From Patagioenas fasciata (taxonomy: Eukaryota > Chordata > Aves > Columbiformes > Columbidae), in NCBI RefSeq assembly GCF_037038585.1, contig NC_092520.1:12779001-12843000 (forward strand): a DNA stretch of 64,000 nt, written 5' to 3'. Within the stretch, counting starts at the first letter, position 1. Each line of letters opens with the position of its first letter. The translations under genes were made by a program, and so were the position numbers. The notes beneath the pieces are model-generated. The model saw nothing but the letters and a program-made list of their open reading frames with translations. It was not told the DNA's origin and did no database searches. This document shows positions 1-64,000 of the stretch, piece after piece.

Positions 1-134
1 ACATAGCTGAGTAAGTAATGTACTTTTCTTTTATAAAATTAAATTCAGTAGTCCTTTGCCACATGAAAGGTGTCTGCTCAGAGTCATTCCCTTTCCCCTC
101 ACGCCCCTACTTTTTTCTCAATGGATCTTTGCAG

Positions 135-167
135 GTTTTTCTGGAAGATGAAAACGATGAGAATTGA
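135..167 (+). CDS. Candidate terminal coding exon of a gene converging on VSTM5
   Basis: A long pyrimidine-rich tract (about 88-130) ends in TTTGCAG at 128-134, a good splice acceptor. In phase 0 the next 11 codons read VFLEDENDEN and then TGA at 165-167. An acidic C-terminus straight after a strong acceptor looks like a short last coding exon. An AATAAA at 1034-1039 with GT-rich sequence beyond it would close a 3'UTR of about 0.9 kb. In human the gene converging on VSTM5 is MED17, so that is the first candidate, but I could not confirm the match because I do not recall the MED17 C-terminus. The upstream exons lie outside the window, so the phase is untested. Confidence 0.35.
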   Translation, partial: VFLEDENDEN

Positions 168-3100
168 GTGGTGCTATCGATAAGCCCTTTGGCAGCTTAT
201 ACTGCAGGGAATGGGTATCCTTGTGGGAGCTGATGGACTTGTTCAATAAGCAGTGGGACAGAGAAAAAGCAGAGCTCCCTTGTCAAGAATTAAGGCCAAA
301 CAATACTTAAGGAACAATCTTCACTGTGGGACATTCTTGACTTGGAGTTTGTATGTTGATGTGGCTTCTGGGTGACCCATTTCTTTTTGAGAGACCTATT
401 TACTTAGCAATTTGTTTAAATTGAAAGTGTTACCATGTCACAGCTTGTGGCAAACATCTTTCCTCTCTGATGGCTATAGATGAGCCTCTGTGGTATCAGT
501 TAACTTTGCTTGTGTCTTCTGTCCTTATTGTTTGCAAACATGTAGAGGAAAGGGTCTTTGCTTGCAAAAATCTGACAATTTGTGGGTGACTTGTGCAAAT
601 TAATGTCTGGATAGAAGCAGGTAACTTACACAGTAGATCTTGGATCTCCACACTTACGCTGTTCTTCTTTTCTCCTTTTTTTTTTTCCATGCACTGTCAC
701 TGATTGTCAATTAGGGAAAAGAATAATACCCTCCTGAAGGTCAGCTCTTTAGAGTACTTCTAAAGCAAAAGAGTCATGCTTTTGTCTTCTTTTGGTTACC
801 ATTGTAGCCTTCTTGAAGCTTCTAGAAAAGTGTTGCACAAAGCTTTTCTTTTGTTTGATGATTGCTAAAGCAATTTTTGAAACCTGTCTGTATGAGCTGA
901 TTCAGACTTATGTCCATACTTTGTGTTATGAGGTGTGTGTATATATCTGTAAGAACTTCTTGCACATAGAATATATTTGAATTGAACGTCATATTTGTAC
1001 GGTGACAGTTGTTATTTTGCTGAATTGTTGAGCAATAAAGAGCAGTTGTAGGAAATCTATATTAAGCAACTGCTTGTGGCAAGCTGCTCCTCAGTGTGTA
1101 TCCAAAGCAGCTATTGTACTTAGTTCTGTTGGTGTTTGCCAGCGCAGAACGTCTTGTTATTACAGTTCCTTGAAGTACCTGCTTCTGTGCAACTGAACTA
1201 TGAGACAGAAAGAGTTTTCCTTTCAGGTTCTGATGAGTTACCTAAGACAACTTCTGAAAATGAAGAAATACTAGTTGAAAATAGGCTCTTGATCTTCTTA
1301 AAAGAGGGGTGAATTGCATGCACCGCGTGTTGCTTGGCCAGCAGGCTCTCTAGGTTGGCAGCAGAGCGGGGTTTGTTCCTTGTTCAGCCAACAGCCTGAT
1401 CCACCTGTTTGTGCCTCTGATTGTATGAGGCTGTTTTGACTCTTGGCAGCACAACAAATCTCTTAGGAATAATTAGCAGATGAAACTTAAATGTCTTTAC
1501 ACTTCACTGTTCTTAATCTCAGTTGACAGGTCTGCATGTAGTGATGTCCTTTTTGTCAAACAAGCTCTTTGTTACCAAGTAATAGGGTCACCGTGGAGCT
1601 ATTAAGATCTCAGAGTTGCAGGATTTGTCTCCTACTGAATAGAAACAAGGGATGCAAGAGGACATCTCTGGTGTTGCAGAAGTGCAAGTGCTGCACATGA
1701 GCCGTGAAGACATTTCTCAAGACTTCCAGGCCAAGCTGCAAACAAACACACACAACACAAACAAAGATTAGGGACCTGGAGAGTTTGTCTTTTAGTGTTG
1801 AATACACAGGGATTCCTAATTTTAATGGAAACCAGACAGATGAGGCTTTTAACAGGGGGACCATCTTGAAATCCTTGGTAGTGCATCTTTGAACATGAAA
1901 TGAAGACACTAGTGGATGATTAAGACCTTTACAATTGATTGCCAAAGCAATCTTGTGAACTTGGATCTCTCTTTAATTAAAGTTTAAATGCAAAATACCT
2001 TTATCCCTTTGATCACTTGGAATGCTCTCCATATTAAATTTGCTGCTGTTCTGCATAGAGTTCACAACTGGAGTAAGAATAGCTATTAGTTGCTAAACTT
2101 CTACTTTAACAGCTTGCTGTAAGACTTTATATACTTCATGTACCTCCAGTGTTGTAAGAAACTGCTACAGACAGCCTCACATTCAGTGTATCAAATATTA
2201 TTGACATTAATAATTATTAATAATCATTATTATTGTTCATAATATAGTAAATATAGAATCACATATTATTATCGACAAGCATCAGTTTAATAAAATGTGA
2301 ATATTTTGTAGGCGATCCTACCTATGTAGAGTGAGCATGTTAAATTCTGTGTAAAATTGTGAGTGAGGAACCATCTACAAGGAAACTGTACATAGGCTAA
2401 GTGTACTCTATGTCCTCACTGAATGTTATTTGAATCTCTGTTGTTCTTCTAGGATATTGCTGCCTAAGAGCAAGGTTGGCACCAGCATCAGTACCCAAGG
2501 ACAGGTGCCTGAACTTGCTGAGCAAGGCAGAACTGTGTGAGCTGGGAACCTCTTACTGCTGTTATAGTGCATCTTAAATTGAAGAATTTTAAGTGGTCAT
2601 TTCCTATTTTCATCTCAGCCTTCAAATACTGTAGTCTAAAAGTGTAAGTCATCTCCAAATTTGCAGCAATGTGTTCAAATGTCACTCATGCCTCTGTGCA
2701 TTTCTTGGCTTTGGCAGTCAGAGCATTCAAGTCATTGTTAGCAGATAATAATAATGGTGTTACATATAAGCTGCACTTTCCGTACTTCCTAAATACGTCT
2801 GGCAGAGCACCTGCTATATACTCAGCTAAGCCTAATGAGTAACATCACAATCAAGGTCTAAGATTTAGACACTGAAAAAAAATCTGGAATGGTAAACAGA
2901 AAAAATATAGATGTTATATTATTAATATCTGTTGTATTAATATGTTTTCCATATGCTATATGGATACTTTTCAAAGTACTTGAAGTTTGGTGATTAAAAC
3001 AGATGCACTTATGACTTCTGTGTTGTCAAAGCTTAGCTGACCCAAAGATACTGAAGACTGGTAATGTATACTTAAATTGAGGAATGAGAAGAAATTGTTA

Positions 3101-4639
3101 CTTTGCCAAGATGAGTAGGATTATTATTTTTTTTTTTAGCTTCTCACCTTATTTGATCTGTTCTGCCACATGCAGGAAGGAGCAACCAGCTGAATCTGGT
3201 ACCCAAATTTACAAGTAGGTGAGGCTGTTTATACTACAAATGGCCAGTTCAGTCCAGGGATGGCTTTTTAAAGGGATTGTGTACAAGGTGCTTTGGAAAA
3301 ACCCTGTTTGGCACCTATCTGCATTGTTACGCACTTGGTAAGAAATCCTCTGTTTTTCCAAATCTAACCCATAGCACCTGAGCATCATAGTCCCTGGCCG
3401 GGGGCAAAGCTCTGTCAGCCTGAACCGTAAGAGGCTTTTGCAAACAAGGGAGCTGAAGTGTGAGAGAGGCGGTAGCAGCAGCTGGGCTCAGTCTGCAGAC
3501 ACAGACTGGGCCGTGGTCTCTTACGTTTTCAAAGTTTATTTCATGCTGCAGAATTCTTCTGGTTACAAAATCAAAACAGGGTAATTTGAAGCTGTCAGTT
3601 TGGTGCTTTCTCACTCATAACAGCAAATGTTTTTCCACCCAGCAGATCTCCAGGTGGAAAACGTAAGTGAGTATGCAGATTCAAGAAAACATTAGTTTGA
3701 TCATTTCATGTTTTCTTGCAACACAGGAAAGCAAAGGTGGCTCCTCAACAAGAGCAATTTCAGGACTGTATTTGTAAATACTGAATTTCTAAGTAACGCT
3801 GTTTTAGCTTTTCTTCTCAGATAGACTATTTGTCAGTGGCCTAAGTTTGCAAAGGACTTGACATCTTTCACAGTGAAACTGTTTAGTATTTTGCCGCCCC
3901 ACTGGTGTGATGTGTCAGTATTTTATCTGAACTCTCTAATCATTACAGACGATGTCCTCTTCAGTGCCTGTGCATGGTTCCTTGTTTAACAGCCTTCTCT
4001 AGTAATGTCATAAGATGTGTCTTAATACCCCAGGGCAGTGTAAACAATTGGAAACACAAGTGGGGGAACTTTGACCGGCTCGGTGCTGTTTCAAAGTCAG
4101 TTTTGTCTCATGAAGTATTACAGTTTGTCTCCAGGGCTTCAGGAAATGCCTTGCACCCCAAACTAGCAGCACAGGCACAATAAACAGGATCCAATCCTTG
4201 CAATTAATTTTTTAATATACTGTAATTAGACATTACATTTATTATGTTGAAGGATGCTAATGGCAGCTCTGGCTGTAATAGGAGACTTGCTGTAGCCAAT
4301 ATACAGGTGTCCTTCAAGACCATTATCATTTCCTTCATGGGCTGACCTTTGAAGGTTGGTTGATTGGTTGGTTTTAAGTGTGGTAGAGGCTGTAGATTTT
4401 ATTAATTAGTCACAAAAATGTGTTTGTGCTCAGCATGAAAGCATACTCTTTTTTGACCGAAAACTTCACAGGTCAGAACAGCTGCATGAGGCACTGCTGA
4501 TTTAATGTCTATTAGGTTGCAAGTCAGGATGTTTCTACAGTAGCCACAAACATTTTACCTTTTAGGTTTCTTCTCGCTTTCTTTGCCAATACTTTTTCCT
4601 GAGGTAGAATTGTTACTTTTGTTATGAGACAGTCCTTGG
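168..4639. other. Non-coding: convergent 3' flanks
   Basis: AT-rich DNA with only short, unconvincing reading frames. It should hold the 3'UTR of the candidate plus-strand gene (to about 1.06 kb) and that of VSTM5 (downward from 4639). The first reverse-strand AATAAA after the VSTM5 stop is at 4403-4398. An ATT/AAT-rich patch lies at about 2200-2280. I see no repeat that I can name. Confidence 0.6.
1034..1039 (+). terminator. Candidate poly(A) signal for the plus-strand gene
   Basis: The hexamer AATAAA is followed about 50-60 bases later by the GT-rich stretch CAGTGTGTATC. It would serve a 3'UTR beginning after the candidate stop codon at 165-167. The assignment depends on that exon being real. 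Confidence 0.3.
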
Positions 4640-4683
4640 CTAACACTCAATGGTGTCCAACTCAATCTCTTCTGTTGTACTTG
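4640..4683 (-). CDS. VSTM5: VSTM5 exon 4 (44-nt terminal coding exon)
   Basis: Acceptor TTTGCAG ends at 4684. After the split codon it reads STTEEIELDTIEC and stops at 4642-4640. The phase fits exon 3 exactly, and the sequence is nearly the human C-terminus. It lies about 1.57 kb beyond exon 3 and is too short to stand out as an open frame. Confidence 0.92.
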
Positions 4684-7600
4684 CTGCAAATAAAAGGATA
4701 TTATTATTGATTGGCAAATGGATTGGAAGGCCAGCATTCCAAAATTAACAATGCTGTCTTAATAGCCGAGACTTTTTGAACTTTTTAATATTAGCTCAAG
4801 CTTACTCATATACAGTTAGGTTTTAAATATGTATTTTCAAAACATTTAACTGCAGAAAGAGTCCCTCACAATCTTTAAAGCGACACTGGTTTCTTCCAGT
4901 ACAAGACTAAAGACTATGAAAACGAAAGTCCATAGGGCCTGTTCTTATACCTCTCTTTGTGGCTTCTGAAAGGAGGGCCCTTCTAAAGTGGAATGGGAGC
5001 AGAAGTTAGGTCTCTGCTTTCGGATCATGTTTTGGGAGACGACAAAGCAAGTTTCCAGAATGGTGGTTTTCCCGAACTCTGCCAATTAACTGTATTTGAT
5101 TCGGCTCTGGAAGAAGATTGGCTTTAACTGGAGGAAGTTTTATCCAAACCAAAGCCTGCGTATTCTGGTGTGACAGGGAAATTTTCAGTAGCTACAGAAG
5201 TTTGTGAGCAGTGTGTGCACCATGCAAACAGCAGTGGCGCTTAGAGCGGCAGGTAAGCGGCAGAAATGACAAGACAGCTCGAGCCAGATTAATCTCATAC
5301 CAGGTTTTGCAGAGTTGACACAAAGTCTGGGCCATGAGGCTTAATTCTTGAGTGTCTGTGTTGGTCTAGTCAAATACTGGTACTGACGCTGCTTGTTGTA
5401 GTGTAACCGCGTAAATGGTGCTTATTAGAGAAGAAACACAGACCTTTTACCTACCAGACAAGAAGCCACTAGTGGATCTGCACTTACAAAGAAGGGAGGC
5501 AAATGCCTGATATGTTTTGAAGTGGTAAAAGAAATGTCCCATCCCAAGCATGTGCCCAGAGCTTGAGCCCAAACCTGCAGTGTGGGACCTTGTCTTGCTG
5601 CCTGGGCTCAATATCCCTGGCTGTGGCTGGGAAACTGCTTCTCTAGTATGTGAACGTTCCCTTTGGTGCAGCCCTTGTCTTCCCTTGATCTTCTCAAGCC
5701 TGGTGTATTTGGTGTGTTTTAGGAGTCTGGTTTTGGTATTAGCCAGTGTTTGTTGGAGTCTGCAACAGGATCAAACGTGAGGACAGATGAAAGAGGATTT
5801 GAGAGGAGGAGGAAGGGTGCAGTCCTCCGTGAAATGAGGTGGGGACCACTCCCAAGGGCCATTTGAGTATTTTTCCGTAGGAGGTACCTCTGGTGTGGAC
5901 CCCCAGAGCATTGCTGATGCTCTTGACTTTGTCTCCTGCCTTCTGATGGGGGTTATTGCAGCTCTGGCTTCTTTTCCCTAAGTTTTACAGTTAGCAATGT
6001 TGGGAAGTGTTTTGCAGTTTCGATGTAAAATGTATAAGGTAGATGTCCTGTGGATCGTTCTGCAACTCAACACTTATTATTCTGTTGTCTCAGCTAGTAA
6101 AGAGTTGAACAGGGTAACTGAACTTAGCCCTTCCAGACTTGTTTCGCGGTGTCCCTGCTTAGCACCTTTATGGCCCAAATCACAAGTGAATTTTAGGCTC
6201 AAAATTCAGACTTGAAAACCCTATACCTTGACTGCATTCTTAGCAAGATACCTGTTAGTTTGTGTGTTGTCTTTTTCTGAAACAGATGCAGAGATTTATT
6301 ACACAGCCACATGAAGCAGATCAAAATGGCAGATACTGCGGCGAGAAATGCAAAGAGAACTGCTACAAAATGTAAATCTTCATAGATGATCTCTGCAGGG
6401 ATGACAGAAAAAAATAATATTATGAAATTGATTATGAGCAGATTAATGTCGAAAGACAAGGTAAAGCCAAGAACTCTAATCTAGTTTGTACCATAAACGT
6501 TGACTATGATGGTGCCGTAGGTGTTGGTTCCATGCTCCTCAGTTACAGTAATAAAATAGTAGCCGGCATCTCTCACGCCCACGTTCAGAAGCTGTATTGA
6601 GCCATTTTCAAAAGTGGTCACTCTGTCCTTGTAGACCGTGGATATGTTGATATAATTCCCACTTTTCCACTCAACGATTTTGGTGGTGCCCCAGCTGGAC
6701 ACATGCTTCCACTCAATGGTGGCGACGCCTCTGCAAGAGTATTCAACTGAGAGGAGGATGTTTTGTGCCACTGTTGCGTTGATGTTGGGTTGTGGCACAA
6801 CTAATGTCACTCCTCCGGGAGCTGAAAGACAAAGGAGGGTGATGAGTGTGGAGGTGATGCTGAACCAACTGAACTGGGCAGGATGGGACCTCTGGGGCGT
6901 GATTCATCCTACCCGTCACAGTGGTCTGATTTAGGAGAGGATGGATTATGCTCTGCAGTTTCTCTTTCCTTCTGCTGACCATAAAAACAATATACATACT
7001 TAAATTAAAGGGTAAATACACATTTTTAATCAGTGATAGGCAGGAGAAACACTGTCACTATCCAGGACAAGTAATTATATGTCTTTCTGCATTTTAATAC
7101 CCATGAGGACAGACTTTGGACAAATCTTTTGGGGGAAGGGAGTGTAACATTTTCTGAAAACTCTGAGCAACGCTTTTGTATTCATCAGTAACTGGCCTTC
7201 CTTTAAAATCCTGCATTTTAGTGGAAAGTTTAATCACCATGGTCAAGGTAACCTACTAAACTAATTACCATCTCCTGAAAGCAAGTACTGTAGAAGGCTT
7301 TAGTATGTGAAGACTTGGCAAGGACTTTGTAATATTCTCAGGATGTGTAATCAATGTTTGAGACAGCAGCTTCGTAAAGGCAGCAGGTTATATGCCAGTG
7401 CAGACACACTGCATGTAATCAAAGGTGCCCAGTTTCATGCAAAGTCAGGGACTTCATGTTCCTGATGATTTCCAGGAAAAAATGCACATGAAAGAATATT
7501 TAATTCTCACCCAGTTCCCACTGATGTGATCACAGGGTTGTTCATAACACTGTGAGACTGAACTGACCATGTAGTTTAATGTGTAACTGCAATAATTTCT

Positions 7601-10239
7601 GCATGAAGATTTGGATAAACACCAATCATCCAAGTTTCAATTGGCATACTTTTTTTTTTTTTTTAATAATTAGTGGCACGTTTGAGACACTTGGCTAGAG
7701 ACTGAAATCCTGTTATCTACCCGCAAAAATCAAACCAGGCAAAAAGGCAGATAAAGCACAGAGTAAGCCTCACCGGTGAATGCCTTTTCCTGGTTTGGCT
7801 TGGGGCAGCTCACCCGCTCTCCTCTCATACTGTGCTAACAGTCTGAATGCAATAGCAGAACTGAAGAAATAATGCTGAGCTGCACGTGTCTCTAACACAG
7901 CAGGGAGGGAGGACGAGACCCTCAGCTACACGGCAGGAGCGCAAAGCTGGACCCCTGGGGATGCCCCTGCAGGTTCTGCAGACTTCAGGGAAAAAAATGG
8001 TTTAAAAAAAGCAAAGAAAAAAATCTCCAAGGGAAAAAAAACATCTTTTAAAAAACCTTATTAAAAAATAAGAAACCCCCTCTGGCCAGCAAAACCTCAA
8101 AGCAACCACAAGTGGGGAACGATGGGTAAATGAATTACAAGCCGACTTCACTCTATTTGCATGCTGTAGCAGAATTCAGAAACTGCTGGTCAAGGTGAGG
8201 CTGGGAAGCTCAAGAAGCCAGTGTGATTCCCAGGCCCACACCTATGGGATCGGCACAGGAGAAAGCCCCAGACTCTATCTCTTAAGCAGATGAGATCTCA
8301 GCTTTTGCCCAGATAAGAGCCCTGGGATCCCCATTCCCTGAGTATCTTGTCATGCTCGTGTTGCCTGGCAGGCACATGATGCTTTCCGGGCAGCCCAGCA
8401 CATCCTCAGCAATGCTGTGCTCTGCCCTCCAGCCTGTGTGCAGGAGAGACTAACCAGGGCTGTGAAATGGGTTTGTGCCAGCTGGAGAAACAGAACAGAC
8501 GCGAACCTCTGATAATCGCTGCAAATTGTTCTAATTGTTTTCTGCTCCATGTTTATTTAAAGGCCTTTTGCTCTGTTTCTGACTAGACAGGAACTGAGTG
8601 TCTCACCACTCAGTGGCCCTTTTATGTTTTGATAAGGGTATGGCTTTTTTTAAAATATACGATTGCAAGGTAAATGTAAAAAAACTAATAATACTTCTAT
8701 TAAATTATTTGCAAATGTGTTCTGTCCCTACCCAGCACACAAAGCCAAAAAAGCCAATGCAATAACCATTCAAAAATATGGTTAATACACAGTCTGCCCA
8801 GATCACCTGAAGCGGTCTAATCTAAACAGAGCTGCATGAGCCTTGAGAGCAAACATTACACCCACCTGCAGCACAGTGCAAGGCCATCGTGCACTGCTGA
8901 TTGCAAAACCAGATCCTTCACACCCAGTACAACATGCACAGAGGAGGGTACTGGTGCTGCTCAAAGTGCAGCAAGTTTGCTGTCCCTGGCACGCTGCTGC
9001 TGCACTCCAAAGTATTCACCTGGCTGAGAGTCAAAGCTGCTGTAGCAACACAGCCGGGCCTGCAGCGTGCTGGGCAATGAGTGGAAAAGGGCTGGCAGTG
9101 AGGAGCCTCCAAGCAGGCTTTCTAAAATGGGGGGACAGCTCCAAATTGGAGCTCTACCACTCAGGGCAGAGTTTCTTCACCCTTCAGTGTCACCTGGATG
9201 ATGAAGGAGACAGCGGAACGTGTCCAAACGAACTCCCCCGGTGGCACTGCCCACCTCAATTCCCAGGCATGGGGGGGCTGCAGCCTACTTCGGCTGTCAC
9301 TTGCAGAGGACTGGCCGGCTCTCCGTGTGCTGCCCTGTCCCCCCGCACCCCCGCGGGGCGCTGGGTTAAAATCCACCTTCCCTTAAGTACCTTTCAGTAC
9401 TTAAAAGGGGCCGGTAAGAAAGATGGGGACAGACTTTTTAGCAGGGACTGTTACAACAGGAGAAGGGGTAACGGTTTTAAACTGAAGCAAGGGAGATACA
9501 TGAGGAAGAAATTTTTTGCAACGAGGGCGGTAAAGTACTGGAACGTTTGCCAGAGAGGTGGTAGATGCCCCATCCCTGGAAACGTTCAAGGCCGGGCGGA
9601 ACGGGGCTCTGAGCAACCCGATCTGTTTGAAGATCTTCCTGCAGGGGGCTTGGACTGGATGACCTTTGAAAGTCCCTTCTCATCCAAACTGTTCTATGAT
9701 TCCGTGATTCCCTCTTCGCCGCTGCGCTTCCCTAGCATGAGCTGAAGCCCTTCGGGCTGGTTAAAAGGAATTTATTTCCTCCTCCATGCTTGTTCCCGCC
9801 GTCACTGGCAAAGCCGCGGGGAGGCGGCTGCTCGGGGCTGTCCCCGCCGGAGCGGCTGGGGGGCTCGTCCCCCCGCGGCCGCAGCTCCCCGGGCGGGCTG
9901 CAGCCCTGGGCTAGCCCCGCTCCGCTCCCCCGCTTCATCAGAGCCTTACCAGACCGTTTGCAGCCTCCGGAGCGCAGCGGTGACTGCCCGAGCCCCCTTA
10001 CCTCCCGTCCCCAGCCCCTCCCGCAGGTCTCCGGGCTCCCGCCGGGTCAGGCAGGGCTTTCGCCGCATGCCGGGGGTAGCGCGGCGAGGAAGAGGAGGAG
10101 GAAAGAGCCGGGGGAGGAAGCGGAGGAGAGAAAGGGCCGGAGTCGCACACTTACTCTGCAGAGCCCACCCGGCGGCCAGGCAGAGGGTGACGGTCCCCAC
10201 GACGACGCCCCGTCCTCGGCAGCCCTGGAGCGGTCTCAT
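4640..10239 (-). CDS. VSTM5: V-set and transmembrane domain-containing protein 5
   Basis: Single-pass type I membrane glycoprotein of the Ig superfamily; the mammalian protein is brain-expressed and linked to neuronal membrane protrusions (family knowledge). Exons on the reverse strand are 10239-10155, 6821-6492, 6392-6252 and 4683-4640. All junctions are phase 1, all introns are GT-AG, and the total is 600 nt, 199 codons plus stop (human is about 200). Residues 1-28 form the signal peptide. Residues 30-138 form the Ig V-set domain, with Cys58, the W80 region and the R112-D-A-G-Y-Y motif. Sequons are at N43, N87 and N101. The transmembrane helix is about 147-168, followed by a basic stop-transfer stretch with the HKL motif. 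The tail ends STTEEIELDTIEC, close to the human end. Oddity: the usual second Ig cysteine position is Phe118, and the alternative cysteine of the human DRVC motif is Thr97. Identification is firm from similarity along the whole length. Confidence 0.95.
4684..6251 (-). other. VSTM5 intron 3
   Basis: GT-AG intron of 1,568 bp. It contains no recognisable repeat or other gene; the open frames inside it are short and without features. Confidence 0.85.
6252..6392 (-). CDS. VSTM5: VSTM5 exon 3 (transmembrane segment)
   Basis: Acceptor CCCTGCAG ends at 6393; donor ACAG|GTATCT follows 6252. Encodes the juxtamembrane motif EIIYEDLHFVAV, the membrane helix and the start of the cytoplasmic tail. The intron separating it from exon 2 is only 99 bp. 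Confidence 0.94.
6492..6821 (-). CDS. VSTM5: VSTM5 exon 2 (Ig V-set domain)
   Basis: Acceptor TTTCAG ends at 6822; donor TATG|GTACAA follows 6492. The exon carries the whole Ig domain, codons 29-138 plus one base. Translation past the donor hits a stop within three codons, which supports splicing here. Confidence 0.94.
6822..10154 (-). other. VSTM5 intron 1
   Basis: GT-AG intron of 3,333 bp. Its exon-1 end is GC-rich and still part of the CpG island. It holds a CR1 3' fragment (9389-9711) and an A-rich stretch at about 7990-8075. Nothing else is recognised. Confidence 0.85.
9389..9711 (+). repeat. CR1 LINE, 3'-end fragment
   Basis: The translated relic includes the CR1 ORF2 C-terminal signature (KKDGDRLFSRDCYN, then FKLKQGRY and KKFFATRAVKYWN). 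It is followed by the typical CR1 3'UTR wording GGCTTGGACTGGATGACC and the terminal CTATGATTCCGTGATTCC. It is 5'-truncated, carries frame breaks, and lies within VSTM5 intron 1 about 450 bp from exon 1, antisense to the gene. Confidence 0.9.
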
Positions 10240-10600
10240 CAGAGAGAAGCCGGTGCCCCAGGGCTTGCATTTAAGCGGCTGGGCCGGCCAGCGCGGCCCG
10301 ACCCCGGGGGCTGCCCGCCCCGGGCCTCTTCCTCGCTCTTCTCCCTCCTCTTCCTCCCCCTCCTGCCGCCGCGCCGGTCGCTGCTCCCCCCGACGCCCGC
10401 CGCACCGGCCCCCGAGCTCTCCCACGCCTCACACCCCGCGATCCTCCGATACGGATTGAGGATGCAATTGGCTGAGGAAGGGAAAGCGCTGCCCGGCCGG
10501 CTGCCATCGCCCCAGCCAGGAAATGGGCGCTAATGGGCGGCGGGGGGGGCGCCCTGCCCACTGTGCCGCTTCCCAGCGCGGGGGCGAGCCGTGGCCAGGG
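9785..10600. promoter_or_regulatory. VSTM5: CpG island over VSTM5 exon 1
   Basis: About 800 bp dense in CpG, including many CCGCGG, GCCGGG and CGGCCGC-like motifs, centred on VSTM5 exon 1 and its upstream flank. Base composition contrasts sharply with the AT-rich DNA on either side. No TATA box is obvious, so a dispersed CpG-type promoter firing on the minus strand is the natural reading. The boundaries are by eye. Confidence 0.75.
10155..10239 (-). CDS. VSTM5: VSTM5 exon 1 (signal peptide)
   Basis: ATG at 10239-10237. The exon encodes 28 codons of a hydrophobic leader beginning MRPLQGCRGRG and ending ALQ, plus one base. Donor is CAGA|GTAAGT at 10154-10149. It lies inside a strong CpG island. 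Confidence 0.92.
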
Positions 10601-10631
10601 CTGGGGACACTCCATCAAGGATGCTTTTTGC

Positions 10632-10655
10632 GTGTGTGTGTGTGTGTGTGTGTGT
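10632..10655. repeat. (TG)n microsatellite
   Basis: An uninterrupted run of 12 TG units about 400 bp upstream of the VSTM5 start codon, at the edge of the CpG island. Confidence 0.97.
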
Positions 10656-11345
10656 ATGATGGCTAAGGAAACACCCATCTGCAAGGGAAATTTCCCGTCG
10701 GGGTGTTAAAAAGAACTTTGTCGCCCCGAGGAGTCTGGCGATGTTGCGGGTGAGATGGCGGGGCTGGGCAGCAGCATCTCTGTGTCCCCAGGGTCATCTC
10801 AGATGACCACGCTGGAAAATGAGCCTGGTTCCCATCCCACCGTACCCAGCACAAGCACTGTGTGTTCATCTCTTCCTTCCAACGTCTTCCAGAGGACGTC
10901 CCTAGAAATGCTTGTTTTTCTTTTGGACAGTGTGAGTTAGGGGGAAATGTGATTAGAAAACATCCAAGTGCCCCAGTCCTGAAAATTCATCCTTGCTCAG
11001 GGGCAAATGCTACAGAAGCAATATGCACCCCCAGGGTGGGGAAAGAGTTAAACAAAGCTGGCTGGTGCTGATCGGAGCCAGCGCAGCGAGAGCCAGAGCC
11101 GGCGAGGTTCAGTCGACTACGAGGTTTAGCCGAGATTAGAAAGCCCAGAGGGAAACGTACAGGGACAGCGTGACTCCCGGCGGTCCTGATCCCCCCGAAG
11201 CCCCGGTAGCCATTGCGAGAGAGCAGCTGACGTGGCGGGGGGCGTTCCCACGGTGACGGCGACCACACCTCCTCCCCTTGCCTTGAAAAAACCTTTGGGA
11301 GGGGAGCGACTAGTCGCTGCCCACCAGGTGCAGAGAGGAGCAACT

Positions 11346-11384
11346 AGCTAGCGCAGCGGGTGTGGCAGCTAGCGCAGCGGGGTG
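11346..11384 (+). repeat. Tandem 21-bp direct repeat in the CR1 5'UTR
   Basis: AGCTAGCGCAGCGGG occurs at 11346-11360 and again at 11367-11381, both followed by a short TG-containing spacer. It lies just before ORF1, in the region where an internal CR1 promoter would be expected. That role is inference. Confidence 0.8.
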
Positions 11385-11449
11385 CAGAGAGCACTTGTTG
11401 TTTGTCATTCCCACCGACTTATTGCCAGCGTCCCAGACCGCTGGTGACC

Positions 11450-12574
11450 ATGGTCGCCTCCAGAAGGAGAGCATGTCTCAAAAAGACTGTGGCAACGCAG
11501 ACTGAAGTTCTGTCCCAAACGGTGGCTGTTCAGGTCTCCGGCTGCAAGGAGTGCCAGAGCCTGCTGCTGCCGGAGGAGGGAGGCCAGCACTCTACTTGTG
11601 TGAGGTGTGAGCAGGTGCAAGATCTGCTCGACATGGTTGTGAAGCTTAAGGAGGAGGTTGAGATGCTGAGGTCCATCAGGGAGTGCGAAAGGGAGATCAA
11701 CTGGTGGAGTAACACCCTTACGTGCCGGTCGGAAAGGCCCCAGGGAGGTACCCCCGAAAAGGAGGTGGACCTCCTGCCCTCCCGGACAGAGGCGGAGGTC
11801 CTGAGACAACCCCACCCTTGTCGCTGTCGGGCAGAGGTAAATGACCTAAAAGAAGATGAGGGTTGGAAGCTTATTCCAGTTCGCCATCACGGGCAGCCCC
11901 CCTCCCTGCCTGATTTGCCTCCCCAGGTGCCCCTCCGTAATAGGTTTGAGGCCCTGGATCTTGAAGAAGAGGTAGGTGAGGAGGTGGTGCCAAGCCTGCC
12001 TACAAGATCACATAGGAAGAGGCGGTTGACTACACAACTGAAGACTACCTCTGATAAGAAAGATAGAAGGGTGATTGTAATAGGAAATTCCGTTCTGAAA
12101 GGAACAGAGGGCCCAATATGCAGGGTTGACCCTCATCTTAGGGAAGTCTGTAGTCTACCTGGAGCCCGGATCAAGGATATTGCTAGAGAGCTCCCCAGAC
12201 TGGTGCACCCGACAGACTACTACCCACTGCTGGTCTTCCAGACAGATGGGGAGGAAGTTGCTTCCCGTAGTCTGAGGGGAATGAAGAATGACTTCAAGGT
12301 CTTGGGAAGGATGGTAAAAGATTCAGGGGCTCAAGTGATCTTCTCTTCACTCCTTCCCCCTTCAAGTGACGATGTGGGGTGGAATGGGAAAATTCAATCT
12401 CTAAATGGTTGGCTCCAAGACTGGTGCTACAGGCAGGGCTTTGGTTTTTTTGATAATGGCTGGTTTTATAAGACTCCAGTCCGGACAGTGTTATGCAGGA
12501 AAGGCTTATCTCGCAGAGGCAAAAGGATGCTGGGGCAGGTATTAGCTGGGCTCATTTGGAGAGCTTTAAACTAG
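11450..12574 (+). CDS. CR1 ORF1 protein (coiled coil, Cys motifs, SGNH-esterase-like)
   Basis: Nucleic-acid-binding or chaperone-type protein of a CR1 LINE, 374 codons from the ATG at 11450 in the context GTGACCATGG. The frame stays open 30 codons further upstream (to 11360), but 11450 has the better start context. Seen in order: a basic N-terminus, paired cysteines CKEC and CVRC, a heptad-rich acidic/leucine stretch likely to form a coiled coil, a linker, and a C-terminal domain with [12 protein letters not shown]. The last resembles the GDS serine block of the SGNH esterase fold known in ORF1 of the CR1/L2 clade, with [13 protein letters not shown] as a later block. Its end overlaps ORF2 by 82 bp, suggesting re-initiation or leaky scanning for ORF2. 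Confidence 0.88.
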
Positions 12575-15462
12575 GCTCGAAGGGGGATGGGGTTGTAGTT
12601 GGGCTTGCCCCAGTGGGGCAGCATTCTAAAACAGATGAGGACCGGGTGGCCTCCTGTGCCCCTAGGGAGAAATTGGTGTGCTCTGCTCGCTCCCTGAAAT
12701 GCCTGTACACCAATGCGCGCAGCATGGGGAATAGGCAGGAGGAGTTAGAATCCTATGTTCGGTCGGGAGATTATGATCTGGTGGCAATTACAGAAACGTG
12801 GTGGGACAGTTCACATGACTGGAATGTGGTCATGGATGGCTACGCCCTTTTCAGGAAAGACAGACCAGCCAGGTGTGGTGGTGGAGTTGCTCTCTATGTG
12901 AGAGAGCAACTGCAATGTACTAAATTCTGCCCAGGAGCGGATGAGGAACGAGTTGAGAGTGTATGGGTCAGGATCAAGGGACAGGCTGGCAGGGGTGATA
13001 CTGTTGTAGGTGTCTATTACAGGCCACCAGATCAGGCTGAGGAAGTTGATGAGGCCTTCTATGCGCAGCTGAGAGTGGCCTCACAGTCACAGGCCCTGGT
13101 TGTTGTGGGTGATTTTAACTTCCCTGATGTTTCCTGGAAGGACCATTCAGCCAGCCAGCCACAGTCCAGGAGGTTCCTCCAGTGCATTGATGATAACTTC
13201 CTCATGCAGATGGTGGAGGAGCCGACCAGGAGAGGTGCGCTGCTGGATCTCATCCTCACTAACAAAGAGGGTCTGGTCGAAGCAGTAAAGGTTGAGGGCT
13301 GCCTGGGTTGCAGTGACCACGAGATGGTGGAGTTCAGCATCTCGTGTGGCAGGAACAGAATAGCAAGTAGAATTGCAACCCTGGACTTTGGCAGGGCTGA
13401 TTTCGGCCTTTTCAAGCAATTGCTGGGGGAAATCCCATGGGCAAGACTGCTTGAAGGAAAAGGGGCCCAAGAGAGCTGGATTGCATTCAGAGATTGCTTC
13501 TTCCATGCTCAGGATCAGAGCATCCCCACACGTAGGAAGTCGAGGAAGGGAGCCAGAAGGCCTGCGTGGTTGAATAGGGATCTGTTGGGTATGCTCAAGC
13601 AGAAGAGGCGAGTTTACAGGTCATGGAAGCAGGGACTGGCCACTTGGGAGGAATATAAGGCTGCTGTTAGAGGATGCAGGAAGGCAGCTAGGGTAGCCAA
13701 GGCCTCCTTAGAATTACAGCTGGCGAGAGGGGTCAAGGACAGCAAGAAGAACTTTTTCAAATACATAGCAGATAAAACTAATACCAGAGGCAATGTAGGC
13801 CCACTGATGAATGAGGTGGGAGCCCTGGTGGCAGAAGACACAGAGAAGGCAGAATTGCTGAATGCCTTCTTTGTCTCTGTCTACGCCGCTGGAGGCTGTC
13901 CTGGGGAACCCTGTACCCCTGAGACCCCGGATGAAGCCAGGTTAATGGAGGAGTTTGCTTTAGTCGATGAGGACTGGGTTAGGGAACAATTAAGTAGTCT
14001 GGACGTCCATAAATCCATGGGTCCAGATGGGATGCACCCGCGGGTGCTGAGGGAGCTGGCTGAAGTCATTGCTAGACCGCTATCCATCATTTTTGCCAAG
14101 TCTTGGGAAACGGGAGAGGTGCCCGAGGATTGGAGGAAAGCAAATGTCACTCCAGTCTTTAAAAAGGGCAAGAAGGAGGACCCGGGTAATTATAGACCGG
14201 TCAGCCTCACCTCTGTCCCTGGGAAAGTAATGGAACAGCTTATCCTTGGTGTCATCTCAAGGCATATCAGGGATAAGAGGGTCATTAGGGGCAGTCAGCA
14301 TGGCTTTACCAAGGGTAAGTCATGCTTGACCAACCTCATAACCTTTTATGAGAATGTAACAAGGTGGATGGATGATGGCAGAGCGGTGGATGTGGTCTAC
14401 CTTGACTTCAGTAAAGCCTTTGACACAGTCCCTCACAGCATCCTCACAGCTAAATTGAGGAGGTGTGGTCTAGACAATAGAGTAGTGAGGTGGGTTGCAA
14501 ACTGGCTTAAAGAGAGAAGCCAGAGAGTGGTGGTCAATGGTGCGGAGTCCAGTTGGAGGCCAGTATCTAGTGGAGTGCCTCAGGGGTCAGTACTGGGGCC
14601 AATATTATTCAATATATTCATTAATGATTTAGACGAGGGAATTGAGTGTACTATCGGCAAGTTTGCTGATGACACTAAGCTGGGAGGAGTGGCTGACACG
14701 CCAGAAGGCTGTGCTGCCATCCAGCGGGACCTGGACAGACTGGAGAGTTGGGCGGGGGATAACCTGATGGAATTTAACAAGGGAAAGTGTAGAGTCCTGC
14801 ATCTGGGCAGGAACAATCCCAAGTTCCAGTATAGGTTGGGGCATGACCTATTAGAGAGCAGTGTAGGGGAAAGGGACCTGGGGGTCCTGGTGGACAACAG
14901 GATGACCATGAGCCAGCACTGTGCCCTTGTGGCCAGGAAGGCTAATGGCATCCTTGGGTGTATTACAAGGGGGGTGGTCAGTAGATCGAGAGAGGTCCTC
15001 CTTCCCCTCTACTCCGCCCTGGTGAGACCCCATCTGGAATACTGTGTCCAGTTCTGGGCCCCTCAGTTCAAGAAGGACAGGGAACTGCTGGAGAGGGTCC
15101 AGCGCAGGGCAACAAAGATGATTAAGGGAGTGGAGCATCTCCCTTATGAAGAAAGGCTGAGGGAGCTGGGGCTCTTTAGTTTGGAGAAGAGGAGACTGAG
15201 GGGTGACCTTATTAATGTTTGTAAATATATAAAGGGTGAGTGCCACGAGGATGGAGTCAGGCTCTTCTCAGTGGCAAACAATGATAGGACAAGGGGCAAT
15301 GGGATCAAGCTGGAACACAAGAGGTTCCACTTAAATTTGAGAAAGAACTTCTCAGTGAGGGTAACAGAGCACTGGAACAGGCTGCCCAGGGAGGTTGTGG
15401 AGTCTCCTTCCCTGGAGACATTCAAAGCCCGCCTGGACACATTCCTGTGCGACCTCACCTAG
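12493..15462 (+). CDS. CR1 ORF2 polyprotein (AP endonuclease and reverse transcriptase)
   Basis: Retrotransposition enzyme of 989 codons with no stop or frameshift. The apurinic-like endonuclease spans about residues 68-300, with [10 protein letters not shown] (71-80), the catalytic ITETWW with Glu101, VYYRPP (174-179), GDFN (206-209) and the SDH triad at 274-276. The reverse transcriptase spans about 490-800, with [22 protein letters not shown] and the catalytic FADD at 724-727. The C-terminal region carries [16 protein letters not shown] and a Leu/Arg-rich tail typical of CR1. An alternative start at 12724 would cut into the endonuclease, so the upstream ATG, or initiation coupled to ORF1, is more likely. 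All recognised catalytic motifs are present, so the enzyme may be functional (inference). Confidence 0.92.
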
Positions 15463-15552
15463 GCGTTCCTGCTCCAGCAGGGGGATTGGACTAGATGATC
15501 TTTTGAGGTCCCTTCCAATCCCAAACATACTGTGATACTGTGATACTGTGAT

Positions 15553-18500
15553 CTCTTGAAGCTTCAGCAAGGGGAATCAGGTGAAGGGACAGGGGGAGAG
15601 AAGTCAGTGAGGACACACTGCCCAAATATTTGATCTCATGTAGGTTTCGCAGCCTGCCATGGTGCTGGGGATGCCTGAAAGTGTGTTTGTACTTCATCCA
15701 CAGAGGCAGCCTATGAAGTGCTTCCCTTCCACCCCATCTGTCTGAGCTGTGCTTTGCCAAATCACCTCTGCTGCATCAGGCGAACATCGTGCCTGGGTGT
15801 CCCTGCTGAAAATGAGATTACAGGAGAAAGTAGCAGAGCCCTTCCCCTGGGAGAGATCCCCGCTGGCAAAGCTTCTTCCTGATCCCATTGCTTCATGGCA
15901 GTTTTATTCCTGAAGGCACTAAAGAAGGTCTCGTGGTAATGTGACTTTATGTCATATTCCTTTTTCATTTATTTCAACCTTCATTTAAATTATTTTTGTG
16001 CTCTTGGCCCAGTGATCTGTTTTGGCAGCACAACATATAGGGTATATGCTCATATTAAAATGAATTGAACTTTGAGTAATTTAAAATGTATCACACTGGT
16101 TGTATTAATGTAATCCACCCTATCAGAAAGACAGATTATAGTCATGAAGTTGAAACCCACATGTGAAGCTTTTCCCAAATGTTGGGATTTTTGCCTTTGC
16201 AGCATAGGTCAAATGTTGAGCCCTGGGATAACAAATGAATTTTTGCTTTCAGCATGAATAATTAACAAAAAAGAGCTTTCAGATTCCTTCTTTTTAGAAG
16301 GAAAATTATAAAATGTCTAGAGGTTGGGTTTTCTTAGTATGAATTGCACCTGAGGAAATACAATGACGCATATGACAAAATGCCCAGTATTAAGAAAGTA
16401 TTTAACCAAATTTTTATGAATGCTATTTGTCTGAAAGTCATCTGGTTCCTTTCTCCCTGAGAGCCCATTCCAAGCAACACTTCCACCCCCTGTGCTGCAA
16501 ACAACCCCTTTGCAAGGGAAGAGATTTCTCTTAAGCAGAAATGCAGCTGGTGTAGAACGGCAGCAATGGGGAGCACTTTGGGCAGGGTGGGAGCCCGTGG
16601 CATCACAGCAGAGGGCAGGGGGGATTTTCGGGTCAGGTTCCCTACTGACAGCCTGTGGAGGAGTGTAGCTGTGGTGAGCAACACTGTAGGGGGTGGTGTT
16701 GGGAACCATGGGGTACAGCCCCATCAACCAGCGACTGCAGTGTGAATCACTTGACCTCATGGAGTACCAATAATAGCTGTATTATTGATTAGCAGCCAAC
16801 ATTATCACCAAATTTACCCCTGATGCTTGGCCCCTCTGAGTCACTGCCTGTCTCTCAGCACTCCAAATGCAATGGGGGATGAGCCTCAGGAGATCTCTCC
16901 TGCTGTGGGGATGAAATTTGAAGAGGATGCTGCGGACAAGCCGGTGGTGGGTCCTGTGCATGGGTGCAAGGCTTCAGCGTGGAGCTGGTTCTGCTGGGTG
17001 GGAGCGAAGGGTGCGCCCTGCCCGGCTCTGCTGCATGGTGCTGGTTGTGTAGTTACCTCACAGTCCATTACAAGAAAACCAGACGGGAATGTTAATCCTG
17101 AGATTACTTACCTTGGCATATTCATGATGTATCTTCCTAACAAGGTTTTTTATTGGAATTCTGTCCAGCCACATTCAGATGAAGCTGATGATGTGCCGCT
17201 CTGGGTTATAGACGTTTCATCCATTAATGCTGCTCTTCTGGATTTATTTTTCCCCGCTTGTCAAACAGCAATTCTAGGAAATATAAATGTATTCAACAAT
17301 ATAGTACAGGCTGTAAGAAATTAGTTATTCCTTGTTTAGTTACAAAGTGCCCTTAAACTAGCAGGCTCTGAGAACGATTTACAAGCTTTGTAAAAGATTT
17401 TGTTCACAGTCCCTACACTGCTGTAGACATCTGCAGATTTTTATTGCTGCATGATCAGTATTTTAAGTTACCCTTCTCCTTCCCTTTGCTTATTTCCATT
17501 ATTTTAAGGGATTTTTTCCCTTCCTTCTCTTTGCCATCTGAGAGTCTCTCAAGTTTGCCTGGAAGGCCTGATTTCTCTTTCTGGTGTCATTAATAATGGA
17601 ACAAAATCACATTAACAATTGCAACTACAGCCAGATAGAAGCCAGAAAGCTCCTTTTGCTCTCTAATATGCCGCATGACTCTGAAATGCTTTATAAAGAG
17701 GGTTTGCTTTTTTTTTTCCCCTCACCTTTTTCCATTGATATCTTTTTGGACTCAACGAAATGCTTGACCTTGTCTTTTGCTGAAGAAGAGATAAAAACCA
17801 CCAGAGTTAAAAATTCACAGAGATTCCAGACCTGCATTAGCATTTTAGGGATATTTTCATTCTGCGAGAAATCATGGGAGAAAATTCAGCAAAGAAATGT
17901 TAGGAGGGGCTGTAGGGCTTTGCATCTGCAGGGTTGGAAGGCTGGGAGCTTCTCAGCGCTGCCTTGGGATGCTTTTGGTCAATGCAGAGAGCTGGCAAAC
18001 AGCTGGAAAGAGCTGCAGGCTTCTGAACCAGCAACAGAAATGTACGCCAGGCACAGGCAGACAAGAAAAATAGGAGACATTCTGCTGGACCTTCCCCTTT
18101 CATATGAAGTTGGTGGTCCAGAATTACTTTATTCTGGTCTTCTGGAAGTGAAAAGAACATTCACTGGGAGGTCTCAGTGTGTAAAGACATTCCTCTCATC
18201 CATATAAGATGAAAAAAAGTATTTTTCAGTATTTGAAGTAGAACCTGGACAAATATGCACTTTCTTTGTCGTTGGTTTCTTTTTGCCTTTTATTCTTTTT
18301 TGGCAGAAGCACAGTACAAAAAGCCCTTCTCTTACCTCAAATCAATCAATAGCTGTAAGAGACCATGGGCAGTCCCAGTCTGTCAGCGTTCCTCCACTTT
18401 TTAAGCAACCTAGATGGCCTTAGTCTCCTTGTGGTTTTGGTCTGTGGTTTTGGGGGTTAGGAAAACAAAGGAAAAAATGAAATTAAGTGAAACTCAACCT

Positions 18501-19822
18501 TGAAAGATGCAGAAATGTATACCCGAGGACACACAGATGCTTAGTAGGAGGGAGACATTTGGAACCAGCTTTTCTCAAATGGGAGGTACTGAAAGCACAC
18601 CGCGTTAGCTGGGTGATTGCGTTTGCCCACAAGTCACTGTTTAGTGTCAGAAATGAAACAGGTTTTTGCAATGTGGCATTTAAACTCCCAAGGTGTTGCA
18701 TCCTCAGCCCTCTGCACCCTTTTGTATTTACAGAGATGGCCATACACTCAGTTTCTTCAAACAGGAAACCGAAACACAAAGTTGCTTCTTTCTAGGAAGT
18801 TTATGGCGAAACAGAGAAAAAATTATTTGATTTTCTGGGTCTCTGAGGTTGCCTTCATCCCTTCCAGACGGTGGGGCAAGAGCACCGGGCACAGTCAGCA
18901 CGGGGTGGTGGCTGCAGGCTGGCACTACAGTAGCAGAAGGCACATTACGTGGCCACTGCAATTCATTGAGGTCTTCATTAGCTTTTTTCTCTTTCTCTTC
19001 CTTCCTCCTTCTTTTTCCACTTCCTCGTGCTCAATACACCTGCCTGCATTGATTATCAACACTAGCGGCAATTCTTGGGCCACAAGCAGTGTCAAGAAAA
19101 ACAGCTTGACCCAGAGAAGCAGCTATGGCACCAATCATGGCAGGTGTAACAGCCATGAAAACATACTCAAATCCTTCAAAATTAGAAGTACATCTTGTAG
19201 GAGTTGTCTACAAAGGCTTTCTGGTATGGCTGTGCCATCAAGATCTTCCCAGAGACTGAAGGAAGGCAATGGCCACATCCGTGACTCACTTTTACTACAA
19301 CCAGTGGTTTGGGATTTCCAGCCTGGTGCAATCAGCACGTGTGTCTGGGGACCTTGGAGACACTGTGTCTAAAGACGCAGGTAGACTGGCTCTCCCAGAA
19401 AGCTGGATATGTGTCACTCAAAGGCTTGTTTCTCAGATTTTATAATCCAGCTCTGTAAATCAAAGACACTTAAAGAATCCCAAGCAGTAGGTAAGCCTAT
19501 GATAAAAAAAAATCAGTTTAGCTCGTCTAAAGCTGTTCAAGAACTTAAATGTTATTTGCTGAATATTTTGAGGATTCTTTTCCCAGGCTAGAATCAGAAG
19601 GCCCATAAGCAGGGTGTACTTCGTTTCCCCTTTTGCCTTGTGTTCTACAGCTCAGGGGTGGAAACTCTCACCCAAGAAATGGGAGATCGAGGTCAAATGT
19701 GGACAATTCTGGGGAGGTGGAATGAAGGAGAATAACTGGATGCCCATTTCTTTTACCCTGAAATGTTAACCCCACAGCACATAGTAGGCTTTAGTTTCAG
19801 AAAAGAAAGACAAAGTAATAGG
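15553..19822. other. Intergenic, no gene recognised
   Basis: Mostly AT-rich unique-looking sequence between two CR1 elements. It includes open frames of 165, 207 and 251 codons at 16827-17324, 17584-18207 and 18617-19372. They lack recognisable domains, show ordinary intergenic composition and have no splice-consistent partners. No RNA gene or clear regulatory signal is seen. Confidence 0.6.
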
Positions 19823-21400
19823 ATCATAGAGTCATAGAATCATAGAATAGTTTAGATTGGAACAGACCTTCCAGCCCCCCTGCAATGAGCAGGGACATAT
19901 TCAACTAGATCAGGTTGCTCAGAGCCCCGTCCAGCTTGGCCTTGAATGTCTCCAGGGATGGGGCATCCACCACCTCTCTGGGAAACCTGGGCCAGGGTTT
20001 CACCACCCTCAGTGTAGAAAATTTCTTCTTCATGTCTGGCCTGAATCTCCTCTCTTTCAGTTTAAAACCATCACCCATTGTCTTATCACAACAGGCTCTG
20101 CTAAAATGTCTGTCCCCATCTTTCTTATCCTCCCCTTTTAAGCACTGGAAGACCACAATAAGATCTCCCTGGAGCCTTCTCTTCTCCAGGCTGAACAACC
20201 CCAGCTCTCTCAGCCTGTCCTCCCAGCAGAGCTGTTCCAGCCTCTGATCATTTCTGTGGCTCCTCTGGCCCCTCTCCAACAGGTCCATGTCTTTCCTGCA
20301 CTGAGGGCTCCAGAGCTGGACACAGGACTCCAGGTGGGGTCTCATCAGAGCGGAGCAGAGGGGCAGAATCGCCTCCCTCCAACTGCTGGCCACACTCCTT
20401 CTGATGCAGCCCAAGATATGTTTGGCCCTCTGGGCTGCAAGTGCACATTGCTGCCTGTAGCTGGAGTAAGAAGGCTACATTAATAGTCTTCCCCTGACTG
20501 GCTGGTCTGTAGTAGACATCAACCACAAGGTTTTCTTTGTTGCCTCCATCTCTGATTCAAACCCATAAGTTTTCAATCTGCTCATGGCTATTCTTCAGAG
20601 ACAGCTCTTCACAACCTATCCATCTCTTGATGTAGACTGCAACACCGCCACCTCTCCTTCCTCACCTGTCCTTTCTGAACAGCCTTTAGCCATCAATAAC
20701 CATGGTCCAGTCATGGGATTCATCCCACCAAGTTTCACTAATGGCAACTAGGTCATAGCTTTCTAGAATCATGGTGGCTTCCAGCTTCTCCTGTTTGGTG
20801 CCCATGCTGCATGCATTGGTGTAGAGGCACTGCAGCTGATCTGTTGGGCATATCACCTTCTTAGAGGAACACCCCTTAATCCCTTTGTGGTGTTTCAAAG
20901 GTGTTTGCCTGCTGGTTGCTATTACTTCAGGTACCCCTGGCTCATCTCTGTAAGACTTCAGGTGTGCTGCAGTGTAGACAGCACATCTCAGAGCAACAGG
21001 TTGAGGGCCCTCACTAGCATTCTGTCCCTTTAACCTAGGCGTGTCATCCCACAGATTGTTGGGGGCAAGCCTGAGATTATCCCCCTTCATGGCCAGTTTA
21101 AAGCTCTGCCAATGAGCCCCGCTAGCTTGTGAGCAAAGACCCTTTTCCCCCTTTGAGAAAGGTGAATCTCATCTGATGCCAGCAGGCCTGGTGCAATGTA
21201 GACAATCTCATTATCGAAAAACCCAGAACTGTGGCAGTAACACCAGCCATGGAGCCAGGTATTAATAGTCTGAGTCTGTCTGTTTCTTCCAACTGGAAGG
21301 AGAGAGCTAAAACTAACCTGTGCTCCAAATTCCCTTACGAGCCATTCCAGGGCCCTGAAGTCTCTTTTGATTGCCCTTGGACTATGTATTGTGGTAAAAA
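19823..21400 (-). repeat. CR1 LINE with a large internal deletion
   Basis: Reverse-strand CR1. The terminal octamer-like repeats CATAGAGT/CATAGAAT at 19826-19847 mark the 3' end. Reading 5' to 3' on the minus strand: the ORF1 C-terminal part (SPRAIKRDFRALEWLV and LSQRGKR), the ORF2 endonuclease start (LQCLYTNACSMG and ISETWWDESHDW), VDVYYRPASQ, then an abrupt jump near 20452 to the region downstream of the reverse transcriptase ([13 protein letters not shown] and [16 protein letters not shown]). About 1.8 kb including the FADD motif is missing. The ORFs are otherwise lightly broken, so it is moderately young. Confidence 0.9.
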
Positions 21401-24400
21401 TAACAGCAAAATAATAATGCACTTCTGATTAAATAAAAATATTTATGTTCCAGGTTGGCCAGGACACCAGAAGGTTAGTCATTCATATAACCCTTTGCCT
21501 CACATTAATGTCTGAAGTTATAGTCTGTTGTATAGAAAAGGTTTTGGTTAGTGTTACACCATACAAAGAAAATATAAAATGAGCTTTTATGGTGTGTAAG
21601 AATCATCTGACTCTTTTCCAAGGTGCTCTAATTCTGCTTTGCTGTCCCATGGTACTTTTCACCTTTAATCACTGGCAGTGTGAATATTTTCAACTGCAGA
21701 ATTCAGCAAGGCAAATGGTACATCTATCCACTTTGTGCAGAATGAAAACAATCATCTCAAAAAGGGGCAAATACAAATGTGACTCTTGTGTCTTCCCTTT
21801 TTCCCCTGTGAATTTTAATGCTATACTCTCCAGTAGAAGAACAGCACAAACTTTTGTCATCTCAAATCTTGGGATGCCCAAGGCTCTCAAACCTGTCTCC
21901 CATCTTCAATTCAGTCACTGTCGTAAGATGCAGGAGATACACACAGATTGGGTGAGAACTTAAATAGAATTAAGAATGAGTAATAATTAAGCAAACAATA
22001 ATTATGCATGATTAAGCTGGTCTAGTTGAAATGGACTATTTAAATATCTACACTTTGGTCTCAGCAGATTTTTCATGTGGATCACCTGAGCACCTCTCCA
22101 TGTCATTTGGTGTAAATTCGGTGCAAAGAATTTACTTCAACCTGGCCTGTCAGCACAACCATGTCCTCACATGATCTAAGTGAGCTGACAAAACCAGAAA
22201 CCTCTTTTTCTACCGCTGGCTTAGTGTCCCTCAGCCCTTTGCAGAAGGGCTGAACAGGAGCTGCCCACAGGGTCTCACCAGAAAGCCAGGCTTGATGCTC
22301 CTGGCTGCAGACAGCCTTGCTGCCCATGTTGGCTCCCATGGCTGGACACAGTGCCTCCAAGGCAGCTGGAAATATTCAGCACCGAAGCAAATTGAATCAA
22401 GCCCATCCGGCCCAGCAGAATGATTGCTGAAGCATGTTAGGCATGTTGCCTTTCGAATAATGACCGTGATTGAGCAATGGTGGTATAATTATGGTGTCTC
22501 CTGCAGAGGCAAGTCTGGGTAACTCAGGGCAGTCACAGCTCAGACCCTTGCACACGCACGGTGGGTGGTTTCCTCCTGGAGCACCACACACGTAGCAATG
22601 TCAGTTATAGCCTTGGCCCCAGTGCCCACCTCAGCCTGTGTGTGGAGAGGGCTTAGGAATTGCTCCAAACGTATCAGAGCTGGAAACTTCATTTAATTTT
22701 TGCCTCTAATTTTCAGGAGTGCAGTGTGGGTAGGTGGAGGAGGTCGCGCAGCACCATCAGCAACAGCAGAAGTGCTAACAACCTTAGCAGAACCTGGTGC
22801 ACGGTGACCTGCTGTGGGTGCCTTGGCAGGGCCCAAAGGCCACCAGCCACTTGGGGAGGTGTGCATCAGGTGGGCAGGTGATGGTGCTGGGTGGCAGTTT
22901 GCATCTCCTGGACACTTGTGGAGGTAATGGGTGAGCCACATTCAGGGCATGGAGAAAGGCCAGTTCTGAGAGGGAAGCGCTGGTTTGTGTTACTTGGGGC
23001 TGGACACATTCCTGTGTAACCTCGTCAGAGGTGTATTATGAGGTGTACAACACAATGTTGCACAGCTCACTAAAATTGTAAAAAGGATGGCAAAGTTGGA
23101 AGTTTTTCAGTTTGCTTTAGTCCCATAGCGTAAAATTTCTCTCCAATCCTGTCATTATGTCAAAGTCTGTTATTCCTGAATTAAGATTATAACTGAACTC
23201 TAGGAGAAAACAAATCCCACATGTATATCAGAGAAAACCCTGTTGTGTTCTTTCTTCAATAAAATGCAAGTGTCACAGCTTGCAGTTGCATAGCAAGAAT
23301 TCCTGAGTTGTAAATATGTTTGAATTTTCAATTTGCCTTTCTTTAAAAAATCACACACTTTTCCCTTGTTTTTGCACAGATAATGTGAGGTTCAGAATAC
23401 AGAAGGTCTGCTGATGTAGGACCCAGTTTAGATTTAGAAATCCAAGTCACACCATGATCTTGACTTCTCCATAGTTGCAGAAAGGAATTTGTCAGCATTA
23501 AGCTGGCAAATTGGTCTGATATTTAGTGTAGCTTACATTTAAAAGCTGAGCTTCATTTGTAGTCTGAATTTGTCTAGTTTCAAATTCCGGACATTGGATC
23601 TTGTCATGAGACCTGCTTGTGAGAGAACAGACACTATCGAAATAGCAGGAACCTGCTCTGGGTATGACTCACCCCATCTAAATTTCAACATTGCAGTGCA
23701 CAGCATCACTCAGGGCTTCCTTTCAGGACAACACAGGCAATAGTTTTAGATTGTGATTCACCTGATCTGTCTATGGACATCTGTGTTAGGTTGTTCAGTA
23801 GCCCATAAGAAGTGCATCTGGATTATTTGACCAGCTGAGCACACAATGTGGACTGCTCCTCATTGCCTACCCAGTGCAGTTAAATAGCATAATGCCAAGA
23901 ATCAACCTCACTAGAGATTCACATGGTGGATGATAATTTCCTACTTGCCATTATGTTTCAAGACATGTCAGTTAGCCAGTTGTTAATCTGCCTAATGTAC
24001 ACAGAACTGGTTATGTGTTGTTCTTGTTTCTTAATCTAATTTCTGTCTGATAACATCTCAGGCACTCCACAGGAGATGAAGTCTAAAACCGCCAAGGAGA
24101 ACCAAGACAATGTAAGCCTCGGGGTATCTCAGTGGATCCTGTCAACCCAGGTGACATTGTAGTGCTGCCCAGATGCTGGTGTTTGCTGCTGTAGATCTGT
24201 CTACTGCAAATAATTTATCCTGTCAGTTCAGTCCTAGGTCCTGGGCTACTGTCTGTCCACTTTGTGTGAATGTTAGTGCATTCCCTGGGTCTTTCTTGGA
24301 GTGAATCAACTGGTTTCTTCAAAACCAAAAATCAAGTGCTGTTCTGGAGACAGTTCACTCCCGAGGACTGAGATTGGACTAGATTTGGCTCCACCAACTT

Positions 24401-25099
24401 CTGCAGTCTTCCACTTCTATTCCAGCAGACTTTGCACTGGTTGTGTTTACTCTACCACTTGGCCTAGGGGCTCAGGACTGTTCCATCACACAGAATTATT
24501 TAAATAAATGACATAGACATTGCCTTTGGGTCTACTGGGTACCCCCTCTGCCCGATGGAGTGACCCAGCACAGGCTGTGTCCAAGAGGCTCTTCATCTCC
24601 TTTGAGGTAGCTGACCAAAATCCAGCCCAGCCACTCTTTTCATCTGGAAGCCTATTTTCCCATTTTTAGAACTTTCTGCTCATTGTCATGCATAAACCAC
24701 AACGGCACCAGGAGCCTTGAAGAGTTCTCATCACACCCATATTCAGACCTTTCTGACCTTTTTGTCCCAGCTTTTGTTAGTTTTTGTACACAACTGCATG
24801 CAGCCAGATAAGCTGGACTTCTGTTGTCGTGGGCAATTTTGGGTCCAGACCACTGTACAGCGAATAAAAAAAGGCATAGTTTTATGATAACTTGAAAATG
24901 AAAACTTTCTAGGATTCAACTGCTTGTTATTACTGATGACTAAGGTGAGAACATATCTGAAAGGAGCTCTGGTCCAGCCCAGCAAATGGATGCTGCTACT
25001 GAAGGTAGTGCCATGAGACTGTCATTTTATTCTTCCAGAGTGACAAATCACGCAATGGCTGAGGTGGCAAAGCACCTCTGGAAATTGTCCAACCTCTTG
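21401..25099. other. Intergenic, no gene recognised
   Basis: Unremarkable DNA of mixed composition. A roughly 25-base stretch at 23001-23025 matches the 3' end of CR1 ORF2 (CTGGACACATTCCTGTG) but is too short to call confidently. No exon with good splice sites and recognisable protein content was found. Confidence 0.55.
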
Positions 25100-26055
25100 C
25101 TCAGAGCCAGGTCAGTGAAAATAGGTTGCTCAGACTTGTGTCCAGTTGGCTTTGAATATCTCCAAGGATGGAGACTGCACGACTTCTCTGGGTGACCTGT
25201 TTCAGTGCCTAACCATACTGTGAAAACTACTTCTGCTCTGGATTATCCTGTGTTTCAGTTTGTGCCCATTATCTCTTATCCTCAATCTGAGCACTGCTGA
25301 GAAGTGTCCGGCTCTGTTTTTTTTTTCCCTCTTCCCCTTCAGGTATTTATATACATTGATATGATCCATATGAGCCTTCTCTTCTTCAGACTGAACTCTC
25401 CTGGCTCTCTCAGCCTCTCACTGTATGACAGATGCTTCAAACCCTTAATCTTCTTCACTGGACTCTGTCTCACCAGTGCTAAGTGGAGGGGAAGGGTCAC
25501 CTCCCTTGACCTGCTGTCAATGCCCTGCGTGATACAGCCCAGGAGGCTGTTGATGTTTTTCTCACAAGGACACATGGCTGGCTCAGCTCCCAGCCTGTGC
25601 TGGTGCCTCGGGTTGTTTGTCCCCTGGTGCCATTCTTTGAACTTCACTTTACTGAACCTTACAAGGTTCCTGTCAGCCCATTTCTGCAGCCTGTCCAGGT
25701 TCCCACGGATGGCAGCACAACCATCAACTCTATCGGTCCCTGCTCCCGCAAACTCACCAGCTGTGCACTGTGTCCCAGGACTGAGGGCGTTAATGAAGAT
25801 GCTAAACAGTAACAGCCTCAGCATCACACCTGGGGGTACAGCACTAGTGACTGGCATCCAGATGGATCTCATGCTGTGGATCAGAGTGCTCCAAGCCTGG
25901 TAGTTCAGCCACTTTTCAGTCCGCCTCACTGACCACTTATCCAACCTGTATTCATTCATTTACCCATGAGGATTTTGTTGGAGGTAGTGTCAAAAGCCTT
26001 GCTGAAATAAAGATAAATCACTTCCACTGGTGTGATGTTGGAATTAAACTGACCA
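25100..26055 (-). repeat. Old CR1 LINE fragment
   Basis: A reverse-strand relic of CR1 ORF2 with several frame breaks. From 5' to 3': YFSKAFDTTSNKI near 26030, then KWSVRRTEKWLNYQAWSTL, IFINALSPGTQC, a degraded FAGAGTD where FADDTK is expected, RLQKWADRNLVRF, INSLLGCITQGIDSRSREV, and SYSERLREPGEFSLKKRRL. A decayed 3' segment runs to about 25100. More diverged than the other copies in the window. Confidence 0.85.
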
Positions 26056-26339
26056 GGAAAACTGCCCTTCAGCTATGAACAGAAGTTCTCAACTCATGCA
26101 AGATGAGTGTTCACTGTGTATAACAGAACATTCTTCCAAAGATCTCAAAGTCCTTCTTGGAGTCAATTAAAATGCACAAATTAATCAAGTGAGTTGCCTA
26201 AGGTAGATTTGCAAAGTCTAATTTGTGCAGCAATATCTCCAGGGTCAGATAATGTAGCTGGTGGTGGGCAGCTGAGGAGGGGAGGAGGAAAATGGTCACC
26301 TCTGTCAAGGTAGATCCCATATTACTTCAAGAGACCTAC

Positions 26340-26535
26340 CAAAAGATGTAAAACAGAACACCCCCCAAAAAATCAAAACAAAACAAAAACAACCAGCAAA
26401 CCAAAACCAACAGAAAAAAAAAACACAAAACCAACCAAACAAAAATTACACAAAACCAAAAAAACACAACCCAACCAACCAACAAAAAAACCCCCAAACC
26501 AAAAGAAAAAAACAAAAACCACAAAACAACCATTT
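26340..26535. repeat. A/C-only low-complexity tract
   Basis: Nearly 200 bases made almost entirely of A and C on the plus strand, in CAAAA, CCAAA and CAACC words with very few G or T. It does not form a regular tandem array. It gives spurious Phe/Trp/Val-rich open frames on the reverse strand. Confidence 0.9.
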
Positions 26536-27427
26536 GGCCATTTGGCCAAAGAACGAAAACAAAACACTATCTGCTCTTGAGGTTGTTTAATGTTGAAGAA
26601 AGACGTTTCCCAGCAGACTTACGGAAAACTTTAGCTATACATCATTTGGGATGTTCATGTCTTTGTGTCTGATAATGGAATCCTTACTTCAGTTCACACT
26701 GTTCTCCTTCTTTTTATTATTCCAGACAGCCCAAATTCCAGTCACAAAGATGATCTCCTACCTGAGGGACAGAGAAAGCTGTGCTTTGCTGCAGCAGCAT
26801 TCCCATCTCTGTGGATGATGGATTGCCTTGAAGTTTTCAAGATCAGCGAAGTAAGTTTGCTTTTTTTAATGTGGATTTACAAATGTGCTGTTGTGGGGGA
26901 TTAATGCCTTTGAATTCCTCCTTTTTTACAGGAGCATGAAAGTCAGTGGTGAGCTAGAGCAGGAGAAGTTATTAGAAAACTGAGAAGCTTTGCTAGCTGA
27001 GGTGATGTATTCTCTAGCAGAGGTTTTAGTAAAGTCTGAGAACTGTGAGGCAAGATCGGTGTGTGGCACGTGGGGCAGGGCCAGAGAGCAGGGCATTCCT
27101 GTGGAAACCATGAGAGGGTCATCCTGGCCCCGTGCAGCTCATGGATCGTGTACAAATATCTCCCTGACAGTGCTAGAAATGTCTGGCAAACCTGCGAGTG
27201 CTTCTTTGCTTTCTTGCTAGACGCCAGCTGTTATTCCAGTGAGGAGGCACTTAATGAAGTCCTAAAAATGAGCGTAAGTGAGAAGGGAAAGAGTTGCAGA
27301 TTTCCCTCCAGAAGTGTTATGTTCCTATTTTTCTCATCTACATAAACTAAACATCCAAAGATACCTGGTAAGGATCTGATGAGATGCTGAGAACTCACCG
27401 CAAACCAAATGCTTCCCAAATTGCAAG

Positions 27428-27457
27428 TTTTTGTTTGTTTGTTTGTTTGTTTGTTTT
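27428..27457. repeat. (GTTT)n microsatellite
   Basis: About seven uninterrupted GTTT units. Confidence 0.95.
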
Positions 27458-29099
27458 ATTAGACATGACAGATACGATGTTATTAACCTCAAAATAGCAA
27501 GAAACAAGTAGCAGCTGTCTAGGCTGAGAAAAGTTAAAGGATACTGGAACTGTACAGAGTTACTGACACGGACACATAAAAGGGGCAACAGAGGTAAATT
27601 CACAAGAGGAAAGATAAACTGGGGCCCTCCAGTGCCCAAGTAAATTTTTTATAAAGCAAGGGCAAAGAAAAGGAAGAATTGCTGAACTGGAGGCAGTAAC
27701 CTGTCAGAGGAATGATTTCATGGGAGTTGGGTCATTTTCACCCATGCTGGCAACACCTCAAGGACTGGGTGTGCTGGACTGGAACAACTAGGAATTTTGT
27801 TATTAAGTATAGGCTAGAATTGCTTTTATATTTATTTTACTTGCAGCTAATTGCTTTCAAAACTTTGTCTGACCTTGATGAATGTTTGCTTTTTAAGCTT
27901 GCTGGGGGATGTTCTGAGGAGGGAGTCATATAAGGGTGGAAAATGGTAAACATTCAGGAGAGTACAGTAATTGTGTCTTTGCCATTTTAATCTCTTCACG
28001 TGAAGCACGGCCACAGAATTTAGTGGTATGAAATTCAGAGAAGCTTTGTAAAGGACAAAGTGTCTCTGCTGAGCATGCCAGGTACCCCTTGCAGTGCCAA
28101 GACTTTCCTATTTGAAGTCGCTGGGAGCTTTCTGTGGTGACGCTGGGTGGTGACATGATGGTGCTGGTGACGCTCTTCATCAAGGTCCTACTCCAGAGCA
28201 CTGCCTACTGGCTCTGGCTCCAGATGCTGTGGATCTGTTGCCCTTCAGGCCAAGCACATAAGCATGGAAAGGCTTTAATGTCAAACATTCGGAGTCTGCA
28301 GAGGAACAGAAGAAGTTGGACACAGTGGTGTAGAGGAAAGATACATCCATATGTAGTCATTTGCCTTTCAGAGTAACTGGGTGGGATGGCCAGTGAGTGG
28401 AATGGAGGCCTTGACATGAGGACATTGGACTTTTACTCTTATCTGGGCCAAGCAGCAGGTCCATGCCCTTGTGCAAATGTTGTGTGTCAGCTTTGGTTTC
28501 ATCCACACAGAGGACCATAGAGGTCCCCAAACTAGGCCATCCCCAAATCTTTCAGTGGAGTGTGCATGAATCAGTGTATAGCAACTGAGATTTAACAAGA
28601 GCCCAGCTCTTCTGGCGCTGTAGTAATGATAGCTTTGGTGTCTGCCTCAGCTAAGCACGACCTCACATGCTCCCACTCAAATCACTGGGCTGTGAAACAC
28701 TTCAGTGGGTGACTGCCTAGGACCATAGTTAATGGCAATGCTTTTAGTTTCTAAAACAGTTTTTTTCCCCTTTTCTAGACATGTAATAATTAATATTTCA
28801 TGACAGTGTCCAGAGACACAGGAAAGAATTTCTGGTCTTGGTTTAACAAAGCACATCAGCAGGACTGCAAGCACGGGAAGTTGTGTGCCCAGGTGTTTGC
28901 TAACACTAGAGAAAAACATAAAGTTGTGTGATATTTTTCTGATGAGGACCAGAATCTCCACCTTGCTGAGGATGGGTATTTTAAAGGAGACAGATGCTCC
29001 TCATAGGGAGCAAAGTCATCAGAGCCATATCTAGAGCTTAGGGCTGCCAGTCCTCCTCCCAAGCCACTGCACTTGCCTAGGTACAGTTCAGTGACACGT

Positions 29100-29330
29100 G
29101 GCTACTCGCTGAGCTTGCTGTGACCATGCATGGTGGCACCAGCAGAGTTTCTCTCCTTGTGCATGCACAGGAGGATGTTCAGCATGTGCTGGAAGCAATT
29201 CACCAAGCAGCACATTGCTTTGGCCTCGGCAGCTCAGTTGGCTGTCAGGGTTGGTCTGCTGTGGGCTATTTTGGATATGTCAGTAAATATCTTCCCTCCA
29301 ACAGTGCCAGATGTTTCCATGCACAGCAGC
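29100..29330 (+). repeat. Possible relic of a non-CR1 LINE reverse transcriptase
   Basis: The plus-strand frame reads LLVHAQEDVQHVLEAIHQA and continues AHCFGLGSS. This resembles the stretch just after the catalytic ADD motif in RTE- or L2-type reverse transcriptases (alternating Asp-Leu-Gln helix, then FGL and a beta strand). The usual FADDAAL just upstream is degraded, and the frame downstream decays. It is short and only suggestive; a chance open frame is the alternative. Confidence 0.25.
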
Positions 29331-30233
29331 TCCTACAACCACTTTGTAAAGGTTTTGTGGTGAGGGGCTTTCCAGAGTGTGGTTCAGGCTGGCTGTTGAG
29401 GGTGGGTTGCATTGAACCCTGGTGAGCCACTGCATGGCTGCCTAGGGAAGTATAAAATGACAACCATCCATGAGCTGTCACTGCAGGATCCTTCTGAATC
29501 TTTATTTCAGCTCCCATCTTAATGGAGGGATGGTCTCAGTCCATCAGACTTCAGGTTGGAGGCCAAACACACAAGTTAGCTGGGCTGCTTTTCTTATGAC
29601 CCATTGAGAGTTTATGCGAACAAGGTATCAGGGGCTTTTCTGTACAGACCTGGTGGGTTGAATCTTTTGGGATCTTGTCCTCAAGATTCCGTGTCCCTAC
29701 AGGCAGGTTCAGCATCAGTTTCCAGCACCTTTCTGTCATCACAGTCCTCTGAGGTCTCAACACACCAGCTTGTGCATGTGTGCCACAGCATCCCACCGCT
29801 CTGCTTGGGTAACACCTTCACACAAGTGATTTAACCAGGGGCTTTCAAGAAGACTCATTGATGAGTCTCTCAGGCACCTCCATTTTTCCAGCTGGTTGAG
29901 TTTCTGTAAATAGTGCCTATGTAAAACTTTATTATCCAGTCATTGAGGACTGCTCCTTCACCTTGTTCAGCTGCTTCTGCCCTGCCAGGTCAGATGAGAG
30001 GGGATGTCAGATTGGCTGCATGGGCTGAGACCGTGGCTGAGGAGAAGCATATGCGAAAGGTTTGTGGTATCAAGGAAAGCCTTCTAAAGTATAGTGCAGA
30101 ACTGATATTACTGCTGGGCTGCTGTGGTGGTTGCACTGCCTGCAGTAATCTGTGTATTTATAGGTCTGATGTGCTCCCCAGGGAAGATTATGCTAAAACT
30201 CAAGCTGTTGTAGTGGGAACAGGTTTGCTCACC

Positions 30234-30254
30234 TTTTTTTTTTTTTTTTTTTTT
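30234..30254. repeat. T21 homopolymer
   Basis: Uninterrupted T run, intergenic. Confidence 0.95.
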
Positions 30255-30508
30255 AATCAAGGATACCCAAACTATTAAACATGAATTTTGTGGTGAGAAA
30301 AGTATGTGACTTGAGAATGCCATAAACATTGGAGCATGATTTGCAGCCTTGCCTTTGGGTGGGGTACCAGGGACACCCCGAAGCCAAAGCGTGCTGAGAC
30401 CCACAGTGCCCCATGGTCACCACCACAAGATCATGCTCCATCACCACACACCTTTAATCACTGCAGAATTTGAGCTCACACATTCTCCTTGGACGAACAG
30501 CGTGCATC

Positions 30509-30514
30509 TTTATT
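30509..30514 (-). terminator. Candidate poly(A) signal of the choline-transporter-like gene
   Basis: Reverse-strand AATAAA 117 bases beyond the stop codon at 30631. It is the first canonical hexamer downstream and gives a short 3'UTR. A longer alternative is possible. Confidence 0.5.
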
Positions 30515-30630
30515 ACCCTGTGAGGACTTTAAATAATTAATTACTGGTGAAAGCAATGGGAAGAGCAATGCTGTTTGTGCCAGACTGTAATTGCTGGAGG
30601 CACCTTGACATTTCAAATGAGCCTCCACAT

Positions 30631-31152
30631 TTAATCATGATTCTTTTCCAGTGCAACCACTGATGAACCCATCTGTTTCTCCATCTGCTGCAGGGGGATG
30701 AGGGTGCTGGCTCCCCCTGTGATATTGCAAACATCCCACCTGCGGGGAAGGAGGTTTCGCTCAAACAAAACCACAGCCAGGTTGGAAACAGCAATGATCG
30801 TCCCGGAGGTGAGAAGCACGTTGAATGTTTTAAAGGGGAAAAGCTGACTGTAGGTCCCATTCACCAGGGAGCAGGTCAGGTAGCAGATGGTGGGGGGGAT
30901 GCTCAGGGCAGGCTCTCCTGCCAGCAGCCTCAGGAGGAGCCCAACTAAGAAGCCAGCAGCTGAGCCGTAGGTGTTGGTGCTGGGAACGAAGAGGGCACAG
31001 CAAAGCTGGGGGAAGAGCAGAGCGTACACCAGCTCCCCGCTGAGGAACCAGAGGTCATAGACAGAGCTGGAGTAAAAAGCCAGACCAGCAGCCTCTGCCC
31101 CAAACACCAGCATGGAGGTCCTCATGGCCCATAAGACCTCTGTCTCTGTAGC
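30631..31152 (-). CDS. Choline-transporter-like exon 8 (last coding exon)
   Basis: Acceptor ATTTTACAG. Reads [20 protein letters not shown] through [23 protein letters not shown] (Glu451), [14 protein letters not shown] and LPRRWDV. It ends about 35 residues later at a TGA (30633-30631). Human CHT1 has roughly 80 residues after this point. Confidence 0.94.
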   Translation of the reverse strand, partial: ATETEVLWAMRTSMLVFGAEAAGLAFYSSSVYDLWFLSGELVYALLFPQLCCALFVPSTNTYGSAAGFLVGLLLRLLAGEPALSIPPTICYLTCSLVNGTYSQLFPFKTFNVLLTSGTIIAVSNLAVVLFERNLLPRRWDVCNITGGASTLIPLQQMEKQMGSSVVALEKNHD

Positions 31153-34100
31153 CTGTAAAATAGGAGATCATAACATTACAGACACAGTGTTTTTTGGCCA
31201 GGGAGGCAGCACCGCCCTGCTCTGGGCTGGTTCCCACCAAGCCCTTTATGCTTTCAGACAGTGCTTTTGCCACCAGTGGCCAACCCACGGTAGCTTGTGT
31301 AATTTTAAGGGGCGTGGTTTTATGCCGTTTCCATTGATATACTAGTCCGCTATCAGTCATTTTTAAAGAGCAAAGCTCACAAATGCGGGTGTTTGTACCC
31401 CGTCCAAGGGCATGAACAGCCCTGACCTATGTCTGAAGCTCTGGCTCCAGAACTCAGTTCAGCAGCAGGAAGACAGGCACCTCTAATCCCACACCACACA
31501 GACTGGATTTGAAATGGTCTTGAAACAAAAGCAGTTGTCCTGACACCAAAAGTACTGAATGCTGTAACCAAGTACCTTTTTCCTAAGGAGTTTCCTGTAG
31601 ATGTTGTGAGCAAACATGGAGCTGGCAGAGAGAAGAGCTGAGTCTGCAGAAGACATTGCAGCAGCAGCGATGGCTCCCAACCCAGCAATGGAGATGTATG
31701 CTGGGCAGAGATGGTGTAGAACAAGTGGCAGTATCGTTGCCGATTCCCCCCTTTCAAGTGGACTTGGAAGACCATAGCTTGTCTGGTTCCAGTCTTTAAA
31801 ACAGAACAAGGAAAAGTCACAACAAATCCTTCACTGACATTTCTGCTGTCTTTGAAACTGTCTTTCCACAGAGCTCAGTCACAGCAGGGATAAGGACTGG
31901 AACCCACTCAGTATTTTAGGACTCAGATTCATTTGTTGGATTCTTTTGATCTCTTGTGATTCCCCTTAGCTGCTGCAGCTCTCACTAGATCAAATAGTTT
32001 CCTTTTCCCCAGTAGCATCTACAGAAATAACTGTGCTTCGTGTGTTTCCTGGAATGAGGCACTTTAAGGTCAATCTTCTAGACCTCGGCCATGAGGAGCA
32101 GGGAGTTTTGTTCTGGTGCCCCTAGTGACAGATGGATTCATGAGTTCACCTTTAGTGATCCGGCTGCTCTTTAACCCTTGCTATAAACCAACACAAGACT
32201 GATCTCCTGGGCAGGGGCTGTACTACTTGATTGCTTCAATCAGATTTTCTCCTGGACATTATTAACAACCTATAGTAATATTACTGGGTCTTGCATACAG
32301 AACGCATTAACAGAAGTGGGCATAAGTTTTCTTGGAAAATAGGATTATACAGCATTTTACAGGGTCTGCCTTCATATTTTCTCACCACAAGGTCCATAAG
32401 ATGCTGTTTCACCATGATGAAACAGCTTTAAACAGGTCTTGGACCCGCTTAAATGTCTCTAGGTAGTCATACACTGAACCTCAGAGGGCTCCACATTCCT
32501 GGCACAAGCTTCTAGCACTGAAGGCTTGTAGGTACTCAGAACTAGGTAATTTGAAGTCTAAATCAGGACTTCTCTGGGTCCCATTTTAATCACCTTTGAC
32601 AAAAACATGTTGATTATTCAGAGGCAAACTATTTAGTTTTACCTGTTGATGCTGCAACTGCGCCAATGAGCACAGAGGGAATGGACATCAAAAAGCACCC
32701 AAATCCGGAGAGGTAGGAGATGAGCCTTGCCTGTCCCAGCGAGGCAGTGGAGAGCACTCTTTGGAAGTAGGTTTGCCATGGGATGCTGCCAAGCACCTGA
32801 AACGTTCAGATGTTACTGGTTGTTGGTTGTTGAAGGGCATCATCCATCCATTCAGCAGAATAATAATCTTCACTGTTATAACCCCCTCACTTCGAATATA
32901 TAAACTTTGCCCAGCTTTAACCATTGAGGATGATATTTGTCATGGCTGAGGGTGTGTTTTTCTTTGTTTTCATTGTGATGGATGCAAAATTTTGATCAAA
33001 ACAGGTTAATGGTTTGGCATGCTGAGAAAGCAAAATAAAACAGGTTAAAATTAAGTTGCTTGGCATAGTAAAACAGGTACAGAGGAAGGAAAAAAGAAGT
33101 GTTTCAGGAATGGAACTTTTAAAAAAATCTACACAAACGTAGATAGAGTATAATACAAAATTAAAAATAAAATCACCATTTTCACTTTCTTAGCAGACAG
33201 ATTTCATCAGATAAAATCTGAAGATTCAGTCCTTGCCAAACAAGCTCAAGCTTCTGTGTGCCCCTACTACCAACCTAGTGAGAGCGTAACAACCTCCTGC
33301 AGTCTTAGCTATTTTGTTGGCTCGAAAGTTGAATTGCGCAGTGGAGCCAGTGGCACCATGCTTGCTGACGACCTGCAATTGTGTCATTTCAATATTATTT
33401 TTTCAAACAGAGGGAATTTTACATAATTATGTTAAAAGCACACTATTGAAGCTGCAAGACCAGCCTCTCAAAAGGTCGGAAATGCATCATTTAGTGCCAG
33501 GGTGGCAACCAGTTGCCTGGATGATCTTACTCAAGAGGTACATACCTTCATGTGGGTAAAGGATGGAGTGTCCCTGCTGCTCCTTTCCTTCCCTTCCCAC
33601 AGCTGAGCCCTGGATCTCCCTGGCCAATTCAATGTGCTGTTCAGTGACTGAGAGAAAGTTTTACACATCATCCTGCCCCTATCAACTGTGCAGCATAGGG
33701 TTCCTGGCTGGAAGAACCCACAAGTTTTCCAGACAAGAAGTCCCTGCACAATCCCTTCTCCCAAAAACCTGTCCAAGAAATATTCCATACCAGGTAGAAG
33801 AAATCATCCAGCCACCTTCCAAGATACTGTTTTTCTATTTTCCCAATCCAAGGCTCTTGGTAAGATATATGAGTTGCAGTGAAATAAATACTTTCCGTCG
33901 CAGAGTTCACCAGGGCAAAGGGGATACAAACCCACTAGGATAGAGACAAAAATAGTTAGCCATTTCCTGAGGATCCATGTTCTTGAAGAATCTGTTGAGA
34001 TGTTGAAATTAAAGGTAGATGTAGAACATAAAGTTGCATAAGAATAAACCCAGACTAAGAGTCTTCCTTTCTCCCCTTTCCTGACTCTAAATCTACATGT

Positions 34101-37100
34101 TTCTGGTTCTTGGCATCACCAAGAACATGAATCTGTAATTTAAGTCAGTTGGTGCTGTCAGTAGACAGATCTCTTTCTAGCCAAGATTGTTCTGGACATG
34201 TTCTGTAGCCGTGTTCACCCAGCAAGGCCAATTGCTTGTGTGAGCACTCAATGAAATGCATAAAGACCATAAGACCTTTCCGGAGAACCATTGTCCTGAA
34301 AAGGAACAGTAGAGCAAGGGTTATTAGAGATATTTTTTGCCTGAGAGATACTGAAAAGAAGAGGATTTTGTCTCTTAGTTAGGAAACTGTTAAAAAAGAA
34401 ATGCACAGCACTTGCCAGGCTGAGGGTAATGAAAACCAGCTGGATGACATCTGTGTATGCCACAGAGTAGAGGCCTCCCAGCAGAGTGTAGAGGATGACA
34501 GTACATGCTGAGATGATGATAGCTACAGAGCCTCCAATGTCCAAGATGACCCTCATTGTTGCTCCTGCAGACAAAGTTGTCACGTATTTTAAGACAGCTT
34601 TCATATGTGCAGAATACAGAATAAACAGGGGTATGTTATTCCCTTGATGCCAGCACACCACACTTTATGAAAAGTGCACAGTCTACAGAGAGCAGGCAGA
34701 CTGAGGACTCAGAAGGGCCCGTGTTCCCTTTCTGCTCCTGCTGCCACCTTGCTGTATGGTCTTTGCCAAGGCACTTTGCCTTTTTACATCTGCTTTTCCA
34801 CAGGCAATGTGATGGTACTAACTCATATTGCCAGACCTCTCTGCTATAATATTATTAATATATACTACTGTCATTTATTTTAAACCTAAAACCATATTTT
34901 CCAGAAATGAGAAATGCTTGTGTTCCTCTCACAAGAGGAGACATTAGTGCAACACAATTCCTCAATTTGTATTATACTCTGATAGTTGTGCCACACCATC
35001 TTTAACAGATATAACGGCAAAGTGAGTATTTACCCAGGGATGCCAGGATAGCTGCAAACCAGAACACCTCTCCTAGCAGAGGTGGAATGAAGAGTAAGCT
35101 TCCCATCACATTCCCATAGGTTTCTTGAAGAGGATCCATCACCGTCACATAATTCTTGGATCTCATTGGATTTACGAAGAAGAAACCACCTATCAGAAGT
35201 GAAGACATTTTGGTAGAATTTTGCATGTATTATATTCCAGGAAAAAAAAAAAAAAAAAAAGTAAGAATACTATGGTATTTGGGTATCAGAACTGTACAGT
35301 GAATGTGGAATTCATACATAATGGACCTTAGAGAATGATGCAGCCAACCAGACAGTGGGACCTCAATTCGCTTGCCTAAATATGGGCTATTATCCATCTG
35401 AGAGGTCCCAGGTTACAGAGGACATCTGCTTACAGCTGGCAGATATGACCCTTCACTTTTGGCAGACATACATCTTTCTGGAGTGTCTGCTGGAGGCCAG
35501 GTAGGTCCCTCTAGGGCACCCCAGATGCCGTAAGATGTTTGTGTGGATATAACAGGAGCTTAGCTCAGATGACATCCACATATAGTGTCCTCTCCATCTC
35601 CAATGACCTACCAACATGAGACACAAAGTTTTCTGAAATACATCCTGTAGAAAACCTCAGTAGTCAAAATGATGCATTGAAGACTCATGTCTGGCTAAAA
35701 AAGAGGGTAACTTTTGTCCTTGAGCATGTGATGCAACATGTTGATATGTGTTCCTTTTCTGGTTACATTTTCATTTTGATGGCTTCATTGTCTGTTCCCA
35801 GAACTCTATTATTTTAATCTGTACATTGAGCTGAGTCCGACCCGCCTTCATCTAAATATTAGACTTCAGACGTAGAGCCATCTCATTAAAACCAAAAAAT
35901 ACGTACTGTGCCTAACCCTGAAGCCAACAGGACTGCTTGTCTGGGCACTGCTGACCTGAGTAAAGATTGCAGGATCAGACCTGCACTCCCCAATTTCATT
36001 AGTAAGAATTGCTCACATAAGAAGTGCTGGCAGTAAATTCCAAGCCTGATTCATGTTCGTGTCAGTTGGACTCTTTTGTCTGACTTGAGAATAAAGGTTA
36101 TTGTTCTTTTAGAAATCCTTGTGCAAGGTGTGCACAGGTCTCCTTGCTTTAATCATCCCGTGTCCCTAGAGAGTTATGGTATAACTCAGTGGGGACTGGA
36201 AGAAACTTTGGTGTTGACAAGATGGCTGAACTTCAGCATGAGTCCAATCATTCTTGGAGTTAGAAATGGCAACTTAGGTAATTTAGCTTAGTTTCAACAA
36301 AATAGTGACCACCTGGAAAGTGGGATACACTACAAATTCGTCCTGAGATGAGAGTACTCAAGAGAACTCATTTTAGTGGAAAAATCAAGATAGTATTATT
36401 TCATCACACAGAAATTTTGAAGAAAAAAGTTTGAATTGTATCAATGCTCTCGATAGTCTATGAATAAGAGACAATGATAAAAAAGCAACATGCACGTAGC
36501 CACATGCTTCTAAAGTTCTCAGATAAGATTTTTGTCCTATAAATTGCTTCAAGCAGGCAAAACTCTACACTAGATCCAAGCTACCCCAATTTCTTATGTT
36601 TCAGTTTAGAGGATAGCATTATAAATGCTTATTCTGGATCTGAAGAAATACAGTTACCTTTAAAATATACTCTATATGCTGTTACACATCTTAATATACT
36701 CCTATGATTTTTTTAAAGCTTTTCTGTCCTGATTACATGCATTATTTACCAATAACAAGGGATAAGGCAAATCCCATAGGTGCCTGGACCCACAAGAGTC
36801 CTTTTGAAGGCAGGTAGACAATTTCAGCTGTGCCGTTGATATACGCTCCTCCAACCCAGGTGGCTGTAAACATGGAAAATGGAAAGGTCAGTATTGTGAT
36901 ACATATTCTCAACTAATCTTGTAGAACACTCTGAGAGCCTGCAAACATATTTTTCATACAGATATTTAATCACACTTCTATTTTCCTTACAAAGCTTTCT
37001 CCCATAGTGAGACGTGCTGCCGAGTATGAGACAGTTTTAGAATCCTACGCTAAATAATTTCCCAGGTTCAAGAATGAATATCTATGTGTGCATAGAAAAG

Positions 37101-38058
37101 TTCAATGTTTAAACAGTCAGAGGCAATTTGAATAGACCAATTGCATTTTTTTTTCCAGTGGAAGGCTTTTGCTAGAGCAAACAGAATTGCCTTTGTTATT
37201 TTGCTGTGACTGATAGATCATCCTTCATGAGCATCACTTACACAGTCTAAGAAAACAGAAATTAGGAAAAAAAAATGCAAGCAGACATTGTAGTCGGAAT
37301 ACAAACCTACAACATGGGCTTAAGTGTCTGTGCCAGGCAAATACCACTTGGGGAAGCCTTCACAAAAAATGGGGCAGAGAAGCAAATTTCAGATGATGCC
37401 AGGCAGCAAGGAGAGAAAAGGGAAGCGGAGGGCAGCAGTCGGTGGGGAAACATTTTCTCTTTAGGAGAGAGGCCAATGCTTGCCATGAGTAGCAATTTAT
37501 TCCACACAGTACTGGATTGTTCCAGGAGTAAAATTCTTCTGTTATGCTGGATAGCAGAAACTGGTTCAAGATTAAGACCGCAGCCCTCCTTAATGAAAAG
37601 TATTGTATTCAGTCACTCCTAAATTAAACTCTTAACTAAACTCTTAAATTAATCTCTTTAATTTAAAAGAATCTACATAAGCATTAGGTTCTGCTCAGTG
37701 TGAAGAGGTTTGGAAGAATCTATCCCAAAATGATTCATGAAACCATACGCCTTTAAAGCCACACTTAGGTAAAATCTGCCCTGACATTAAAGGAGTTTAC
37801 CCGCTTTGAAAGAAACATCCCCTAGATCTACGTAATGCATGTGTTTTAAGAATTTTTAAAAGTCCTTTAAGAAAACTTACCTGTTGCAGTAAACAGTCCA
37901 ACAAATACATTTATATTCCTGCCTCCAACTATGGCCATTTCAGTTGGGCTTCTGTTCTGCTGGTCCTTTTTGCTTTTCCAAGAAGCCCAAATTCCAGTAG
38001 CTAAAGTTAATGTAAAAAACACACTCAAAGATACTAAGCCTGGTATATTTAGAACCAT
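30631..38058 (-). CDS. High-affinity choline transporter 1-like (SLC5A7 paralogue)
   Basis: Sodium-coupled solute transporter of the SLC5 family, closest to CHT1, which moves choline across the plasma membrane. Coding exons (reverse strand): 38058-37881, 36863-36750, 35189-35034, 34564-34416, 33934-33791, 32796-32643, 31793-31576 and 31152-30631. Phases agree throughout; total 1,635 nt, 544 codons plus stop (human CHT1 is 580). Motifs in order: IVGGRN (43-48), [14 protein letters not shown] (exon 2), [14 protein letters not shown] (exon 3), [15 protein letters not shown] (exon 4), [12 protein letters not shown] (exon 6), [10 protein letters not shown] and [15 protein letters not shown] with Asp349 (exon 7), [10 protein letters not shown] and AGEP with Glu451 (exon 8). 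As I recall the human protein, positions align without gaps as far as residue 451. Differences: Asn48 for Asp48, and a short C-tail without the long CHT1 extension. Intron 4 uses a GC donor. Probably a choline or related-amine transporter; substrate unproven. Confidence 0.93.
31576..31793 (-). CDS. Choline-transporter-like exon 7
   Basis: Acceptor TTTAAAG, donor AAAAG|GTACTT. Holds [29 protein letters not shown] and the sodium-site motif [12 protein letters not shown] with Asp349. Confidence 0.94.
32643..32796 (-). CDS. Choline-transporter-like exon 6
   Basis: Acceptor GTTTCAG, donor ACAG|GTAAAA. Reads [19 protein letters not shown] and [20 protein letters not shown]. Confidence 0.94.
33791..33934 (-). 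CDS. Choline-transporter-like exon 5
   Basis: Acceptor ATCCTAG, donor CCTG|GTATGG. Reads [15 protein letters not shown] and [11 protein letters not shown], ending WLDDFFYL, parallel to the CHT1 loop between helices 6 and 7. Confidence 0.9.
34416..34564 (-). CDS. Choline-transporter-like exon 4, followed by a GC donor
   Basis: Acceptor TCTGCAG. Reads [18 protein letters not shown] to [11 protein letters not shown]. It must end in phase 0 to join exon 5, which puts the donor at CTG|GCAAGT, a GC-AG intron. The only nearby GT is two bases further on and would throw exon 5 out of frame. Confidence 0.88.
35034..35189 (-). CDS. Choline-transporter-like exon 3
   Basis: Acceptor CTGATAG, donor CTGG|GTAAAT. 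Contains [19 protein letters not shown] and [19 protein letters not shown]. An A19 run on the plus strand (T19 on the coding strand) lies about 50 bp upstream in the intron. Confidence 0.94.
35242..35260. repeat. A19 homopolymer
   Basis: Runs as T19 on the transcribed strand of the choline-transporter-like gene, shortly upstream of the exon 3 acceptor. Confidence 0.95.
36750..36863 (-). CDS. Choline-transporter-like exon 2
   Basis: Acceptor TTTACAG, donor ATTG|GTAAAT. Reads [18 protein letters not shown] and then [14 protein letters not shown], a near match to the CHT1 second and third helices. Confidence 0.92.
37881..38058 (-). CDS. Choline-transporter-like exon 1
   Basis: ATG at 38058. 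First membrane helix ([15 protein letters not shown]) and IWASWKSKK, ending in ACAG|GTAAGT, phase 1. The residue at the CHT1 Asp48 position is Asn. Nothing shows whether a separate 5'UTR exon exists. Confidence 0.88.
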
Positions 38059-41000
38059 TCTATGTTGCTTAGTTTAGATGACAGAGAAGAATAAAGGCTT
38101 GATGATAATCTTCTTTGATCAAGTCCACAGTCAGAAAAACATAGGAAAAAAGTGACACCCTGTAAAAAAACTGCCAAGTGTTAGTTTGCTGTACTTTGCA
38201 AGGAAAGATACGCTACAAAACAGAGCCTTAAAAAAAAAAGTATTGAAAACTGGTTGCAGAGTCTGTCTTCGGAGGTCTACTGGCAATTCTTCAGTTTTCC
38301 CCCTTTTTCAGAAGATATCCAATCTTATTTTTCTGGGGTGCAGAGATTAAGAGGGTAGGAATTAGTATTCATAAGAGCAATGGAGCACTGATGTGAGGGG
38401 TAATACTAGCTTGGCATAAAGAAAGGGAAATGCTATATTTTGTCTGATATGCAATGGTATGAAAATAATCTGTATTTCTCCAAGTTCTAGGCACAAGGTT
38501 AACACAGAAGATAGGGCTAAGAATTTGTCTGTTTAAAGTTCACTGAACTAAACCCACAATATTCATAAAAATAAATCTAGGAAACAGTAAAAGAAGATTT
38601 TTCACTGACCAGCCAAAGGATCTGCATGCTAATATTCAAAGCAAGAGCATTATCATTTCTCTGCTGGAAACAGACAAGAGAGTGAGATGTTGTTAGACTC
38701 TGCAATAAAGTTACAGGAAAGATATGGACTTTTTAAACTGTTTTGTGATGCTCCCTTTAAACAAACATAATTCTGAGAAAAACTCATATATGTGCTAAGG
38801 AATTAAGTTGGTTACATTTATTGTAGAGTTGCCATTCCAATATCTTTTTAGTTGTGCTGTGAATCTTTTTCATGTCCAGGTATGATTTTTCATAATCAAT
38901 TCTATGTAAAAACAGCCCCAAATAGGGCACTTGTTTGTCTTTCCTGGATACTTGCATTCATCCGTGGAGCGGGTAGCTCCTTTCCACGTGGAAATCACAG
39001 ATCTCTTGTTCACAGATGCACTCTGAGCAGAAGTTTGAAAGCCCAAATATTTAGGAAGGTTTTCCGCAGTGGGCCATCTCTTGCAGGTGGCCAGGAGTAG
39101 CTGTGCATGGAGATGACAGTGGCACAGGTTGAGCCTGTCCCATGGGCAGGACATGGAAGGAAAACATGGACACATGGGCAATGGGAAGAAGTGGGAGAAG
39201 TGCAGGAACCCCATGTTTTCTGTGACACCACTTTGTACAAGGGAAAAAAAGGGGTTTGGTAAGTGACGCAGTAATCTGGCTGGAAGACTCTGTAAGAAAG
39301 GGTTTAAAAAAGTGAAAATTAAAAAAAAGATGAAAAAGCCTGAAAACCAGATGATTATTTATCCTGCCTTAGGAGAAACGTTCCTTTATATTTATAAGAA
39401 AATGCTATTTAGACTAAGAAATTTTAACTTTGACCCAATTATTTATGTACTAAAAGAGAGACAGTGCATTTTAAAGGCACATTTTACAGGTGGTAATTAG
39501 AAACATCCTCTTCCACCTTAAATGTACCTGCTGTATAATAAATAGTCATAGAGACTGCAGCTGCTGGTGGCAGTGGAGCCATTGGTTTCTCTGCGTTGCC
39601 TTCCTTGATCAAAATGGGATGTTTCAAAAACTTTTAAAAGGCTGTTTACACACAGACACATGCTAAGCTTTTTTTTTTTTTCCTAGGAACAAATATTTCA
39701 CATCGTATTTCCTAGGCAGGAACAGGATGGGGTTGAATGTGCAAGTGGCTGAAGGTGCCCGCAGCTGGGTCTGAGCCCACTCTGCAGCCAGATGCTCCTG
39801 GGAGGACACAGCTGGTGTTGCATCCTCCGTGTGGGGGTCAGCTGGATTCTACATGTCCAAAGCAAGAAAGATTTGAATTTTTTCTGTGGCATCTGCCACA
39901 AACATCTGGGCTGCCTCTATTTTTTATAATCTCTTGAAAAAACAAACAAGCAAGCAAAAAAAAAAAAAGCGGCAGCCACAAAAACCTGCAGGGAAACTTA
40001 ATTTATAAACCCGGAGGGATGGAGGGCAGATGTGGCAGGACAAAATCTAAGTGAAAATGTTACATGATGGAATGAAGGAAACTTAGAAAAAAAGTATGCA
40101 TAAGGTAGTTCAGCTGAAGCTGGAGTGGTTTTGATGATATACAGTGCAGGGAAGAAGGTTATGTAAAAACATCAGGTTATACCAAGTTCCTCACTGAATA
40201 TGCTGTTGTGCTCTTTGGCCACTAGATGACTCTCAGCTAATGCATCTATTTTACAAATGGAGAGATTTTGAGGTGGGTTTTACCTTCCCTCTCACAATGG
40301 AGGGCTGCGGCTTCAGGTGTCAGGTACTGTGTTGCTCCCTCCAAGCTACCTGTGTAACCCATGGGGAGAAATATGCGATTTTAGGGGGTGATTCACTGAC
40401 CTACTTTAGGTCCTGCGAGGCAGGACAGGCTGAGGGCAGATGTCAGTCTGCTGGACTCAGAGCTGCTTTTAAGAGTGGAGTCACTGTACCCAGTAAATGC
40501 TTCATGGCTGATTTGGCTGCTCAAGTAGAGATGGGTGGTGCCACCTGAGATGCTCTAAAGCCTCTGAGACATCCACATGGGCAAGTGGATGGTACAGAGC
40601 CCCTGTGGGAGACACATGCCCTTCTGGAGCAGCAGCCAGGTTATTTTGGTGTGTCTCCAATGTTTCTGAGTATCTACTTGGGGGATACTCAGCTGAGCTC
40701 CTGCTCTCTCCTTATCATTTAACCTTGATGGAATAAGCCTTGACATGGGTGGTTGATAAAAATACTGGAAGAAAGTGAGGAGTATTGTGTGCCACAGAAG
40801 TTTTTTATCTATGGTGGAAATGATCTGCACCGTAGTGACCGCTTACAGCTACTCAGCTTTGAAGTGAACCAACTGGAAGAAATAAAGAGGGAAAAACAGG
40901 GTCTTCTGTGGCTTTGATACAACCCTTGCCCTGCCTTTCTGGGTTAAATGTGCTACCTTATTCATGATGAGTTTCAGGTGGCCCTCTGTGGCCCACAGGT

Positions 41001-41784
41001 TCAGGATGAAAGGGAGTGAGAGAGGTCCTGCAGGAAGGGCATTTCCAAAGGGTGGCTGTCCCCTGTCACTTGTCTGGAAAGGGACAAACCCAATGAGCTG
41101 GTGCTCTGAAGGAAACTAAATACTCTGAGAATCCAGAGAAGTAATTTTTAAAACAAATATTTGGGATGTTTTTGAAGTTTGCTTGCAAAGAAGTGGTTGC
41201 CTGTGAGGAGCTCTCCGGGCAGGAAGGAACGGGGCTGGGGATGAAGCTGTAGAGCAGAGGCTGTAGCACTGGGAGGTTTGTGGGGATCAGCCTCTCCATT
41301 GCTTTGCTTTGCTCTTCATGCCAAGAAAAAACAAGCTTTAGGGCCTGAGGCATCTGAGGAATTTGCATCAAGATGTTCTGACAGTTCCTCTTGAAATGAG
41401 ATGGTCTGAACTAGTCTGTGGTTTCCAATCTAGTTATTTGAATCACGTCCTTCATCCTGGCAGCTGAAATGCTGGGCCATAGGTCTCTGAACATCCACAG
41501 TTTTTCGGATGGTGTCCTTTATTCCTATCCCAAGCCAATCCCAGGAACTCTTTTCTCTCTTCCAGCCAATGCAAGTTTGCATGTGGCTGACCTCCTGCGT
41601 GAGTTTCAAATGCAGAAGGGAGAGGAATAATTTGATTAGAAAGTAACATATTTTTACTCCTTGTGTGAGAGTCTGTGTAGTGAGACTTCGCAGTGAAAAA
41701 TAAATATAAAAATTAAACAAATATTTTGTCGTTATGCGTGTGAGGTTTTTACCATCAGTTTTTTAAGACTGATAGATAGATAGG

Positions 41785-41824
<40 letters not shown>

Positions 41825-42840
41825 CAGAAGATGAATAGGGATAAAAGATAGATACAGAGGAATATTGTGGGTTCTGTAGTGTTACTAAATTCTTCGTGTG
41901 TACAATGCATAGAACATTTCTGAGATAAAACATCTCTTTTCCATTGTTAGATTTCACTCAAATAATTATTTCCATTTTGGAAAAACAAATCCAACTTAAA
42001 ATCTATAGTAATCCCAACTCTGAAACATGATAGTTCATCTCTAGTCAAGCCAATTATATCCAAATCAAAATGATTATTATTAGTAGTATTATGTAGCCAT
42101 TTTCTTTGGAAGCTCTAACCCATAGAAAAGCCTGGATTTGCAGGTCTCCCTCAGCACTCGGTGTGAGGAGCTGCCCCTGCTGCAATGTGCTGGTGGCTCC
42201 CAGACAGGGCTCTGATGACACTTCTGCAAGCTCAGGCTTTGACAGGTGTCAAAAGTGATTTAGGTGATCCGAAAAGTCAAAAGCTGAAACGATTTCACCT
42301 AATTTTAGCCACCTTTAGTTGTCTTAGCTAAAAAGAATTTTTAGCATCTTTGTGTTTCCAAGAGACAGGCATTTCCTTTGGTCTCCCACACCGTTGTGTT
42401 GTCGGCTCCCGCCGAGATACTTAGATACTTGGGTCTCTAGAGATCTCCAAGTGGCTCTCAGGTATGACGTGGGACATGTGGGAGACCCTTGCCACCTAGA
42501 GTGTCACCTGGAGGCTTAGCAGGATTCTTTGCTGCATTTCAAATGCCACCAGATGCTCCTGTCTAGGATGGACAACTGGATCTTGCCCAGAGAGGCAATT
42601 CCTCCTGCTTGCTTTGGACATGTCTTTCAGTGTGGGCTGGGGGAAGGCTGCCTCTCCATGGCTGCATGGCTTGATACCTGCCCTGGAAAAGACTTCTTTA
42701 CAGTAATTGAAGTTAGACAAGATGAATTTGACTCTACTTTCTGTGTTATTCTGTATCTTTTCCTACCAGAGCTAGTCTGAAGTCACAAGTTCTTTAGGTC
42801 ACACAAATCAAGGCAGAAAATAACTTCAGAATAACAATAT
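38059..42840. other. Intergenic, upstream of the choline-transporter-like gene
   Basis: AT-rich, with no CpG island at the start of the transporter gene, which suggests a tissue-restricted promoter (inference). A GATA microsatellite lies at 41771-41826. No protein-coding exon is recognised. Confidence 0.6.
41771..41826. repeat. (GATA)n microsatellite
   Basis: About 13 GATA units with one GGTA interruption near the start. The reverse strand reads as a spurious Ser-Ile-Tyr-Leu repeat. Confidence 0.97.
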
Positions 42841-43107
42841 TTAATATTTACATGTATCAGTGAAGCCAATGACTGCACAGTTGACAGGACAGAGGGTGTC
42901 CCCGTTAGCACACAGATGTGACACTAAGCATCCCCAGGGCAGGACAGCTTGGAACACACAGATGACACAGTTCAGGACATTTGCTTTCCCGTGCTGGAGG
43001 TGGTGTCTACTGTTGGGTTCCTCTCCTTCTCCCAGGGCTGGCACAGCCCAAACTGGCTTTAACATAGTGATGAGAGTCAGGGTGACAAAACAGAAGGTTG
43101 AGGGCAT
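42841..43107 (-). CDS. Small cysteine-rich ORF with signal-peptide-like N-terminus, status unknown
   Basis: An 88-codon frame. The first 21 residues, MPSTFCFVTLTLITMLKPVWA, resemble a cleavable signal peptide (short polar start, hydrophobic core, small residue before VPALGEGEEPN). The remainder holds seven further cysteines in the pattern CVIC, WGC, HLC, TLC, NC, DTC. A reverse-strand ATTAAA overlaps the stop codon, too close to be the usual poly(A) signal. I do not recognise the family. The opposite strand is also open over most of the same stretch, so chance is a real possibility. It lies downstream of the TM4SF gene in the same orientation. Confidence 0.2.
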   Translation of the reverse strand: MPSTFCFVTLTLITMLKPVWAVPALGEGEEPNSRHHLQHGKANVLNCVICVFQAVLPWGCLVSHLCANGDTLCPVNCAVIGFTDTCKY

Positions 43108-45450
43108 GGCTGATATTTAGGGACCATGAAGAGCTCACGGAGCCCCTCTGCTGATGAAGGAGTCTCTCTGTCTAATTGTGTGCTGAACATTCTTGCTTCA
43201 AGCTGCCTCTTTGACTTTTTTTTTAATCAATTGGCTTTACTTAAATGATTGTTTTACATGGTAGTACTGTCCAGGCTCCATTGCTGACAATGAATGTGAG
43301 CTTTTTAAACCACCTGTCAGGTTTGGATGCACCTAGTCATGATTGCAAACTTCAATAAGACTTATGGTGTCTTTTTTTTGTTTCATTTTGGTTTTTGTTG
43401 TTGGTGGTAGGTTGGTTGGTGTTTTATTTGTTTTGTTTTGTTTTGTTTTAAGTTTAATGTGTCAAATTTCCTTCTTCTAGAGGTGAAGCTATGTTCCAAT
43501 GAAGTGAACACGTGCTTCTCATCTTAGTGCAACTCTCACTTTTTCCCTCATTTTGTGTAAAGAGGACATTTATACAAAGTATTTTATGCACTGCATCAGA
43601 GGGCAGCACAAACAGCCCTGTGTGTCTGCAATAACTGTGCTCTAATAACTTGCTCCCATGCTTCAGTGCAGAAATATAAACAACCTTTGACTGAGAAAAC
43701 ATAAATATGTCTCTTTGAAAGACAGACTTCAAGTGTTTTAAATATATTCAGAATATCGTATCTGCATACATGTGTTCAGGGTAGATAAAGATTATTTTAC
43801 AGTTTGGCTGACCCACAAAAGTCAGTGGTATGTCCAAGAATATGCCTTTGAGGAAGTCACTGAAATGATGGGGTTTCTGGAATTTGACAGTCATGGACTT
43901 TAGCATCAAGGTCTTGATCTTGAGTGATGATGGGGAATGACGCAGTTCCTGGTCAGGATTACTGTTGCTGTAACACTAAAGCTGATGAAATTTGTTGTCT
44001 TTCAGATGATATCTCTTATTTTTTACTAAGCTGCATGTAATTACTACCTTTATTGATTTAATGTTTATCTTTACCAGTTAATTGCTTTGTCCATGTGATT
44101 TATTCTAGAACAGCCCTACAGAAATTAGTAAAACTCCTATGCAATCTCATGAAGGGCAAAATTGGTGCTGAGTTTTTCCTCCTTTTTGTTAAAATGGACT
44201 CTGCTATATTCTTGCCCCAAACTCTACCATTTGTATTGACCGAAATGCCCTTCCAGGGCTAGCATGTCTCTGAGATACTTCTGAGAAACTGATTTAGAAA
44301 TGCACTGGACTTTATCAAACATGATAGCAAGCTACCAAATGAGTGCAGGGGGATTTGGCTCCGGGGTTGCTGAGGGAAGCTGAAAACCATGTGCTTCACT
44401 TGCCTCTGTGGTGTCACAAATGCTACTTGATATATTCTCTGTGCATCCTCATTTAAATCTGGAAGTGCCCAGTGGGAAGTTAGCAAGAATGGACAGATGA
44501 GCTCAAGGCAGGATTTGGAGGGGATGGGAGATTATTTACATCAAGCCAGAGCACCTGCTTCATGCAGCTGCTAAATGTATACATTAACAGTGGTTCAGTT
44601 TCCCGTATACACAAGAGGGCAAATGGTGAGCTTTTATCTGGGGACCCTCGTGTTTTATGCACAAGTATGGCAGTCAGGACCAGACAGATTAGTGGTTTTG
44701 CCAGTACCAGAGATTTAGCAGGAATATTTAGAGAGATGAAAATCTGGAGTCTGAGATCTAAATCCTCTAGCCCTTTTCCACTCTGACTTCTTTATAAAAA
44801 AATTCATTTTGCCCCATGAAACTCCTAAACATTTTGGGTTTTCTTTGTCATCCCACCATAAATACAGCATAGTGCACTATCCTTGTGGTATGTGAACTGG
44901 TAGCTCAGGGCTTGTGTTGGCATCCCCTGTAGGTCATTCACATTCCGGAAATATTTGTCTGAAAGGCAATGAATGAAAGATGATTAATATTCCAGAGGGA
45001 TATCTGACTTACTGCAAGCATCTTGTACAATGAAAACAAACAATAAAAAGGAAGCAGTGGTGAGAAATGAAAGCTGAAAGAGTCTTTCTTTCGTTTTGTA
45101 AAATGACTTTTTTCCTACTGTTGACCAATCAAAAATACCTCTACCTTTCTCTCACTTGCAGATGCTGGTGTGTCATTACATTTTATCAAAAAGGCTTCTT
45201 GAATAGGAACACAATCATGCAACCGCGTGTGACAACACATCACACTGCTCCACTGTTTTGAAATATCTGAGGATGGAGTTACCCCTGACTACAAAGTGAC
45301 AGAGAGAGAGAGACAGTGTGTAAATGCCTCTGCACTGCCTCAGCTCCCCAGAGGAGCTCATTCAGGGGCTGTGCAGATCTCTCTGATCACGTATGATTAC
45401 CAGAGTCTAAAAACTAAAAGTGATAAGAATGTAAAGCACTCTGATATCTT
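43108..45450. other. 3' flank of the TM4SF gene
   Basis: Contains the GT-rich low-complexity patch at about 43370-43450, with TTTTG repeats. No coding exon is recognised. The 3'UTR of the TM4SF gene should begin at 45450; I cannot point to a convincing poly(A) signal close to it. Confidence 0.5.
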
Positions 45451-45652
45451 TCACTGCATACCAACCTTTCTTTTCCTCATACATGTGCCACATATGAAGC
45501 CAGTAAGTCCATTGATGATTTGAATAAAACAAAGAATAGCTTCAATCACACCAATGGCCAGGAGAATAGAGAAAAGGACGATATTCCAAAGGATGATGTT
45601 TTCAGGTTCTTTGCAAATGCTCCATGTTGTCTGGTTGAACAAATAATTCTCT
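45451..45652 (-). CDS. TM4SF-like exon 4 (last coding exon)
   Basis: Acceptor CTATCACAG. Reads [18 protein letters not shown], helix 4 and the tail [10 protein letters not shown], with the stop at 45453-45451. Confidence 0.93.
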
Positions 45653-48600
45653 CTGTGATAGAGAAAAATAATTGGCAACTTATTTGAAAATAGAGATTTG
45701 ATAATGCTTTCTGTGTTACATTTTCTGAACTTATTTGCACCATGTAAAGTGAGTCTCAGATTCTACTGTAATTGGTAAAAGTTGGTGATTCTCTTCAGGA
45801 TTCTCTTTCCAGAGGTGGAATTAATGACTAGAGATGAGAGCCACATCCGTACCTTATTGCATGCACAAGAATCTCTCTTTTAATTTATGGCAGTGCTAGT
45901 AACTAAAAGGAAAGGTCCTTAATGGTTTCAAAATGTGTCTCCACATTCTCCGTTCCTGCTGTGGTTTTTCAGTCCAGTTCGTTCACTGTCTCTAGCTGTG
46001 GCTCGAAGAGCGTGGTTGCAAGATTAACTTTAAAGATCCAGAGAAGATTATTGCTTTGCCTTTCAGGAATAGCTAGAGTGGACTCAATGAATGATGATTT
46101 AACAGGTTAATGTGGCACAGTTATCAAACACTTCCTGTTGACTCTGGTGGGAGTCACAGCTCTGCAGCCTTTAGAATATGCGGTGCAACTTGCACAAGGG
46201 GTTGCTGACAAGAACAACAGAAGAAACTCAGGCAGTTTTTACCAATGATGATACTTGGTCAAAGAGATGACCAGCTGGAACATGTTACTCAGAGGAATGT
46301 GAATTTAGGTGTGGACTGGGTGGACCATAGGTTCACTTTGGAAAAATTCAAATCTGCTATGAAAACATGAGGGAGGAGAACGAAAGCAAATATGTAGAAG
46401 CTTGTAAGTCATACTCACTCCAGAGTGTCATTCCTGAAAGGGTAGAGGTATTCCCCATCACCCGTGTCACACAGAGGACCCCCAATCAGCCCCAGAGAGG
46501 AGATGACTGTGCAGTACGCTCCTCCTGCAAATCCCAGCACAGCCAGGACCACCGACAGCAGCATCTGAAAGGCGGAAGACCTTCATCATCATGTGCATGG
46601 AGGCACTGAGTAGCGTGGAAAGATTACACCAAATGGGAAGGAAATAGTCTTTACCTGTTTCCTACTACATGCTGAAACTCATATTAATAGTATGATATTT
46701 GTGGAATAAAAAATAGTTTACTTTTTTCTGACTACTGCAGCTATCCTAGATGTTAAATGATTTCAAACTGTTTTTGTTTTACTCTTAAAAGCAGGTAAGC
46801 CCAGAGCTTTAATTATGCAGTTTTATACTTGACCCATCATCTATAAATAATCCAGTGCATCTTCTTTCAAAAAGCTAATATGAAACCAGTACTGGCTTGA
46901 TGTGGTCCACGTTATGTGCCTTGGCATTCCCAACTCTTTGCCAAGTGCACTATTCTCAGCCCTTGTACCAGCAGAAACCAGCAAGCAACTATTGAACCAG
47001 GTATGAAAGCAACAGAATATGCATTAGTTGTTTTTGCTGATTGATGAGGAATACAAAAGAGCCTTTCTTATTTCTCTTTTCCTTCATTTTGCAACAACAT
47101 GACATGTGGTTACCACTGCTTGTGTTGAGAAATCTGATGGTGTTGCATGTGGCAATGAACCAGCAGTGACCTCAATTTATATGTAATACACCTGTATGAT
47201 TTACATCGGCCACTCCCACAGAAACGTCACCTTTACTCTGTTTCGGGGTAGTTTTCTATTGATGAATATGATGTACATGGTTGCTGTTTGTATATGGAAA
47301 TAAGAATCTCAGGTGGCTGCAATTGGTGATGTATCTAGGACAAGCTTCCAAGAGTCACTGCTTGAGGTTGTTCACAACTCTACCAGGAAGGAGAAGAGTG
47401 AATAAACTATGTGGAGCAGACAGGCAGAGCCAGGGGAAGGCCTGGACCAGGGCCAAGGCAGCAAGACTACTTGGGAGTCGGGGCAGAGGCTCGGCTGAGG
47501 AAGCTCTTGGGAAACATCCCCATCCATGACTTGGGTTTGAAGCCAAACACCTCAGGCGTTGAGTTTCCCTGTTGCCAGCAAATACCAGTGAAATCTAATA
47601 GCCCACAAGGAAGGTAGAAACCTTCTCCTGATGCCAGTTGCTCCACAGAGCTCTGTACTACAGAGACAAATAGAAACATGCACCATCCACCTTGCAGATT
47701 TGTGACATAGTCTTGAAAACTATTCACTATCTAAACATGTTCAAGCTGATGAATGCAGTTTCCAGTTTGCCAGCTGATGATATTACTGCTTTCTGTACAA
47801 CCTCACAGGCTGCCAGTGTGTGAATGGAATTATTTTATGTGTCCTTTTTCCTCTAGAGCAGTCCTTAAGTTAGAAGTTGCTGGGATTTCCCATGGGATTT
47901 ATTTCATCATCACTGATCAATAACCGTTCTTGTTTTGTTTCACAAAGCTGGATACTTTTTTTCTTTATCTGCGTTTTGGCTGAGTTGCTTCTTAGCAGAG
48001 CTTCATTGTCAGCAAAATGTAGGTGATTTAGCACATTGTCCTGAACCAAAGCAGTGCTGCTTTGTAGCTGATGCACTATCTCTCATAATAAGATCACCAG
48101 CCAAGCCTTGGCACAAAGGTGAGTGACTGATGCTCTGAAACTCCCGCCTACGCAGAGCCACGTCTCCCAAACTGTTTTCTCATTTACTTCAACTGTGCAT
48201 TCTGCATCATGGTTGAAGGATCTTAATTATGCATTAGTTTTAGCACAATATAACAGTATGCAGAATCCCAAAGACAATTATGATAGAAAAAGTCAAATCA
48301 TCTTTTGCTACTTCTATGTTTTATGACAGTGGTGAGTACTAGCAGCACTCATCACTTCTATCTTTGATGGCTATTCTTTGACACATGATTTCTCATTTGA
48401 AATCTGCTGGCTGTATGGCTAGCTTCAGCTCACGTGTTTCATTTACTGTGCACATGGTTATAGAGACAAAGACTACTTGTTGCTGCAGGTGTTAGACTGG
48501 CTCTCCTGGGCATTTTCTAGACAGACAGTGGCATCTTTTCTCTTGCAAAGGTTTTGCTGACCATTTTTGCAGATTTTATTTTATTTTTTTTCCCCTGCTT

Positions 48601-51600
48601 TATCCATCACACAGTTGTCTGTCTCTGCTGAGCTGATGAAGACTTTCATCTTTCATTCTTCGAGCATTTGCATCGGGTGCTTTGGTGAAGTTACCAAGTT
48701 CCTCTTGTCCCAGCTTGTGCTGCTCTTTATTGCCCTGGTTCTTGTTTCATGCACATCTCTTTCTTCTCTGTTTCTTTCTCTGGAGGTGTTATTTTTTTTG
48801 TTTTGTTTTGCTTTGTTGTTGTTTTTGTGGATTAATGTTCTGTTTGATTATCCAGATATCTTTGCTTATCTAGGTTTGTTTGTCTGGAAAGCTGCTATGA
48901 CTATTCTTAAGGAAGCCTTAGAGAAAAATAGAGGAGTATGTTTGCTGATGCAATGACAGAAGCTGTATTTGGGGGCCCTTTTTTCCTTATTGCACCAGTG
49001 CAGTGGATGTTTTCAGATGTGTACACACTAAGCTGCAGGTCATGAAAGCTTTCTAAGTTTGTTGCTTTCCAAATCATTACTCCACAATGCAAAGACAAGA
49101 AGCAATCTAGGTAGGTTTGCAGGCAACAATTTAAAATGGATTAATGGACAAAAACTTACTTAATGCATCATTTAATCACTATGAACTGGAGAAGTCAAAA
49201 AAGTGAATAAAACGAATGCAAAATATAATTGTTGTTATTACTATTGTTGATACTTCATCAGTGTAAAATACCTTGATGAAGTCTGAAACTATTAAACCAG
49301 GGATTGCACAAAATATAATAGGATAGTGTCCCTACCCTGAGGAAAATGGTTATGTTCTGATTGAATTCTGATCAATATTAGTTCTTTAACCTTTTATTTC
49401 TCCTAGGAAAAGCAATGATCCATATTCAGTGTAGATTATCAATGTATACCTGCGGTCCCCAAAGCAGAAAGGTGGCCAAACTAGCCTTTGGATTATGAAG
49501 ATTCCCGAGTAGCTCCAGTGTGGGCTCTTTCCCTGACAGTAGGCAGAAGGCAGTGGACAAGTCACCAAGAGCTGGGGACACCATATCAGGTCCACCCAGA
49601 CCCACCTCACAAGGAGCTCTGGCACCTTGGGCTGTTGCTGCCATCATGCGTGTTTGACCAGTCCAAGGGCTCTTTTGCTCTTCAGCACCTGGTGATTCAC
49701 ACCATACCCCACCTTGGGTAGACAGCCCAGGTCAGGGTGTCTGAGCAACCCTGTGTGGGTGTCTGTGTATTTCCTTCTGCTATCCCTGAAGTAAAGTTTC
49801 CTGGAGGTTTCTTCTCCTGAAGAAGCATATTACTGGCCTTCAGATCTCCCTGCAATAGTCACTTATTTTTGCATGCTTGGAAATCACTCTTCCCCAGGAA
49901 CTGTGCAGGGGAAATAATTTTAATGCCATTCAAAGCCACTTACTCTTTGCTCATGTCCCCATCTCATCTCTGCTTTGAGCCACATTCTGTTTAAACCATA
50001 GGCTGACTTGTAGAGCTTCACCCCTTTCCACCTTAAAGAGGTGGGTAAATCATACAGTCCCAGAAGACAACATTTTCAAATATATACTGTCCTCACTAAG
50101 CCTATTCTCTAGTTTGCTTCAAGTAGCTTCATCAACTGGCCATCAGCTAACTTTATATGGATACCATAGCACATAGTCAAACTTCTTTCTCAACAATATT
50201 GTATTCCTCTCTAATAGCAAGTAGAGGAGGAACAGCTCGTAGGTAACTGGTCAGCGCTGAGAAGATGCGGACAGGATTCCTGGCATCCCTGTGCTGCTGC
50301 TGGGAATGGCTCAGACAGCAAGAGGGTGATGGAGGTGAGCAGAGGAGTGTGGGGAATCTGCAAATGCGGGCTGTTGGACAACACTGAACCCAGACAGAGA
50401 AGGACAGAGAAGGGACATCTGAGCCATTGCGTAAACTGAGCCCAGTTCAGCTGGATTTCCTCTCGTGACTGACCATTCAGCAGGTGGGAGCACCCACAGT
50501 ATTGATGTTTTTCACTGCTGTTTTCTACATCATTCAAAATCAGGAGAAGCAAATGGCTCAGGCAGTGGGTTCAGGGTGCCCAGGCTCACATCCCACCTCT
50601 GCAACTGGCCCACTTGGCCATTGCTAGCAAATCCTCCCTGCTGTGCATGTGACATCTGGCAAAATCAATGTAATGTTGTGTCCCTTGGGAGGTAATTGCT
50701 GACATCCTAATGAAGAATGTCATTTTGGTATTATGAATAATGAATTAAGTAAAACATCTTGAAGAGGTTAAGATCTTCTTATGGACTGAACTAAATATTA
50801 ATTCAGGACTACAAAAAAGACATGCTTTATTGTATAGTATATCTTGTTCCAGGATGCTTATGGGAAGGATGAGGATTGAAAAAACATTTCTAGGTCAGTT
50901 TATTCTTGCTAATAACGGTAGCTACATAGAAATCTGTGCCCAGTGTTTGAGGACTAATGGAAATGCCTGTGTAAAGCCATTTGGGCTGGAAGGGACCTTA
51001 AAGATCGGCTAGTTCCAATCTGCCTGCCATGGGCAGGAACACCTTCCACTAGACCTGATTGCTCAAAGCTCCATCCAACCTGGCCTTGAACACTTCCAGG
51101 GATGGGGCACCCACAGCTCCTCTGGGCAGCCTGTTCCAGTGCCTCACCACCCTTGTGGTGAAGAATTTCTTCCTTACATCTAATCTAAATATACCTCTTT
51201 CAGTTTAAAGCTGTTACCTCTTGTCCTATCACTACATGACTTGGTAAAAAGTCTCTCTCTAGCTTTCTTGTAGGTCCCCTTTAAGTACTGAAAGGCTGCA
51301 ATAAGGATATAGCATGCTACTTTATAATATTCTTATTTATCACAGGAAAAAGACTCTCTGGCCTTTCTCTGGATGACAGAGAGTCCAAATTGCATTTGCA
51401 CCTCTTACGGGCATAGCCCTTGGACAAACGCATGCTATGGGTCAAAGCCTTCCATGGAGAACAGCCCCTGGGAAGCAGAGCTGGCTCCTCAGTGCCAGAC
51501 ACAGCAGCTCAGGCTTTCAGCATAGGCCTGCAAAGTAGGGGATCTCTCTACCCCTACAGAAGTAAGGAGGAAACAGGACCAGATGAAAGCAGGAGGAACA

Positions 51601-54600
51601 AGCAACCATCTCAATCTTTAGCATCATTTCGAACAGGAGGAAGTCGGAGGCATTATTTACTTTATGTGGGTTGAAGTAAACTAGCTTTGTCCCCACTCTG
51701 TCTTCAGCATGGCTTCACCAAGGGCAAGTCCTGGCTGACAGACCTAGTGGCCTTCTACGATGGAGTAAATATATCAGTGGGCAAAGGAAGGGCTACGGGT
51801 CTTATCTATCTGGACTTCTGTAAGGCCTTTGATGTGGTCTCCTACAACATCCTTCTCTCTAGATTGGAAAGGTATGGATTTGATGGGTGGACTGTTCGGT
51901 GGATGAGGAATTGGCTGGATAGTCACACCCAGAGAGTGGTGGTCAATGACACAATATCTGGATGGACACTGGTAATAAGTGGTGTCCCTCAGGGGTCCAT
52001 ATTGGGACCAGTACTGTTTAATATCTTAATCAATGACATAGACGGTGGGATTGAGTGCAGCCTCAGCAAATTTGCAGATGACACCCAGTTGAGTGGTACA
52101 GTTTACATGCCTGAGGGACAGGATGCCATCCAGAGGGACCTGGACAAGCTTGAGAAGTGGACCCATGAGGTTCAACAAGGCCAAGCACAAGGTCTTGCAC
52201 CTTGGTCAGGGTCAGGGCAACCCCTGGTATCAATACAAGCTGGGGGATGAAGGGGTTGAGAGCAGCCCTGCGGCGAAGGACTTGGGGGTCCTGGTGGATG
52301 AAAGATTGGACATGAGCTGGCAATGTGCACTTGCATCCTGGAAGGCAAATTGTGTCTTGGGCTGTATCAGAAGGAGCGTGGCCAGCAGATGGAGGGAGGT
52401 GATTCTGCCCCTCTGCTCCGCTCTGGTGAGACCCCACCTGGAGTCCTGTGTCCAGCTCTGGAGCCCTCAGTGCAGGAAAGACATGGACCTGTTGGAGAGG
52501 GGCCAGAGGAGCCACAGAAATGATCAGAGGCTGGAACAGCTCTGCTGGGAGGACAGGCTGGGAGAGCTGGGGTTGTTCAGCCTGGAGAAGAGAAGGCTCT
52601 GTGGAGACTTTATTATGGCCTTTCCAGTACTTAAAAGGGGCCTATAAGAAAGATGGGGACAGAATTTTTAGCAGGGCCTATTACAATAGGATAAGTGGTA
52701 ATGATTTTAAACTGAAAGAGGGGAAATTCAGGCCACATATGAAGAAGAAATTTTTTACCATCAAGGTAGTGAAACACTGACCCAGGTTGCCCAGAAAGGT
52801 GGCAAATGCTCCATCCCAGGAGACATCCCAGGCCAGGCTGGACGGGGCTCTGCGCAACCTGATCTAGGTGAAGATGTCCCTGCTCATGGCAGAGAATTGG
52901 ACTAGATGAGATTTGAATGTCCTTTCCAGCCCAAACTGTTCTATGATTTTATGATGTAGCTAAGTGCTTCAGCACTTTTCCTGGGTGAGTATGATTTCGC
53001 TCATATCAGTGCCTGCAATATCATAACATTCTTGTTGGCTAACTGAGTTCTCAGCCCTAGCCCAGGGACGCTGTAGATCAAGATCTTCTTCTGCATTTCC
53101 CTGACATGGCTGTTGATGGTGGTGTGATGGTTTGTCACTGTGTGTTTCCAGCTGCTGAGCAGCCATTTAAGAGCTATTGCACAAACCCTGTAGTGCCATT
53201 TCAACACATAAATATCCACTTACCCCACATCTGTTAGCGCAACATCCTGCTCCACCTGCTCCCAGCATCATGAATGCCGGCAAAAGAACCTGTGAGAAAA
53301 GCACAAGCTGAATTTGTGTGCAGTACTTCTGCTGGGATGGTTTTTAAAGTTTAGAAGCTGGGGCATCATGTTCCTCAAATACAAACCACTACCTGCTTCT
53401 TCTCTGTGAGTTACACCTGCTGAGATGTTGGTGTTTGCTGAAGAGTAACTCAGGAAAAGTGTGGGATTACAGCTAGAGCTGGCTGGCAAGTTTCTGGTAC
53501 AGTAATTCTGGCTGCTGAAGCTATACTGCTTCTTTCCAGCAGGGCTTTGTCGTCTTTTTCCAGGAACAAAAATGTCGGTTTGGGCAAAATGGTATTTCTA
53601 CTCAGAAAAGATGCGTTACTGGAGTAAGAATTGTGTCAGTTTTAATCTTCTAGGCATCCTGCTCTGGATTATAATTGGGAAATCAGTCTTAAACTTCCTG
53701 AAACACACTTGATTTTGGTTCCTTGTTCTAAGCTTCTTGGAAACCTACAAAATGGACCTCACTCAACAAGGAATTCCCAGTTCAGTTCAGCTTTTTCAGA
53801 GTAATTATCAGGTGGAGCTGGACTGATACAATGGAGTCAGCAACCATCTGTGTCTCAGGATATAATGCCGCCTTACAGAGGCACTCGGGAGATAGGAAAA
53901 GCTGCATTTAGGTTGGTGGCTAGAGGGCAAGAAGGCTTCTGTGGGTGCAGCTGTGTAGCCAGAGCACTCCTGCTGCCTGGCCTCTGCCCACCACTGCTTG
54001 TGTAGGCATCTCACAGAGCAACGCAAGGAAAGACGTATTTGATAAAGTTGGAAATGGTCCCTGTAAAGTTAATGAAAGAAGAAGACACACACCCACCCCA
54101 AACAAACAATCAAAATGGTAAAAGCCATAAAAATGGTTTGACTATGTTTTGGAGAGAAGCCCCACATAGGACAGAAAGAGTAGAATGTCCATGGTGAATG
54201 AAGCCCAGTGAATTTATGTGTGTAGTGTGAATATTCCTGTTAAACTGTGAAGGACAGTGTTATGAAACCTGATTAGGTTTGCAGGCTGCTAAATATTTTC
54301 CAATGGATTAGCTCTTCATTGCCTTTAATGCACACCCCAGGGGCAGCCTCCAGCACTTGCAGTGGGTGCTGCACCACAGCTATGGAGACCTGCAGGGGTA
54401 GAGCAGTAATGTTAAAGAGATGTTCCTCTTCCTGGAAATAAGTCACCCCTTAAATAATCACAGGTGGTCCCTACGGTAGCCTCAGTCCCAATGTGTCATG
54501 GTCTGGCACTCAGGAGAGCTAATAGCTCTGTGCTTCAAACCAATGCACCCTTTCCTCCAGGGCTGTCTTTCCTCTTTGGAGGTTTCCCATCTAAGCTGTG

Positions 54601-56967
54601 AGCACTTTTGTGTCCTTTTTTAGCCTAGTTCAGGATGAAGAGTTTGCTTGGCAGCTTTCTTCTTTTTTTTTTTTTTTGCAGTGCCTGATTATAAACACCT
54701 GCCTTTTGATATGGGAATAAAAGCTTGCTAGATTTGACTGTTGCCAGTAAAATGAGGTCTGCGAGTGAGCCGTGGCTCCGTCAGGTGTTTCCCAGGGTTG
54801 CACAAAGGCTTTCCATCAGGAAAGACATTATTATGACACATGGAGACAGCCTTCCTCTCTTTACTCCCTAAGCTTTGAAATAAGGAAGCAGAGAGGTTTC
54901 GATGTCATATAAAATGCCATGGGAGAAGCAGGGGAGGAGGAAAAGGTGGGGCTGGCTGCTCAGCACTGGTGATGTATCTATCAGTCCCTGCATGAAGCTC
55001 CCAGGCGGAGACAGGTTCTCCAGCTCACAGAGCCAGGCAAGGCTGTTATGAAGTTGCCCTCATAGTCCTGGCTCTGGAGGCCATGTCCTGCTTACAGGGG
55101 GATTCACCAAGATCAGACAACCCGTTGGCACAACTTTCTCCTCAGCCCTGGGTTCCCTTCCAGGCAACCTGGATGCACAGGGTTACGCTGTGCAGCCCCG
55201 TCTGTCCTCACTGTGGAGTCAGGTTACAGCCCAGGCTCCAGCCACAGGGCACTCTTGCCTCTTGCTTAGCTCCCTAGGAGGCCCAGAAGCCAGTCTTTAT
55301 TTTCCCATGCTTCCAGCACCTGGAAAATACAGCTGATGATAATGCTGGTTTTCCCCTTCTCTGCACCTGTGGGCATTTGTCATGCTGTTTTCTGGAAAAC
55401 ACGAGCACTCAATAGCATTGTTTGTGGATCAATTACTCCTACTGCTGTATTTTGAAGGTCAATGCAAATTTTTGCTCCCTGCTCACTTACTGTTCTCATT
55501 TTTGATGTATGTGGTGATGGCCGCAGGCAAGCCTCTGAGGAAGCCTTAAAAGAAGGCACACTTTCAATGAGCCTGTGATGCTCTCATGCCTAACATCTGC
55601 CTTTCCTTTCATTGAATGCCAATGACTCCTGGGCTTGCAATGATACAAATTTTCCACAGGTCTCTCATACAGTTCCACTTTTTTCTTGAGGCTTCCTTCC
55701 ACAAACGCATGCTTACGTCCAAGCTCAGCATGAGTAATAGGCCCAAGTGGTAGCTGGAAGAAGAAGCAGGCAAGCTGCCGGTGAAGAACAATTTACTGTA
55801 TGATCTTATACTATATTTCTGTTTTGGGAAATATGAATCTGAACCACAACCATTGTAGCTTTTCCATAGATTTAAGTGGTAGCTGCATCATAGCCTGACT
55901 CTGAATTAGGTTTTCTTTTTTTAAGTTAATTATTCTTAAACATTCATTTTCTGATGCGCAGGTAGCCAACTCTGTGCCAGTTTACCATGTGGCAAGGCTG
56001 CGTAACAGCCAGTACTTATCATAGGCATGTTGGCTTTTAACTGCACTTGCATGGATAATTGGAAGAGGAGTAAATATATCAGTGGGCTGCTTTCTAATGA
56101 ACTGGGAAGATCAGTATTCCCAAACAAGTTCCCTTCTAGTTATGTATATTCACATAAAATAATTTTTCCTGAATGGTGGAGTGGAGAAGTGGTCGTACAA
56201 CTTAGACACAGTCTCATGCAGACCAGGCCAAATCCAAGAGGAGGTAGGTGGGTGTGTGGGAACACAGGGGTCATTTGGGATTTAAGCTATTGCAGGTCCA
56301 CATCCACTGAGTGTTGGCTGGGTCTCTAATGACCACCTACTGAAAAGTGTTGCAGTTTCTCCCTTAATGGTGTTTGTGAAATATGTGAGAATAAAACCAG
56401 TCAGAGGAGTAACAAGGGAGTGCAGCCAGTAGTGAAAACTTACCACCTCCAGCTGAGCTTAGGACCTCAGCTTCACTTTGACTCATGGAGATGTGAACAC
56501 TCATGTCATCCTTCTCCACAGTGAAAAGTCAGTCCTATTGCTTCCTCATCACTTGGAGTCCTGACTTTTATTTCAGGAATACCTTGTATTCCTGGGATCA
56601 GGGACTTTTTCAATCTTGAATGTACTTTCTTAGTCCTGAACCCCAGCTTCCCAGTTAAGCTGCTCACATGTTTATGCAAAAGACATTTCTATGACTTTTT
56701 GTTGTCGCTGTTAACAGAGGTTTTCTTAGCTCTGAGTTTAAAACAAAACAAATCAAAACCAACCCATAAGAAACGGCAGGAACATTTCTCTCTTACCAGT
56801 ATCCCAGCTCCCAGGATGCCATGGAAAAACCAGACCAGATCAGTTATCTCGCTGACCTGCAGAACTCGTCCATTAGGGAAGTACAGGAGGATGTTGGAGA
56901 CTATGGCACATGCTGCCAGTGGGAAGAGAGTGATCCCAATGCACTTCGAACACTTCCCTGTGCACAT
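45451..56967 (-). CDS. Transmembrane 4 L six family member (TM4SF1/4/5/18-like)
   Basis: Four-helix L6 tetraspanin-like plasma-membrane protein. Members act as adaptors for integrins and receptors (family knowledge). Coding exons on the reverse strand: 56967-56797, 53289-53224, 46564-46419 and 45652-45451; total 585 nt, 194 codons plus stop (family about 197-202). All introns are GT-AG and the phases agree (0, 0, 2). Seen in order: [11 protein letters not shown] with the N-terminal Cys pair, helix 1 with NILLYFPNG, helix 2 with [13 protein letters not shown] and LLPAFMMLG, the cytoplasmic CCANRCG cysteines, helix 3, the extracellular loop with GPLC, sequon NQTTW and CKEP, then helix 4 with [15 protein letters not shown] and [10 protein letters not shown], and a basic tail KRKVGMQ. 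The N-terminus and the [13 protein letters not shown] loop look nearest to TM4SF5, and helix 4 nearest to TM4SF1. I leave the symbol open. Confidence 0.92.
46419..46564 (-). CDS. TM4SF-like exon 3
   Basis: Acceptor CTTTCAG, donor TGGA|GTGAGT, ending in phase 2. Reads [29 protein letters not shown] and YPFRNDTL. Confidence 0.92.
50978..51306 (-). repeat. CR1 LINE, 3'-end fragment
   Basis: Reverse complement of the CR1 3' end: the TTGGGCTGGAAGGGACC word, GGGATGGGGCACCCACAGC, and the AAGAATTTCTTCCTTACATC block corresponding to the KKFF motif of ORF2. Truncated at the 5' side near 51306, and lacking clear terminal octamers. Confidence 0.88.
51702..52955 (+). repeat. CR1 LINE, 5'-truncated with reverse-transcriptase relic
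   Basis: Begins inside ORF2 at [13 protein letters not shown] and continues through [28 protein letters not shown] and an intact FADDTQ near 52070. A frame break follows near 52170 (KWTHEVQQG), then [15 protein letters not shown] and [16 protein letters not shown], ending at CTGTTCTATGATTTTATGAT. It lies on the plus strand, antisense to the TM4SF-like gene, within intron 2. Two or more frameshifts make it non-coding. Confidence 0.9.
53224..53289 (-). CDS. TM4SF-like exon 2 (66 nt)
   Basis: Acceptor TCTCACAG, donor GGG|GTAAGT. Reads [13 protein letters not shown] and AGCCANRCG. It is a small exon with strong splice sites. Confidence 0.9.
53290..56796 (-). other. TM4SF-like intron 1
   Basis: 3,507 bp GT-AG intron. 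Apart from a T15 run near 54664-54678 I see no repeat or gene in it. Confidence 0.8.
56797..56967 (-). CDS. TM4SF-like exon 1
   Basis: ATG at 56967; 57 codons ending GILGAGIL at donor CTG|GTAAGA, phase 0. Covers helix 1 and most of helix 2. Confidence 0.92.
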
Positions 56968-57244
56968 GGTAGCTCTCTGCTGAGGAAAGACACAGGGAGG
57001 TTTGGGTTACTGCTGCGCAGGGAGCACAGGATTTTAACAGTTGTCTTATTTAATGACAGAATCAGTTTTGAAGCAAGAAATGTTCCAATTAAGACTTTCA
57101 CAGATAATCCTATTCTACAGAGCCTGTTCCCTTCAGAGACTTTATTTAAAATTGAATTATTGAAAACTGGATTGTTTACCTAAACTTATTTAAAATTGCC
57201 AGGACTAATCATATGTTGGTATTAAATGAATGGAGAGTTTAATT

Positions 57245-57328
57245 TTAGTTGTTGATGGACAGTTCCATTGGGAACATAAGTAACACAACCAGAGCCACAC
57301 AAACTGATACCTGGCTGTTGAACTTCAT
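57245..57328 (-). CDS. Tiny hydrophobic ORF with strong start context, possible uORF
   Basis: A 27-codon frame, MKFNSQVSVCVALVVLLM followed by FPMELSINN and TAA. Its start context CCCCACCATGA is close to the Kozak optimum, and its middle is a hydrophobic core like a signal peptide. It ends 277 bases upstream of the TM4SF-like start codon on the same strand, so it could be an upstream ORF in that mRNA's leader if transcription starts far enough upstream. No following exon was found, and the transcription start is unknown. Confidence 0.2.
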   Translation of the reverse strand: MKFNSQVSVCVALVVLLMFPMELSINN

Positions 57329-57789
57329 GGTGGGGCTGAGGCCTGGGATGGAAAGGGAGGCGGATGCACTGGGTTGTCTGGGACCACTGCATTGCAAAGC
57401 TGATTTGAGATGTCCTACAGGTCTAGAAGAGCAGAGGACTGCCAGGAATGCCACAGAAACACTCAACCATGCCTTGGTGCTGGGGCAGAGTGGGGAGCCA
57501 CACCAGGGCCCCTACCAGCTGCATTTTCTCTATTTCAGTTAAAAACACACTGTCAGAAAGAACTGGAGAATATTTTGTTACTGTTTTCTGTGGTGTACTT
57601 ATTCTGCAAATAAGGGTAGATAAGACTGTGGGTTATGGGGCTGTTTGGCCCCAGTAACTGAAAAACTGGAAGCATGTCTAACTCTATGGCTACTTGCTAA
57701 GGGCAGGCCACAAAGCCATATTCAGAGATCTGCCATAGTGTGTAAAACAGCAGGTTAGTATTTCACAGTGGTCAGGTTCTTCTTTTAAA

Positions 57790-58140
57790 ATCAAAGAATC
57801 AACAGGGATCTCTGTAGGTCTCCAGTCCGACCTCCTGCTAAAAGCAGGACTACCACCAACACCAGGTCGCTGTGTCAGCCATGGCTTTGCACAGCTGTGC
57901 CTTGAAAACCCATAAGGATAAAGCTACCAGCATCTCTGTGGGTGACCTCTTGGAGGGCTGCCTCAACCCCATGGTGAAAAGATCTTTCCTCATGTTCAAC
58001 CTGAATCTCCCAAGCTGTAAACGTGGCTGTTGCACCTCATTATATCCTCTCCGGTCACTTCATCACCTCTGTCACTTCCTTACAAATTTGACGTAGGCTG
58101 TTGTTAGATTTACATTCACCAAAGTGAGCAACCCCAGCTC
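57790..58140 (-). repeat. Old CR1 LINE, 3'-end fragment
   Basis: Reverse-strand CR1 3' end of an older subfamily: GGGATCTCTGTAGGTCTCC, CCATGGTGAAAAGATC, TTCAACCTGAATCTCCC, and AGTGAGCAACCCCAGCTC at the 5' truncation. Diverged, without an open frame. Confidence 0.75.
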
Positions 58141-58502
58141 ATAATGCCCCCATGTTGTGATGATGAAAAGACTGATCAATATCAAAGTGGATCCACAGAT
58201 ATTTCTCCACATCAGGCTGGAAATTTCAGACTATTTTAACTAAGATGTTTGAACGTTCACACTGCCATTAACTTTGTGGCATGAACTGGTCACAACTTCT
58301 TCATGATGTTTTATCATAGCTTCACTCCAGCTCAAGCCTTTCAAATGCATGAAAATATAAAATGTCAATCTGTGGGTTTCTGTCCTCAGAGAAAGCTGGC
58401 AGTTCGTGACAAAGATGGGTTTGCTCTACCATGAGCAAGATATAAAATGTAAGAGAAGGAAAATAATCTGCATACACACAATTTCAGTATATACACCAGT
58501 GT

Positions 58503-58536
58503 TACACATGCACACACGCACACATGCATGCGTGCA
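58503..58536. repeat. Alternating purine-pyrimidine tract
   Basis: A strict alternation over 34 bases (mixed CA, TG and CG steps, including ATGCATGCGTGCA), the kind of sequence that can adopt Z-DNA. Confidence 0.85.
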
Positions 58537-58924
58537 ATTGTTACATGCAAACAGTTCTTGTAATAGTCAAGGCAGTAAACAGTGAAATGTCCATCAATTT
58601 AGTCACGTGTGTTGGCTAATCTTGAAAGTTTTGTGACAGAAGTTGGTGATGAGAAGGTATTAAGCGGGATAGGAGTACAGAAATCAACCAAAGCTGGGTT
58701 CCCAAGCAAAAAAGCCCAAATGAAAGACAGTATGAATATATTTGAGAAAGCCAGAGACAGGCTGAAACTGGCTTCATTGACAGAATGAAGACATCAAAGA
58801 GATGAGGTAAAGCACAGAGACCAATGTCCTCAGACCTCTGTAACTGAGAGTGAAAACAGAAAGACTTTATGGGATGCTGTATATTGCTGTGAAGTAGCTG
58901 AGGTTGCCAGAGACAACTTCTGAG

Positions 58925-58976
58925 TTTGCATTTCTATAGCAAAATATTTGCATTTCTATAGCAAAATATTTGCATT
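58925..58976. repeat. 22-bp tandem duplication
   Basis: The unit beginning TTTGCATTTCTATAGCAAAA occurs twice exactly, at 58925-58946 and 58947-58968, followed by a partial third copy. Confidence 0.95.
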
Positions 58977-61900
58977 CTCTGCTGCTGCAAGTTTAATTAG
59001 AGCACTGTGCTTATATGCTTTATCTTCTGAGCACTTTACAATCGTGTTGTGCTTTTTAATCCAGCCTTAAAACAAATTAACTGCCATTAAACTATTAGAG
59101 AAGGAAACATTTTTAACAAAGATGTTTCTTGGTTTACGGCCATTGCCTATTGTTTATATAATGCTCAAAATTAGGCAGGAAATTTTGCAAGCTTCTGAAA
59201 AAAAGCTACAGCTCAAAGAGAGAAAAATCTAAGCAGACCAACAATTAAAGATGAAGCAGGAAGAGAGTGGAGGGAAGGGTAAAGAATGTTGGATATTTCA
59301 CCCGTCTTTCTCTCAAATGCTTGATGCATTTGCTGTTTGTATTTTTTTTTTTACATTGACTTTTGCCTATCTGCTTTCACATCTCATTCTAACTTCTGCT
59401 TTTCCATTCATCTGTCCAAACTCACCTACCTCTCCTCCCAGAAAGAAGCAAACAAGCACAGGCACAGCCTGGCCTCCTATAAAAGCCAGGTCTTGTAGGT
59501 GAGTTATAAGTGCTCTTCTGCATCTTTTGCACAGAACCAGAGGGCCCAATTCTTGCCCAGTGCAAAGGAACATGATACTGCTTTGACTGGAAGAACGGGG
59601 GTTTAGAGACCATTCTCTCTGACCTATCTCAATACCACTTCATACTGCAAGGAGAACTTACCTAAACATTAATCACCAGACCTTTCAAGAGCTTCTACCA
59701 CCAACATCAATGATGCTTTGCTACCTGTGCACATCAGAGGATCTAACCATGTTATTATGGCTTAGGAAAACATGCTGGATTGCCAGAAGCACTCAAAATG
59801 CTTTATTTATTGAGCAAACAAAAGCACTTTCTGCAGCTTCGTTAAGCAAGGTAGCCAGAGCAAGTTTCTCATTTTTAAGTAGGGTTTTAGAAAATGTTGC
59901 TTATTAATGCTGAGGGAAGCAGGTAAATACCTTTGCTTACCTTCTACACAGGGCTAAGATGGCCTCCAGGCTCCAGAGTTTCCCACAGTTGGCTTTGGGT
60001 TCTCCAGCTCCTCTCCCCTGGAGCGTGGTGGTCCAACAGAGGCACAGCAATGTTTTCGGGCAATGGCCTCTGTTAAACAAATAGCTGTTTCTCTCCAGAG
60101 GATGAGGAAATACCCTGAGTTGTCCCCTGGTTGGCCAGTGTGAGGTTGGCCTGCTACCCAGTATTATTGATTATTTTAGGGCAGTGTTCCAGTGGTCAAT
60201 GCCTTGTCCCCCCTGGGACACGCAGATCTGAGCAGCGGAGACCTTTTTACTGTTGCAACCATGTCAACCATGTGCAGTTTGTCAGAAGAGGAGAGGCAGG
60301 AATGGCAGGAGTGCAAGCACGTGAAGAGGAGAAATGGATGCATGGCAGAAAAATGTGATTGAAACACGAAGTGGTGGCACAGCAAACTACGGCCATCGGT
60401 GTGGAGTCATCTTCTGCACAAAATTTGGCACTGGCTTTGCTGTGAAGTGTGCTGCTGGGAGAGCTGGGTGAGAAGAGTGAGATGGGAAGGGAAGAGAATT
60501 CTTAATAAGGCAGGGGAAAAATGCGGGAGAAGAGCAGAAAGGCTGGAGAAAGGGTAGATGTGTGACCAAGTGAAGAAACAAGGAAAGAAAAGCACAGTTC
60601 CAAGGATGAGAGAGTGGGAATATGGAAGAGAAACTGAAGACTCACTTTGACAAAGAAGAAGAGAAAGGTAAAAAGAGATACTAAGGATGGTCCAAGAAAT
60701 TAAAAGCACAGCAAAGGGTATGAAGAAATGTTAAAATTCAACAGGGAGAAGACTCATACTGAGGAAAGAGGGGTGTAGCAATTTTCTTTTGCAGAAAATA
60801 TAGTAATAACTGTTAAAATATGTCCAAACACTAAACCATATCAATGTATATGTTACTCAGTAGGTTAGGTTTGGCCTCAATCAAGTTAGGAATATGCTCA
60901 GTTCTCTCTTCAGCTGAAAACATGTCCCCTCTGGCAGGCACCCACCATTGCCTTGTTCTCAGCATCCAGGTGAGTGACTTGATCACAAAAACATCAATGA
61001 AAGGGGCATGGGAATGAAAGCAAAGTTGCAAAGTATTCAGCTCTCTGCCTTGCTGTCTCTCATCTTCATTCTCATTGTTGGAGAAAATTTCTTACAATGA
61101 AAAATTGGTTGTACAGGGTGGAATTCATCTCACACAACTTTAGATGTCCATGATGTAGATGTTACCCTAGACTACCTTTATTCCTAGTGAGAGAAACAGA
61201 TGCTTTTAAGGAAAAAAACACCGTATCTATCTTAGGAACTACTGGGGGTTACAATAAATCATTAATGGTGAAAGAATACCAACAGTTTTTCAGGCCTAAA
61301 TGTTGACATCTGTGGTCATGAATCCCATCCACGAAGACCACCAGCATGGCAGAGTGGGTGCAAAAGCACAGGGGCAAAGCCTGGGACTTCAGTCCCCAGG
61401 TTGTATGGTTAATACCAATAGTGTCGGAGAATATAGGGAAGGTTGTCTTCATCAGTGACTCACAGCTAATGAAAATCTTAAGAAAGTCCATGGAATGATC
61501 TCAGGCAAATAAGCTTCATTACAGTACAAGTGGCAAAAAGGATGGAAACTGAGTAGAACCCACTGAACTCAATGCCCCAAACTTTGGCTGACGCCAGTGG
61601 CAACAGCATTTCCCATATTTTATGCGGTGGTGCTGAAAACCTAAGGAAAAGGAAGAAAATATGTCTCAGACAATCTTCAGACAGGGCAAAGGCACAAGAT
61701 CTAATGGCATTTAAAGCATTTGAAGAATTAAACTTAGAACAACTTGAACAACACCAGCACTGACAGTTGGAGCACCTGGGGGGACCTGCCAGCTTATGTA
61801 GAGAGTTAAGAAGCAAATAAGGAAACTTCATGGAACTTAAGATGAACCCTCCACCTAAATCTCATATCCAGTTGCTTGTATTTTCTACAGACTCTTACTC

Positions 61901-64000
61901 TATAATATCTGCAAGTACCATCTTTCCCATCCTTACATAGCTAACACTCTCATTTGGGCCCAGCATCCTTGATTTTGATTCTGTTTTTCTCTGATTTTGC
62001 CCAGCTCATAGCCCTTCAGGTTGATGTGCAAGGCTCACCTCTGTACTTTTTATCTGTACTGTGTCCCAGCACTACACATTCCTTTACTGAGCTTTTTAAG
62101 TTGCTTCTCTTCACCTTCCAAAGCCTATCCCATCCTACCATACTTCATCTATTACTTATCTAGACTTGATACTTAGACTTAATTGTGTCTCTTAATTTCA
62201 AATATCTCTCAATGTAATTCTCCACTGAAGGCTTAATAGTTTTCAAACAAGTACACAATGAGCAGAACAGATATTTTATTAGCTTTGTGCTTTTCCATTT
62301 GACCACAGCAATCTGTTGTCTTTTGATCTACTACATAGATTTTAAACTGTTTGGGACCAGTTCAGTGTTTTCATTTGTGTTTGTACAACTCTTTGTACCA
62401 AGGGACTTAACCAAACATTAGGGTTTCTACCTATTACAGAAAAATACAGATACCAGTAAGCTGTATTAAATACAGTCCTCGTACTGCTTCAGGAATATCT
62501 TTAGATTTGCTCATTACTGAGGAGGATCTATATTCAGTCTTTGATGAGATCTGAACTAAACACTGCTCATTGTGGAGTACAGAAAGAATTTCAAAGAGAG
62601 CAACAAAAGAAAAGTCCCTATTAACAGCAGAGAGCCTGACTCCCACCTGATTTTTGAAGTGCTAGACAGATTCTAAAGAAATAAAAAAAAACAAGCTCTA
62701 GAACACTTAGAAAAACTGAGCTTTGTCTGTGAAGCATTTAGTGGCTAAGATGAGTGTATACAATTGTGTACATCTATTTTTCCCACTGCAATATTGACTT
62801 TGAAGGCAATGAAAGCATTTTGTGTTCCACTGATCAATGCCCCCTGATTATATTGACTTGCTGTACATCAGCTCTGGTCCTCCTTTTGTTTCTATCCTTT
62901 TAGCTATAAACTCTTTATTAATTTTCCAGCTACGTGTAGTAGCACGGGTACAGAGAGAATAAATGTAAATATGGGGAAAATCCTGTTCATCATGCTAGAA
63001 GTGAAAACCATTCCAGCCCTACAATATCCCTGGGTGGTGCAATGCATGAGCTAGAAACTGAAGAATTACAGCCCCGTGCAGGTTTTTGAAGGGCATATCT
63101 GACTGACCACTTACTCTATTAATAGATCTATCCATTTAGAATGCAACTGTGGTGTCCTAATGAGAAAATGCCCTTTTTGCTGCTGATACCCTGTGTAAGA
63201 AAAGGCCAGGCAGCTCTGCTGTTATTTATTCTAGTACAAATCTTAAGTGGTTCCTCTAAAGTCAAAGCTTTATTCTAGGTACACAGTGATACTCCACTCA
63301 ATTTAATTTTTTGCCACTTTGGCACTTGACACAAATTATCCCTTGCTGCTGTTTCCTGTGACGCTTGTTAATGTTTTCTTCAAGTGAGAGAACGGGAAGT
63401 TGATTTTACCAAAGCATAATCAGGAAGCAAACTGCTCTTAAGAGGCTTTTTCTGAGCTGAGCACGTTCTGAAAAGGTTTGTCATAACCTGCCCCGAAGCC
63501 CAAGCTGGGTCTCTCTGCTCTTGCAGCAGATATCCAAGTTAACATGTCCGCCTGTATCCAGGAGGATGTGGATGCCCTGTTAAGGTGAAATGGCAGGGCC
63601 AGTGTTATTCAGGTTTTCATTTATCCAGAGTATCCCAGACCCACATAAACCCAGCTAATAGAGACTTGATTGCATGACAAGAGCACCGAGCAAGATGAGG
63701 GGCAGCTCAGTGCAAAAAGGCTCAAGTCTTTTATCAGATCAGAGGTAACCACAGTAAATAACATCAAACAACTGAGTGGTTCAGGTTACGGTGCTTATAT
63801 TAAGAATATATATGAGCCTGAAGAGCTGGAATGGAAGTTATTCCGAACCAAGTTTGAAATAGGCTCTCCACAATCTTTGGAAGTATATTTACTGTATGGT
63901 ACCATCACACACGTGTGGTCCTAACACACAGCTTGTTCTGGATGTGCGCTTCACAGGGACAACAGCTTGAATACCACACAGATGGATCTTATCTTCTATT

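Follow-up and report, generated by a model that had tools for sequence, protein, structure and literature searches.

According to the available part of PMC4316615, avian CR1 copies are mostly short, which is what an earlier note on the DNA studied here had also held. The further notion that a full-length intact CR1 is exceptional in birds does not hold, since the part of PMC8665684 at hand describes numerous such elements in kiwis, parrots, owls, shorebirds, waterfowl, two woodpeckers and others. The avian families treated in the same part (CR1-J, -X, -Y, -E, -C, -Z and -W) share with the element described below an endonuclease (EN) and a reverse transcriptase (RT) in one open ORF2, a 3' octamer array, and copies that are mostly 5'-truncated; recent bursts are a further common trait, full-length copies being numerous in some orders. 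Their typical octamer, ATTCTRTG, is one base off from the ATACTGTG of our element. For ORF1, type IV of CR1 subgroup 7 (PMC4120745, as far as its available text goes) combines a zinc finger/leucine zipper with an esterase, and the window ORF1 has the same order, a zinc-finger-like stretch followed by an esterase-like domain; it differs in that the catalytic residues are incomplete and the Pfam zinc matches lie below the cut-off. In the zebrafish element ZfL2-1, hydrolysis by the ORF1 esterase is abolished when either the serine or His282 is altered by a point change, as stated in the consulted portion of PMC3905857.

Extent and anatomy of the element

The window, namely the whole stretch of 64,000 nucleotides from Patagioenas fasciata that was analysed, holds on its forward strand a CR1 LINE copy of near full length (4,486 bases, 11067..15552), with boundaries set by alignment with copies at other loci; all features given below lie on this strand. 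The assignment to CR1 LINEs follows from an APE endonuclease and an RT in one frame, a 3' octamer microsatellite, and dispersed copies that are truncated to different extents at the 5' end but share their 3' end. Rfam gave 0 matches in the window. The earlier note had placed a full-length CR1 at 11055..15552; its CR1 LINE anatomy stands, but the start moves to 11067 and the 5' end is not complete. The three of 40 other copies that keep the 5' end (L009, L013 and L022) have GTCAGCTGATCGG there, while the window copy has only GCTGATCGG after unrelated flank, and therefore it is short by at least 4 bases (GTCA).

The 5'UTR that had been proposed is present at 11067..11449; it is CpG-rich, with a GC content of 0.63 and a CpG observed/expected ratio of 0.79; it is common to the three copies just named and is probably the internal promoter region. 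Within it lies a variable 21-bp repeat (11346..11381, repeat family D2), with 2 units in the window copy and, counted by eye, 3 units in L009 and L013 and 5 in L022. On a larger scale, L013 has two tandem 5'UTR units that are 238 bases apart, and in the inner one the start sequence GTCAGCTG is preceded, at a distance of about 30 bases, by a TATA-like TTTAAAA. Mouse L1 has monomer promoters, which the tandem units of L013 resemble, their promoter role being putative; the difference is that such units are found in one of the three other 5'-complete copies and are missing from the window copy.

Both reading frames are uninterrupted, in agreement with the earlier note. ORF1 (11450..12574, from the ATG at 11450 through the stop) encodes 374 aa, and ORF2 (12493..15462, again with the stop) encodes 989 aa counted from the first Met and shares 82 bases with ORF1, read in a different frame; neither contains an internal stop or a frameshift. 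Measured from stop to stop, the longest frame of the element spans 996 codons, while in 300 dinucleotide-block shuffles the median is 155 and the maximum 363. In ORF2, the APE-type endonuclease domain (aa 74-276, 12712..13320) is identified by Pfam PF03372 (Exo_endo_phos, E 5e-16) together with its motifs, and the reverse transcriptase domain (aa 560-778, 14170..14826) by Pfam PF00078 (RVT_1, E 3.2e-33) and by a match to L1 ORF2p (8sxt, E 2.7e-20). The endonuclease residues and the FADD, the latter at aa 724, are in place as claimed before, and no inactivating substitution is seen at the endonuclease and RT motifs checked in ORF2.

Downstream, the 3'UTR (15463..15526) has predicted RNA hairpins, which are not better than those of shuffled sequences (fold z -1.17, with 26 of 200 shuffles folding at least equally well). 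The element ends with the terminal octamers already noticed, an array of ATACTGTG x 3.25 at 15527..15552.

Copies of the family and recent activity

A first look at the host genome (1.45 Gb) gave 3,395 unscored candidates for the 3' part of the element. On the whole, 41 copies were read, including the window copy; they were chosen by likeness to it, so the rates given here are not family-wide. The 40 other matches that were scored have 98-99% identity to the window 3' part and vary in their truncation, with 5' starts of the 41 copies ranging from 11067 to 14282 and a shared 3' end; near-identical relatives are found elsewhere in the genome. Over 1,266 alignment columns, seven of the 41 copies are identical and have seven different 5' truncation points, showing very recent movement of the family. 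The number of private substitutions per copy over the same columns has a median of 1 and a range of 0-8. These figures support recent CR1 activity in this genome, which the earlier note had claimed for the lineage. The octamer arrays of the copies have 2.25 to 5.1 units and end at all eight phases among 40 copies, as is expected if priming slips along the array.

Long target-site duplications were considered and rejected, as 3 of 40 junctions have a common word of at least 5 bases, compared with 4.0% when the pairs are mismatched, in a test weakened by L009, L013, L022 and L034, whose "5' flank" lies within the element itself or next to an internal gap. Viral contigs searched with ORF1 and with ORF2, and prokaryote contigs searched with ORF1, collections not expected to hold bird DNA, gave 3, 10 and 36 pattern matches and 0 relatives.

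The reading frames bear the mark of selection. For ORF1, dN/dS is 0.22-0.35 in young pairs (window against L022 and L013, and L022 against L013) and 0.25 against an older copy. For ORF2, it is 0.17-0.30 in young pairs (window against L026, L011 and L016, and L016 against L026 and L011), with 0.15 and 0.22 against older copies. These values argue for selection for function up the lineage.

The window copy as a candidate source

That the window copy is a candidate source element, as was proposed, is partly borne out. It is the only one among the 41 copies with complete ORF1 and ORF2 together. On the other side, its 5' end is short, and at 24 of 4,298 covered sites its base is absent from all covering copies, with a depth of 3 copies over most of the 5' part. 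Its 12 private sites in ORF2 comprise seven amino-acid changes and five silent ones, so the window-copy proteins may be weakened. Between it and its nearest sampled relative there are 8 differences in about 1,266 columns; no sampled copy is therefore demonstrably its daughter, and no daughter sharing its variants is found among the 40 other copies read out of the 3,395 first-look candidates. The window copy may be competent at the present day, and the case is evenly balanced against that of a young but inert copy of intact structure, disabled by its private amino-acid changes or by its shortened 5' end, with the sources of the family lying elsewhere. The unique bases, the lack of a daughter among the sampled copies and the missing GTCA speak for the inert copy; against it, the frames show neither a stop nor a frameshift, the motifs checked are unchanged, and the private changes are few, the 3 found in the 1,266 columns being inside the range of the 41 copies.

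The esterase-like domain of ORF1

ORF1 has a zinc-finger-like stretch with a C-x2-C ... C-x2-C motif (aa 32-53, 11543..11608), where the Pfam zinc-ribbon matches are sub-threshold, and then an esterase-like domain (aa 208-343, 12071..12478). The latter is homologous to the ORF1 esterase of zebrafish ZfL2-1 (PDB 4c1b; PMC3905857, as covered by its available part), with E values of 1.5e-8 and 5.6e-9 in two comparisons and with the catalytic Ser and Gly aligned; Pfam found no esterase family in ORF1. The earlier note had reported SGNH-like motifs, and this is correct for the serine and the glycine but not for the rest of the site. Two of the five catalytic positions of ZfL2-1 are kept (Ser214 and Gly238), while Asn195 corresponds to Glu268 and His191 to Gln264. 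The alignment to 4c1b ends at aa 343, and no Asp-x-x-His is seen by eye in aa 344-360 after the domain; read by eye, the motif is missing from every one of the six young copies that reach across the domain, as well as from one older copy. The SGNH hydrolase catalytic set (Ser, Gly, Asn and Asp-x-x-His) is thus incomplete in ORF1. Judged by its sequence, the domain is probably no working hydrolase and would owe its retention to a structural or binding role. A domain that still hydrolyses, with its active site rearranged, is an unlikely alternative: the site retains its serine and glycine and purifying selection acts on the domain, but His282 and Asp279 of ZfL2-1 have no visible counterpart.

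Overall reading and proposed mechanism

It is highly improbable that the window copy is an old one, held open by chance or selection and not recently inserted, for although it differs by 0.75-1.59% from the sampled copies where they overlap, which exceeds the distance between the closest copies, only about 0.43% of its bases are private (12 of about 2,819 from 12734 on), and old CR1 copies within the window are 66-71% identical over stretches of more than 150 bases. We hold with high confidence that the element is a CR1 LINE copy of near full length, from a very young family that would spread in the LINE manner, with an ORF1 esterase-like domain that is kept and is probably not a hydrolase.

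The anatomy, the intact frames and motifs, and the near-identical family with its varied 5' truncations and octamer-array ends are all present. By analogy with studied LINEs, RNA would start in the CpG-rich 5'UTR, the putative promoter, and ORF1p would pack this RNA in a presumed RNP function. ORF2p would then nick DNA and reverse-transcribe from the octamer end, that is, by target-primed reverse transcription, which may often halt early and leave 5'-truncated copies.

Tentatively, and with somewhat less than even confidence, we propose a highly active bird CR1 lineage in which an ORF1 esterase without its catalytic centre is nevertheless under purifying selection, so that hydrolysis would be dispensable for CR1 movement, and in which the 5'UTR may grow by tandem promoter units, each starting a full-length RNA. 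The finding extends the list of CR1 families known from birds by one that was active very recently, and a copy with both ORFs open is usable for studying CR1 movement. The aspect most deserving attention is the ORF1 esterase, conserved but inactive-looking; if it is truly inactive in so successful a family, the need of CR1 for lipid hydrolysis would become directly testable.

Structure of the element

A near-full-length CR1 LINE occupies 11067-15552 of the window on the forward strand. It carries two open frames on that strand, ORF1 at 11450-12574 (374 aa) and ORF2 from its first Met at 12493 to 15462 (989 aa), which overlap by 82 bases in different frames. The longest open frame reaches 996 codons; across 300 dinucleotide-block shuffles the median was 155 and the maximum 363. 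In Pfam, ORF2 matches RVT_1 (E 3.2e-33), Exo_endo_phos (E 5e-16) and Exo_endo_phos_2 (E 1.6e-10), and it also matches the L1 ORF2 protein 8sxt (E 2.7e-20), for the most part over the RT. The endonuclease motifs TNARS, ITETW, GDFNF and SDHE are found and the RT motifs are likewise present, with the residues which we take to be catalytic; the 989-codon ORF2 described in the earlier note is thus confirmed.

That note placed the element start at 11055, which is 12 bases too early, as homology begins at 11067 in each of L009, L013 and L022, the three among 40 other genomic copies that reach the 5' end. All three have GTCAGCTGATCGG there, whereas the window copy has GCTGATCGG behind an unrelated flank and is therefore at least 4 bases short. 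Its 5'UTR has a CpG o/e of 0.79 and a GC of 0.63, and ORF2 a CpG o/e of 0.26. A 21-base repeat in the 5'UTR has 2 units in the window copy, 3 in L009 and L013, and 5 in L022. L013 shows two start motifs spaced 238 bases apart, with a TATA-like box, GGGAGGTTTAAAACCGGCTGAAACTCGAGACTAGCATTGA, about 30 bases upstream of the inner start sequence. These tandem units, carried by L013 alone of the three, resemble the monomer 5' units of mouse L1 and form a putative promoter.

At the 3' end, the expected terminal octamers are present as a ATACTGTG array of 3.25 units. Across 40 copies the array has 2.25-5.1 units (median 3.4) and its end points cover all eight phases, consistent with slippage during priming on the octamers. 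The octamer is one base off the typical CR1 ATTCTRTG given in PMC8665684. Predicted 3' hairpins do not exceed shuffled sequence in stability (z -1.17), 26 of 200 shuffles folding at least as well. No long target-site duplications are found, with at least 5 shared bases at 3 of 40 junctions versus 4.0% of mismatched pairs. Shared words average 1.95 at the junctions and 1.33 in mismatched pairs, so there may be a short duplication.

The stretch 9700-10620 (GC 0.71, CpG o/e 0.78), some 450 bases upstream of the element, is probably a CpG island and perhaps a gene start. The window also contains older CR1 fragments with 66-71% identity to the young element, at 51704-52936 (+) and at 20456-19929, 20835-20633 and 51142-50980 (-), and a perfect 22-base tandem repeat of 2.4 copies at 58925-58976.

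Recent movement of the family

The window is G000:C1:12779001-12843000 of a genome of 1.454 Gb in 359 contigs, whose size, chromosome-scale contigs and type of CR1 point to a bird. We searched this host genome with the 3' part of the window copy, 14300-15552. The search gave 3,395 first-look candidates, not confirmed copies, of which 40 were scored; it tabulated 41 places including the window itself, the remaining ones at 98-99% identity. Besides the window locus L048, we read 40 other copies with flanks on 39 loci (L009-L047), a sample selected by likeness to the 3' part of the window copy. Their 5' starts range from 11067 to 14282 in window numbering, with a single common 3' end. Over 1,266 alignment columns, the 41 copies differ pairwise by a median of 10 and a maximum of 21, and those at L031, L033, L036, L037, L040, L046 and L047 are identical (21 of 820 pairs), although each of the seven is 5'-truncated at a point of its own. 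In these columns a copy has a median of 1 private change (range 0-8; 3 in the window copy). Since identical or near-identical copies differ in truncation point and carry few private changes, the family moved very recently, in agreement with the recent CR1 activity proposed earlier. Full-length, intact CR1s in numbers are known from several bird orders, a single Amazon parrot having 1,125 of full length (PMC8665684), and living birds are also reported to show recent variation in CR1 (PMC13320814); the family adds to these known avian CR1s and is not new in kind.

L042 (G000:C1:195444500-195452500) holds two young copies head to tail with about 1 base between them, the octamer end of the first facing the truncated 5' end of the second. 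The young copy at L034 has an internal deletion between matches to 14091 and 14282. Young copies are present on both C47 (70.5 Mb) and C48 (85.9 Mb), contigs that follow the autosome-like ones but break the size order and are possibly the two sex chromosomes.

Where they overlap, the window copy and the sampled copies are 0.75-1.59% apart. The window copy has a unique base at 24 of 4,298 sites covered by at least 3 copies (largely just 3 in the 5' part). Beyond 12734 the coverage is 18 copies or more, and 12 such sites occur in about 2,819 bases (0.43%). In ORF2, these 12 comprise 7 amino-acid replacements and 5 silent changes. At an avian substitution rate of around 2e-9 per site per year, 0.43% corresponds to about 2 million years, probably an overestimate because closer relatives may lie outside the sample. 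Among the 41 copies, ORF1 is complete, with no stops or gaps, in L013, L022 and the window copy, and ORF2 is complete without stops in L011, L016, L019, L026, L029, L035, L043, L047 and the window copy. The window copy is the only one with both, which favours its proposed role as a source element; against this candidacy stand the shortened 5' end and the lack of a demonstrable daughter among the 40 other copies sampled.

The esterase-like domain of ORF1

According to a 2013 paper, the retrotransposon esterases aligned there show strong conservation of the active-site residues (PMC3905857), so that a loss in CR1 ORF1 is worth checking. None of the titles and abstract openings that we searched mentions such a loss in bird CR1, and we do not claim it as unreported. 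ORF1 aa 208-343 matches 4c1b, the zebrafish ZfL2-1 ORF1 esterase (HMMER, E 1.5e-8); Pfam gives no esterase family for ORF1, just two sub-threshold zinc-ribbon-like matches. The ZfL2-1 site comprises Ser143, Asp279 and His282, plus Gly165 and Asn195; hydrolysis was abolished when either Ser143 or His282 was changed (PMC3905857). ORF1 keeps the Ser (S214) and the Gly (G238), whereas Asn195 corresponds to Glu268 and the transposon-specific His191 to Gln264. Asp-x-x-His is absent from the C-terminal part, which has RKGLSRRG, as read by eye because the HMMER alignment stops at aa 343. Of the SGNH-like motifs noted earlier, therefore, the Ser and Gly stand, along with the 4c1b match, but the Asn and Asp-x-x-His do not.

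The same pattern occurs in all six young copies spanning the domain (L009, L013, L016, L022, L026 and L048), and L047 agrees over the part it covers. It extends to an older copy next to L028, which is 77% identical at the amino-acid level, has one stop and reads QTDGEE and GKALS. The loss of esterase residues is thus characteristic of the family and predates the present burst. For ORF1, dN/dS is 0.22-0.35 when young copies are compared with each other, and comparison with the older copy gives 0.25. The ORF2 values are 0.17-0.30 within the young set and, for comparisons with older copies, 0.15 and 0.22. Judged from these sequences, the best reading is that the esterase-like domain of ORF1 would be kept for binding or structure, not for hydrolysis.
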